DNA of 64,000 nucleotides from Dryococelus australis (lineage: Eukaryota; Arthropoda; Insecta; Phasmatodea; Phasmatidae): positions 63,478,777-63,542,776 of the forward strand of contig CM057002.1 in assembly GCA_029891345.1 (NCBI GenBank), given 5' to 3'. This document shows, piece by piece, positions 1 to 64,000 of the stretch (position 1 is the first letter of the stretch; each line of letters starts with the position of its first letter). Both the position numbers and the translations under genes were made by a program. The notes below the pieces were generated by a model that was not told the DNA's origin, ran no database searches, and worked only from the letters and a program-made list of their open reading frames with translations.

Positions 1-1104
1 CAGTACACTTAAAAGCTGACTTGGCCAGATCCATCCTGCAAATTGAGGTAAGTACTGTTTTACCCAAGCCGCAGATGTCTCTTTCGTGGATTTTTAGCAC
101 CAGGCGTTCATATTTGTGCATCCAGTTCCCACAAGCCGCGTTGAATGCAGTCTTAAACGGCCTCATAATGGCACTATCTAATGGCTGAAGCTTGTGGGTC
201 GTGTGGGGAAGCAAGCTTAACACGTGAACAGTGTTCGCCTTTGTAAACAAAGTAACTTTCAAGTCCTTGTGCGTACTGTGCCCATCGAGAGTCAGAAGCA
301 CTGGACTTTCCTTTGTGGGTTTAACACTGTCAACAAATTTTCCTAGCCGCTTCAAAAATCCCGCTGCAGAAATCCATCCACTTTCCTGAGAATCAAAAAC
401 ACTTCCATCTGGAGCATCCTTTTTCAATGTTTGATCCATTCGTTTCCTCGGAAATACGAGAAGTGGAGGAATTAATTGATCTCCTGCAGCGTTTATGCAC
501 AGCATTATTATGATCTTTCTTCCCCTTTCCCCTGAAGTGAGCCTACTTACTTGCTTTTTGCCTTTTATGGTCAAAACTTTCAAAGAATTTTCGTGGGCAA
601 CAGAAGCTCCTGTTTCGTCACAATTGAAAATCCTGTTGGGGGTACAAATATTATTTCAATAGTTCCTCGTATTTAGAGAAAAACAAGTGAACTTGGGTTT
701 TGCTGAAGCCTGTAGCACGCTGAAAACTAGTGGATTCGGCGGTACGGAGAGAAAATTGTGGATGCCGTTAAACAAACTCCCTGTTGAATTTGTTTCCAGT
801 TTTTCTCTTATTTTTGTTGAACTGGTGGGAAATTTCATGTGTTCAGCCATTTTTTAAGTCCTTCAAATGATTCACTAGCTCACTCTCAATCTCTTCTGTA
901 AATGTTTTCGTAAATTTACCCATAGTAGGTAACAGAGTGACAGGTTTCCCCCTTTCAAGATTGCAAGTCGATCCCCCAAGGTACTTTTGGGCACTAAAAA
1001 TTGTCCTCAGTCTCTCGAATGGTTCATTGTCCTGCTAACACACTATCAACAGCGATTTTCATTTTTCCTTCCTCCCACTTTCCTTTTTATTTTTTCGTCG
1101 CCAT
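1..1104 (-). pseudogene. pogo/Tigger-like (DDE_1) transposase, decayed, truncated by window edge
   Basis: This is a Tc1/mariner-superfamily transposase of the pogo/Tigger/jerky-like type, which would bind element ends and catalyse cut-and-paste transposition. An uninterrupted frame of about 211 codons runs from 634 to the left edge. It carries the three DDE landmarks: NCDETG near 615-630, TLDGHSTHKD near 270-300, and LQPLD near 170-185, with about 35 residues between the last two aspartates. Upstream on the minus strand (about 640-1104) the DNA-binding half is frameshifted and has in-frame stops. Pieces are still recognisable, such as VPKSTLGDRL near 975-1000 and LSLRTAEST near 725-755, typical of the HTH and CENP-B-like region. 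The likely original start is ATG at 1104. Loss of frame around 635-655 could also be read as an intron ending at an AG acceptor. Family is confident; exact lineage is not. Confidence 0.85.
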
Positions 1105-3303
1105 TCTTCTAAAAATGCCCTGAAAGGAATAACGTATGTATTATCACGAACCCGCGAATGTAATTAAATGCATTTCCTTGTCCTGTACTGCGAACTGTCT
1201 CCGCGTCCGGTACTGGGCAGACGACACGATCTACAGAAAATGGCTGCTGTAAACAATCATGATACACAACACCAATAATACTGTATAGCTATGCGCCTTA
1301 CCTAACTGCAAACCTAACCAGCGCATAACACTTTTTCTTAACTCTCCTTAACAGGTAGCACATGTTTGTCGCTCAATACCGTCAGAGCACTATTCACGCA
1401 ACAGCACACGAGCCCGCCAATCAACCACCACCAAAACTTGAACACATACTGAAATGAAGCGAGTATACAGATCGGCAAGTGTACGTCCCTGCTATCTAGT
1501 GGGTGAACTAAGAACTAGCTACTGAAGCTACGATCACCACATCTGGCAGAATACACAAAATAGCCCAAGCTCAACGCACCATGTCAATGAAGTTTTGATC
1601 GGTTAGTGTCGCTATTCCTCTTGTTTTCTCACCTCCGCCTAGAAATACATTTCACCCCTTTTGGATTACACTTTCTCATAAATGTCTTGCAAAGCCATTT
1701 CTCTCCTGACATGAAGTCCTCACAATGGCCGTACTTGCGAATTGCATTTTATAAAATATATATTAAAATTATTGTAAAAATAAAATACATAGATTGTTTC
1801 TACTTCATATACTTTTCCTCGTTAACCTGAACACTGCTACAAACATACATTATTTCTTAAACAGTTAGAACATTATTATGTCAATGTATGCATGTGTAGG
1901 CATTTTCACTTTTCATTGCTTATTTTCATTTTGATATACCTCTTATCCCACCATAAAATATTAATATTTTGTTTTTCCTAAACCATTTCAGCTACAGCCT
2001 TGACATTTGTGTGTGTTCTGCTCCTCTTGGTCGCATGCTCTTTAGCACTCCTCACACTCACTTTCACCACAACATGACTATTTCTTGTGTTATTTGCCAC
2101 TGCTAAGGTTTTTTAAAACTATAGTATTCATACTTGCTACGCACCACTCAACTCCATCTTTTCCATTTACATGAGGACTGTAATCTCTCCTTGTTAATCA
2201 ATATTGTTCATGCAAATTTTTCGTTTGAAAAAACTAATTTTTACGGGTTCTTCTTACTTATGATAAACTCCATTTTAAGTTTCCCCTTAATTTTTCATGG
2301 TATTACATCATTCCCCTATCAATAATCTCTGTCCCGTTGCCATTCTAGAAACAGTAAAGTCGTAATATTTATACATCGGATGTTCCAGATCCCACTTGAA
2401 CATTCTATTTTTATATCATGGCTTTCCCTCTTTGCCTCTTTCACTCGCCCATTTTGCATGCCCATTTTCTGCAGTATCTCCAAGCCATATAAGCTATAAG
2501 GCTCCTAGATGGCATGTACACGACTGTCTTTTGCAACTTTCTTTCGCATGCTAGTTTTAAACTTCTTTTATAATTCCTAAGCCAATAAACTTTAGAATTT
2601 TGTACTTGGTATATACTCTATCCTCCTCAATATCATTGTTTCTATTATAACGATACCACTTCCTACGATTTTTGTACCCTTTCATGGCCCGGTTTACTCC
2701 CCTAACAACTTTACCTATAGGGTTCTGACTTGGCCTGAACTATTTCTGCGATGTCTCAACACAATACTTTCCTTCCCGCCCTTTTGAATTTTGTTATATA
2801 TTTGTTTCCCAGCATCTGTACCAGTCCCTACCTGAAAATGCACCCATATCTTTGTAAACACCCACTGATCTGTTTTATGCTATCATAGATTTTTTTTTTA
2901 TCCTACAGAGTTCCGCTTGCTTGTCACCTAGTCATGAAACAAACATGTTTAATTCACGTCATATGACATTTTTTAATTTCACCAGCATATCTTTAAATGG
3001 GATTGGAAAATAATCTCGTTTATTTGTTTAGTATTTTCTCAGTCTAAAAATGCTGTAGGCGCAATTATCATGACTGAGACACAAACCCATTACCTTGTTT
3101 AACAATTTTTCTTTAAATTACGTTCAAGTTTTGAAATCAAGAAAATAGATCACAAACTTTTTCATTAATTCGTTATTATTGCTTTGAAGTGTTTACATAT
3201 TAACGTCCACACTTAAGCCGTAAAATTAATGCTGTAGTTACTACTACTTACAATTTTCTATACATATCGAGCATAAGGTTTCAATTTGTACAAATGAATA
3301 CCA
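1105..3303. other. AT-rich non-coding stretch
   Basis: I see no recognisable coding exon, RNA gene or repeat family here. The short ORFs (1,606-1,830 and 2,134-2,325) are low-complexity and AT-rich. Some of the first 400 bases may be the untranslated flank of the pogo-like element, but no inverted terminus could be identified because its partner lies outside the window. Confidence 0.5.
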
Positions 3304-4114
3304 TAAATTAAAAGGGGTCTAAGTGCCAAAATTTCGGAAAAACCACTATGTTATGTAAAAGGGTCTACATGCAATTCCTAATGTGCTAAAAAAGTGTCTG
3401 CTTGCAAAACTCAGTTTGTAGTGGTTCGATATGTGGTTAACAGATGGCCCTAGGTCTATGTGCATTGAGGGTGCCAATGTTAAAAGGTCTTAGTACCAGT
3501 GTGTACCACAAGAGGGGGAAGAATGGTTTGGTAAGCATTGTTGGAGAATGAAAACTATTACAAAACAGTAGACAATCATATAGGAACTACAAAAACGTAA
3601 TTTTCCTCGCCAAACCACATGTTAGAACGGTAATACAGTACGCATTAGGCAAAGAATACGTAGCTACCATTTATGAGCCATCTGTTAGGCAAAATAATTG
3701 CAATACGTATACTACATTCCCATGTTATGCAAATATCGTCTTCATTAGTAATAGCGTCACGCACAATTTCCCTCGCAGGAAACACAAAAATGTAAAGGCG
3801 AGTGCAGGAGTTTGTCTGCTGAGCACAAAGGAGAGCTGTTCGTTGATTTTATAAATACTCCAAGGAACAGCAAAGCACCTTTACTCTCGATCTAATGCAA
3901 ATTGGCATGGTGAAATGAAGACGACATGGTACGTACGAGGATCCTGCGCAAAGTCATCGCCAAATAACCAGATACACTAAACAGTTCCAGATGGTAAAAG
4001 CAGTCATGTTCAGTTAGTCGTCAGATATTTTCCGATATTTTAGCTCTATCCCATAAACATGTTCAGGCACTGAAGGACAAAAAGAAGAGGAGGGGAAACT
4101 GTTTATGTTGATAT

Positions 4115-4349
4115 AGAATGTTCACGGTTAAGTGAGCACTTTTGAGTCCCTGTATACTTTTCCCTTGCAGCCATTTTTTAAATCTTTTAATCGCCTTTTA
4201 AGATAAATATTGTCATGTAAGTAGTAACCACAATGTGTATATTCCACCGCACTCGGAAGTCAACATCTTAGGCTAAAATAAAATATATTTATTGCCTATT
4301 ATTCCAAATGAGAGGGCTTTCAAAAGTGCTCACTTTACCGTGAATAGCC
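4115..4349 (+). mobile_element. Short MITE of the TTCACGGTAAAGTGAGCAC family (235 bp)
   Basis: The ends are inverted repeats: GAATGTTCACGGTTAAGTGA on the left, and on the right a terminus whose complement starts AGGCTATTCACGGTAAAGTG. It lies inside the decayed transposon gene. The copy at 22,525-22,759 has the same length and matching interior in the opposite orientation. These two form a short class distinct from the ~414-bp copies elsewhere in the window. Confidence 0.8.
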
Positions 4350-4623
4350 TTAAATAGGGGTAAATATTGTGCGCCGAGGAAATTCAAGGATGAACACAGA
4401 AATCAATTGCGTGAACATATAGCATCATTTCCAAGGGAGGAGAATCACTATGGTAGAAAAAGGTCCAAACACTCACTTAGCACGAACTTAAACATGTCCT
4501 GGCTTTTTCATGCATTTGTTGAAAAGTATTCTCAAAGACCAGTAGACTACAGGTGCTATGATGATATGTTTCATACTTATTTTCCAAATTTGATATTTGG
4601 AAGGCCAATAACAGACACGTGTA

Positions 4624-5382
4624 CACTGACAGAAAATCGAACTAAATATTTTTTGTATAGCGCTAAATATACATTTAGTTGCCCTAAAAAAATATTGTTG
4701 GACAAACAAAATTTGAAAAGCAACAAAATTACTTTTCTTCGTCTAACAAAATATGTGTTTGAAGAAACAAAATATCTGTACTGGGCCAAAAAAAAAAAAA
4801 TTAGACCTTCAACTAAATAGTTTGTTGAATCAACTGTATATATTCGTTTGGCTACTCATTTCACTGCCTTAGTTCGAAAATACAGCTTGACAGTTTTTTT
4901 TGTATCTTTTGTTACAGTTAAGAAAGTAATCATGTTTGTTAGTGCATTTATTGATATTTAACAATCCTTTAAACACATTAATAAAACAATGCAACAAGAA
5001 ACTGACAAGTAAAGCTGTAAAACTTGAAATATTTGTTTGCACACGTTGCCCAATATTTGCAGTATATCTATTTAAAAGCTTTCTAATGTCACCAGTTGAC
5101 ACATTAGCTGAACTTACAATTGTGTAGCGCTCGGACGCGGGTGACCTAAGTTCGAAACTCGGTCGAGCCTGTGAGTTTTTTTATATCGGCCCAAACTGTT
5201 TAATGTACGTGTAGCTGAACAAATCTTTAGTCGCACCAACCAAATCTTACAGTTTGGGGAAACCAAATAAGAACGAGAAAATAATTTGTTTCCAGCAACT
5301 AAATATTTCATTACCCCTATAAAAACAAATTATTTAGTTGCACCAAACAAATCTTGTTTGATTCCACAAAACTTTTTTGCGA
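4624..5382 (+). mobile_element. MITE with CACTGAGA-type termini, copy A (~760 bp)
   Basis: The interior closely matches copy B at 8,166-8,883 and, inverted, copy C at 29,453-30,478. The left terminus reads CACTGACAGAAAAT; the right terminus is more worn than in copy B. Near 5,124-5,170 there is a tRNA-like patch (GTAGCGCTCGGACGC followed by AGTTCGAAACTC, resembling RNA polymerase III A and B boxes). All ORFs of 60-137 codons here are spurious. It is non-autonomous: no transposase is present. Confidence 0.8.
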
Positions 5383-5690
5383 CATTCTGCATGCTCAAAA
5401 TAAGGCCAATCCCCAATTACAGACTGTGGAACTTAATTGGAGTCATATCAAAAGAGGGCTGAAAAAACAATGACCACACTACACGAAAATAAACTCGAAT
5501 CACAGCGACCAAGTAGTGACACATGCATGCTTATCCTATACATACAGCAAGTATTGTATGCGCCGTCTTCAACGCACTGTGAAATGTAATATTTCCGTCA
5601 ATTTACACGTTTCAACTCGTGTGTTAATGTTGGTGACACGGACGATGCGTACATGTGTGGCTGGAGTGATGACAAAAGTAAGCGAATGTT

Positions 5691-5706
5691 GGGGGGGGGG
5701 GGGGGG
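5691..5706 (+). repeat. Poly(G) run
   Basis: A run of about 16 G residues, interrupting the decayed transposon gene just after the GWSDDKSK block. It is a likely site of length variation or assembly uncertainty. Confidence 0.9.
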
Positions 5707-6702
5707 TTAAATTGTATCTTCACTGTTGAAAGTGTTGACTCGACTGCCCACCAATAAGAGTAGGCTCATAGTATAGACAGATAACTGCACACGGCAAAAC
5801 CAAAATAAAATTATGATGCCTGCCCTTGTACATTTTGTAGCTGAAGGAAGTATTGATGAAATCAGTCCCAGTCAGTGGATATACTTGTCTGCCCTGCCAC
5901 AGAGATTTTGCACGGATCGAGAAAAATAACGAGTAACAAAGTTATTTGCACTGAACGACACAGAACTGTTATTCATTTCCAGCAGACCTAAGAATTTGTA
6001 CAAATTCGTAAATATGACGAGAGCTGTCTTCAAAGACTTATACAAAGCTGCTGATAGCTTTCTCATTACAACCAAATGCAGATTTCACAGACATAATGTA
6101 TTAACATCTGAAAATACAAACGAGGTGAAGTGTTCTGGCGAAACTCATTCAGTGATTCAACTCTCTGGACCAGCACGAACATTGTGAAGAAAGGCAGAAA
6201 ACAAGACGATCTAGCATCTACGGATATTCAAGAACTTGAGTGCACGCGTTATTCACGTCAGTTACGCAAAGAAAGCTAAACAGAAACGTGTGAGTCTTTA
6301 TTTGCCGCCAGGACACAAATATTTCTACTTTGGATTAACTCAGTGAGTGTATGTTACAGTCTTGCAAGTATACCATTCAATAACCACATCGATGATTCGA
6401 CCCTTTTTAAGCTGACATCACATGGCGCTTGGACCCTGTGCAATAATCACATTACTTTTCGATTCTTTTTAAGGTCTCATCACATGGCAGTTGGGCCCTG
6501 TTTCAGTTTCGTATTTTAAATTATATGTAATACACATGAGGTATGTTTTCAATAAGTTGTAAACCTATTGAATATGTTTATATGGATAAATGATTTTCTG
6601 TAACATTGTAATAATCCCAATGTTGTTGCGATGTGGCAATTAAAATATATGTTTCAAAGTTACTAAAATTGTGTGATTTAGCACTTAGGCCCCCTTTAAT
6701 TG

Positions 6703-8165
6703 AAGGACTCCGAATATATAAATTACTATCGTGTGAAGGATAGGTAAATTACGTGGAACTATTTGTACGAAGCATTTACAGTTATAACACCACGTGGACT
6801 GAGGTAATGAAGTAATGGACTAATTACATTACGAAATTTTACTGTCTTCCCGCTACCTATGCGTTAACAATGGGCGAAGATTCTCTACCTAGTACGAGCC
6901 TCCGTGGTAGGTAGTAAGTCTCGCGTGTTTGTTACTCCTGAGCGCGCAAAGGGAATAGCGTGAAGTATACAAACAGAACTACAGCAGTGTACCTTGACAT
7001 GAAAACAAATTAAAGCCTTCACTTCACACTAATTAGTATGCTTAAGCTTCTCTGGTGGGCTGCACGGTTACCGAGTAACGGAAATGTTGGGCTGGCACGC
7101 GTCGTGATGTACACTGTAGCGTGGAAGTTCTTAATACGACAAACAAACAAAACGAGAGCGTGGTTAATAAAATTTATTTTCCAAAACCAAACACGTGCTT
7201 ATAATAACTTCTTTAATCGGTTAACACAACAGAGTAAGTTGACATTTTTTTATAACTAATTCACTAGCGTAGCATAGATTCAACATTCTGCTCTATAATG
7301 CGATGGGCCGTGAGATAAAAAAAAAATTGATTAATAATTATTATTGTTTGGTTTTCAAAAATAGGAGATAGTTTACCTTAATACGTTAGCGAGTAATGAA
7401 ATTTAATTTGTGATTGTACTTCATGGAAATATTTTTAAGCTGCATCTTGTAAATCAATAAACGATATAATACAGAGAAAGTACATTTATGTAAGGCTTTT
7501 GATTGAGATACGTGCCCAAACAATGTAAACAAGGATATCGATACACCACTGGCAATTGGTTTAATATAAGAAAACACCATAGTCGTACCCTATTTCATTT
7601 TCGAGGCCCAGATAGGTGGTTACAGCGATTTAGTTTAATCAAGTAAATCTGACGATACTGTGACTTTATCTTTTTAATAGTGCATCCTATCCACATATGG
7701 CTAATATCCACATATGTCTAAGCGAAGAGTTTTAATTTTCTGTCTTCCGTACTGAAAAACTAGGCGTCACCTGCGTCCTACTGAGAAACGAATTGTGTGC
7801 AGCAGTTTTATATACGTCTTCAAAAACCCACTCAAAGTAAAAGAAAGTAGGAAACCCTTTCTAGGATTCAGTTATACAGCTTTGAGGACAAAATGCGTAC
7901 TACATAAATCGTTTCAAAATGTTTAAACACAATCACAAACAAATGTTAAGTTTTCTTTAGGCCTAATAAAGGAATTGCAGGTTTAATGTAAGCTTATCTT
8001 GTTCATTAAATTGCATATACTTTTCGGCTGAATCTCTACCATTGGAGTAATTGAACACCCGTATTTAGAAACTGTATGATGGAATGACTGCACTTCTGCT
8101 CATTGCCGTATGTTAGTGTGTCGTGGGGTATTTGGCGCCCATGGTAGTGTATCCTTTAGCTCTAT
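6703..8165. other. Non-coding stretch between transposon and MITE
   Basis: No motif-bearing ORF, RNA gene or repeat boundary is visible. The ORFs at 7,038-7,259 and 7,386-7,580 are AT-rich and unconvincing. Confidence 0.45.
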
Positions 8166-8883
8166 CACTGAGAGAAAATGGGACAAAACATTTTTTGTAT
8201 AGGGCCAATATATTTCTGAGCAAACAACATTTGAAAAGCAACAAAATTACTTTTGTTCCTCTAACAAAATAAATGTCTGAATAAACTAAACCTCTGTGTT
8301 GGGCGAAAAAAAAACTTAGACTCTCAACTAAAAAGTTTGTTGTATCAACTGTATATATTTGTTTGGCCACTCATTTGAATTCATTCGAAAATACAGCTTG
8401 AGAGTTTGTTTGTATTTTTTGTGACAATTAGGATATTAGCCATGTTTGTTAGTGTATCTATTGATGCTTAACAATCATATAAACACATTAACAAAATAAT
8501 GCAACAAGAAACTTACAATACATCTGTAAAAATTGAAATATTTGTTTGCACACGTTGACCAATATTTGTAGTATATATATTTAAAAGCTTTCCTCGTGGT
8601 CAGTTGTCACATTAGCTGAGATTATTAAGGCTTAGCGCTCGGGCGCAGGTGATCCAGGGTCGAACTTGTAATATTTTTTTGTATTGACCCAAACTGTTTA
8701 ATGTACGTGTAGCCAAACAAATCTTTAGTCGCACCAACCAAATCTTACAGTTTGGGACAACCAAATGAAAACAACAAAATAATTTGCTTTCAGCAACAAA
8801 ATATTTCATTGCCCCTATACAAACAAATCATTTGGTTGTACCAAACAAATCTTGTTTGATTCAACGAAACCTTTTTCTCAGTG
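8166..8883 (+). mobile_element. MITE with CACTGAGA-type termini, copy B (718 bp)
   Basis: Best-preserved copy of the family. The left terminus is CACTGAGAGAAAATGGGA and the right terminus, inverted, is CACTGAGAAAAAGGTTTCG. The interior aligns along its whole length with copies A and C. The tRNA-like patch is present at about 8,630-8,665 (GCTTAGCGCTCGGGCGC). A TA directly follows the right end, compatible with a TA target site, but the left flank is ambiguous. Confidence 0.85.
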
Positions 8884-9575
8884 TACGTTGTATTTGTGTA
8901 CCGAAACGAAAAGTAGACCCATTAAGGCGATCGCTTTAAAATACAGTCCTTGCATAGTCATTAATGAACTTAGCTAATATCTTCAATCAAGTTTTAATTT
9001 CATTGCCACATTAACATTTGTCGGCCGCTTTATGACACTATTACCTATTGTGTTGCATTGCAACTTGTAGCACACTGTGAAAGACAGAATTTATTAGATT
9101 ATTTATTAATATTACAAAAATAATAAGGAAGCTATTTACACCTCTTTTACGAATTTATTTAAGACTTTTATCCTTCTCTGTATTGGCCATGCCCAGTCAT
9201 TATTAAAACTGTGATCAAAATTTCCTCAAGCGTCACTGATAACCACTTCGTGATTTATAATTTATACAATTACGTACCATTACATTTGAATAGTATTGAT
9301 ATGATTGTGCAGCAATTTGTATCAGTATCTTAAAAATATATGTTGAACATTTTGTTCTTTTACTAGCGTCAGTGCAGAACAATATTTTCACTAGAAATAT
9401 TACGGATAAAGATCTCAATTGCTCTCCACACTCATAATTTTTGCTAACGCATGGTGTTTTTCGTCAACCTATTTTAACAAGAAACTTTGATAACCATTAT
9501 TGTGAAATAATATTTTGCTAAATAATTTTTATTTATTATTCTCTTTAAGCGTACTTCACGAAGGAAATAAACGTT
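8884..9575. other. Non-coding stretch
   Basis: AT-rich with no recognisable gene, RNA or repeat. It leads directly into the TG-rich start of the tandem array. Confidence 0.45.
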
Positions 9576-11500
9576 TATGAGATCACTTTCCTGTCTGTGT
9601 GTATGTTTATATGTGTATGTGTGTATAGGTGTGTGTGTATGTGTGTGTATGTGTATAGATGTGTGTGTGTGGGTGGGTCTCTCAATTTTTGAACGCCTAA
9701 TCTGAATTTTACCAAACTCGACACACATACAGTACCAAGTAAGGACACTTGACTTTTATAGTTTTCGACCACTCCGGGCACTTAGTTTCAAAGTGGCTGC
9801 CATTTTAAATTTAGGGTGATATCTCCGAGACCATTCATCAGATTTCAACCAAATTTTATTCTTCTTACAACGCAAGTATCAAGAATTAAATTCTTAGGTG
9901 GATATTGTTGTTGGCCCGCAATTTTGAAAGATGGTGCCCCATGACAAACTAAAGCTTTTACATTATATCTCGAAAACTACTCAATCTTTTTTCGTCCAGT
10001 ATAAGTAATTTAACTTAATTAGACACTTATTTTTCAAAATAGCAGGTTTATTTCAAGCATCATATTAAACCAAAAACAACCACTTTCGTCCGTCATTTTG
10101 TAATATAGCGCTACATGAATTAATAACACATGCCTACCAAATTTGACAAGTAAGTAGCACTGGTAACAGTTGCTATGTAACAATATGTTTCAAGTATGTG
10201 AGAAACTTATTTTCAAAATGGTGGACATCTAGCTATTTAAGCATAGTATGCTATATTTTCAAAATCATGTAATAAATTCTAATTTAACTTTGCGTGCTGG
10301 GAGTATGTATACTGAAACATCAAATGTGTTTACATGGAGCCTCTTTCGCCCTCCATTTTGTAAGATAGTGCCACACGAATAAATAAAGTTCATATGTTAT
10401 ATTTTGGGAAACAATTAGCAGATTCCTACCAAATATGGCAGACAAGTAGTGCTGCTGTAGGTAATGTTAACTGCTATGTTTTAGGTATGTCATACAGTTA
10501 ATGGCGGCCACATAAATTAACTCTGTATGCTGACATTATCAATTATATCCATCAATTTTGTCTAAGCAAAGCCTAATTTCTCCACATTTTGGTAAGATAG
10601 CCCCACATTAAATAAAATAATTTATTTGCCTTATCTCGGGCAACAATTAACAAACTTTTTTCAAATTTGGCGAACAAGATGTACTGTGGTTTGCTATATT
10701 AATTTTTATTTTTTATGTATGTAAGTATCCTATTTTCTGAATGGCGCGAACACAGACATTTCAGCTTAGTGTGCTATATTTACGAGACTATGTAAAAGAT
10801 TTAAATTTATCTTTGCATATTGTCTCTATGATAATAATCGATTGTGCTAATATATAAACTTTTGCCCTCCATATGAAGATCGTCACGTGATCAATGGAGG
10901 TTTTATGCCATATCTCGAGGACCAATAAATCGATATTCTTACAGAGATCCTCCTTTGCATGTTTTTTTTTTGCTAAATAGTGTGAGGTGAGTAAACTGAA
11001 CGTTTTGTCATATTTGCTGAGTAATTCAACTAATCTCCACAACATTTCGAACACCTACAGAAGACCATATAAAGTTACATGATTTAAATAGGGTCAGACG
11101 ATTATTTTAAAAATGGCGGCAATACGAAAATTTTTATATGTTAGGAATATCTATTTAACAATTTCAATCAGGGTCTTTATGCTAACAGTGACTATTACAA
11201 ACATCGTGTACAGAGCCTCTTTTTAAGCAATTTCGTTAGATAGCCCCATTAAAGAAAATAATGTTTTTATGCCATATCTCGGAGACCAATAAACCGATTT
11301 CTATCAAATTTTTCACACAAGTAGCGTTACGAGAGGCTATGTAAACTTACGTCATTTAGTGGCTCGGATACTTATTTTCGAAATGATGGGCGAGTAAATA
11401 TTTCAGATTAGTAAGCCCTATCGTTAAAAACATTACACTTATAACATCCGACGTTCATACTCAGAATCCTATCCCCGTGATGCAGTAGATTGCAAGCTAG
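9576..11500 (+). repeat. Diverged tandem repeat array, ~250-300 bp units, with TG-rich leader
   Basis: The block opens with GAGATCACTTTC and a (TG)n tract (9,595-9,680), then at least six diverged units follow. Each unit repeats in order a phrase like ATATCTCGGAGACCAAT, one like CCAAATTTGGCAGACAAGTAG, and one like CTTATTTTCAAAATGGCGGC. The Kozak-like AAAATGG phrase recurs near 9,790, 10,210, 10,500, 10,735, 11,110 and 11,380. The same leader and units recur at 32,190-33,190. No unit has coding potential. Confidence 0.75.
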
Positions 11501-13235
11501 CTTAATTTTACGAATTCTTCTGGTTATGAGTCTCGGGTAAGTCACTCGTGTATTTTAATTGTTTTCCTACTGTTTCACACGTTTCTGGTTTCATCCATAA
11601 TGACAATGCTGTCAGTGTAGAGGAAAGCAGTCTCATTGGTAATCAGTAGGGGCAAGATTCTGTGGTGTTGTTTTAAGGCAAATTTCGTTTTTAAAAATAC
11701 CTGATTTCGATGTTAGCGGTTTTATTATGAAATTCTTAGAAATTGAAACGTAATAACTGAAATTGTGCATAATTTGAGCCAAAATTCTACTGTGTTATTT
11801 TAATGTAAATTTTTTTATTAATTCAAATTTTATAACATTTATGAACTGCTTAAGCAAGAGAAAAAAATTTATTTGAGTAAAGGAAACTCAGAGTAATACC
11901 ATATGTTAAAAAAATAACTTTTTAAAGGTTTCGTTTCTTCGTAACTTCTATGTTGAGGTTCCTAAATAGTGTGGATTGTTTGTTACAGTCTTAAACGAAT
12001 GGCTTAGATATTTTTATAGAGAAAAAAACATTCAATACAGGAAGTAAAATTATTTTTATATCTGCTCTTACAATTATGCTATTCTCATTGAATAATAATT
12101 TCTCATCCACATGGTATTAGATATATACTGCTGTTATTCACTCAGCCTGAATGACAACAGCATAAAATTAATTTATTTCTTCCCATCATCTGAAAACTTA
12201 AATTATTCTTATCGTCACACAGTTTATACATTTTTTTTTGGATACATATTGATAATCGTGGTTTCACAGATGAAAAAATATATTTGGACAAAATTTCATT
12301 TACTTTGTGTTTTAACTGAAATTTCGGCGTTAGGCGGTGTATAACTTTCACTTCGGTTTTTGGCGGTGTATTAACTTGCATTTCGGTGTTGTTTTGGTTT
12401 TTGCCGTTATTCACTCTATAATATTGGCTCTAATTTTCAGTAACTTCTTGTTGCAATTCACGTCATTTTGGTGAACGGGTGGAAATAGCTTTGTCGGCTG
12501 CAAAACCGCACAGCCGCAGGCCATATCTGAAGAGCGTTTCGGATTAAATAATCGATTATTGGTTGGAGTGTGTCATACGACGGAATGAGTGTAGGAGGAG
12601 GATTCGTCTGGTGGTAATATCATTTGAGTGATAGGGAAGCAAAAACAGCAACAAAGTCAATGTGTTGACTTTACCCTCAAATATCCCGTATCATGATTCG
12701 TTCCCAAACGAACAGCAGTGAGTTGACACAGCCTCTTGTACGCATCCCATTGGTAACACAGACCTCTATGCCCAATATTCACAATTTCCGCTTAGTTCAC
12801 TTTCAGAACATTGAGCGGCGCTTGTTACGCATCGAATTAAACAATTCGCTGCGTATAGTCGTGATGAGTGGTGTGCGCTGCATATAGCTAATTAAACGTG
12901 GGAAGTCTTAACAACATTATAAGTTGTCTGCTTGAAACTACCAAGTAATGGCCTACAAGCAAACTGGGAGTATATACATGTTGTGTTTATCACTGAGTCA
13001 TCAGGATTTACTATAGCCTCCTACTTATACAGACTAATGCATTTCCGCTTGCTTAATTACATGTTTAGGTAGTACACAGATTTTGTTTTTGTACCTAATG
13101 TACTTAGATTATCATTTTTGTTAAAAATATTAAACACTTATTATACTAGACTCTTTTAAAATTTCGTGAAGTTAAAAACTTCAGTTATATTGTACGTCAT
13201 AATCATAATTAAGCACTCAACTTTATAATATATAC
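11501..13235. other. Non-coding stretch
   Basis: No gene recognised. A small two-copy repeat with TTCGGCGTTAGGCGGTGTATAA and a variant lies at 12,320-12,390. ORFs at 12,111-12,414 and 12,693-12,887 show no known motif. Confidence 0.4.
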
Positions 13236-13888
13236 ATGATGGTCCACCTAACGTTGACGCTCACAAAATTTCCGTAAACGATTCCAGAACACGAAATGCG
13301 GGTGAAATGACGTATTAGGGCAACTAATTTGCATCAAAGTGACTATTTGTACCAAGAGTATGGACAGAAATAATTAAACCACATATGATTTTCCCCTGGA
13401 AACATACTTTTTTTTTTCAACGGCATCTGAAAGTACGTGCAAAGAAGAATTCATTGATATAGCATATGAAATGGAAAGGGACGTAGAAATGCCAAGAAAT
13501 AATGTGCAAATATGATTACGTTACGTGGGCCGGTATCATGAGGCAGTGAGCCTGCACGCACAGTTGTAAGTAAGCAAGTAACACGCGCCATGAATCATCC
13601 TGGTAGGACAGCTTCCTTCCTTATAGCAGCGTACCGCTTACCTTAATGGGACAAGGGGCTTTGAATGAGATATTGCACAAAGGAGAGTACCGAAGTGGAG
13701 GGAAGGATGGCAATGTGAGTGCAAGTCTGATATCAATACCTTACATTTTATTCAGTTATTAACGCAATTCAGAAGATTTGTTTCCTAGTCATTAACTGTG
13801 AGTGCGTACAGATGCACAACAAAAATATAACATGCCAACATAAGAAGAAATGCAATCGCATCCACATGCATGGTACAAAATAGCACAT
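13236..13888. other. Probable 3' untranslated flank of the mariner-like element
   Basis: No ORF. The phrase ATGATGGTCCACCTAACGTT at about 13,236 resembles termini of this transposon family, but I could not find its inverted partner beyond 14,972, so the element boundary is not established. Confidence 0.3.
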
Positions 13889-14972
13889 TTATGGTTGAAA
13901 CCCTTCATATAAGGTCTTATCACGGCATGTGCTCGATGTGTTTACCATCAACAGCAATACACATCTGTAAACGCACGGGCAGCGAGCGACGAGCGGTCTG
14001 AAGTGTTTCTGGTGTAATGCCTCTGCAACCTGCCACAATGCGTTCCTCCGTGTCTTCTGGCGTCGTAGGAACCATGTTGTACACGCTATCATTCAGTGTT
14101 CCCCACAGGAAAATATCAAGAGGTGTGAGGTCGGGGGAGCAAGCTGGCCATTTTACAATACCACCACACTCTAGCCACCGGTTTAGAGACGTTTCATTTA
14201 GCACTTGCCTCGCCACTAAAGCAAAGTGCGCGGGACAGCCATTCTAGTGATACCACATATCACAACGCATGTCAAGCGGAATGTCTTCCAGAAGTCCTGG
14301 TAAGGTCTCTCTGAGTAAACGGGCGTGCGTACAGCCGGTCATTGTTCACTGAATGAAGTATGGTTCCATGACATAGTCTCCAACGATTCCACACCACACG
14401 TTCACTTTCCACTGTCGTTGGTGCTCCACGTGCTGGACGCAACGTTGATTCTCCGTCGCCCGGTACTGCTTATTTCGTACATCAACGCACCCATGGTTTG
14501 CGAAGGTCGCTTCATCAGTAAATCGTATGTTCTTCAGAAAATTGCTATACATCCCTTGCGGGCATCAGAACAAACCTACAAAACTGAGTACGCAGCTGTA
14601 AATCACTTCCATGTAATGCCTGATGAAGAGCCACGTAATATGGATGGAATTTCTGATAGCGCATTATCCGTAACACACTTGTTTTTCTTATTCCTACGAA
14701 CTTGGAACGTTCTCCGGTACTCATGTGGGAGTTTGCGTCGACATGTGCCAACACACAGTGGTGATACGTCTCGCCCGTAGCAGTCTTTAGTCACGCTCGT
14801 GTTGTGGAATTCCTGTCACCTCGTGGCGAAAGACGTGTCCAAATTCTTCGAATCGTTTGCCGTGAGATGGGCGTCCGATGATTATACCTTTCACCATACA
14901 TTTGGAGAGCTTGCTAGGGATTTCTGTAACACTCGCCGTAGATAAGTAGAGCATCCAGAGTTTTCCCATTCG
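13889..14972 (-). pseudogene. Tc1/mariner-like transposase (DUF4817-associated insect family), frameshifted
   Basis: A nearly full-length but broken cut-and-paste transposase, read right to left. The N-terminal HTH region (14,787-14,969) has pieces such as RFEEFGHVF. The middle (14,545-14,754) has RKTSVLRIMRYQKFHPYYV and LRTQFC. The first catalytic aspartate lies in RFTDEATFANHGCVDVRN (within 14,346-14,552), followed by NVWCGIVGDYV. The C-terminal part (13,920-14,216) has WPACSPDLTPLDIFLWG with the last catalytic acid, and LPVRLQMCIAVDGKHIEH. At least three frameshifts separate the blocks. The same family occurs at 20,300-21,480 and 61,920-62,190. The 151-codon plus-strand ORF at 14,325-14,780 is its antisense shadow. 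Confidence 0.85.
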
Positions 14973-15064
14973 TGGACTTCATTGCGTACGTACAGCCACA
15001 CACTACAATACCCACAACATATTGCGGGGACTGGTGCTGCGCTGCTATTACTCACACTTCAAGA

Positions 15065-15214
15065 ATGTCATTGCAGTGTGATTTCTGCCAGAGACAGTTT
15101 ACACGGATATATATTTTGAAGATACATTCAAAGATTTGTAGCACTGGTTCTCTGCAACTACAATCATCACCGCAATCAGCACCACAATCAGCACCGCAAT
15201 CAGCACCACGATGA
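15065..15214 (+). CDS. Small single-zinc-finger ORF upstream of Polinton-type ATPase
   Basis: From ATG at 15,065 the frame encodes a short protein with one classical-like finger: CDFCQRQF followed by HSKIC, giving C-x2-C-x12-H-x3-C (a C2HC variant). After the finger the frame runs into a Gln/Ser/Ala/Pro repeat made by the minisatellite and stops at 15,214. Small zinc-finger ORFs next to the packaging ATPase are known in Polinton/adintovirus-like elements, so the position supports the call. The upstream in-frame codons from 14,972 probably belong to other sequence. It may be a remnant rather than a functional gene. Confidence 0.5.
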   Translation: MSLQCDFCQRQFTRIYILKIHSKICSTGSLQLQSSPQSAPQSAPQSAPR

Positions 15215-15385
15215 GAACCATAATTAGCACCGCAATCAGCACAACAATCAGCACCACATGCACCACAATGAGCACCGCAATTGGCACCGCAATCAGCACC
15301 GCGGTAATCGGCACCACAAACGGCACTGCAATTAGCACCGCAATCAAAATCAGCACCGCAATCAAAATCAGCACCGCACACACTT
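15165..15385 (+). repeat. Minisatellite of ~9-12 bp units (CAATCAGCACCG)
   Basis: About 18 imperfect copies of CAATCAGCACCG/CAATCAGCACCA. The triplet-like phase leaves several frames open on both strands (109- and 94-codon antisense ORFs), which I treat as artefacts. The array separates the zinc-finger ORF from the ATPase ORF. Confidence 0.9.
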
Positions 15386-15395
15386 CAAGGAAATA

Positions 15396-16150
15396 GTGGT
15401 AACATATGTATTATCATGCAAGATGTTACTTTACCCTGTACACATTCATGCTGAGGATGAAGCTATCTCCCACGAATCGCGACATGGAAGCCTATTTCCG
15501 AATGCAGTGAGGTGCATCATCGCGGGGCCATCGGGTTGCTGCAAGACGTGCGTCCTACGGAGCCTGCTGGAAGAACCGAATGGCCTTCGGTTCGAGAACA
15601 TGTACGTTTATTCGAATTCACTCCAGCAACCGAAATATCAGCGACTGCCACTATTACTGCAGGCCGTGGAAGGCATGGGGTATTTTCCGTGCAGTGATAA
15701 CGAAGCCATCGTACCTCCGAACGAAGCACAGCGAAACTCGATATTTGTCTTCGCCGACATTGCCTGCGAGAAACAAACTTGTATCCCAGAATACTTTAGC
15801 ACGGATCGACACGCGAAAGTGGACTGTGTGTAACTCGGTCAGCCTTAGTCGCGCATACCCAAACAAATGCTTCGCGACAACACAAACAATGTTGGTGCTG
15901 TTTCGCATGGACGATACGAATTGATGCCACGTTGACGATGGTCATGTTAATACGGACATGACTATCAGATTTCAAATATATGTGCGCCTTGAGCTGGAAA
16001 GAGACATATGGGCTTTTGACGATACGTAGATCCCAACAAACTTGTAGACAGACGTAAATATTTGCTTGATAGGCAACAACATGGGGATTACTCTACCATG
16101 AAAGAGGTGGTTTCAATTATAAGAGCACTTAAGGATCGGGGTTATATCAG
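15396..16150 (+). pseudogene. Polinton/adintovirus-type DNA-packaging ATPase (A32/FtsK-HerA-like), decayed
   Basis: In Polintons and related viruses this ATPase drives genome packaging into capsids. The first 145 codons (15,396-15,833) are open. Walker A is IAGPSGCCKT, with Cys where Gly is usual. Walker B is IFVFADIACEKQ, followed by EYFSTDRHAKVDC, typical of this family. A stop ends the frame at 15,833, but LGQ and SRIPKQMLRDNTN continue in the same frame across a second stop. Later pieces (RMDDTN and HVNTDM, to about 15,960) are shifted, and weak similarity fades by about 16,150. It follows the small zinc-finger ORF on the same strand. No capsid or polymerase gene is adjacent, so this is a fragment of a larger element. 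Confidence 0.8.
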
Positions 16151-16399
16151 ATGATGTGATGAAGTGCTTTCTTCTGAAAATGTATTTACAAAATAGCAAT
16201 AATAAATTATTATTATAAAATTATTTGTTTTTCTTAATTTTTGTGTGTTGTATCCTCCTTTTGGTCTAAGTTTTTAATAAAAGCAATATGAATTAAAAAT
16301 ATTTAATATAGTAGGCATGTAGTCAGTCATGCATCATGCATGTAGCTATAGCATTTATTCGAAAAAAAAAGTATTTTTTAAAAACATAGAATGGAAAAT

Positions 16400-16695
16400 T
16401 GTAATGGCCGTCACCTACCAAGGTGGCGGTCGTCTATCAAGATGATGGCCTCCAGTAATGCATAGACAAATGAAAAACAAATATGGCGTCCTCCAGTAAC
16501 ATAAACAAAGATGGCTGCCTCCATTAGCATGTAAACAAATGAACGAAAAGCAAATATGACACCCTCCAGTAACATATAAACAAATATGTCTGCCACCAGT
16601 AGCATGTAAACAAATGACGAACGAAAAACAAATATGGTGGCCTTCAGTAACATATAAAAAAAGATGGCTGCCACCTGTATAATATAAAAAATGAA
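16400..16695 (+). repeat. Minisatellite, ~35-40 bp unit
   Basis: Seven or eight imperfect copies of a unit containing CAAATATGGCGGCCTCCAG, then TAACATATAAACAAA. It is a tandem array with no spacers, so it is not CRISPR-like. The reverse strand gives long spurious ORFs rich in His, Ile and Phe. Confidence 0.85.
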
Positions 16696-16699
16696 CCAA

Positions 16700-19600
16700 A
16701 AAAAGTCAAGATGGCATAATGAGTATATGTGAGGGGAGTGGAGGCGAGGGAATAAGACGTCTGCTAGGAGTCGAACAGATGTGAGTAATGTGTGGTGTGG
16801 GGGGAGACTTCAGGAAATGTAAGGTTTATAAGTAAATTATTGATTAATTTTAAAGGGAAATTTTTTTCGGCAAAAAAGGATATTCATTGGAAAAAAGGGA
16901 AAAATAGCGACTGGAGTTAAAGACTTTTTAATTAAGAAATTTTTAAAATAATAATTTATAAAAAAATATTTTTTAACATTTTTTAAAATTCTTTATAATT
17001 CTTTTAATGGATATAATACATTTTCTGTATATCTGTAAATCATTTTTAATTTTTTTAAACAAATCTTATTAAATTTTTTGGTATTAAATTTTAGATTTTT
17101 AAAGAAATTTTGCATTTTCAAGGTCAGAGGTCAAATGTCAATGTCAATGGTCAGAGGTACTGATCTCTGTTACCTGACTCGGAGTCACTGATACCTGTGA
17201 CTGGAGTCGTTGATCCCTGTAGGCATTTCTGGAAGAACAAAAATGGGTGAGTTCTGAGGATCCTTTCAGTAATTATTTTAATAATTTTTTAAATAATTTT
17301 TTTAATTATTACAAATAACTTTTTATAATAAATTATTTGGATTTTTTTAGGATTTATTTAAATTTTTTGGAATTTTTTGGAATTTTTTAAAGGTTTTTTA
17401 GTGTTTTTTGAGGTCAAAAGTCCTCGGGGTGAAGGTTTAGGTCAGAGGCCACACGGGTCAGGGGTAAAAGGTCAATAGCATCCAATATGGCTGTCGGTTC
17501 ACGTAACAAGATGGCGGCTCCCCCGAATCCGGATCCGATGCCTGGTGCCCTTGTGCCAAACCGGCATATTCCTACTGCTGAGTTCGTTTCGCCGCTTCTC
17601 ATAACTCTCACTGAGTATATCTATTGACTAGGAGAAGCTACGACGCTCGTTTAGGTTTCAATAGACAAATCTGGTCAAGATCAATCGATTGCGTGTATAA
17701 AAATAAAAGTGTAGCGTTGTTATAGTAAAATTGTAAAAGTTTAATGTAAAAAAAATTTGGAAAAGTTAACACAATATCGGCCTATACTCGTCAAAAAGTC
17801 AAGTAGAAATACAGAAATCGTATACGGTTGGATAGAGCATCTCAAAAAGCAATCCAGTGATACTCATAAACCCCCATATGATGGAGTGAAGCTGTGCCGG
17901 GAATGTAACAAACATCGAGGCGTCCGAGCACGTCAACGTAGACGTATTCATGGAAAACAAACAGCCGTGTCGCCAACAAAGCCACACCCCATTTTTACCT
18001 TTTTCATGTCAACGAACATGTGAGCTTTTGCTGAAGACTTTTCTACAGTAGCAACACTGTTGTCCGTGTAGTTTTCCAGCAGTGAGAGAAGGAAGATCCA
18101 TAGAGCTAAGCTCTACAGAAAACTTCGTACAATCATTGGCTTGCATCATTTTCATGAATAAAACTCACGTCCTTTCCACATTAGCAACGTGTGTATGTAC
18201 TTGGCCTAGCTATTTCTCTATGTTTATATATATACACACTTACTAACATATTTCATGAGTGATATTTAAGCATTTTTATGCATCCATTCAATAAGACATT
18301 TTATCTAGTTCCTTGATCACATTACCATGCCTTCAATAGTTCAATAGTTTCTTCCATACAAGTACCTCGCCCAGCATGAACTCATGTTCACACTAAAAGC
18401 AGACAACTACTACTGACCCCTCACAAGAGTGACGTTTCATTCACTCGATCTGCAATCCCTATGCACGAGAATTGTTTATACCACATGAGAGGCCATGGCC
18501 ACGATCAGCAGCGTCCAACAAGGGTGTTGAAGTCTGAGATCTAATATGTTGCTAAACTTTTATTAGTTTCTTTCGATTTTTTACAATTTTTCTCTATTTT
18601 TTGTTTTTAAAGTTATTGAGGTCAATGTCAATGTCACCAGCATTCAACATGGGTGTCTGAGTAATGGTGTAATATTTTCCTGAACTTTTATTAGTTTCTT
18701 TTGATTTTTCCATTAAATAAATTTTTTCAAAGTCATTGTGATTAAGGTGAAGGTCACCAGCATCCAAAATGGTGGTCGGAGTCGTCTATGTAATATGTTC
18801 GTCGATTTTTAGAACCGATATTTTCAATTTTTTGCGATTATTCTCGAATTATTATAGTTGGAGATAGCGACAGTGAAAGAATGGGGGTGACTGGTTAGGG
18901 TATTGGGGTGAGTGTGGAGTAAACATTATGCTCAACGTCTTTTAGAAAAAAAAATTTCAGTTTCAGATTTTTCAAGATTTTTTATCACTGGGAAGTGTGG
19001 TGTTGAGGCAGGGGGGTTGGTTAAGTTGGTGGGGTGAGAGTGATATTAATGCTGTACGTTCCCCGAGGTTCTAGAAATTTTTTTAACGGTTTTAGCCATT
19101 TTTATATAAATGGCCTGGGGTGGGGGTTGGGTGGAGGTTTGGTGATGGTGGGGGGATGTACGAGGAGTAGGGCAGGGTAATATTATATGTTCATAGATAT
19201 TTAATTTTTTTTTGTATTTTACGCATTTAAATAATAATTGCTAGGGGTTGAAAGCGGCGATTGGGTAAATCGAGTGGAAGAGGGGTGTAGTACAGGGGAG
19301 AGGTGGTGGTGGTAGAAGGAGGGTGTCGAAGTGGTAGGTGAAGCATGAAAGGTCGGAGAGGGTGCCATGTCCGCCGATACTTCCTGGTCCGCTGGACCTG
19401 GCTCGAGTCTCGAATATTCCTCTACTTCTCTGAGGATTAAGTGACTTATTCCACTGCGAGTCTCTAATCCTCTTGCTTGTCCGAGGACCTTTCGGCTCTT
19501 GCTTTGAGGAGCTTCCGATCCGCTTTCCAAATTTTTACATTTTTTTGGAAATTTTTCGGTGAGAAAAGTGATTTTTTGGTAAAATAATGTATTTCGGAAG

Positions 19601-19760
19601 TGATTTTTGTGGTGAAATAGGCCATTTACCCATAACAGGGTCGTTCCAGGCTGCTGGGAGATGCGACCTGTCTCTTTGACGAGTATTCGAAAAATCCAAC
19701 TCCTAGAATTCTCCGCCCGCCGACCTACTTTATATCCACTGTGAGGTTTCAAATTAGATG
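16700..19760. other. Repetitive non-coding DNA rich in GGTCA half-sites, downstream of the ATPase remnant
   Basis: AT-rich blocks full of TTTTTAAA runs alternate with phrases such as AGGTCAAAGGTCAATG and CATCCAATATGGCTG (near 17,120-17,160, 17,400-17,500, 18,610-18,660, 18,740-18,790). Comparable sequence lies at 34,100-34,640 after the integrase remnant. TCAAGGTCA occurs at 17,118-17,126. The 177-codon minus ORF at 19,219-19,752 has no recognisable domain and is Pro/Ser/Thr/His-rich at its C-terminus. I consider the block non-coding interior of a decayed large transposon. Confidence 0.5.
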
Positions 19761-20299
19761 GACAGTGATGGGCAGGTAGAAGTTACTGATGTTTTAATCG
19801 CTTAACTTTCGAATGAACGAAGTAACGTTTGTACAGACTGTACCAGTTTTGATGGCGCGACTTCACTGCTGAAAAAACGATGTTTTACTAAAACAAAAGT
19901 TACTTTCAAATTTAACTTCATAATGCTCGTACTTTTCGCCCATAACAGGTACACATTGTATTGTTTTTTTTGTACTCATTAATACTCACAGTAGTATATT
20001 AGTATAAAATTAACAGTTTCTTTACACTTCTTAAGTAATACGTTTGAAAAATCACCCCATGAGTGAAGTAATTGGTTTATTTCCTCAATATTTCATGTAT
20101 CACAAACGTTTTATATTAATGTTAACATTTAAGTATTTTATTTTTGGTGAATTTAATTTTTACTTACATTTTATTTATACATTATAATATTTAATTTAAA
20201 ATTAAAATGAATAAAACCAGAGAGGAAATAGAGGTGTGCGTATTGCCTAATCAGAAATAGTTATCTTTGCTGAATATGAGGCTGGTGAATATTCGAACG

Positions 20300-21480
20300 T
20301 AGAATTTTAATAGGGCTTCACACAAATCACAAGTTACCATGAATCGACTATACACATTCCTCTTAGCTTTGTTTTGATTTCCCTGCTTTTTATATCATTT
20401 GAGATAGCCTTAGCCTCAATAAGTTTGAATTGCCAAGAATCAGTTGTATTCCATCTCGCGTAAACGATGCTTCGTCGTTAAGGCCATTGGTGCATGAAAG
20501 CAGTAATTTTTGTCATATTTTGTTTGACAGCGGATTTTTTTTCTAAATTTCGGTTCCAGAATAAGTAAATAACGACTTTAAGCACCTTCTTACATTGTTA
20601 CAAATTCGCTATGTTCGTTATTATCGAAGCATTGATTGCAGATAAGAAAACCAAAATTCTTTCTTTCCTTCCATCAGTTATCCGAGAATAATAGCGCCAG
20701 TAAGCATATAACATGTAAGAAGGTGCTAAAAGTTGTTATTTACGTCTTGTCGAGCCAGAAATTTTGACAAACACTTTGTAAAATAAAGTTATGACAAAAA
20801 TGATATAAATTGACTGCTTTCATGCACCAATGGCCTTAAACTATATAAACAGTCCAAAACGAAGTTCCCTATAGCGCATGTTTGGAGGTGCCACTGACTA
20901 AACTCAACCCGAAGATGACAGTCTTTTTTTTTTTTTTTGGACTGCTTGCACCTCTTGCCGATAAAACGGATGCAGATGTAGGTCGTGCTACATCCTTCAA
21001 ACAGCCACGTTATCATCATGCAACCGCCATAAGACACGTAGTGAGCGTGTTGATGGATTGTCCTTGACATGTTCCAAAACCTCCTCCTTCTCAAATTCGG
21101 GTGTGCTTATCGTGTCCTCGTGTGCTGATGGTCAGTGTCGGGTCTGCGGACATAAAACGAACATTAGTAAATCGGTAATGTGCGGTAGAAAGTATGGTAA
21201 TAACTCACGGCCACGAGCACCCCAATTTGACAAACTTCCCCAAACCGATTGAACCGATTTTGCGCAAGCGGTACATCAATCGCAATTATAGTACGCATGG
21301 TTTGCACACGCGTTTCAGTATATCGCTCGCAGATCTTGATTTACATTGCATGCAGCAGCATCAGCCAAGGGCACGTCTGTTGATTAACGTCATGTACACT
21401 CTTCCATCGCTCTGCTCTCGACGGAAAACTTCCTCTCCGCATGTAGTCAAAGTGCAAAATTACAGACCTGGACTGGCAAC
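20300..21480 (-). pseudogene. Tc1/mariner-like transposase (DUF4817-associated family), split by a MITE
   Basis: Second member of the family seen at 13.9 kb. Reading right to left, pieces of the HTH region appear (PEFEKEEVLEHVKDNPSTRS near 21,060-21,120, then HLHPFYRQEVQAVQ near 20,950-21,000), followed by LRVEFSQWHLQTCAI near 20,870-20,915. The frame is then cut at a TTAA site by a foldback MITE (20,482-20,835). On the far side it resumes with NDEASFTRDGI (near 20,450-20,480), the first catalytic motif. Later parts are unrecognisable. Several stops and frameshifts show old decay. It was probably an active-type transposase before the MITE arrived. Confidence 0.7.
20482..20835. mobile_element. 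TTAA-flanked foldback MITE (piggyBac-type target site, 354 bp)
   Basis: Direct TTAA duplications flank the element (20,478-20,481 and 20,836-20,839). The termini are perfect inverted repeats starting GGCCATTGGTGCATGAAAGC, and similarity continues inward for over 100 bp on both arms (both arms contain GCACCTTCTTAC), so the whole element can fold back. TTAA duplication is the hallmark of piggyBac-like insertion. A truncated relative starts at 28,996. It carries no gene. Confidence 0.9.
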
Positions 21481-22524
21481 AGAATACGTACCGTAGCATA
21501 ATGTTACATTGTGTCGCTATAAACGAACGATGAAATACTACGTGGTGTAACAGCACTCATATTACACTCACAGACCATGGCTTGTTTAAAGGAGTTTGTA
21601 ATATAAATGGTTATGGTTATTTAAGAAAAAAAAAATTGTTAATATCGTCTCTTCTATTATCACTTTGTAGTTTGAGTACTGAATTTCGTTACATCGTACA
21701 TATGTATGTATATATAATACTTAAATAATCTTCACTTTACGTATGAAATTTAGATACTTCATATATGTAATTGAAACTACGTCTACAATTTGGGAATTGC
21801 TATAGATGAAGATATATATAGATATATAAGATATATAGATGTATATATATGTGTGCATATATAGTCAGTTTATTCTCCTGGATTATATTAACTACAATAC
21901 AAGAACTCATTTTCTATATTAGAAATTATTATTGTGTTATACAAATGGTATTATGCAAAAAGTTATGTGGTGAGAAGTAAATACATTTTTGGGTAAGTTA
22001 TATATAGAGATTCTAATAAAATTTTGTAAAGTGATTTAATGACTGCGAAGTAAAAACTTGTAATAAGAAATATTTCACTTTCATACATTCCTTTTCTCAA
22101 TCAAATAATTGTTGTTAATTTAAATTAGTGAAATTAAGCTAATGTCAATGATCGATGTTTAATACAACTTAGAGTTCTGGAAATCCTTACTTTTCTGGTC
22201 AATACAACCTCTACATACTGAAGATAAATCAAGAATTGTGAAACACCCTTACATAACCACCGTATGTTCTTGCAAAGAAAATAGAGCAACAGAAACGAAC
22301 GTGTGAAATGTATTTAAAACTTCAGCTCCTGTATCCATACGAATAGTTAAATACATCAAGAAAGTTAATTTTTCACTATTTAGTGAGCGTTCAGAGCTAG
22401 CCACTGCAGTTGCTAAGTTAGCGAACGTGAAGGACATGTCCGACAGCACAATGCAGCTGCCTTGTGACTGTCAGGTGGCATCGTAGTTGTTACAGCACTG
22501 TTTCGCTTACTTTTGCTGTGTATA
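21481..22524. other. Non-coding stretch
   Basis: AT-rich, with a TATA-rich tract near 21,810-21,860. No gene or known repeat recognised. Confidence 0.45.
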
Positions 22525-22759
22525 GGCTGTTCACGGTAAAGTGAGCACTTTTTAAAGCCCTCCCAACAGATTTTAACCACTAAAAAATATAATTTATTGC
22601 GATCTCAGGGATTAAATTTTGAAGGTGGTGAAATGTATACACTGTGTTTATTCGTCACATTGCAATGTTTATATTAAAAAGCAGCAGGAAGATAGGAAAA
22701 AGGATGAAGGGAAAAATTTCGAAGGGCCTTAAAACGTGCTCACTTTACCGTGAGGAGCC
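22525..22759 (-). mobile_element. Short MITE of the TTCACGGTAAAGTGAGCAC family (235 bp)
   Basis: The termini GGCTGTTCACGGTAAAGTGA (left) and, inverted, GGCTCCTCACGGTAAAGTGA (right) are clear. Length and interior match the copy at 4,115-4,349 in reverse orientation. Flanks TATA/TATA are compatible with a TA-type duplication. Confidence 0.9.
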
Positions 22760-23881
22760 TATAGTAAATGTATTGTTCATGACATAAACAGTTATTTTAT
22801 ACTCTATAAAAATATGCGAATTACGTTTTATAATTGCAGTCAGACCATAACACTCGAACATATCCAAAAATTTGCCAAGGTAAATCAGAGAATAAACATT
22901 TTTCCGTTACGAAACTTCTTAAATAAAATTATAAGGCTGAAGTTCATTTTATTTTTCTTAACTTCCTTTCATTGTCCATTTAACCTTGTGCCGTTATTTA
23001 CTTGTATGTGTGTTGCATATGTGACCATAAACGAATTCAACCGACAGACGAACTGTCTGTCGATCAGTGAATTCCAAATATTTCACGACTTATACAGTAC
23101 TATACAGTGATTCCTAAAGGAGGTACATATTCAAAATATATGCGTGAAACCAAAGTTTAAATTTAATACGAGAGGAATAATTCGAATTTATAACTATCGG
23201 TTCATTAACAGTACACAAATGATTAAGTATCTACATCCACTGAAAGAACTGTTGCTGCAATTAAACTGTTTCGTCGAAATATTTGGAAACGCCACTCTTA
23301 TTTAACACTGGTTCTCGTGATGCGGAATTATAGGGTTTTACATAGTGATTTATAAACATGCGCGACGAAATCAATGGAAAATGTCACCGCGTCCAACTAC
23401 GCTGATCCTCTTCCATATCCAGGAATCCGTAATTTAATTTGAAAACGAAGTTTTGCAATACCCTTCGCGAGGCAATGATTACAACAGTCGATGTGAGAAC
23501 GATTCCCGCGGCCGCGGGGCGGTAACTCACATTGCATTTACATGCGTGTTTGTTGACATGCATGCCTGTAGTGGGTAAATTCCCACGAACTGACGTAGAT
23601 TTATAATCAAGTAGTGACCTGGAGAATGCCAATCTTTTACATGCTCTGTGGCGCCGATGTGACCCAGAGATAGACAAACCTGCGTATCGACTATTTCTAG
23701 TTCCATTAAAAACAAGTATTCTAGGAACAGATACAATTTTTATTGATTCATATCAGTTACTAATTAGTTATATTCAAGAGCGACTGGTCGCAGAAGGTGT
23801 TTTAAATCTGATATAATTGTTTATATCAATGTATATTTTGACGAGTGCAAACAATGTTTGAAAGATGACCTAAATACTCCA
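22760..23881. other. Non-coding stretch
   Basis: No gene recognised. ORFs at 22,814-23,110 and 23,384-23,677 lack family motifs. A short GC-rich patch (CGCGGCCGCGGGGCGG) lies at 23,507-23,522. Confidence 0.4.
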
Positions 23882-25155
23882 TTCACTCTAAACCGAAATC
23901 TGTGAAAAACCAATTATTCGCAGTGAAATTCACCCACTCGAATCAATGAAAATGACTCCACTTAGAACTGGCGGAAAACAACTGGTTGTTCCAGTGAGAC
24001 AATTTCACTGGTTGAGAAAGTGGCAGTCAACTTCGCGCTGCGAATTAATTACATGTTGTTTTTATTGAATTTAGCCAGATCAATACTATAAGGAAAACAT
24101 ATTTCCGATATGCACTTTTTGTGTTGTAAAGTTTACCGTAATTTTTTTAATAATAAAAAACTCACGGTGTCCAGGATTTGAACCCATAGGACACAGATTT
24201 TGGATCGTTAAACTGGAAATTCGAATCAGTGTAAAACCACTGATTCGCAGTGAAATTCGACTAATCGAATCGGTGGAAAACCACTGATTTTTTCAGTGGA
24301 ACAATTTCGCTGACAGAATAAGTGAAGTGAATCAATTTCAGTGATTGAATACGTGACGCTCAACTGCGTGCGGTGAATAAAATATTGTTTATATTGAATT
24401 TAGCCAAATAATTACGAGAAACGAACATATTATCGATAGTTACTATTAATATTGCGCAATTGACCGCGATTTTAATAAAACGTACGGGAACTTCATGGGT
24501 GGCAGGGATTACACCCACGCCATCTCCATTTTTCTTTTAAACCGTTACCTTATCACCTGAACTACAAAGCCGTCGTTGATAATGAAGAGTTGAAGAGTTA
24601 AATATGCACATTACTTTCATTTAATGGAAGTATGTCGTTCTAAATTGTGTGCTATTTCTTTTGTTCAAACAAATTGTACGTATGAGTGCACTCATCTCGT
24701 CACATATAAAATAGTTACAACCTTTAAACCGAGTTATGTGATGATAACGTGAAAACAAAATTAAAGACGTATAAACGGGACGAAAGACTCTAGACTCACG
24801 CTATCTTCTAAAATGGTGATATGAAAACTGAAACTCACATTTTAGAAATTATTTTATTTTGGTTAAATTGGTTTATGCGTGGTTATTTAATTTGATACAA
24901 GTTGTTCAACTACCGTTTTTACACGTTGTTCAACTGATCCATCATTCAAAAAAACAAATCGCTGAATAAAAAGTGAAAAAAAAAATGGCTACTCAATCAG
25001 TGGAAAATGTCACTGGCTCAATAAGTGGAGGAAAACTGGAATTTTTTTCACTTATTCATCATTTGAATTCACTTAAGTGACAGTCAAATCGGCCAGGTAC
25101 TGTTAACCGATTTAAACAGTAAAATTCTCACTGATTCCGATTTAGACTGCACCTT
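23882..25155. mobile_element. Candidate non-autonomous element with internal duplication
   Basis: The ends are inverted: TCTAAACCGAAATCTGTGA on the left, and on the right a terminus whose complement reads TCTAAATCGGAATCAGTGA. Inside, two ~330-bp units (about 23,890-24,215 and 24,222-24,560) repeat the same order: a CACTGATTCGCAGTGAAATTC phrase, a GTGGAACAATTTC phrase, a GAATTTAGCCA phrase, and an antisense tRNA-like patch (GGATTTGAACCC; ACACCCACGCC). Boundaries are approximate. Confidence 0.5.
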
Positions 25156-28100
25156 TAACAGAAGAAACCTGAAATTCGTCTCTGTCTGTAAAGCTGCATC
25201 ATTTTAAGTTCTCAGACCGTTTTGCACATAGCTTTGGTCCCTACTCCATACGAAAGTATTTATTACTTGGACTGAAAACTGAAAATACTTGGAAGCATTT
25301 AGTCGTACGTCAGCTATACAAACGGCCTCCGTCAATATTAACCTTTTCAGTCAGTGTCCATAGATTGTAAGTTGGACACGACAGGAAGTGTGTTTATAGA
25401 CGGTTCAGGTCAACAGAGCGCTTTTGAAATATTATGTATATGTATATATATATATATATAATCTACCGCTCTGCCCATTTTGAATCCTTTCATCGTATGG
25501 AAAATTATCATTCCCACAGACCCTCTAACTTAATTCACACGTGAATCAAGTGCAAATGATTTATATCTGTGGAATCATTAAATATGTACATATATAAATA
25601 ATATAAGAATTCTTTCTCTAACCTGCGTAAAACAGGCAGGAAATATTGAAAATAAATTCAGTTACCATAAATTTAAAAACCTTTCTTTGAATACGACGTT
25701 AAACTATTTGGGATTACTTGTCGTTTTTTTTCGCTACCTACCTAACTGCGGAGACTGTCCCGTTAGCATGTCCGTTAAAATACGCCATCTTACGGGCAAT
25801 AGAATTTTACATTTATATTTCGAAAGTGCTTAGTTTACTATGAACCATGTAGGCCTATAATTAAATAAACTGTACAAGGCAGATAACAATGTCCAGTAAG
25901 GGGAAATGCCTTACAGGACGGGAGATACCACGTGTTGTAGAGTGACTATACGCAAAATCCTCAGTTTCGTAAACAAATGCTGCCAACAACATCCTAAAAA
26001 AAAAATATTTTTTTATTTGTTCCGACAAGTGACAGAACGTTATCCCGATACTTTTAAAGTTTTAAAGAAAAAAAATTGCACGTTGCATCGTCTTAAATAT
26101 ATTTATATAAAAATGAAAATTTCAGACATTTCTCGGACTAGTGTACTAGTCGAATGCAGCCAACCATGAAATATTGTTTCCGTCGAGGCTCGCCTGTCAA
26201 GTATTCATTCCAAGTACGCACATAACTGTTTCGAAAAATATTTATAAATCCAAGTGGCAGTAGTCACCTGTTCCATTTGATCCGCCCAGAGGACTCAGTA
26301 AAGTGAATAAATAACGACCTTTTTATCTGAATAATTTTAGTGTGCTCACGTTTATGAAGAGGCGACGCTGCACAGTTGTCAATGTTCCTAATTCAAGCTG
26401 AATAAACGCACTCAATGCTAATTAATTTTTAAAAAGCATGTTTAATACTATGTTTTTAATCTTTTTAAACATGCATGTGTAATATTTGGAATAAACGCTC
26501 AAAATGGTTGATATTATTTTTTAAAAGTTCGGTTCCGCGAAAATGTTTAGTGAGTGAACACACACTTGAATACAGTGGAATAAAATTGTCACATACAGTA
26601 TAATAACATACGGCTGCTCAGAAAATAGATTTGATTTGTAATATAAATGGCTATTTCTATCATATAAGCGAGATAACTGATTTGTGGGTTTATTTACAGC
26701 AAATATGTTGGCAAAAAGCAACAGAACTACTTACAAAATTATCATAAATAATTTGATGAAAACCTGTAACTTTTTATTATTTATTAGATATTTTAACGAT
26801 CAATGCAGTAGATAACGGTGGTTTAAAATTTTTAGATTTTGTTCTCGTAATTATGTAACATTCTTATATAACTTCGAAACTTCCATAGTATCATTTTAAT
26901 GTCCACGCTTTTGAAATGTCCTAAAATATTTAAGGTATTGTAGTTTGGTCTAAACTGAAAGAAAGCCCATCTCAATAGTTTCTTCTTACACACTCTCTAC
27001 AGACCCTTTATCGATCTCATCAGAGGATACATCTTCCTTTCTCCCAGAACAATGTTCAGGGCTTGCGGCCGACTCTTGTTTTCTCAGTTTCTCTCTTTAT
27101 TCGTAGGTTTTTTTTTTTTTTTTTTTTTTTTTTTGCGACCAGAAATACTCTTCTGTATAGTTGTGCTGTCTGCTATTACGCTTGATGGATCGCTCGGAAA
27201 AGAGAAAATCTTCTCTAACCATAGATTTGGCCCAAGAAAAGTTTAAATTTATTTCTTATACTTCTTAACTTCTTTCCCCTTCATTATGTACAAGAAATAT
27301 CAACAGTCTTTATTCACACACTGTACTGTAACACGTAGACAATATTTTTTAATGTGGAGAACATAAGATATATACGTGAAATCCATAAAAAAAACTTTTT
27401 GTAGAGTCTATTCAACTGCGCCTGTTATGTTGGCTGGAACAAATCATCCGCTCATTGTATCGTAATTCCAAGCTGTGGCCATTTTCACCGTAAAATATTG
27501 TCGGTAACATATGTGTCTAGGAGTATACGGGTATATCAGTATATAAGTGTTCCGGAAATACGGCCTTTCTTCAGAAGCCGTAGAAAAAATATTACATACA
27601 GCCATAACTTAGTACTTTTATCGTACTCAAAAATATAAAAAGACAAGAAACTAGTGCATTTGAAAAACGGCATTTTTATGGATTTCCTGTGCAGTTTCCG
27701 TACGGGAAATGGATAAAACACAAAATGGCATTTATCGTATAATCCTTAGGGTACATCGCGTGTAGCAATGACCTACTGTTACAGGCCTAATATGCGAAAA
27801 ATTCAGCTCCCGACCTCTGGGGACTATACAGAAGGCTTGTTATTAAACAAATTTAATTTCAAATCGCCAGGATCGAACAAAGAGGCTATATTCCATTCAC
27901 TGTTGCTTCACATTTTTCTGAAGCCCTGCTGAAGTTCTACTTCCACGATATTCCTCCGCCTCATATGCAAACTAAACCTAACCTAGTCTAGAGAATTACA
28001 TTAAAGGACGACGCACAGCTTTCGTGCGCAGTGAGTTGTAATGATAGTTTGCATTATAAATTAATTCTTACTAGGAGCTACCAACACAAATGCTTTCCCA

Positions 28101-28249
28101 CAAGGCATATTTAGGAAATAACTAAACACGTCATACATGGGGTGATTTTTCAAATGGTTTGATTCAAAAACGTGTGAAGAAACCGCGAATAGACTATATC
28201 CCCGAGCACAGACGACGTGGATAACGCTATGAAAAGCCGCGGATTTATA
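25156..28249. other. Non-coding stretch with MITE scraps and poly(T)
   Basis: A worn MITE right end may lie at about 25,780-25,843 (CGAAAGTGCTTAGTTTACTA) and a left end near 25,400 (GGTTCAGGTCAACAGAGCGC). A (TA)n tract lies at 25,437-25,462 and a run of about 29 T at 27,106-27,134. I recognise no gene. Confidence 0.4.
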
Positions 28250-29333
28250 GGCTATTCACGGTAAAGTGAGCAGTTTGGAAAACCCTGCTTAAGATCTATT
28301 TGTATGTACGTTGTGTATTCTTCCGCCTTATATAAAATTAACATGGCCATTGGCCGGATCACTTTATTCATGCGTCGGTTAAGTGAAACTGTGAAATACT
28401 AGAAAAGCGAACATTGTATATAAATCTTCTAATTTTACGCACTAAAGCATAAAAAAAAAAAAGTAAGAAATAATTAAAATTATCACAAATGGTTACCTAA
28501 TACATTTTATTCGACGTTAAAATATGGAACTACGGGGCGAGTCCTTTAAAAGAGGCTCCGTGGGACATGCGTGTAACGGAGCGATGGAATGAATAAATAC
28601 AGTCATGTGTGACAACAAAATAGCTAGAGTAGGTGCTGAAAGTGGCAGCCATTCACCTCTAAGTGCTCGAAAAACAAACATACACATATGTAACGAAAAT
28701 TTATCGATATGAAAAAATGTTTAATGTCTTACAAAGCAGGATTGTATTATTTTTACTATTGCACAAAAGGAGCTCGTGTTTCCAAACGTAAGTGTCCATC
28801 TTTAGGAAAGATATTTCATTATACCGTTACATAAACAAACATATAAATACAAAATACAGCTAAACCAAACACTGCCTTGTAAATAACTCGGGGTGAACGA
28901 GTAACAAAACGTGCAAGTTTAGAAGGCTGTAATTTCCTCCGGTCGTCCGCCCAAAGCTAAAGCATGCCAAGGTTTTGACGGACAGACGGAGAGAATTAAG
29001 GGCAGTGGTGCACGAAAGCCGTATATTTACATAATCTGTCACAACTTGTTTCAAAGTAGATTTTTTCGAAATTTTCTGCTCGGCAAGACGTAACAGTTTT
29101 GAACACCTTCTTACGTTGTTACGAATTCACTGCGTTCGTCGTTATTCTCGGAACACTGATTGCAAGTTCTACGGGGCCTTTTTTTTAAAGACACATCCTG
29201 TACTTTCCATCCATCGTTACCAACTTTACCGGGCGCATATCACACAGTGCGGCCATTAAAATATATGCAGGCAGGGGGCAGTGACATTTTCCTAAGGTTG
29301 ATTTGAAAAGTGCTCACTTTATCGCGAACAGCC
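28250..29333 (+). mobile_element. Long MITE of the TTCACGGTAAAGTGAGCAC family with nested insertion
   Basis: The termini GGCTATTCACGGTAAAGTGA and, inverted, GGCTGTTCGCGATAAAGTGA bound the unit. The ends match the 414-bp copies, but about 650 bp of foreign DNA sits between about 28,535 and 29,195, including a relative of the TTAA foldback MITE starting at 28,996 (TTAAGGGCAGTGGTGCACGA). Confidence 0.8.
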
Positions 29334-29726
29334 TTTACACATGGGGATACCGGCGTAGTCTGCCCTGCAGTCATATTTCACCGCGATTAATGAGCGGCCG
29401 CTGTGCGCGAGCTGCGGTAAGACAGATCGCCGGACAGATGGCTCTTCTTCATGCGCTGAGAAAAAGGTTTTGTTGAATGAAACAAGATATTTTTGGGGCA
29501 ACCAAATTATTTGTTTGTATAGGGGGCAATGAAATATTTTGTTGCTGAAACCAAATTATTTTGTTGTTCTCATTTGGTTGCCCTAAAACTGTAAGATTAT
29601 GCTTGTGCAAATACAGATTTGTTTGGCTACATGTACATTAAACAGTTTGGACCTATATAAAGAAATTTTTACAAGCTCGGCCGAGTTTCGAACCTAGATA
29701 ACCTGCGTCCGAGCACTACGCCTTAG

Positions 29727-29915
29727 TTTTTTTTTTATTTCTATTTGATGTTGTGACATTTGACATTGACGAAATTCTAGTGAGACCGGCGCGCTGACTA
29801 ATTCCCAGTGCTACAAGGGAACAGCAAATTTGCGGCGTCGGAGGCACCGAGGCGCGAACCCGCGATCCCCCGACTACAGGTCGGCCACTCTACCTCTGAT
29901 CGATGAGGGCGGGGC
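29727..29915 (-). mobile_element. tRNA-derived SINE with poly(A) tail (family 2)
   Basis: Read on the minus strand, it starts with a tRNA-like head: GAGGTAGAGTGGCC (A-box-like) and CGCGGGTTCGCGCC (B-box-like). It ends in an A-rich tail, seen as poly(T) at 29,727-29,736. It is inserted inside MITE copy C, whose sequence continues on both sides. The head does not fold into a full intact tRNA, so I do not call it a tRNA gene. Confidence 0.6.
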
Positions 29916-30304
29916 AATCTCATCTAACGTGACATCTGACGACGCCGTAAAGCTTTTAAGCATATACACTGCAAATATTGGGCAACGTGTGTAAACAAAT
30001 GTTCCATGTTTTACAGCTTTACTTGTCAGTTTCTTGTTGCATTGTTTTATTAATGTGCTTATAAGAGTGTTAAGCATCAATAGATGCACTAACAAACACG
30101 GTTAGTATCCTAATTGTCACAACAAATACAAGCAAACTCTCGACCTGTATTCTCGAACCTGAAGCAGTCAAATAAGTTGACAGTGTAATTATGTTTGCTC
30201 CAACACAGAGATGTTGGTTACTTAAACTCATATTTTCTTAGGTGCACAAAAGTGATTTTGTTGCTTTTCAAATTTGATTTGCTCAACAATATATTTTATT
30301 AGGG

Positions 30305-30437
<133 letters not shown>

Positions 30438-30514
30438 GTCCTATACAAACAAATATTTTGTTCGAATTCCTCTCAGTGTGGAACTTGGAACTTGTCTCTG
30501 GCTGGTATCTCCAG

Positions 30515-30731
30515 TCACAAGATGGAGATTTTTGGACATCCGACATTGCGATGTAGATTTCTGTCGTGGAAATATAGGAATGAACACGGGAGAAACTCCT
30601 TTGCAGCATGAAACAACAGCAAACACAGAAGCCATAAAAGACCACGCCAGCAAAAAGTAATCAGTACTGTTTTTCCATTACAGGAATGTGAATCGCAATG
30701 GCCGAATGTCCAAAAATCTCCATCTTGTAAT
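30515..30731. mobile_element. Foldback element, ~217 bp
   Basis: Arms at 30,516-30,553 and 30,691-30,730 are inverted copies sharing ACAAGATGGAGATTTTTGGA. No coding capacity. It may be a small MITE or a local inverted duplication. Confidence 0.55.
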
Positions 30732-30865
30732 TCACCCTCATTGCACTATTCATTCAATGGTATCTCCAGTGTTGGAGCTTTGGTGTTGAGGGGGTAATCA
30801 GGGTGGCATGGCGATGGAGCAGCCGATGTCCCACGCGAACTAATTAACTCCCGGCGACGCCAAAA

Positions 30866-31314
30866 TGTTTGACCCGCCATCAGATTCAATCACATCTGTG
30901 GAGCCAGGTCTCCCCTTTATTTTTTTCCCCACGTGATTGTTGTTTTCGGATCGGGCCCTCGCGCGACCCGCTTCACGTTATCACGCTAAACTGTGCCCAC
31001 TTCACCCCACGGATCGCTGGAGCCTGGCTTTTAGTTTTTATTGCTCACCCCCCCCCCCCCCTTCAACCCTTTTCCCCGGCACACCTCAAAATCTCTGGCC
31101 GACTCACGTGTCAATGGTTCGAGCAGTGCAAGTGGAATCGGCGTTGATTGGTTCGGCGTTTTTTGATGCGCAGCGAAGGGGCGGAGATAATCAGTTGCGT
31201 CAATAGGCCCCCACCCCCCCCCCAAAAAAACAGTATAAATGTTATGAAGTGGAGCAGAAAAACGTTCTACTCGGAGAGAATTTCCGAAGTTATTTTTTAC
31301 CGTCCCTTGTAACA
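30866..31314 (+). mobile_element. Possible solo LTR
   Basis: The segment begins TGTTTGACCC and ends TTGTAACA (TG...CA ends). It contains a TATA-like GTATAAATG near 31,231 and is unusually GC-rich for the region. It is preceded by CGGCGACGCCAAAA, a phrase seen upstream of some insect LTRs. No target-site duplication was found, so the call is tentative. Confidence 0.3.
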
Positions 31315-32185
31315 ACCCTTTTCGCTTGTGCTGGACTCACGTCATTCGGAAGGGGGTAGGGGGGGTGGAACAAATCGGCGAAATTTTGAAAACACACTGG
31401 GACTCCTGTGAAAAAAAATTGCAATCTGCCCAATTTCAGTAGGGGGACAGCTGTTAGAAATATAATAGTGATAACGATCAAAAAAGTGATAAGAATTGAC
31501 GAATTTTCCAGAATATTTTTATTTTTTATATTCCTCAATGCCAAAAATGTTGACATAGACAGTTTACCTATAAAACATTTAGGGGTGTAGAACATTTTTT
31601 TTTCCAGGAAAAGATGGCCAATAATAATTTGAAGGCAGACTTACGCTATGTCATAGTTCTTCAGTTACAAGGTCAGTAAAAAAAAAGTTTGATATATGCT
31701 ATTAAGAATGGAAGAAATATGTATGTTTATAAACGAGCCAGTAATTAATTATGTGCTAAAATAATATATTCAAAACACTATTTTAGAAATCGGAATGCAG
31801 CTTTCTTTGAAATATTCGCTGGATAAACAGCTTGTAACATTTTACAGTCATATGAGAACACAAAATAAAGCAATGATGAGTAATTATAAATATTCCGAAA
31901 TCCTCAAAATATACAATTATTTACCCAATCTATAGCATATTTATCGCAGAGGAAAGCTATATATGTTGTTGCCTGCCGTACGGGTGACATTAGAACATGG
32001 CAGAATCACAGTTTTCACTGCTGTTTAGGTTTGTCTGAGTTTTGAGGCGCATTTGTCTATTTCACTGTGTTACGATGCCCACAACGTTCGGATGCAGCAG
32101 TGAGTGACCCATGTTCCATAGAAGCTCGTCACTCATTGCACAGAGAATTGTAGTTGTAGCCACTGTTAATTTCTTGCAATCAGGC
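31315..32185. other. Non-coding stretch
   Basis: AT-rich, no recognised gene or repeat until the tandem array near 32,190. Confidence 0.4.
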
Positions 32186-32189
32186 CTTG

Positions 32190-33190
32190 CTAGCCTGACA
32201 AAGATTTCATATCATATTTCGGGAAACAATCTACCGATTCCTACAATATATGCCAAACGTGTAATACTGTGGTAGGTGAAGTTAACTGATAAGTTTTAGG
32301 TATGCCAAACACATATTAGCCTACATTCCCAAGAAAAGAAAAATTAACGAGATCACTTTCAGGTCTGTGTGTTTGTGTGTGTAGGTGTCTGTATGTGTAT
32401 GTGTATGCCTGTGTGACTGTGTGACTGTGGGTATGCCCCTCTTTTCAATTTTTAAACGCATCACCCGAATTTCACCAAACTTGCTAAACATGCAATACTT
32501 AGCAAGTACATTCGAATTATATCATTTTCAATTACGCCAGGTACTTACTTCCAAAATGGCGGCTATTTTAATATTTGGGGTGATATCTCTGAAACCATTT
32601 AACCGGTGTAAAACAAATTTTGTACGCTGGCAGAGCATCAAGTAAGCATTCAATTTTGATATGTGTATTATTGTTGGTTGGCCATTTTGGAAAATAGCAC
32701 CAAATGAAGAAATCGAAATATTATATTATATATTGAAAACTATTAAATCAATTCCCCCCCCAATTTGGCAAGTAAGTAATACTATGATAGGGCAAGTAAA
32801 CTTAAGTGTTTGAACTATATTAGGTACTTACTTTCAAAATGGTGACCCTACGAATATTTAAGATTTATTTGGTTTGTCTACCACACATTTAAACAAGTTC
32901 GACCAAATTTTGTATACTGGCAATATCTATTACAAGCATTATATATACCAACGTATAACCACCTCTGTCTGTCATTTGGAAGATAGTGCCATACGAAGAA
33001 ATAATGTTATGTCATGTCTCGGTAAAAAAATTTACCTATTACTACCAAATTTGGCATAGAAGTGGTACTAATGCAGATTATTTAGTGGCATGTTTAAACA
33101 CATCACACACTTATTCTCAAAATTGCGGACATATTGCCATTTTTAGCTTCGAATGCTATATCGTCGAAACCTTGTAAAAACTTCCAACTT
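32190..33190 (+). repeat. Diverged tandem array, second copy of the 9.6-kb family
   Basis: It shares the GAGATCACTTTC leader plus TG-rich tract (32,348-32,430) and repeats the same phrases as 9,576-11,500: TCTCTGAAACCATT, CCAAATTTTGTATACTGGCA, CTTTCAAAATGGTGACC. About four partial units are visible. The array abuts the Polinton-type integrase remnant at about 33,199. Confidence 0.7.
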
Positions 33191-33234
33191 AAGTTTGTAT
33201 GCTGGCAGTAGCTACTGTAACAGTCGACTTTATC

Positions 33235-33740
33235 TACACTAAGCATATTTTGTCCGTCAGTTTGTACAAGTGGTTGGATATACTCTCAAAACTCGTAGGC
33301 GAGTACAATTCTACCGTTCACTCGACCACACGCATGAGGCCCGGAGACGTGAAAGACGATTCCCTGCTTCGGGCATTGTACACTGACGTGAATAGGAGGG
33401 ACGCACGCAAGCCTAAAACCAAGGTGGGAAACCTGGTACACATCTCCAAACAGAAAGGCATCATCGAAAAAGGATTCAGGGCGAATTGGAACACAGAACA
33501 TTTTCGTGTTCGACGTATACGCAACTATGCCCTGAATACCTACTTTCTCGGGGATCTGAATAACGTTCCCATCCATGAATGTGTCTACGCTGAGGAGATC
33601 CTTCCTACGACGTTTCCAGATGTGTATTTGGTCGAGAGGTGTTGAAACGACGTAATGGACAGTCGTATATCAAGTGGTAGCGTCTCCCAGCCCAGTACAA
33701 TTCCTTGGTAGCCGAAGCAGAAATAGAGTACCGATCACCG
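33235..33740 (+). pseudogene. Polinton/Maverick-type retroviral-like integrase, C-terminal fragment
   Basis: Polinton integrases (rve fold with a C-terminal chromodomain-like tail) insert the element into host DNA. The open frame to 33,645 holds the end of the catalytic domain (YKWLDILSKLVGEYNSTVHS, TTRMRPGDV), the SH3-like segment (KTKVGNLVHISKQKG, GFRANWNTEHFRVRRI) and YFLGDLNNVPIHECVYAEEI, ending DVYLVERC. A frameshift at about 33,640 moves the chromodomain-like tail (LKRRNGQSYIKW) to another frame with a stop after KW. The catalytic DDE core is absent upstream, where the tandem array lies, so this is a 5'-truncated fragment. The DNA before 33,235 in the frame probably belongs to the array. 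Confidence 0.8.
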
Positions 33741-33835
33741 AAGATTGCAATCAGTATACTTTGTATATGTATTTATTCATGTTGTAAATTTTGTGTAAAA
33801 AAATATGTTGTGTTGTATTTATTTTATAACCACAT

Positions 33836-33850
33836 CCCCCCCCCCCCCCC
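33836..33850 (+). repeat. Poly(C) run
   Basis: About 15 C residues in AT-rich sequence. Confidence 0.9.
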
Positions 33851-34099
33851 GGCTGTATATAAAAATATTTTTAATAAAAATTATTACATTTCAAAATAAA
33901 CCAAAAAAATTAAATATGACGATTTATATAACCTCGTTGCCATGCGGTACAGGTTGATATCACTATTGTAGATAGTAAAATATCTCCAGTGGTTGAAACA
34001 TGTTACCAGTGCACATTAAATGGAAAGTAGATATGGCAAGGCGTGGAAGGGGACGAGCGAAGTGAGTAATTGACCGATTAAGCAACCAGTAAAAAAATT

Positions 34100-34700
34100 G
34101 ACGAGGGTCGGCCGTGGTGGAATTTCCTGAAATGTAATTTTAATAATAAATTTTAATAATTTTTATAAGTTTTCAAATATATTTTTAACATTTTTTTGGA
34201 ATTTGTTATTTTTTATGTTATAAAAAATGTATAAGTTTTTTATGTATTTCTTTTAGGATTTCTTAGCAATTTTTCGCGTCAAGGTCACCAGTTTCAAGCT
34301 CAAAGGTCGAGGTCACCGACATCTGACACGACTGATGGGATGGACACTGGTCGACCTGACGAAGGCCGGTCTCGTCGGGAGCTTCGTCGATCCACCTGCC
34401 ACTGAACCCCTCCTCACCCCCAACATGTACATCTTCAAAAAAAAAATTATTATAAAAAAAAAATTTCAAAATTTTTTACAATATTATAGATTTTATAACT
34501 TTTCAGGAAATTTTATTTTTTTTTATTTCAAGGTTATTCAAGCTCAAGGGCACAGGGACAAGGACAAAGTCATGGGTCAAGGTCAACCAGATAAAAGATG
34601 ACGTTTGAGTGACGTCACAACATGGCGGCCGGCTGGCGCTAGCGCCTCAGCCAGGTTTCAGTTTTGTCCTATTTAAAATACATTATGGCCGAATCGGCCA
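34100..34700. other. Repetitive non-coding DNA with TCAAGGTCA sites, downstream of the integrase remnant
   Basis: AT-rich TTTTTAAT blocks alternate with GTCAAGGTCACC-type phrases, as at 16.7-19 kb. TCAAGGTCA, the FTZ-F1/ERR-type extended nuclear-receptor half-site, occurs at 34,279-34,287 and 34,577-34,585. It contains no ORF of substance. Confidence 0.5.
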
Positions 34701-35334
34701 GATCTATCTACTATTAGCGGTATTTAATTACACAATTTATTAAAAAATAAGTGCAGGTTAAGGTTTCGATTAGTTTCGCTCTACGGTAGTTAAATAGAAT
34801 AAATAATAACATTAATAAACGTAATTACATTTTTGTTTGAAATGTTTTGTATTGCTTTATCTCAATTTCTTCATCATGTAGCTTGTAAATGTACTGCACT
34901 AAATGCTTTAATTCATTAAAGTGTCAGTGTAAATAACGTATTTACTTACTATGAAATATATTTATATATTTCATTTTAAAAAAGAAAAAAATTAATGAGG
35001 AATTCCACGAACTATACAAATGTACAGTTCAAAGATTTATGCTACTTACGTCTTCGTTTAATTACATATTCAGGATCCTTTCTTGTAATTGTAAATATTG
35101 GAAATCCGTGGAGTTTTCAACAGGTGATAATACTTTTTCTTAAGTTTCAACACGTTTTTGTTTTCACCCGATGAAATTACTGCATCATATTTGTTTGAAT
35201 AAAAAACGATACTTACAGTTTTCCCCTTAACAGCAGCAGTATTGCACGAAGAAAACCTTGCAATGACTAAAATGAAAAGTAACTTCACGCTTTACAAGAA
35301 CATACTTGTTTTTTTCTCCTAAGGGTTTGTTTTT

Positions 35335-35360
35335 TGGTTGGGGTGGGGGGGGGGGGGGGT
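35335..35360 (+). repeat. G-rich tract
   Basis: GGGGTGGGG followed by about 13 G, a possible quadruplex-forming or sequencing-difficult tract. Confidence 0.8.
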
Positions 35361-35604
35361 TCAGTTTATTCTCACGGAAATTGACAAAAACGTAAGGCCA
35401 ATTTGCAGGGGACGAAACGCAATTTCCTACCGCCTTTCCAGCCTAACTAAGAGCCGCCACACACGTTAATGGACAGTCACACACACGAAGTGAAATTGCA
35501 GTTGATTTCGTTAACTCGACGGGCGATTTGTCTTGCTCAGGAAGGTGGCTGCGGAGGGGGAGAAAAACTTTCCCGCTTTGCCGTCTGTTCCTTGAAAAAC
35601 GAGC

Positions 35605-35920
35605 GGCTGCTACCGGCGAGTGGAACGGCCCTCCTCGCAATCTACCGGCGAATGGAACGGCCCTCCCTCGCAATCTACCGGCGAGTGGAACGGCCCTCCC
35701 TCGCAAACTACCGGCGAGTGGAACGGCCCTCCCTCGCAATCTACCGGCGAGTGGAACGGCCCTCCCTCGCAAACTAGCGGCGAGTGGAACGGCCTTCCCT
35801 CGCAATCTACCGGCGAGTGGAACGGTCCTCCCTCGCAATCTACCGGCGAGTGGAACGGCCCTCCCTCGCAATCTACCGGCGAGTGGAACGGCCCTCCCTC
35901 GCAATCTACCGGCAACCCGA
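35605..35920 (+). repeat. GC-rich 33-bp minisatellite (about 9-10 copies)
   Basis: The unit contains CTACCGGCGAGTGGAACGG then CCCTCCCTCGCAAT, 33 bp, nearly identical between copies. Because 33 is divisible by three and the unit lacks stops in most frames, long ORFs open on both strands (up to 195 codons). None has non-repetitive conserved sequence. Confidence 0.95.
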
Positions 35921-36006
35921 ACGGCACGATGCGTCGCAGAATAAAATCGTCCACGAGGTCGAGGATCTAGCTTGGGTCGCCGAATATTAAAGAGTGTTGT
36001 TTTATA

Positions 36007-37173
36007 GGCTATTCGAGGTAAAATGAGCACTTTCGTAACCCCTGCGTAAGATATACACGTTGGATGATTCTCCCGCCTTATGTGAAACTACCTGAACCTG
36101 CGACTTCGTTTGCATGAAATTTGTGTTTTATGAAGTTATTAAAATACAGCCAACCATCGTGATGCCAAGGTTTTATGTTTAAAACAGTAATATTGCTTCT
36201 TTCAGTTTTAATGGAGTTATTAAATTACAACCTGTCATCGCTTCGCACATGTTTTGCGGAATGAATGAAGTATATACCTATATACCCAGCCATTGGGCCA
36301 CTGCGGTCCCACTTGATATAGTTATATCAACTAAGCCAATGTGACCCACTTGGAATCATTCTATCAACTGAGCCACTGCGGCCCCACCTGGAATCGTACT
36401 ATCTACTGAGTCACTGTGGCCCCACTTGGGATCGCTCTATCCACTAATCCACTACGGCCCCACTTAGAATAGCTCTAGACACTGGGCCACTACGGCTCTT
36501 GGGAAAGAAAGGACGACAGCCAATAGACAAAAAAGAAAGGAGAAATGACGAAACTCTTAACAATGCTTGTTTATGCCGTAATCCTAAGAAAAGCTTAATC
36601 CAGTACCTATGTACGTCCCTGATCTACATCATATCTTCGGAACCGTTTGAGATATCACGATGAAACAAAGACTAAGTTAGTCTGGGGATTATTATCTATA
36701 GACTGTATGAATTTCATGTCAATACGTTCAGTGACTTTTGCGTTAAATCCAGTCGGACAGACAGACATGAATAAAATTAACATTAGATATGGCTTAGTAA
36801 TCAATTATCCTATATGAAAAAATTATTAAACGTTGAGAATTCGAAAATCACAGACAGACACTTCTATTTTATTTCTTTGCATAGATTAACACTGCTCTGG
36901 GCCAGGTCAATTTATTCATACGTCGGTCAAGTGAAACTGCGAAATTATTATAAATGTAAATGTCTTTTCAAATTTGTTCATTTTGACACGTATGTGCATT
37001 AAAAAATCAGAAAGCGAAAGAAATAACTTCAGTTGTCCCACATGGTTATCTAACACTTTTAATTCGACTTTTCGGCACGGAACTCAGTGCGCCCATTAAA
37101 ATATGTGCAGGTAGAAGCAGATACTTTTTTTCTAAGGTTGATTTCAGAAGTGCTCACTTTATCGTGAACAGCT
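36007..37173 (+). mobile_element. Long MITE of the TTCACGGTAAAGTGAGCAC family, expanded by insertions
   Basis: Left end GGCTATTCGAGGTAAAATGA; the right end, inverted, is AGCTGTTCACGATAAAGTGA. Matching interior pieces survive near both ends (CGCCTTATGTGAAACTACC; GCGCCCATTAAAATATGTGC), but the middle holds about 750 bp of other DNA including a minisatellite at 36,293-36,495. Confidence 0.7.
36293..36495 (+). repeat. ~41-bp minisatellite (5 copies)
   Basis: Imperfect tandem units with GCCACTGCGGCCCCACTTGG followed by AATCGCTCTATCCACTGA. Confidence 0.85.
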
Positions 37174-38037
37174 TAAGGTGGCAACGGACGTTCTATTGCT
37201 GCCGCAGAGCCTGCCAGAAACTTTAGCCTCAGCTCCTAACTAGGTTGACGAAAATAAACGGGCAATTTTTCGGGTAAAATACCTATAGTATTTGCCCTGC
37301 AACTTTGTAAAGTGATTTCTCTGTCCCACAGAATTAAAAAAATTCCTAGTGTGAGAATTGGGCAATGGGAATTGCTTTGCAAAAATGCCCAGTATTCCGC
37401 AAATTTTACGAATAATGATCTTTAAAGCTCGGCTTAGCCTTTTATACCAAAAATTCTTCCTTTCCAGTTTGAAAAAAATTATTTAAAATTTTTGATTACA
37501 GAAAAATTACATTTTGCGAGTTGTTGAATACATTTTATGTCTAACATTTCCGTGTGTTGTTTGCTGGTTGAAAAAAGGCAGAAACATGTTGATCATATAT
37601 TGATATGTTCTTGACTTTACACAACTAGCAGACAACACACGGTGATATTTGAGCAGAAAAATGTTTAACACCACGTGAAAAGTTAATTTTCTATAATCGA
37701 GCATTGTTAATAGTTGCCGTGGAACATAAATTGTGACACGAAACGAAGAATATCTGCTAGGGAGGCGAAGCTGAGCCATATAAGGGAGGTGGCCTTCTTG
37801 AAGCTTGGACCTTGTTCGAGCGTGTTATAAATTACTCTCCCCCCCCCCTACGATATGTTTACCTAACAAAAGAAAACATGCCCGAAAGCAGGACACAATA
37901 ATACTTTTGAGATATCACGTGTGCTAAATATATTATTTTCAAGCCCTCAAACATTATTGATACCTGTTTTTTTTAGACTGCTGTATCCAAAAACATACTA
38001 CCCGTACACAAGCGAAACTTCCACAGGACCCTATATT
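37174..38037. other. Non-coding stretch
   Basis: No recognisable gene. The minus ORF at 37,507-37,779 has no known motif. Confidence 0.4.
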
Positions 38038-38290
38038 GGGGCCACGGTGGCTAAGAGGTTAGCCTGCTCGCCTCCTTGCAAGGCCATCCGGGTTCAATCC
38101 TCGACCGGGCTACTCAGGATTTTCGAATGTGGGAATCTTGCCGGACGATGACGTTGGTCGGCGGGTTTTCTCAGGTATCTCCAGTGTTTTCCTCATCTCT
38201 TTATTCCGGCGCTGCTCCATACTCACCTGAATCACCCTCATCGGCTCTCAAGACCTCGATATTAAGAGCTACCCAAATCTGTCCACTCCA
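38038..38290 (+). mobile_element. tRNA-derived SINE (family 1), copy 1
   Basis: The tRNA-like head is GGGGCCACGGTGGCTAAGAG (A box) and CCGGGTTCAATCCTCGACC (B box). The body contains GTGGGAATCTTGCCGGACGA and CTCATCGGCTCTCAAGACC, shared with copy 2 at 61,651-61,893. The 3' end is approximate. The 198-codon ORF starting here at 38,076 is not a gene. Confidence 0.85.
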
Positions 38291-41000
38291 CTCCACAGGA
38301 GACTGTGATGAACTTTGTCACAAACCATCAATGAAAAAAATTGTAGGGCTGCTTCTTATAAAGTTAAATAGGCAGGCCTACATGCAACCGCGCCAGCTAA
38401 GTCGTGTGCTTAAAAGCGATGGCACACTTTATGTACGTGTCTGTGTAGTCCTTATCGCTTCCCTGTTTCTGAGCCTCAAAGTTAGTGAGGATTTTCATGT
38501 TACGGATGTGAACTGGGAATGTATACATTCACCCATATCGGAGATGGTAATCCAGTTGGGTAAAATTACATCCATTTCTCACCACCTCGCCCTGGATGCA
38601 GGGCAATCATACCCTCGAATAAAGTCTCCTTCCCCAGAGATTAAGTTTTCTCTACTATGCCCATTTGCTTGAAACATGGTTTAAGTAAGGCAATAACCCA
38701 TATATTCTATGAAAATTTGTATACGTCTTTACATACATTTTAGAGACTATAGTTGAACACAGCAAAGGTTTGATAATCAAAGCTGTTGCAACCTAAATGC
38801 GTTGTAATTACTGGAGTAATTGGCCATCGCGCCAAAATTTGACTGTCCATATTTCTTTAATAAAAAAATCAGTAACTCTACAAGCACTTTTTTCGCCCTC
38901 GTTCTTATTAGAAATATATACTGATTATTTAGATACTTTTTAATTAACTTGAAACTATGAAAAGTGCAATATTTTTTAATGGAACGTTTCATTTTGTTTG
39001 AATATTAGTTTTACCAAAGAGGAAGGTTTTTTTTTTTCACTAAGGTGTGCTTGTCATATAGTGTAGCCTCTCCGAAGAAAGGCAGAGTATGAGAACAGAA
39101 AAACCAAGGAGACTTGCATTGAACTTGCTATGAATTGGAAATATAACAAGACGATCTCTTATATCAGTAATAGCATTCTATATTGCGTACTATATAATCT
39201 ATGAAAAATTCTGTCTTATACATGACAAGACAGACGGAAAGTCATAAAATGAGTAGTGTTACGAAAAGAGGCAGACAAACTGTTATATAAAAAGGCTATG
39301 GATTAGTTATTGTTTATTTATCTTATCTTCAGAAAGCTATCATTAATCTTGGTGTGTAATTTAATTAGTTTATGCTCCACCACAATCCGTAAGTCACTAA
39401 AATGAGTTTAAAATTTGTTTTACCTCAGACACTTCGTTCAACGGAAAAAGTATAAGGTGCACATCTTTCTGTAAGGTTAGTTATAAAATTCGTTCGCCAT
39501 AAATTCAAAACATTTTGCGGAAAGTAAATATGTGAAAAGTGTTTAAATTAATATAATTATCATTCAAGCTATGCTCAATTCTCTATATATGTACCGCGAC
39601 GGTGAAACAACATGTATAGAGAATTTCTTGAGGAAGGTTTAGGTAAAGGCGTATAATACATCAATATTTCATGTTAAGAAAGTAGGTAAATGTCGACGTT
39701 TTCTGATCAAGTCGAGATTAGCCGCTTTTCGGGCGCTTAGGTGACTTACGCTGACTAAACCATAAGTGATACACCAAATTAATGTCACACAATTGTAGAT
39801 CTCAAAAAAGTCTACAATAAAAGTCCTCAACATATGTTTGTCTTTTAAGGATGAGCCACAGTACTCATTTTTGTCTTTTAAAGTTCACTTACGAAGACTT
39901 TTTGAACAACACAGTATTAATCCTATGTTAATTACCTTAAGCATTTAGTGTATATAAGTTAACTCTTGTCATTTTCCTATTCCATATTTTTATAGCCTTA
40001 ACTCACCTTTCATTGATTATACAATCCATGTTAACAGTATGCCCCACTCCTTACATCCATTGCAGAATGTATCAATAGGACAAACAAAATCAGAATGTCA
40101 ATTAAACGTTTATTTTAAGTAATAGGAAAAAAAATTCTGATGATTGTCCCTAACAGAATCCCATTTTCTTACTAAAATAAGAACATATTTTTATTAGTTA
40201 TTATTTTGGAATTGATTGTTTAACGACCAGACGGTGTATAGAATATAAATATATTTAATAATTTTTTTTTTAGTTATAAATTTTTTTAATTAAAGATCTA
40301 AATATTTTATTACCTGTATTGTTACTTCAAATTTAAGTGTATTTGTAGGTGAAAGTGTATTTCGTTTCGATTCAGTAAAAAAAAAATGTTCCTCAAAATT
40401 TGTTAATAGAGGGAATATAATATTAAAAGTAATTAATGACTATTTTATAACCTTACACAACAAGGAATTTATTAACGGTGCCTGAAGACTAGATAACGAT
40501 ATAGTGGTGGAGGCACGGATAGTAAGTAATATTACCAGTGATTGAGTAAAAACTTAATTACTTTTTTGCTATTTTGAAAGCAGTACAACTTTACGTAGGC
40601 CTATGCCAGAAAAAAAATACAAATGTCACAAAAGTATTATTGTAATTTTTAAGATAAAATATTATTTATGACACATATGTTACTTAGATGGGTGTTTCAA
40701 CATAACCTCTGCAAAACAAAGAATTCGGTTTATAAAGTGTTACGTTTTTGAATCTTAAACCATAAATATCTAAGCCATTACAATTATTTGATGCAATAAA
40801 AAACCTACTTATGTAACAATTCCTGAGGCGGTTTCCTTTAAAAGTAAACTTAAAGACAGAGTTTCCTTAATCCTTGACACCCTTTCACCCCCAGATGCAC
40901 AATAATTTGCAATCAATTATACCGCAATCATAACAATAAGCAAAAATGGAAATGTTGGTGATAATTTCTTGACAAAAATTATCTAGGAGCTGTATAAATT
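38291..41000. other. AT-rich non-coding stretch upstream of the ITR-bounded element
   Basis: No gene, RNA or known repeat recognised. Composition becomes steadily more AT-rich toward 41 kb. Confidence 0.45.
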
Positions 41001-41272
41001 GGTTCAGCACAATCCATTTTTCCCCATAAAATCCTCGATTTTGTCTCGAATTTCATGCGTTATACCTCCAAAATGCTACAAAATAAAAATTACACATAAA
41101 ATCATGCACGAATACCGATCGTAATATTTATCGCAAAAAAATAAGCAAAATCAACCTATTGCGCATTAAATTAAACAAATTTAGACCAAAAAATGCAACC
41201 TAATTCAAACACCGAAATTAAGTTAATTTAGCCCAAAATTATGCAATTTATGCTACAATGAAGTAAAATATT
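41001..41272 (+). repeat. Left terminal inverted repeat
   Basis: It starts GGTTCAGCACAATCCATTTT and aligns, with scattered differences, to the complement of 46,543-46,818 over its whole length. Shared phrases include CATAAAATCCTCGATTTT, TACAAAATAAAAATTACA and ATAAAATCATGCACGAATAC. Confidence 0.9.
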
Positions 41273-41316
41273 AGGTTATTATTCTTTATTGATTATATTC
41301 GAAGCTCTACTAACCT

Positions 41317-41550
41317 TTAAAAAAAAAAATCTTCTATATGTTCAAACTCGTCACCAATTTCTCGAAGCTCATCTTCGTTGCAAACGCTATCTACAATCAT
41401 TAACTGTAATTTGTGTAGATTTCGATAGAATATGAAAACTATATTTCGGAGTTCGGGAGACTTCATATTTATGGTGTACGCTGAGAAAGTTTATTTAGGA
41501 CCTCCTTTTAAAATGTTAGTCAAACTGGATGGTAAACCGAGCGAAGCCAT
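41317..41550 (-). pseudogene. Small unknown ORF next to left inverted repeat
   Basis: The ATG at 41,550 opens a frame of about 77 codons broken by a single TAA at codon 20, after MASLGLPSSLTNILKGGPK. The rest includes SPELRNIVFIFY and an acidic end (NEDELREIGDEFEHIEDFF). I do not recognise it. Its position downstream of the capsid gene, same strand, and near-intact frame suggest it was a real small gene of the element, perhaps a structural or accessory protein; that is inference only. Confidence 0.4.
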
Positions 41551-41763
41551 TTTTATTTATAAAGAAAACATTTATTTAGATTTAATCAAATGATTTTTTA
41601 CCAGACTAAACAACTTAATAATACATATAAACATTTCAATGAAATTATGGAAACATTTAGTTGTTTCTGTAAAATCGTTTACATCCTCCATTTATTAATT
41701 TAAAAAAATTATATATCTTCAGCAATATTTTCTTTCAAATCATCAGAAGTTAGATTTCTTTGA

Positions 41764-42940
41764 CTAATTAGAACATAAAATAGCATTGCAAGTTATTCCT
41801 GCTTCAACAACTTTGTTCAAATCTAGACAAGTTTTTGTGTTTGTTTTATCATGAACAACAGTTGGTTTTCTATATAAACAATCAGTAACAAATAATGGTC
41901 TTCGCCCCCAAAATGAAAAATTATTGATATCACCTTGAGTGTTTACAGTTGATTTATAATAAAGTTTATTATTTCTACATCGAGTATCTAGTTTTGATTT
42001 AGAATTTCTAATATTATTATTAGAAATAAACATTATTGGGTCACAAAGACCATTTTCAATATCTAGATTCCAATCTTCTTTAGGAAAGATCTCATTTCTT
42101 CCATTCTTAATGTAAATATTCCTTACATTACAGTGATCATACATAGAACCATGTACATACTGTTCAACACGAATTTCTTTATTAGTTTGAAAGCCTACAA
42201 TTACAAAATCAGACATATAAAAATATAAATTATTATATAGATCTGTTATAACAAAATTTAAAACAGTTGTTCCAGCAGGAACTTCTTTTTCTAGAAATTG
42301 CCGTTAATTAAAACTAATAGGTATTTTTGGATGTTTGTATGCTTTTTCTTTAACTGCAATGGCTGTGTTAGATTCGTATTCAACAATAGTCCAGATAATT
42401 TATAATTTTTGAATATCAATATTACCTGGATCAGCATAACTTTTCTGAACTGCTCCATTTGCGTCCATAGTTTCATTAACATATAAACAATTGTTATCAG
42501 ATGAATTTCGAATAAAAGTAATTCTATAACCGCCTTTCCAGTAATTTTCATTGCTATCACGAATGAAGCCAAACAGATATCTTAGTTGCTAAGTTATTTC
42601 ATTTGTTTAATACTGTGAACAGATTTTACATGATATTTATTATCAACACAAGTAAATTCTGAATAATTTTCCTCACGTGGATATCTTAACAATGTATTCA
42701 TCATTGTTGAAGTTAAACCTGGGTTATCAACAGCCTCAATAATATGTCCATGTTTTGATATTTATATTCTAAAAAACTGAAAAGGAAAAAAGTTAGCACA
42801 AACATCAATATTATCTAATTTTGCGTATTTTGCCTCATCTCCAAATTCGTCTCTTTTTAATAAGCGATATTGTTAATAAACATAAGCATCATTTGGAAAA
42901 GATAAACTATCACCTATTTGAATATCAAACTCAATTCTGT
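41764..42940 (-). pseudogene. Polinton/adintovirus-type major capsid protein, decayed
   Basis: In Polinton-like elements this double-jelly-roll protein forms the icosahedral shell. The C-terminal 150 codons (41,764-42,216) are open and contain FVIVGFQTNKE, DHCNVRNIYI, DWNLDIENG and PLFVTDC, the pattern typical of this capsid family. In the same frame upstream, past two TAA codons, come IIWTIVEYES and GGYRITFIRNSSDNNC. Further pieces, LRYLFGF and IIEAVDNPGLTSTMMN (42,570-42,760), are separated by a TAG and a frameshift. The N-terminal part, DIQIGDSLSFPNDAYVY, begins near 42,935 just after the polymerase fragment ends. It spans nearly the usual family length. The minus ORF at 42,291-42,572 is an out-of-frame shadow. 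Confidence 0.75.
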
Positions 42941-42964
42941 TATTGTAAACGATTTAATTCCCCC

Positions 42965-45010
42965 TAGTTTTATCAGTTGGAGGAAAGTGCATGTCGAACA
43001 TTTGGAAATGTATTTAACCACGAAATAGAATTATTGCTAAACATTTCTTTTTTATCATCTTTAACTACTGCAATAGTATTATTCATAAGAAAAATTGTTT
43101 TATAAACAGTCATACAAACACCTGCGATTGTTATGTAGCGGAATGGATATATATTTGCTATTTCTAGAACATATTCTCTTAATTGAAGACAAACATGTCT
43201 TAAAATGTCAACATCAGAATCACAGCATTCAACAAATTCTTTTTGAAATCGAAGATATATATATTTTTTTTTTTCAGCATGCCATTTTAGAAAGTATTTT
43301 CGTTGTTCTTGTTTCATTGTATTGACTTCGTAATATTTTGTAGCAGGTATTTTTCCGTTATAATTTTGATTTCCTGGTTTATTGAAAAAGTGTGGAAAAA
43401 AATCATTTTTTAAGCTATTTTAATCCGAATATTTTCGGAAATATTGCAAGACTTCCTTGAATAAAGTTTATGCGATCAATTATTTTTATATTTAGACTCG
43501 ATATTTTAAGTTACATAATTTTTTATACTTGATATATTGTTTGAGGTTTTATAGTGTTTCTAACGCTATATTTTAAAATAAAATATGAATCGTAGCCTTT
43601 GAAATTGTCTGCAATCCTTTGTGTACATCCTTTATTTTCATGAGAGAGAACCCATTCGAAAACTCATCATTTGTTTTAAAATGTGTTTTGTTACCATAAA
43701 AAATTTTGAACGGATATAAAGTTTGGTGTTTGAGAACCAGTATTCAATAAAGTAGTATTTTTCAGTGTAAGAACAATTCATATTTTTTTCTTGTTTCGCC
43801 CATTACAAGTACAAGCTTTTGTACAAAAAAAAAAGCCTTTTTGAGACTTCTCTTGCATAAAAAATGTATGTCCATCGGTTTTCACAATTTCCTTACACCT
43901 CCAACATTTGGTATAACCACATTCGTGTTTTTTTTTTCTTAGGCATATTTCGTTACAAGTTCTACACTTATAAACCGTTTCACACACATCGTCGTAATTA
44001 GTAAAACATTCCTGTCCAAAACAATATCTATTACATTTTTTACAGTGTATACTAACTAATACGATCTTCACCTTCCTAAACTTTTTCGTGTTGTGGTTTT
44101 TTACACAAATTACATTTCTTTTTATTATTTTTCTCACACTCCTGTTGATCTTTATTATTGTACGGTTTGCAACATGTTTTACAATAATAAACACTACCGA
44201 AAAATGCTTTAATACTATTAACTACATCGTAAAGTTCATCGTGTGGGTACAAATAAATAGCCGTTGGTTTTTTGAACCAGAATGAATAATGGAATTTAAA
44301 TGTGCAGCTGAAACAACTTTAATTTAAATATTCAGAAAATTTTCTGCATCCATAATATCTTCCAAACTGAAACCGATTTCACAACTTTTACCCATTCTTA
44401 CACAAAGTTCACGAGCCTATTCGCCTTGGAATTTTTTTCCTTCTCTAATGTATTTAAGTTCGTTTTTCGTTAATTATACATCCAAAATGATATTATTGTC
44501 GTGTGCTAAAGCTGTAATTATTGCTATAGGCCCACATAAATTATCACCATTATTAATTTTATTAAAACATTGTTTTGCTTTTATATCTTAAGTTAAATTG
44601 ACAATTTTTTTGCCTCTTGCACCGTTACCCCTGGGTATTTTATAAACATCAATATCGAAAGTAGTTTCATTTATATCTACACGTTCATTTGATGTAATTA
44701 TTCTCTCAATTAGAATACGTAAATTTTCGGGGTTTAAATGGTTATTTCTTGCAGCCGAAATTGTATGGCAAAAATTGTGATTATTTGCATATATTCTCAT
44801 TTGACCACCATTTCTATAAACAGTTAATTTTCTTACAGAACTCATTGCTGCGTGAACTGCATTTCGAACAGCATTAATTTTTTCTATCGAATTGTCTTGT
44901 AAATTATTTATGTGAATGCTGTATTTTGTTTGCCAAATGTATCTATCATTAAAATAACATTCACGTTCACGAATTTCAAAGGGTGGTCTCCTTTCCACAT
45001 GTTCATTAAG
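42965..45010 (-). pseudogene. Polinton/adintovirus-type protein-primed DNA polymerase B, N-terminal and exonuclease regions only
   Basis: A protein-primed polymerase would replicate the element. From the N-terminus: an N-terminal domain ending YKIPRGNGARGKK (44,588-44,998); then an OTU-like patch, NNGDNLCGPIAIITALAHD (about 44,500-44,555), across TAA/TAG interruptions; HDELYDVVNSIKAFFGS and a Cys-rich zinc region (CKTCCKPY, CKKCNRYC, CRTCNEIC, CWRCKEIV; 43,850-44,190); an exonuclease part with NFKGYDSYFIL (about 43,600); and CCDSDVDILRHVCLQL...YITIAGVCMTVYK (42,973-43,317), ending NVRHALSSN. The catalytic palm with its polymerase motifs is missing: capsid sequence begins within about 40 bases. 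At least six stops and three frameshifts are visible. Confidence 0.8.
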
Positions 45011-45595
45011 AATTTTTGTTCAACAGGAAATATTTGATCAAAACTTTTATTTTCTTCTTTAATTTAGGGTTTTGAAAAAGTAAAATTTTTTTAATTCCGG
45101 TTAATTTTATTTTTTTGGGGATACAAATATCTGACTAGAGAATGGAAATATTTTTTTTTTCATTCAGTTCTATCATTTGAATAGAGTTCTCTAACACTGA
45201 GATGTGAAAATGGTAAATTTATAAAGTTTGTTTTTTTTTCTTCATTTCTAATAAATGGTATAATAGTTGTGATTAAATCAGCTTTCCTTAAATTATACAA
45301 ATATATAATTTTAAATTATTTAGCGAAGATTTTTAGCTCTCGCACTCTCCTCCCGCTCAACTAAACTACTAGATTGTTCGTTGCCATTATTATTGTTTCA
45401 TTTATATAGAAAAATTTTATTAAAGGTTAAAAAATATATAAAGATGATGTAGAACTATAAAATTAATATAAATAAATAAATTAAATTGTAATAATGTTTA
45501 AATCATTGATAGTAATATTTAAATATTGAAATTATCATATGATAATATTTCTCGTTATTTTTTATTTTATTTATTTTTTTATTTTATTTTTTCAT
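45011..45595. other. AT-rich spacer inside the ITR-bounded element
   Basis: No conserved ORF. Composition is nearly all A and T with T-runs. It lies between the polymerase N-terminus and the zinc-module gene, both on the minus strand, and may hold the polymerase promoter. Confidence 0.4.
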
Positions 45596-46118
45596 ATTTT
45601 TGTATGTTTATTCTTAGTAGTTGTATGATGAGGAAATAATTCTAAAGTCTCACTACATGCTGTACATGTCTTTGTTGTACAATTAACATGTTGAATTTAA
45701 TTTAGAATATCTACTAATGCATTGTGAGGTGTAGCATTTTATGGTCTTATTTTCTCATTAAAACATTTTTTTACATTTTGTCTATAGTCGCTTTATGAGG
45801 ATAAAATGAATCGATGGGTTTATTCTCGTTACATAATATACACGTCTTAGTTGAATAATCACTATGACGAGTTTCATTTGCAATGTGTAATTTAGCATTT
45901 TTGTTCCTTTTGAGATATAGTTTAGGTACATATTTTCCACGTTCGCATAATACTATCTCTTTATTTAAATCATAATGATTTCTGGCATATTCGGCGGAAC
46001 ATTTTTTACAGTTATTGTGTGATTATGTAATGGAAAAAATTCAATGTTTAGTACTTCACCACACTCGTTGCATTGCTTACAGATGGTATTATTTTCCATT
46101 TCGAGAATTGAATCCATT
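45596..46118 (-). pseudogene. Protein with three tandem CxxC...CKKC zinc modules, decayed
   Basis: Starting at the ATG near 46,118 the frame encodes a repeat of a treble-clef-like module: C-x2-C, then an aromatic pair with a His (FFPLHNHT, FYPHKATI, LFPHHTTT), then C-K-x-C. Module 1 has CNECGEVLNIEFFPLHNHT, module 2 TKTCILCNENKPIDSFYPH, module 3 TKTCTACSETLELFPHH. The modules sit in different frames because of at least two frameshifts, and TAA/TAG stops lie between modules 2 and 3. The pattern resembles zinc-binding modules of endonuclease VII/HNH-type and other viral nucleic-acid-binding proteins, but no HNH active site is visible. I do not know this protein in described Polintons. Function unknown, probably nucleic-acid binding. 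Confidence 0.55.
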
Positions 46119-46201
46119 TCATTTATAAAGATAAAAATTTATTAAAATAAATAAACAAAATTTCTTTATTTTAATAATTTTTTCTTTATAAATAAAACAA
46201 A

Positions 46202-46544
46202 ATGGAATCACTTATAAAAAAAGTTGAACAATTCATATAAATTGACTAAACTACAAGTTCTCGAAATTAATAAATGGTATGCTGCTACAGAATTTAGAAT
46301 GTATGTATCTAAGATTGGTAAAAAAATTAATTGTGTTCTAGAATGTAAGTATAAAATTACATTACCAGATCGTAATGTAAATATGTTTGATAAAAATAGT
46401 TTAAAATGAATAAATGATAAAAAAGTTTTTATAGCATCTAAAGGCTTAAAAGAAATGGAAAATTGCGCTCCTATATTCATGATAGAGAATTTTCTTAAAA
46501 TATATATAAATTCTATTAATTTGAATCTATCAATTATCTTTTAA
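46202..46544 (+). pseudogene. Small divergent ORF (possible OB-fold/ssDNA-binding-like protein)
   Basis: The only plus-strand gene of the element. An ATG at 46,202 (MESLIKKVEQFI) runs into a frameshifted open stretch (46,224-46,409) with LQVLEINKWYAATEFRMYV, KIGKKINCVLECKYKITLP and DRNVNMF, and continues in frame past a TGA to 46,544 (KVFIASKGLKEMENCAP). The pattern of a tKyG-like turn followed by LxxxYKITLPxR resembles small conserved proteins of unknown or suspected ssDNA-binding function seen in insect Polinton-like elements. This similarity is from memory and weak. Its end coincides with the inner edge of the right inverted repeat. Confidence 0.4.
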
Positions 46545-46818
46545 ATATTTTCATTTGATTTTAGCTTAATTTGCATAATTTTGAACTAAATTATTTAATC
46601 TCTTTTTTTACTTGAATTAGCTTTCATTTTTGGTTTAAATTTGCTAAATTTGATGCATAATCGGTTGATTTTGCTTATGTTTGCGAGAAATATTACGTTC
46701 AGTATTCGTGCATGATTTTATCTGTAATTTTTATTTTGTAACATTTCGGAGGTATAAAGCATGACATTTGTGGAAAAATCGAGGATTTTATGACAAAAAA
46801 AATGGATAGTGCTGGACC
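46543..46818 (-). repeat. Right terminal inverted repeat
   Basis: The complement starts GGTCCAGCACTATCCATTTT and aligns with 41,001-41,272. The outermost ten bases differ from the left end at one position (GGTTCAGCAC versus GGTCCAGCAC). The immediate flanks (TATAAATT on the left, TACCCATATA on the right) show no obvious duplication. Confidence 0.9.
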
Positions 46819-49800
46819 TACCCATATACTACTATAAATACTATACTGTATTATGATATATGAAATATACTCAAATGCAATTACAAAGAAATCCTTATAC
46901 ATCGCACGTGTGAAATGTACGGTTTTAATAGTAGTTTTCTCCAGCAACAATAACAACTACTGAAAGTATATTTGGTTTTTAGGCGTGTTGCCTATCATAG
47001 CAATTTTCAGAAGTGACGTCTTATAAACTTCTTTCAGATTAAAACTGAGTTTATACTGTGCCAAATATGAAAATCGCTATCAGAAAATACTCCTTTAACG
47101 ATCATTTACATAAGCTAACTGAATGTCAGAAGGCAAGGGGCAGTCATTTCCTCTGGAATATAGAGTAAAACGACATATAATAAGTCACGTTCACAGCTAC
47201 CAAATTGTGGAACTACACAAAAGAGTTTACCAAACCCTTAGGAGACAGGAGAAAGTGCGAACAATTTAAATATGAGAATTGTTTTGGACTCACCCAGTGA
47301 TTCCGATATAAAATCGGACGGTTTATCTGATTTCACCAAATGTCTGGCATTAAGATGAATTTGAGCAGATGTTTCTCCATTCTTTAAGGTTCATTCCTGT
47401 CAGTAATATTCCAAGCCAGTTCCGACGCCATCTACTTTCTCGAATAGTACGTACCTGCAACAGTAACACGTATAGCTACAAAAAAAAACCAAGAAACTCT
47501 ATGTTTCTTAACTATAAAATATTACATTTGGGATCTACATCGAGATGCCATACATACATCCATGCCAAAGTTTACAGTTGCAGCAGAGTACATGAAATTG
47601 TTGTACTGTACCATCTACTATAAAATTGTGAGACATCTATTATAATTAGAACATAGGTCACCTTTGTCATGTACTTATAAAGCTACGATCTGCATTCTGT
47701 TGATCTATATTAATAACTGGCACCACAATATATCCGAGAATTCCAAAATCTGTACTGGGGTTTTTTTAACAGTATATTTGCACCGCGTGCGTTAAACATT
47801 GTACCAGGCGAATTATTTACTGACGATAATAGATGTTTTACACCACGACTGCAAACGCTAATAATACTGTGGCAGACAACTAACACGAAGGCGTATATTG
47901 CAAAGATACTCAACTCCAAAGGAACAAATAGGTAACTCACTCGAAATCTGACGAAAATATCATACCACATATTGGATTGAGATAATAGCGCTGTGGTGAC
48001 TTCACAACATCTACCGAATACTAAAATTCTGACTAATCATTGAAACACACGACGATTTTCAAACCAAGATTTAATAATATGAAATTGAGGTTAGGTAGTA
48101 AAGTAATTTGTTTAATTTATATGTAAATTTATAAATAAATATAATCTGTGCTACCCTTAAAATATTTGCTTAGTTCTAGGGGAAAATAAAATTAAGAGAA
48201 CCTGAAATAAATTTTAAAAATGAAAACTGTACCGTGTGATGTTAGTTCAATCTCGTTGGCGCGCGAAAATGCAACACACATTTTAAAATTAAAAATTACT
48301 TTAAAAAAAGTAATATTTATTTAAGATTTTAAAGTAATTTTCTTAGTTCGCCTGTATCTTTCCAAATAATTTGTCTTTTGCTATTGTAAAAGTTCCAAAA
48401 CTTGACAATTTACTTAGCCCGGGAAAGCTAGTATTAACATTCTACACGCGGCCTCTTGGTCGGAGTACATTATGCAATGAAAATAACCGAGTGTGAAAAA
48501 AAAAGCTTAATAAAAAAAATCGCATTTTAGAAAGTAAATGAGGCGAGGACATATCAGGTATGAGTGCGAAATTAATTTATCCGTACGGCGTTATTAATGG
48601 AGTCATACGGCATCGAAATTGTATTCAATCGCATTTTTTTAAATAATTTCAAAACTAATTAAAGTGCACCGATGCCTCTTCTTAGGCATGCCTGGTCACT
48701 TTCCTATCCTGGGCGCATAGACACTACCCTAACCATTAGTATGGTTTTGCTATTTTGCAAGATTAATCGCTGTAAAAATTTTGGCAATTCAAAACCTTTT
48801 GAATGAGCGATAAAGGATCAATCTTTACCAACCACCTCGGAAACAGGAAGAAAATTGAATCAAAAGACGTCACGAACAAAAAGGGAAAAACTGTCGCGAA
48901 TCTGGATGTAAACGCAACCAAATATTTACAGCAAAATTGAAAAGAAAACAACTGACATAAAAGAAATGGATAAATTATTTGATAATGCAAAGAAAAATGT
49001 TTAGAATGTATAATAAATAATTTTAAATTCTGATAACTTAAATAATTTTACACTACTAGTAGTGTAATTAAATTTTCACATTCATGCTCAGATCATTAAA
49101 CTACGAAGAAGCAATTTACAGTTATATAAAATAAAAATTAATAAATAAACAAAGTAATTGACGTCACCCAAAAGAAGATAAAAAAAATAAATAAGCTTAT
49201 GTAGTACTCTAGCCGGTACGGTACACATCAAATGTTCGCCAAATCGTTTATAAAATATAGTGAAAAAACGGACAAAAGCACGCATGCACACATAGATGCA
49301 CAAAATAACGCGAAAATTCATAACTCACAGACACAGAGGCAGGAATATGATCTCGTGTGCCATCTTCCCCTCTGAAAAAGTGGGCGAACAAAGCCCATTC
49401 ACAGTGTCACAAAGCGGATCAGAGCCCCGAGTGCTATCGCATAAAGGAACTTCCACGTCATCTCGTTGCTGTGTACGTATACTTAATCCGAGGCGGGACT
49501 AACCGAGCCAGGAAGTCTTTCAAAGCTCCTTTTCAAGCGCCGAACAGCCCGGTAATCCTCGCTCTATCCACCTCTAAAGGTCGAGCCATCTTTCAGCCGG
49601 CGCTTTTGTGAACTGGAGAACGTGGCGTCTCTTGCAGGTGTGAGCGAGCAGCTGTGGTCACTCGCCGTCACTCAAAGCAACCAGAATGAAAACGAAAGGA
49701 TTTACAAAATACTTAACATGGCGTTCGCTTTACGATTACGGTTATGTCGTGATTTTATTGCGCAATTTTTTGGGCAAAACTCGGACGATATCAGTAGAGA

Positions 49801-50335
49801 CCTGCAAATCTCGCGTTATTACTTGGGGACACATTAAACTTCAACCACATGTAGTTTTGTAATAAGTTTGTCATAGTACCATACTCTATTAGTAGGGGTA
49901 GTGAAATTTCGCGAAAAGATTTCAAGACCAGCTATATTTCAAAACACTGTAGGTTCATTTACCTATCTTCATTGGCTGAATTCATTTCTGACACGTGTTA
50001 CATGTCGCACGAATCTCGTAGGAGCCGTGCCGACGTAGTCGAATTCTGATTGGCCCGTTCAAATATGAAAACGCCTTCTCAAGCAGACAGCAACCAACGG
50101 CAACAGACAAACTGTTTTTGGATGATTACAGTATTGAAGACTACCGTGTTCTCATTTTTTTTTTTTTTTTTTTTTCGCGAAAAGTCACTAGCTCTATCTG
50201 TTTGACACGCCCTGGGTAACTCTACGCCAGTAAACGAACGCGCGACAATTGTGCAGTCCAATCACGTGCGGTCCAGTCAGAAAGAGAGTCACTTCAAATC
50301 TATGTGGCAGCCAATGAAGAAACTACGCCGGTTCG
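46819..50335. other. Non-coding stretch
   Basis: No gene recognised. ORFs at 49,296-49,502 and 49,622-49,837 are open but motif-free; the region 49,340-49,640 is more GC-rich than its surroundings. A run of about 24 T lies at 50,155-50,175. Confidence 0.4.
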
Positions 50336-50337
50336 AG

Positions 50338-50346
50338 TATATATAG
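50338..50346 (+). promoter_or_regulatory. TATA box upstream of the hAT gene
   Basis: GTATATATAG lies about 170 bases before an ATG at 50,512 and is preceded by CCAATGAAG. The ATG (MNRGKRISQQE) ends at a GTAAGT donor-like site at 50,545, and an AG acceptor-like site after a T-rich tract lies at 50,888. The phases do not join cleanly, so the first exon is only a suggestion. Confidence 0.35.
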
Positions 50347-50894
50347 CGCTGTGAATTTTAGCCAGATGCCAAACAATAACGTGAATTTTGCAGGTCTCTA
50401 AATATCAGCTATAAAATAATAGTGACTAAAGTGTTAGAATACAGTAAATATCTGGATTGGCCCTATTTGTGGGGGGCGTAAAGCCAGTTCGGGGAAGAAC
50501 AAGGTTCAAAGATGAACAGAGGAAAACGCATTAGCCAACAGGAAGTAAGTTTCCGCGAAAGTCTCTGCAAGCTTAATGATTTCACGCCGTGCATACAACT
50601 GTACAGCTGCAGTAATCACTGGAACAAAAAAACATGCAAATGAAACATTACAAACAAAAGTAAAATTCTATTATCATCTTCTTAACTGCTTATAACATTG
50701 TAGCGAGCGTCAGATTTAAAACACTTCACCTTGGCCGTAACTAAAACTGAATACTATGTAAAAATATTTTCACATTAATTCCTTCAGTAATTTTGAACTT
50801 AGCAGTAAATTCGGAAGGGTAAGGCAAATATAAAATTGGTTTTATAGTTTGTGGCAGCACACAACTATTTGCTTTCATCTTATCTCAGATCTAG

Positions 50895-53416
50895 CCTCAA
50901 ATATTCAGCCTGTACCTCCTCCTGAAACTACCCATGACAAGATTAAAGCAGTCTGAGAAGTCCAGTCTGTACTTTCTGAAACTAGCCATGGTGATGGTTG
51001 TGCTGTCACATGCGCTCAGTACATAATTACTGAAACAACACATGATGATGCAGTCTCAGATGTTCTTCAGCCTCAATACACACATAATCATGCAGTTTCA
51101 GATGTCCTCCAGCCTCAAATTACACATGATGCTGCCTCGTCTGTCCTCCAACTTCAAACTACATTATGATGCAGACTCTGATGTCCTCCAGCCCATACCT
51201 TCTCAAACTACACATTGTGATGGCGGTACAGTCTCAGGTATCCTGCCACACTGCCCAAATTTGATCATACTGAGTATGTCGATAAGCCACATCAGCCATC
51301 CAATATTCAACCATGGTATCAAGGCGGAAGGAAGTACAATTTCCAACATCATTGGTATGCATATTACCCTTGGCTCCATTTTGAAGTGCAGGGTGAGAAA
51401 CTATTTTGGTTTTTCTGTACAAAAGCTCAAAACATGACTCTAGTTGCCCATGAATCAAATCACGACATTTCACTAACTTCCGAGGGATATATGAATTGGA
51501 AAAAAGCAGTTAACAAGTTTAAAAAACACGATGCTTCCTCTCGTCACAAAGAATAAGTTGTGAAGTTGACTGCTCTGAAAAAAGGTGCACCAATAATCTC
51601 GCTTATTTCACAAGTCAGGTATGATCAGGTCAACAACTGCAATGTTTTGAAAGCAATAATCACTTCGGCTTTGTTTTTAGCACGTCAGGGACTAGCCTTT
51701 CGGGCTAACATAAGGGATGAAGGTAATTTCTGTAAACTTATTTTGTTGACTGAAAATGACATTCCAGAACTTGAAAATTTCACACAGAATAAAAAATCGT
51801 TCACTTCAAGTGATATACAAAATGAAATCCTAAAAATTGCTTCTCATGAAATATTACGCAACATTGTTGACACAATTGAAACGAGAGGAGAGTTTTCCTT
51901 AATAATTGACGAATCAAGTGGCAAAGAACAAGTGTCAATACATATTAGAAGTGTGGATCATGAAACATTCAATATAGATGAGTTTGTCATTGGGTTATAT
52001 GAAACAGCATCAATGACTGGAGAATCCTTGTTGAATGTGATAAAAGATGCATTGCTTCGTCTGGACGTGAACTTAGATAAATAACGTGGGCAATGTTACG
52101 ATGGAAGCTCCAACATGGCTGTTGCAAAAATGGGAGTTAAATCTAGAATGTTAGCTGCGCAACCTCTAGCATTATATATTCATTGCGCTGCACATGCTCT
52201 CAATGTAGCATTACAAGGTTCGTTCAAATCATTCCCCTTGATTCGGAACTGTTTGCAGTGGGTGAATGACATTGGGGTGATTGTAAGAGACTCTCCCAAG
52301 CGACGCGCAGTGTTTTTTTAAATCGCAACAGGTCCCAATTTGACTAGTTCTGGCCCACGACCACTCTGCCCAACTCGTTGGACTGTGCGAGAAGCACCCT
52401 TGTCAGGTGTTTTTAAATTGTATCCAGCTGTGCTGGATTTTCTAGACACCTTAGCTTATGATCGTAGTTATAATGGCCCTAAAGCAAGGGGTTTTCTAAA
52501 TCGAATTTCGCAAGGAAATGTCTTTTTTTGACATTAAGATAATCCAAGTGGTGTTTTCATCGACTCAGAACCTTAGTAACACTTTGCAAAGTAAAACCCA
52601 GATAGTTGCTGGTGCTAAGGAAGCTTACAATGTAGCAATACAGTGTCTAGAAAGTAAGAGATTGGATATTGCATTTGATGGTGTTTGGGATGAGGATGAA
52701 CAAAAGATTAAAGAAATGGATCTTTCAAAACCCACACTGTCAAGAACGAGAACACTTCCAAAGAGGTCAGAGCACGCCCAAAATCTGGCTGCTGATCACA
52801 AGTTTGAGTCAGTCAAACAATACTACAGAAAAATGTACTATGGGTTTCTAGATAATATTATTAATGAGATAGAAGATAGGTGTGAGCAGCCTGGATTTGA
52901 GAAATACCTCCACTTGGCTCCTGGATCATTGGATGAGCCAATCTTGACAAACAATATCTGAATGTGGAATTGATGTGGCTAAGCTTAAACAAGAAAAGGA
53001 ATTTATCCCACAGTTGATTCAAACTCCAAAAAAGTGTACAAGACTATGTTAATGGTTTCAAACAAATGCATCCAGAAACAATGAACCTATTTCCCCAATT
53101 ACATGTTCTCCTAAGATTGCTACTGGTGGTTCCAGCTACATATTCTACAGCTGAACGGTCGTTTTCAATACTACGCAGAATAAAAATGTACCTTCGGTCA
53201 ACCATGACACAAAAACGCTTGAATCATATGTGTGTTATCACCAGTTACCGAGAATTACTTGAAGCTACGAACATAAACAAAATTATGAGTGGATTTATTA
53301 ATGCTAATTCGCACAGGTGCCAAGTGTTTGGAAAAGTAGAGGCGCGACAGTGGTTCTCATATTGTACGTACAGAAACAAAACAAAAAATACTGTCTATGT
53401 GTTATCTACCAAGTAA
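50895..53416 (+). pseudogene. DUF4371/ZMYM1-like hAT transposase, decayed
   Basis: hAT-superfamily transposase of the type annotated as zinc finger MYM-type 1-like. Order: an N-terminal region with 42-48-bp tandem repeats encoding THDDAVSDVLQPQ variants (50,900-51,240); a TTF-like zinc finger region (QPWYQGGRKYNFQHHWY, FWFFCTKAQ; 51,308-51,480); the DUF4371 region (ARQGLAFRANIRDEGNF, FSLIIDESSGKEQVSIHIR; 51,560-52,084); the RNase H-like part (RGQCYDGSSNM, HCAAHALNVALQ, RPLCPTRWTVRE; to 52,531); and the hAT dimerisation tail (ATYSTAERSFSILRRIK; 53,066-53,416). One frame is kept from 50,900 to 52,531 with stops near 50,955, 51,165, 51,553, 52,082 and 52,319. Residues 52,518-52,961 are in another frame. 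Confidence 0.85.
50990..51240 (+). repeat. Tandem repeats within the hAT gene
   Basis: Four to five imperfect units containing GATGTCCTCCAGCCTCAAAC and ACACATGATGATGCAGTCTC. They are in frame where they encode a THDDAVSDVLQPQ-like repeat in the N-terminal region of the hAT protein. Confidence 0.8.
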
Positions 53417-54995
53417 TTGGTTACTCATTATAAATTAATTTTCCTTAATCAATAATTGTTGTGATTTAAAGATGTTGGGATCATGCAAGTTCTGAAGTGT
53501 GTGTTTCATTTTATTATGTTACATCTACATGAGTCGGCCTATGTGGTCATCATTAACTACATTTCTTTTTCAGATACTTAGGTACTGTTGATTAAGACAT
53601 AAAATATTCCAATTAAAATTTCAAGTTAAATTCTCATATTTTTAGAAAAATGTTATGCCCTATTGCCCCCCCCCCCCCCCCCACGACCAGAATGCAGGGG
53701 GGAGGCAATGCCCCTCCCCCCTTAGTTCTGGTACCACTTTCGTACTGTATTTTTCACTTTCATCTAAAATTCGGTTTCCATTTACATTACACTATCGATT
53801 AAACGTTTCACAATACAAAGTACTACATGAAATTAAACTGCACGATTAAATGAGTCAATTAACTGAGTAAGCATTTTCCGCTTATCCACGCAGTTATTTG
53901 TTTCTCCCAACTAAATTTTTTATTAAACAGAAGTTATGATACACCGAATTGTCATATAAATTTTATGAATTATTTTATCTTTCAGTTACTTTTTTCTCTA
54001 TAAAAGCGATTTCATATTGTTGGTTACGTGTTTTGTATTCGTATACGTAACTTCAATATTACAATTATTATTAATATAAATGTTTTAGAGTTTACTTTTG
54101 TTCATAATTAGTCGACAGGATAAATAAAAAAAAAGGTGATTATATTACATATAGCTATTGAAAACGTTGCAGCTACCAAAACACTTGCTAGCAAACTTCC
54201 GTTGTATCTCGCCTACTAGCAGGTTCAATCCAGTTGGTGGTCGAGTGACTTTAAAAATTGACGCCCTAAAGCGGAATCGAACCCACCCCAACTGGTTGCG
54301 ATATTGTACTATGTTGCTAGGCTCGTAATTTAAAAACAGAAAAATTTTTTGATCATTTATTCTCTCTCTTATAGACCAAATGATGTAAACATATATTGAG
54401 TGCGACGTAGTATTTAAACTGGATGCTTGATAAGTCATGTTGACCATAAAATCATCTCAAATCATCATCTCATTATCCGTAAAAACCAGGCTACTAACAA
54501 GAATTCTGTAACAGTCGCGTATTTTCTTAATTTTTTTCCCTTTCTATACATTTCAAATGCTTCCATACTCCATCTATCTCTTCAAAAAATAATGTAATGC
54601 ATTTTACTACCGACGCTGCAACTTTTCCGTAATTTTGTGGAAACGTTCAGTAATTTGTTTTCTTAAATTCTCATACATAACTTCTATATGGCAAACCAAC
54701 ACAAGATGGCAACAAAGAAACGGCGCGTCAATCTCCAGCCGTTTAAATGAGTGGTTTCGGAGAAATACTGTGGTAAGTTTAGACGATTTTGCGCGCTCAT
54801 CGAGTGCCATCTTTCCATCGCTGGCTCTTCTTCCAGTACTGAGTTAAGAAATAAGCTTCGTCCGATGGCTTCAACACGTACTGCATGCGGCCCAGCAGCA
54901 GGACTTATCCTGATATATACTGTACATAACCTCCAGGATAGTCATGCAGTCATCTGTAGGGTACGTACCTTAACACAATAACAGGCAGTTAACAA
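53417..54995. other. Non-coding stretch
   Basis: A poly(C) run of about 17 lies at 53,666-53,682. An antisense tRNA-like patch (GGAATCGAACCCACCCC) lies near 54,270-54,320, perhaps a SINE fragment. No gene recognised; the hAT element's right terminus probably lies before 53,750 but was not identified. Confidence 0.4.
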
Positions 54996-55851
54996 TGTTA
55001 CGCACAATAGCTGGCACCACCTGCGAGCTCCCATTATACGTGATCCGGCTCTGCATTGGGGAAGAAGGGGGGGGGGGGTGACTCACCTCGATCCTCCCCC
55101 AGACAGAAGTGCTCGCTGCCTACACGCCCCCCCCTTTTTTCAGCAAGGGCAGCGAGGGAAAGATTGAAAGCGGTGAGACCTGGCTGGCGTCATAGCCCTC
55201 CTCCTCTCCTCCTGCTGCAGAAGCCGACAAATGTAGAGGAGGCGCAAGAATATTTTGAAAATTAGGACTCGGCGCAACTCAGGATTTAGCGAAATTTCTG
55301 GGTGATGGCCTGTGACCCTATAAATACTGCAGCGGTCCAACGGCCAGTAGTCTTAGTAGAAGCTATTTGGCTGAGTGCGGAGTGCGAAGTCAAGTGCGAG
55401 ACGACGGCGGACGCGGTGTTCGTGGTGAGAATGGACGAGAAGGCGTGAAGCCCGACGAGTGAAGCTACTGTGCGTGAGGGTACTCGGAGAGCTCTAGAAC
55501 AATGCAGATTGGCGGGACATGGAATTAACTGACGTGGGACTGAATGAACATGTAATACGGACTTTATTGTGAATATTGGAACTGTTAAATATGGACGTAT
55601 AATTTATAAGAATGCTTGAATATATTTTGATATACTGTCTATGGAGACTGATTTTTAATTATTTGACTATCGATTTATTTCAGGTAATTATAGATGCTAT
55701 TAATTAAAATTATTAATTGTAAACAGTAAGTGATAAATCGAGATAATTTTGTGTGTAGTTGTTGTAAATAAAATTAGAAAATTTTATTAATATCTCCATT
55801 GCTTAACGGACTTTGTTTAGCTCACTGACTTTTGAGAGAGAAATTGTAACA
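54996..55851 (+). mobile_element. Probable solo LTR (856 bp)
   Basis: It begins TGTTACGCAC and ends TTGTAACA, giving perfect 6-bp inverted ends TGTTAC/GTAACA. It has the expected internal order: a GC-rich promoter-like region, a TATA box (CTATAAATAC, 55,318-55,327) and a downstream polyadenylation signal (AATAAA near 55,767). No internal retrotransposon genes, primer-binding site or purine tract lie next to it, and the flanks do not show a clean duplication. Confidence 0.5.
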
Positions 55852-57700
55852 ATTATAACGAAAAAAAAAAATTTATCTTGTCTGCGATCAGTTAGACACG
55901 TTGGAGAAAAAGCTATTTATTTGAATCTTCCTCTTAGAAGCATACCTTCTAAAGTGAACACCGAATAGAGCAGTTACAGCAAAGTAATACTGGCAACGAA
56001 TTGGGAGGAATAACTCCAACGAATATCTTACCAACAGTGGTGTGTGGTGAACTGTTGCAAGGTAAGCTGGCGTTAGCTCTGTTCTGTACCCTGTTCGTGG
56101 CTTGCTAGTTTATATACACTTCGACCAGTCAAACCTAGCTCGACAGGTGACGTCACAGGATGTGTGTAATGGGTCCCTCTTGCTGCTCACTTGTGAGTGG
56201 TCGTGATACATTCAGCTTCCCCCAGGCCGCATACTGGCTCCTGCTGCGTGCACCGAGAATGTACAGGCATGAGCAAGCACCAGCTTACCTTGCAACACTT
56301 CGCCACACGCCACTGCGTACCAAAGTTGTAGCCTTTATATATATATATATATATATATATAAATGTATATGTGTGTATGTGTAAATTGAGACTGTCCTTA
56401 ACATTAAGGTTTTCTTCACCCAAACAAATTATTATGATGTAAATGTAAACTGCACTCCGAATCGCCAACTCTCGTAAATTCAGCACGGCAATAAAAATTA
56501 TATTACAACAATTTGTTAAGCGATGTAATAGTATTATTACGTTCCAGCAGGTGGTTAATTGAACCTACTTGTACTCGCCGATAGTTCTCGTGGACAAGAA
56601 CACGTTGTCTTTACAAATATTGTTCAAAGTTCGTAACGGAATTCCTTATGACACCGTTAAATTTTATAGAAGTATTTGAATTAATCCACCTTAATTTCGG
56701 TGAGAAGATATCAACAGTAGCTATCACCTATTATATAAGCATTCATTTGGTAACTTCGTTATATTTATGGCTACTTATTAATAACAATTCTTAATATTTG
56801 TATTCCTTCAAAACAGTTTATGTGCTTTCGATATAATCTTTTAGCACTAGGATGAGTGAGGAAGGCGAAAAAGGGGGGGGGGGGGTGGTATACCAAGTTT
56901 TCTTTCTGTGCCAAGTTAGCTGAAGTATTACTAGGATTTATATTTGAAAGAAGTACAGTAAATGCGGATTTGTTTCCATGATAGCTCTAAGATACATACC
57001 GACCAACATGCTCAATATTTTGACGTAAGTAGTAACATTGTAGATGTACTGGAAAGTGTCTCTTATTTTATAATAAATAGTTTCTTGAACACAACGCACA
57101 CCAATTATAACAAGAGCATCCGATATAGCTTCCAGCATTTAATCCTGGTTAAATGCTGAATGTCAATGATGTTTATAAAATAATGGTTCGGTTTGCTTAA
57201 TCTTTAAGCTATGTCCCTATTTCCGTTCTTAAATAAATAAAGAGCGCAGTAATATGCTTATAAACTGTAATTTAGGGAGTAATTTCTGTGCGATATTGTC
57301 TCTGTACTCACGTACAGCCCTAGCAGGGCAAGTATTTCAGGCTAGCGAGAGAATAAAGGTGATTCTAAAGTGGCAAGAATTATGACAGAATGTCACGGCC
57401 AGAGATCACTGTCATTCGATAGAAAATTTAAGCACCGTTAATGTTGGAATGGGTATATAAACATTTTCACAGTCTTTATTTGCTGCCTTTCCTGTGAAAA
57501 ATCAAGTTACTCATTCGACCCAGTAATTTATTCTCTTGAGAACCGCTAGGCTGTCAGAAATGTGCTATACAAAATTTCGAGAGAAATTATGTTGGCATGA
57601 AGAACATTACCGATGATTCGCTGAACCTTTTTATTACCAATCTCAAGGAGATCTAGACGTCCACTGCAAACGGAAAAGTGATTATTTTTTTTTAAGAACA
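55852..57700. other. Non-coding stretch with a foldback and microsatellite
   Basis: It contains a foldback at 56,041-56,312, a (TA)n tract at 56,336-56,361 and a poly(G) run at 56,874-56,886. No gene recognised. Confidence 0.4.
56041..56312. mobile_element. Small inverted-repeat element (~272 bp)
   Basis: Arms of about 31 bp at 56,041-56,070 and 56,280-56,312 are inverted copies sharing TTGCAAGGTAAGCTGG. No coding capacity. Likely a MITE of a family seen only once in this window. Confidence 0.55.
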
Positions 57701-57709
57701 AACCCCAGC

Positions 57710-57916
57710 TCGCTTGGCCATTTTCCCACCCTTCCGCGGCCAGATTCCGCACGGACCGAGCTCAAAGGCGAGTCACGTGAAAGCGCGCACGGGGCGGAAA
57801 AATAAAATAGCTTCCTCTGTGCTCCCGCCGCGATTCTGTTTGTCCGGGGTGTGGGCCACCTGCGCGCTCCTGCCGGAGTGGACGCGAACTAGTTAGTTTT
57901 CCCCCGGGGTCCGGGG

Positions 57917-57951
<35 letters not shown>

Positions 57952-58380
57952 CACACACACACACACACACTGTCTCTCTTTCTCTACCCATTTCCACCCA
58001 ACGCTCACACACACACACACACATGCACACACACATAATCTCTCTGTGTGTGTGTGTGCAGTGTTGACAAGGCCTGCTCCGCGCACCCTCCCAGGAAACA
58101 CGACCCATCAAACATTAACACTCCTCTCCGAGCACGAGTTGAGGTCTCCGCGGACTTGACACGCCTACGCCCTAGTAGTTGCTCCAGCTCGGGCCGACGG
58201 ACCACCATCAACAACTACTCTGGATCACGTGCTATACACTACACAGGCCTGATTCGACCGTACGACGTCATTTACATACATAACGCTGGCTTGCAGCGAC
58301 GGACGTGCATTGTGTGCCACTGCCAGGTACCGGCGATAACTGTTTGTAGAGCGGAGGTATCACCGACTGAAGCCTCATAT
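57710..58380. promoter_or_regulatory. GC- and CpG-rich block with microsatellites, possible promoter or first exon
   Basis: The 57,710-57,900 and 58,070-58,350 segments are strikingly GC-rich for this window and contain GTCACGTGA-type E-boxes. They enclose (CT)n at 57,919-57,948 and (CA)n/(GT)n tracts at 57,951-58,061. The open frame at 58,048-58,401 has no known domain. This may be a host promoter or untranslated exon, but no coding evidence supports it. Confidence 0.25.
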
Positions 58381-58381
58381 A

Positions 58382-58793
58382 GGCTATCCACGGTACAGTG
58401 AGCACTTTTGAAAGCCCTGCTCAAGATCTACTTCTATGCCCGTCTTCCGCCTCATGTAAGAATAACATTGCCATGGGCCTCATCACTTTATTCATGCGTC
58501 GGGCAAGTGAAACTGTGAAATTATTAGAAAAGTAAACACTTAACAAATACTCTCATATTTACACTTCGATGCATTAAAAAAAAAACAGGAAGGGAAATAA
58601 ATAATTTAAGTACTTACAAATAGTAACCTAACACTTTTTATTTGACTTAAAATACGGAACTACTTCCCATCCATCGTTTCCAACTTTACTGGACACATGT
58701 AATTTAAGACGCCCGTTATAATATATGCAAGTAGGAGCAGGGACATTTTTCTAAGGTTGATTTCAAAAGTGTTCACTTTGTCGTGAACAGTCT
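58382..58793 (+). mobile_element. Long MITE of the TTCACGGTAAAGTGAGCAC family (412 bp)
   Basis: An uninterrupted copy. Left end GGCTATCCACGGTACAGTGA; the right end, inverted, is GACTGTTCACGACAAAGTGA. The interior landmarks CTTCCGCCTCATGTAA, CTTTATTCATGCGTCGG and CCATCCATCGTTTCCAACTT are shared with the other long copies. Confidence 0.9.
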
Positions 58794-58799
58794 TTACAG

Positions 58800-59400
58800 A
58801 CGGGCATCCTTCTCGTACAAGAAGGTGTACACCTTTCGTGTTCAAAAGATGAGCAAGAAAGTGAAAACCCACTTGTATACAAGTCCCATGCGCATACTGT
58901 ACACACAGTATGAGCATACTGTACACACAGTACTAGTACTTGAATGTTGAAGTAAGCCATGGCATTTGGATCTGGGGTCTCTTTTTGGGTCTGTAGGAGT
59001 AATTTGTGTGTTGGCAATAGCGTCACGCAGGATAAACATCTCTGTTTTATACTCTCACATTAATACTGTCGGCGTAAATAAAAGTGCAGGAACTACATAA
59101 CTACAATACAAAAAGATTTTACAAACCAAATAAATCATTCATATGGAATTAAAATCTGTTTTCTACTCTCAAATTAACAATTTCAGCATTAATAAATGCG
59201 CGGGAACTAGATGGATGTATAAAACGCAAATGTAAACAAAGGACTTTCACAAGAAGGTGTCCGAAAGATAGGACAGTCTCTAAACGATTCTCCCTCGTAT
59301 GCTAGCTACTTGCATACAAGCTGGCCAATCACTCGCTAGTTGACTCGCACAAGAAGGTGTACACCTTCTTGTTGAAGAAAAATGTCCGTATGTTTCAGGC
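58800..59400. repeat. Palindrome-dense segment with short tandem duplications
   Basis: It contains a perfect 24-bp palindrome at 59,349-59,372 (half-site ACAAGAAGGTGT), an imperfect version at 58,817-58,841, a 14-bp palindrome ACTTGTATACAAGT at 58,871-58,884, and a 21-bp tandem duplication with TACTGTACACACAGTA (58,891-58,934). ORFs here are not convincing. Confidence 0.7.
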
Positions 59401-59972
59401 TTAAGGCTCGTTCTACAATGCACGGATGCGTGAGAAAAAGAACCCGGAACACGCAAACGAAACGAGCGGACGACTCGAGATGAATTTTAAGCTAATATAA
59501 ACTACACAAGAAACGTACAGTGCTGCAACTTACGAAATCAAAATACTCAGCTGTTACAAATTACTGATGTGGGTTTTATAATGTACACACCTCGTTTTGT
59601 ATAGTTTTGTAGTCTTTAACACTGCGTACATACTTCTGCAATACCATGTGCACGTGTATATTAAAACAACAAATGATAACAGCCACGGTATATCCAAGCA
59701 GTTATGGCCGTGTAGAGTACAATGGCCATGAAGACCAATGTCAGCAAATCAAATACCCGATTCCTATTGGATTCCAGGACACGGAAGAGAGTTGGGAGTT
59801 GCTCAGTTTTTTTTTTTACGTGTATCCGTACGTTATCCGCACCCGCATGCGTCCCATTGTAGAACGGGCGTAACGGGTGCAGCTGTACCGAGGGACCTAA
59901 GAGTAAGACTAGTTAACCAATACATGCTACCTGTCTTGTTTGTCACATCTGATAATGAATGAGCAAGTATAT

Positions 59973-60315
59973 GCAGTTCACGGTAAACTGAGAACTTTCG
60001 AGAGCCCTGCTTAAGATCTACTTGTATGCACGTTGTGTGTTCTTCCCGCGTTATGTAAAATAAACATTGTAATGGGTCTCGTCACCTAATCCCTGCGTCA
60101 GTCAATTGAAACTGTGAAATTATTAGAAAGTAAATATATTACAAATATTCTCATTTTTACACTTATATGCATTTTAAAAAATAACAGAAAGCGAATGAAA
60201 TAATTTATGTTATCACAAATGGTTACCTTGCACTTTTTATTCCGTACTAAGATATAAAACTGCTTTTCCTCTCTCGTTGCCAACTTTACTGGACGCATGT
60301 CACACAGTGCGCCCA

Positions 60316-60383
<68 letters not shown>

Positions 60384-60445
60384 GGCAGGAGAAGTGACTT
60401 TTCCTGGGAATGATTCCAAAAGTGTTCTTTTTATCGTGAACAGCC
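59973..60445 (+). mobile_element. Long MITE of the TTCACGGTAAAGTGAGCAC family with (TA)n
   Basis: Left end GCAGTTCACGGTAAACTGAG; the right end, inverted, is GGCTGTTCACGATAAAAAGA. It matches the 412-bp copy, but an internal AT stretch has expanded into about 31 TA units at 60,319-60,380. Confidence 0.85.
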
Positions 60446-61240
60446 TTCAAAAGTAGTTATCTTTAATTCGCTTGTACACAGAGGCAAATAAGATTATGAA
60501 GGGCATATCACGCCACTTTAGGAAGAAGTTCTTCCTTTCGTACCATAAATATTGTATTAGTGTATTTGTCGATAGCTTTTCAGTGTAACTATGTTATATT
60601 TTACAAGTTATTTATTATTTTCATATAATTTAAAAAGCGTGAATAACGATGAAGGAATATGACTTTAAAAAAGAATACAAGGATTATGGATGTTTGTAAT
60701 TTAAATGTTTTGTACGAATCTCGATATTGAGCATGATTAGCCTGTTGGACTAGAGCTCACGATAATTGTTCATATTATAGCCAATCCGTAAATAATATAT
60801 CTTGTGAATTTGTTGTGCGGTTTACCCGTTTTACAATTATATCATTACAGGTAAAATTTAAATTCGTAATAGTTAAAAGCTGAATCATTACGCAGGTGAC
60901 TCAGATGTCCAATTTCAAATCAATTTCAATACTCGTTCCATTGTGTCTTCAACGAACATTTAAAATAAACCTTAATCTTTCAAAAACAGCACAATTATAA
61001 GAACCAAAGATTTTAAGTTAAACTTCTAATAAATAAACTTAAAAATTTATAGCTAGTAAGATTTGGGGTTTTATTACACAGAATGATAGCAAAAGCGATC
61101 GGGGAATGGATAGTACACCCCAGAACAACACAAAATTTCCCTACCTTCCAACATTGTACCACATGTATTGGTAATATTCGATTTTTTTACGAAGTTTGAC
61201 TGTTAATGCGCTCAGTTGTAATATTATGGGTGTTATTAAA
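60446..61240. other. Non-coding stretch
   Basis: AT-rich, no gene or repeat recognised. Confidence 0.45.
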
Positions 61241-61915
61241 GGCTGTTCACGATAGTGTGAGCAATTTTGAATTCAAATTTAGAATAAAGTCACTACTCCG
61301 GCGTGGCATATATTTTAACGGGCGCACTGAGTGACATGCGCCCAGTAAAGTTGGTAACACTGGAGGGAAAGCAGGTCCATAACTTAACGTAGAATAAAAT
61401 GTGTTAGGTAACAATTTCTGACAACTTAAATTATTTATTTCGCTTTCTGCTCTTTTTTTAATGCATCTAAGAGTAAAAATGGGCAGATTTATAAAATATT
61501 TCGTTTTCATATAATTCCACAATTTCACTCGACCGACGCATGAATAGTGATGAGTCTCATAGCAAAGTAAAATTTTCATAAGGCGGAAGATTACACAAAG
61601 TGCATAGAAGTAGATCTTAAGCAGGACTCTCAAAAATGACTCATTTTACCATGGGGCTGCGGTGGCTGAGCGGTTAGCCTGCTCGCCTCCCACCAAGTCG
61701 ATCCGGGTTCAATCCCCGGTCGGGTCATCGGACTTTTGCATGTGGGAATCGTTGCGGACGATGCCGTTGATAGGCGGGTTTTCTCGGGATCTCCCCCCCC
61801 CCCCTCGGCACCCTGGCCGTCCAATACTCACCTCAATTACGCTCATCGGCTCTCAAGACCACGCTGCTAAAAGCCGCCCAGATATCTGCACTCACTCATT
61901 TAACCGTGACCAGCC
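61241..61915 (-). mobile_element. Long MITE of the TTCACGGTAAAGTGAGCAC family, interrupted by a SINE
   Basis: Left end GGCTGTTCACGATAGTGTGA. The right end is split: its inner part lies at about 61,615-61,650 and its last bases (ACCGTGACCAGCC) at 61,903-61,915, with a SINE between. Confidence 0.9.
61651..61893 (+). mobile_element. tRNA-derived SINE (family 1), copy 2, with 12-bp target duplication
   Basis: The head GGGGCTGCGGTGGCTGAGCG (A box) and CCGGGTTCAATCCCCGGTC (B box) is tRNA-like. The body matches copy 1 at 38,038 (GTGGGAATCGTTGCGGACGA; CTCATCGGCTCTCAAGACC). It is flanked by ACTCATTTTACC (61,639-61,650) and ACTCATTTAACC (61,894-61,905), a target-site duplication with one mismatch. The length is about 243 bp. 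Confidence 0.9.
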
Positions 61916-61919
61916 TATA

Positions 61920-62195
61920 CCTGTTCCATTGCACTGGTCGAATGCGAAGCTCTCAAAACCCCGGATTCCTATCAACTGGACTAGTTCTTGTGGGAGCATC
62001 TAAAGGTAATAGTTTATGCAACTCTATATTCAGACGTAAAAACAGTGCTTCTCCAGCGAGTGGGAAAAGGTTGCCAGCAGACACATGCAATTACTGGAGT
62101 ACTTGAACGTGTCAGACAATCAGCGACGCAGTGTGTTCAGGCAATAATGCATGCATCTCGAGCACTTATTGTGGAGTCACGTGTAGCTGGTATAC
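61920..62195 (+). pseudogene. Mariner-like transposase, C-terminal fragment
   Basis: The frame has PDSYQLD, a TAG, then FLWEHLKVIVYATLYSDVK, followed by ERVRQSATQCVQAIMHASRA, matching the SPDLxPLD-FFLWGxLKxxVY and terminal region of the same DUF4817-associated Tc1/mariner-like family seen at 13.9 and 20.3 kb. Everything upstream is missing: the fragment begins directly at the end of the MITE, so that insertion or a rearrangement removed the rest. Related short ORFs in other frames are shadows. Confidence 0.65.
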
Positions 62196-62801
62196 GAACA
62201 TGGTTACAGCTGCACGAACTGGAATGTGCCAGGAAGACTTTAGACATGTAATCATAGGGACATTTTGTTGTTTTGGTGTGCACTATCCATTAATCGATTG
62301 TTTCCAGTGGCGGTGCGTGAAGCAGAGCTCTCGCGTTACGGCACAAAACCAATTCTCATTCATTTTGCCAGGTATTTTGTTTGGTTAAAGTTTTTTAATA
62401 TTAAGTATTATAGACTCTAAATTGATGCTATTTTGCTTTAAGGCCAGGCTTCACCATGCATGGGCGTATGGGGAGTCAAAGGCTAAATTCGTACAATGAT
62501 CTCTCAGTCGTTTTTTGTCGTAGTATTTTCAACAAAAGATTTTTTGTTAGTGATTGAACTCATCTAAATTTGTAAACCTTCTAAATCTTAATTTTTTTTT
62601 ATTTCAAAAATTTACGTTTTCATTATTTATAAAATTGTGACATTTTATAAGTTATTAAAAAGTGCATTTAAAATTTAATATTTTTGATGGCCGATGCCCT
62701 CTCGCATCAACACATAAGTGTGTTACACTGTAGGCTTACATGCACTCTTTCTCCTGCGAATTTCGAGCTGTTGTGAGACAATGAAGCACGCGTCGGTTAA
62801 A

Positions 62802-63215
62802 GGTGGTTCACGATAAAGTGAGCACTTTAGAAATGAACATTAGAAAAAGTCACTGCTCCTGCATGCCTATATTTTAATGGGCGCACTGAGTGACATTCGC
62901 CCAGTAAATTTGGCAACGATGGATGGAAAGTAGTTCTATATCTTAACGTCGAATAGAAAGCGTTAGGTAACCATTTGAGTTAATTTAAAATTAATTCTTT
63001 CACTTTCTGTTTTTTAATGCATCGAAGTATAAAAATGAGCACATTTGTAAAGTATTTGCTTTCCTAATAATTTCAGTTTCATTCGACCGACCCATGGATA
63101 AAGTGACGAGGCCCATAGTAATGCTAATTTTACATAAGGCGGAGGAATACACAACGGGTATACAAGTAGATCTTAAGCAGGGCTTTCGGAAGTGCTCGTT
63201 TTACCGTGAACAGCC
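62802..63215 (-). mobile_element. Long MITE of the TTCACGGTAAAGTGAGCAC family (414 bp)
   Basis: An intact-length copy. Left end GGTGGTTCACGATAAAGTGA; the right end, inverted, is GGCTGTTCACGGTAAAACGA. The interior matches the copy at 58,382 in reverse. Confidence 0.9.
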
Positions 63216-63906
63216 TACAGCACGAATGCTACTAGGATAAGGTCCGGTGTGTGGGATGTGAGCCGCCCTCCGGTCGCAGGGCTGGAACGCGAATCATAAT
63301 CCACAGGAAGGGGCCAACAACTCAGTCGGTTTCGACCCCATTCTCAGAAGATGCCCAACAGGAAACACACGAACCAAATTCCGCGACCAGTGCAGGCAGA
63401 CCTCTTTAAAAGAGCAAGAAACTAGGGTCGGCCCCCCAGAGTCATTTTCCCTTTAAAACATTCCGGTAATAGCACACCACTTCAACGTGACTCCTTTGGT
63501 TTTACACGTGGTTACGACCACGTGTAAACATTTAATGTGCAGGGATTGGAAAATTAAATCAATTACTGTGGAACACTGAATTTAGGGCAATAAATAAATA
63601 TTCAACGAAATTCCATTGTTACCATTACTATGAGTAGTTGTTCTTTGCTCATACCGCCTATTTGACAGTGACATAATAAAATAGTAGAATGAGTTAGACA
63701 TAGTGCAAACAAATATTAGCATTGAAATGAAAGTAAATTGTATCACTCATTAAATGGTGAAAAATAAGATATCGACTACTCAGACAAATAAAAATGTTAT
63801 GGGAGGTTTGTGGTGCACGACTTAAAGACTTTTAACACATATTCCTTGCAAATTTTAAATATTTTTTTCAAGTTAACATTAATCAAAATAAATAACGTTA
63901 TCAAGT
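63216..63906. other. Non-coding stretch upstream of candidate exon
   Basis: No gene recognised. A perfect inverted pair, ACACGTGGTTACGACCACGTGT (halves ACACGTGGT/ACCACGTGT), lies at 63,505-63,526 and contains two CACGTG E-boxes. It could be part of the promoter of the exon at 63,907. Confidence 0.35.
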
Positions 63907-63970
63907 ATGGAACGGCCGAGAAGCACAGTATTTTTAATTTTCATATTTTTCTTTATTTTATGCCCGAAAG
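63907..63970 (+). CDS. Candidate first coding exon of a secreted or membrane host protein
   Basis: The ATG at 63,907 encodes MERPRSTV, then the hydrophobic core FLIFIFFFIL and CPK, followed at 63,971 by the canonical splice donor GTAAGT. The exon is 64 bases, ending in phase 1, a common arrangement for signal-peptide exons. Basic residues, a hydrophobic core and a small/polar end fit a signal peptide. The rest of the gene lies beyond the window, so neither identity nor reality can be confirmed. A chance ORF in AT-rich DNA is the main alternative. Confidence 0.4.
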
Positions 63971-64000
63971 GTAAGTTTGAAAAATCCTCATGCAGCAAGG

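Follow-up and report, generated by a model that had tools for sequence, protein, structure and literature searches.

Bidnaviridae have genomes of about 6 kb and a parvovirus-type capsid. Adintoviruses carry a gene set similar to that of Polintons on a linear genome with inverted terminal repeats (ITRs), and the label Polinton as used here does not distinguish between the two. The gene set of Polintons and their size of 15-20 kb are given in PMC4028283, and the end motifs of Mavericks together with 6-bp target duplications in PMC8097293. The part of PMC8504770 on the Hessian fly and other insects describes fragmented Mavericks with accumulated deletions, which retain only polymerase or integrase and have consensus lengths of 600-4500 bp. 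According to PMC11071308, the polymerase of bidnaviruses is of Polinton origin.

The window analysed here is a stretch of 64,000 nucleotides from Dryococelus australis (GCA_029891345.1, contig CM057002.1, positions 63,478,777 to 63,542,776 of the forward strand). It contains a 5.8-kb element (41001-46833) in which ITRs flank a broken type B DNA polymerase gene and a broken capsid gene of putative double-jelly-roll type. We are confident that this element is an internally deleted copy of a Polinton. Its features are as follows.

40994..40999, no strand: ATAAAT; may be the left target duplication, paired with 46834-46839, if the ITR has lost 14 terminal bases
41001..41272, plus strand: left ITR, capsid side; 82.1% identical to the right arm in inverted orientation, and 79-85% to the other 38 genome places scored
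41764..42986, minus strand: remnant of a major capsid protein, double jelly-roll by sequence; 44-49% identity to P0006, which itself matches PF21738 at 8.1e-26
42986..42988, no strand: deletion junction between the capsid and polymerase arms; arms in the family stop or start at this point, and the one spanning match among 40 scored is the window's own
42988..45019, minus strand: N-terminal portion of a type B DNA polymerase, which includes a Cys-rich module (43778-44318) and an exonuclease-side part (42973-43419); PF03175 at 8.4e-7 and alignment
45771..46138, minus strand: two Cys-rich ORF pieces, separate from the polymerase module; from the ORF list
46218..46409, plus strand: small ORF near the right ITR; from the ORF list
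46544..46833, minus strand: right ITR, polymerase side, with the end ...ACTACT; match to the left arm, terminus common to relatives
46834..46839, no strand: ATAAAT, right-flank 6-mer adjoining the ITR end; exact 6-mer match to 40994-40999

Within the window, the ITR pair (41001-41272 against 46818-46544) is 82.1% identical over 279 aligned columns (E 1e-70). Together with the PF03175 and PF21738 matches discussed below, this bears out the preliminary description, which had noticed inverted repeats 5.8 kb apart enclosing polymerase and capsid remnants. The right ITR extends 15 bp beyond 46818, and we place its true end at 46833 because relatives elsewhere in the genome (designated L or C15 below) share the terminal AGTAGTATATGGGTA. 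The family termini are AGTAGT...ACTACT, and AGTAGTATATG is read at the right end of the window copy and, in L016 and L044, at either end. Erosion has affected the left end of the window copy and also ends of C15 and L029; the outermost 13-15 bp of the left ITR are decayed or lost, and its start may lie at 40988 or 41000. Two readings of this end are thus available: an eroded terminus at 40988 with no duplication, or ATAAAT at 40994-40999 followed by an ITR that lost 14 bases. Since ATAAAT is present four times within 2 kb of flank, the duplication is weak evidence. Among the seven copies with both ends located, target duplications match at 6/6 positions in L044 and L032 and at 5/6 in L016 and L017; L029 and C15 have none that is clean, and the window copy is ambiguous. 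The eroded left terminus and the want of an unambiguous duplication at the window copy, shared in the latter respect by L029 and C15, are a point against our account.

As far as they are recognisable, the genes of the window copy all lie on the minus strand, and stops and frameshifts split both recognisable ones into pieces. The two Cys-rich ORF pieces at 45771-46138 gave weak matches only, below Pfam cut-offs. Pfam recognised no rve integrase in ten pieces of the window copy. Neither tRNAs nor, at gathering threshold, Rfam families are found in the window. Ten other inverted-repeat pairs of at least 60 bases were found in window positions 1-40900, all among the same three places.

When the left ITR was searched in the host genome (3.415 Gb), 508 candidates were obtained and 40 were scored. 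All 40 match: they are the two arms of the window copy and 38 other places at 79-85% identity. Such counts are lower bounds, with 40 places scored per search and very common words skipped. We read the inner 6 kb from the 38 other ends, which represent 37 elements because two of the ends belong to one C15 element. In 24 of the 38 stretches the sequence tracks the capsid arm of the window copy up to 42985-42989 and then diverges. Two (L033 and L035) approach from the polymerase side, track the window to 42988 and diverge there, and three more (L038, L043, L045) track the polymerase arm part way. The remaining nine (L009, L010, L017, L018, L020, L024, L027, L032, L041) match over shorter distances, are built differently, or show no match. 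Among the capsid-arm stretches, two rejoin the window: L015, with 1.8 kb of different sequence in between, at 42988, and L016 at 45661; L042 has a second, separate capsid-side match. The sequence at the join was printed for 23 of the 24 capsid arms (L014 left out), and most of them share one native continuation that is absent from the window. Partner ITRs were found at the predicted places for L029 and L044 (2/2) and were not found for L014 and L015 (2/2), with one predicted place for each.

These results bear on an artefact that the preliminary description had envisaged, a unique ITR pairing that flanks two unrelated insertions. We consider it extremely improbable that chance inverted repeats surround two such insertions here: the ITR match has E 1e-70, the same ITR stands at 38 other scored places, both arms adjoin that ITR in relatives, and we found no point in favour.

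The best capsid pieces lie at 41764-42303, 42400-42588 and 42594-42761, and the first 13 or so codons are missing; in relatives, the capsid gene starts about 13 codons before the first recognisable capsid sequence of the window. By themselves, the window pieces have no match in Pfam or in the protein database search. The connection is made through a relative. With the 269-aa capsid ORF of L012 as query, a single public protein, P0006, was obtained (50% identity over 84% of the query), and P0006 carries the DJR-like domain PF21738 (8.1e-26). P0006 is 49, 44 and 49% identical to the three window pieces, and L012 itself matches PF21738 at 4.9e-5 (23.1 bits, below the curated cut-off of 27). By sequence, the window capsid is of double-jelly-roll type. 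One capsid query to IMG/VR gave no relatives. Among solved structures, a window capsid piece and P0006 gave one and three unrelated weak matches (E 0.02-0.74), and the AlphaFold2 model of P0006, with a mean pLDDT of 36.6, was too poor for a fold test and was not used.

On the polymerase side, the piece 42973-43419 (minus strand) matches Pfam DNA_pol_B_2 (PF03175) at 8.4e-7, above the cut-off, and shares 57-65% identity with five public members of the family. In the alignment, the window polymerase stops after NVRHAL, where P0001, P0002, P0004 and P0005 continue and P0003 has ended earlier. The catalytic part is absent from the window copy and present in L038 (2.3e-17) and L035 (3.3e-13). The Cys-rich module at 43778-44318, previously described as a separate zinc-module gene, belongs to the polymerase, because a single uninterrupted ORF of L015 spans both the N-terminal stretch of the polymerase and the start of the module. 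From its sequence we assign the enzyme to family B, and protein priming is predicted. Relatives were obtained from IMG/VR neither with three polymerase queries nor with a polymerase profile, and a phage collection contained no relative of one polymerase piece.

Both arms meet at 42986|42988. In relatives, the capsid arm continues beyond 42986 and the polymerase arm beyond 42988, in each case into sequence absent from the window copy. With window positions 42790-43200 as query, the host genome yielded 3817 candidates, 40 of which were scored. Only one spans query positions 1-411, and this is the window's own place. Of the others, 38 end at query position 213 or earlier, and the remaining one begins at 215, the position of the join. 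Half matches are 85-89% identical and the best of them scores 281 bits. A second copy of the join would hardly have been missed, since a full match at 85-89% should score far above this value, subject to the limit of 40 scored places and the skipping of very common words. At the join, at most 1-2 bases are shared with both sources. In L015, both arms are present 1.8 kb apart, so joins near 42986|42988 can arise in steps, a point against our account.

The preliminary description had advised looking for a longer relative with the same ITRs, and three long copies exist in the host genome. Their ends were located on both sides, and their sequence was read in pieces, none of them end to end. L044 measures 15,103 bp, has ITRs that are 90.0% alike and is flanked by a perfect duplication of CATCTT (6/6); L029 measures 16,451 bp, and the C15 copy spans 15,682 bp between its ends. 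The window copy falls short of these lengths by 9.3 to 10.6 kb, so that roughly 9-11 kb are missing from it. Between the ends of L044 lie a capsid arm, a polymerase-arm match and an integrase-like ORF, and the interior of L029 also has a polymerase-arm match. The L044 ORF has no rve match of its own; it is called integrase-like by a chain leading through an L028 ORF (61% over 61 aa, itself with no rve match) to the rve-bearing ORF of L034 (72% over 71 aa). The rve domain was recognised in relatives only, in L034 at 5.6e-13 and in L021 at 3.1e-6, the latter below the cut-off. Of ten ORFs from relatives scanned with Pfam, five have a family match (counting L012), including T5orf172 in L019 (1.8e-10) and DUF3627 in L029 (1.2e-11), and the other five yielded no meaningful match. 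Another ORF of the window, one with a P-loop, is matched by pieces of L035, L039 and L038 (2e-10, 4e-11 and 7e-6). By their motifs these pieces may be ATPase-like; the L035 piece has no match in Pfam or PHROG. An ORF of L019 is a possible protease, by a motif resembling that of the adenovirus type, and has no meaningful match in Pfam or PHROG.

Taken together, the family resembles Polintons/Mavericks in its AGTAGT...ACTACT ITRs, 6-bp duplications at some of the copies, type B polymerase, rve integrase, putative double-jelly-roll capsid and long relatives of 15-16 kb. The window copy differs in that it is 5.8 kb long, lacks integrase, the catalytic part of the polymerase and the remaining interior, and has both recognisable genes broken. 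We class it as a deleted copy and not as a complete element, because 5.8 kb compares with 15-20 kb in Polintons and with 15.1, 15.7 and 16.5 kb in its relatives. Like the fragmented Mavericks of the Hessian fly it is shortened, but both of its ITRs remain, as do parts of two genes. An endogenous bidnavirus-like genome would fit the size of about 6 kb, the ITRs and the polymerase type; we nevertheless give this origin practically no credence, as the capsid pieces resemble a protein of double-jelly-roll type, and integrase and other Polinton genes are present in relatives that share the ITRs.

The Polinton-type affiliation made in the preliminary description holds, through termini, polymerase and capsid in the window and integrase in relatives. 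So does its proposal of an internal-deletion derivative, which agrees with long relatives sharing the ITRs and with native sequence on both sides of the join. As an alternative it had proposed a reduced lineage not yet described, and it had considered mobilisation of the element in trans in the manner of a MITE. The compact, ITR-bounded organisation with two recognisable genes fits such a self-standing lineage or MITE-like family. However, the polymerase has no catalytic part and the capsid no start, the usual genes are present in relatives that have these ITRs, and the join is unique among the 40 scored places. Because the join cuts both genes and is found only here, a reduced lineage finds no support, and we regard it as most unlikely. 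Nonautonomous DNA transposons and MITEs are similar in having an internal deletion with the ends kept; they differ in that no amplification of this deletion was found, the join occurring at one of 40 scored places (of 3817 candidates), which also speaks against MITE-like amplification in trans of the window copy. Since long relatives with the same ends exist elsewhere in the genome and the join was found here only, the window copy is likely an ordinary dead derivative and no new kind of element.

We suggest the following course of events. The decayed copy would descend from the 15-16 kb Polinton/Maverick family of the host genome, whose members presumably once replicated by their protein-primed polymerase and were inserted by their integrase. 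A likely single internal deletion of roughly 9-11 kb would have fused the polymerase gene, cut in its middle, to the capsid gene at about codon 14. The join was probably made by end joining, and the deletion probably came later than the insertion. The copy is presumably dead. Deletion after insertion, taken by itself, is a preference that we hold with some reserve.

Shortening is not restricted to this copy. L032 (3.2 kb), L017 (3.9 kb) and L016 (5.0 kb) are also short from ITR to ITR, and because their structures differ, shortening happened repeatedly and differently in the family. In window coordinates, the join of L017 connects about 41474 with about 43745 (the latter position derived by way of L015), the interior of L032 has no match to any other stretch read, and L014, L015 and the C15 copy contain other internal deletions. 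The ITR pair of the window copy has a K2P distance of 0.162, compared with 0.131, 0.107 and 0.104 in the three long copies and 0.080, 0.213 and 0.253 in the three short ones. Comparisons between copies, 98 in number, average 0.159 (SD 0.032, range 0.094-0.255); they are not independent and exclude the L014 ITR pair (4 aligned sites, right ITR not found). By these distances, the window copy is about as old as other copies, with no sign of late mobilisation.

The deletion could alternatively have occurred while the element was replicating, in the manner of defective interfering viral genomes, after which the 5.8-kb molecule was inserted in trans by the integrase of a full-length relative. We see this as a serious possibility, if not the one we would choose. 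It agrees with the retention of both ITRs, with a window ITR distance inside the between-copy range, and with the different structures and target duplications of L032, L017 and L016 (6/6, 5/6 and 5/6). ITR retention is, however, partly a matter of ascertainment because copies were sampled by their ITRs; the window copy has no unambiguous duplication, and a join at one place only is equally expected from deletion after insertion. For our preferred order, deletion after insertion, it is a point against that these three short copies, with both ITRs and duplications, fit shortening before insertion as well.

A more far-reaching reading, which we hold to be less likely than not, is that the family is virus-like, ITR-to-ITR deletion molecules arising repeatedly during protein-primed replication and being inserted in trans. 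The 3.2-, 3.9-, 5.0- and 5.8-kb copies, with their different structures, would then be fossils of defective Polinton genomes. One short copy cited for this reading combines an interior unlike any other copy read with a perfect target duplication.

In the literature searched we found no published study of this Polinton family, and one may exist. What looked like a striking compact element is here settled to be a deleted member of a Polinton family that is abundant in this large genome. The case offers a simple way to tell derivatives from new lineages, by asking whether the join is unique and whether, in relatives, native sequence is found to either side of it. Should the short ITR-to-ITR copies have been short already at insertion, they would record defective Polinton genomes in fossil form and offer indirect evidence for an extrachromosomal form that replicates and integrates.

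Besides the decayed 5.8-kb Polinton copy, the window holds the following features.

4687-5350, 8207-8881 and 29456-30297: related dispersed repeats, matched arms 74-94% alike, the last inverted relative to the other two
15336-15833, plus strand: P-loop ORF (GPSGCCKT)
33193-33645, plus strand: integrase-like ORF
51557-53416, plus strand: hAT-type transposase pieces (Pfam DUF4371, 5e-8; Dimer_Tnp_hAT, 1e-7)

Two of these resemble genes of the main element's relatives, that is, of other places in the host genome carrying its ITR. The integrase-like ORF is similar to the integrase-cluster ORFs of relatives L025 (44% over 77 aa, 5e-16) and L028 (40% over 82 aa, 3e-14), and a Pfam search with it gave no match. 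We suggest that it is likely the remnant of a separate, distant Polinton-type integrase. The P-loop ORF is matched by ATPase-like pieces of relatives L035, L039 and L038, and Pfam returned nothing beyond a weak Rad17 P-loop match; it is likely an ATPase remnant from another Polinton.

The short copy L032/L049 (C3) spans 3.2 kb from ITR to ITR and is flanked by a perfect 6-bp duplication (ACCCTT). Its interior matched none of the other stretches read from family relatives, and the copy could be a miniature derivative carrying foreign filler.

In the host genome, the query spanning the polymerase-capsid junction gave 3817 first-look candidates versus 508 for the ITR query; polymerase-side sequence may thus be far commoner there than intact ends.
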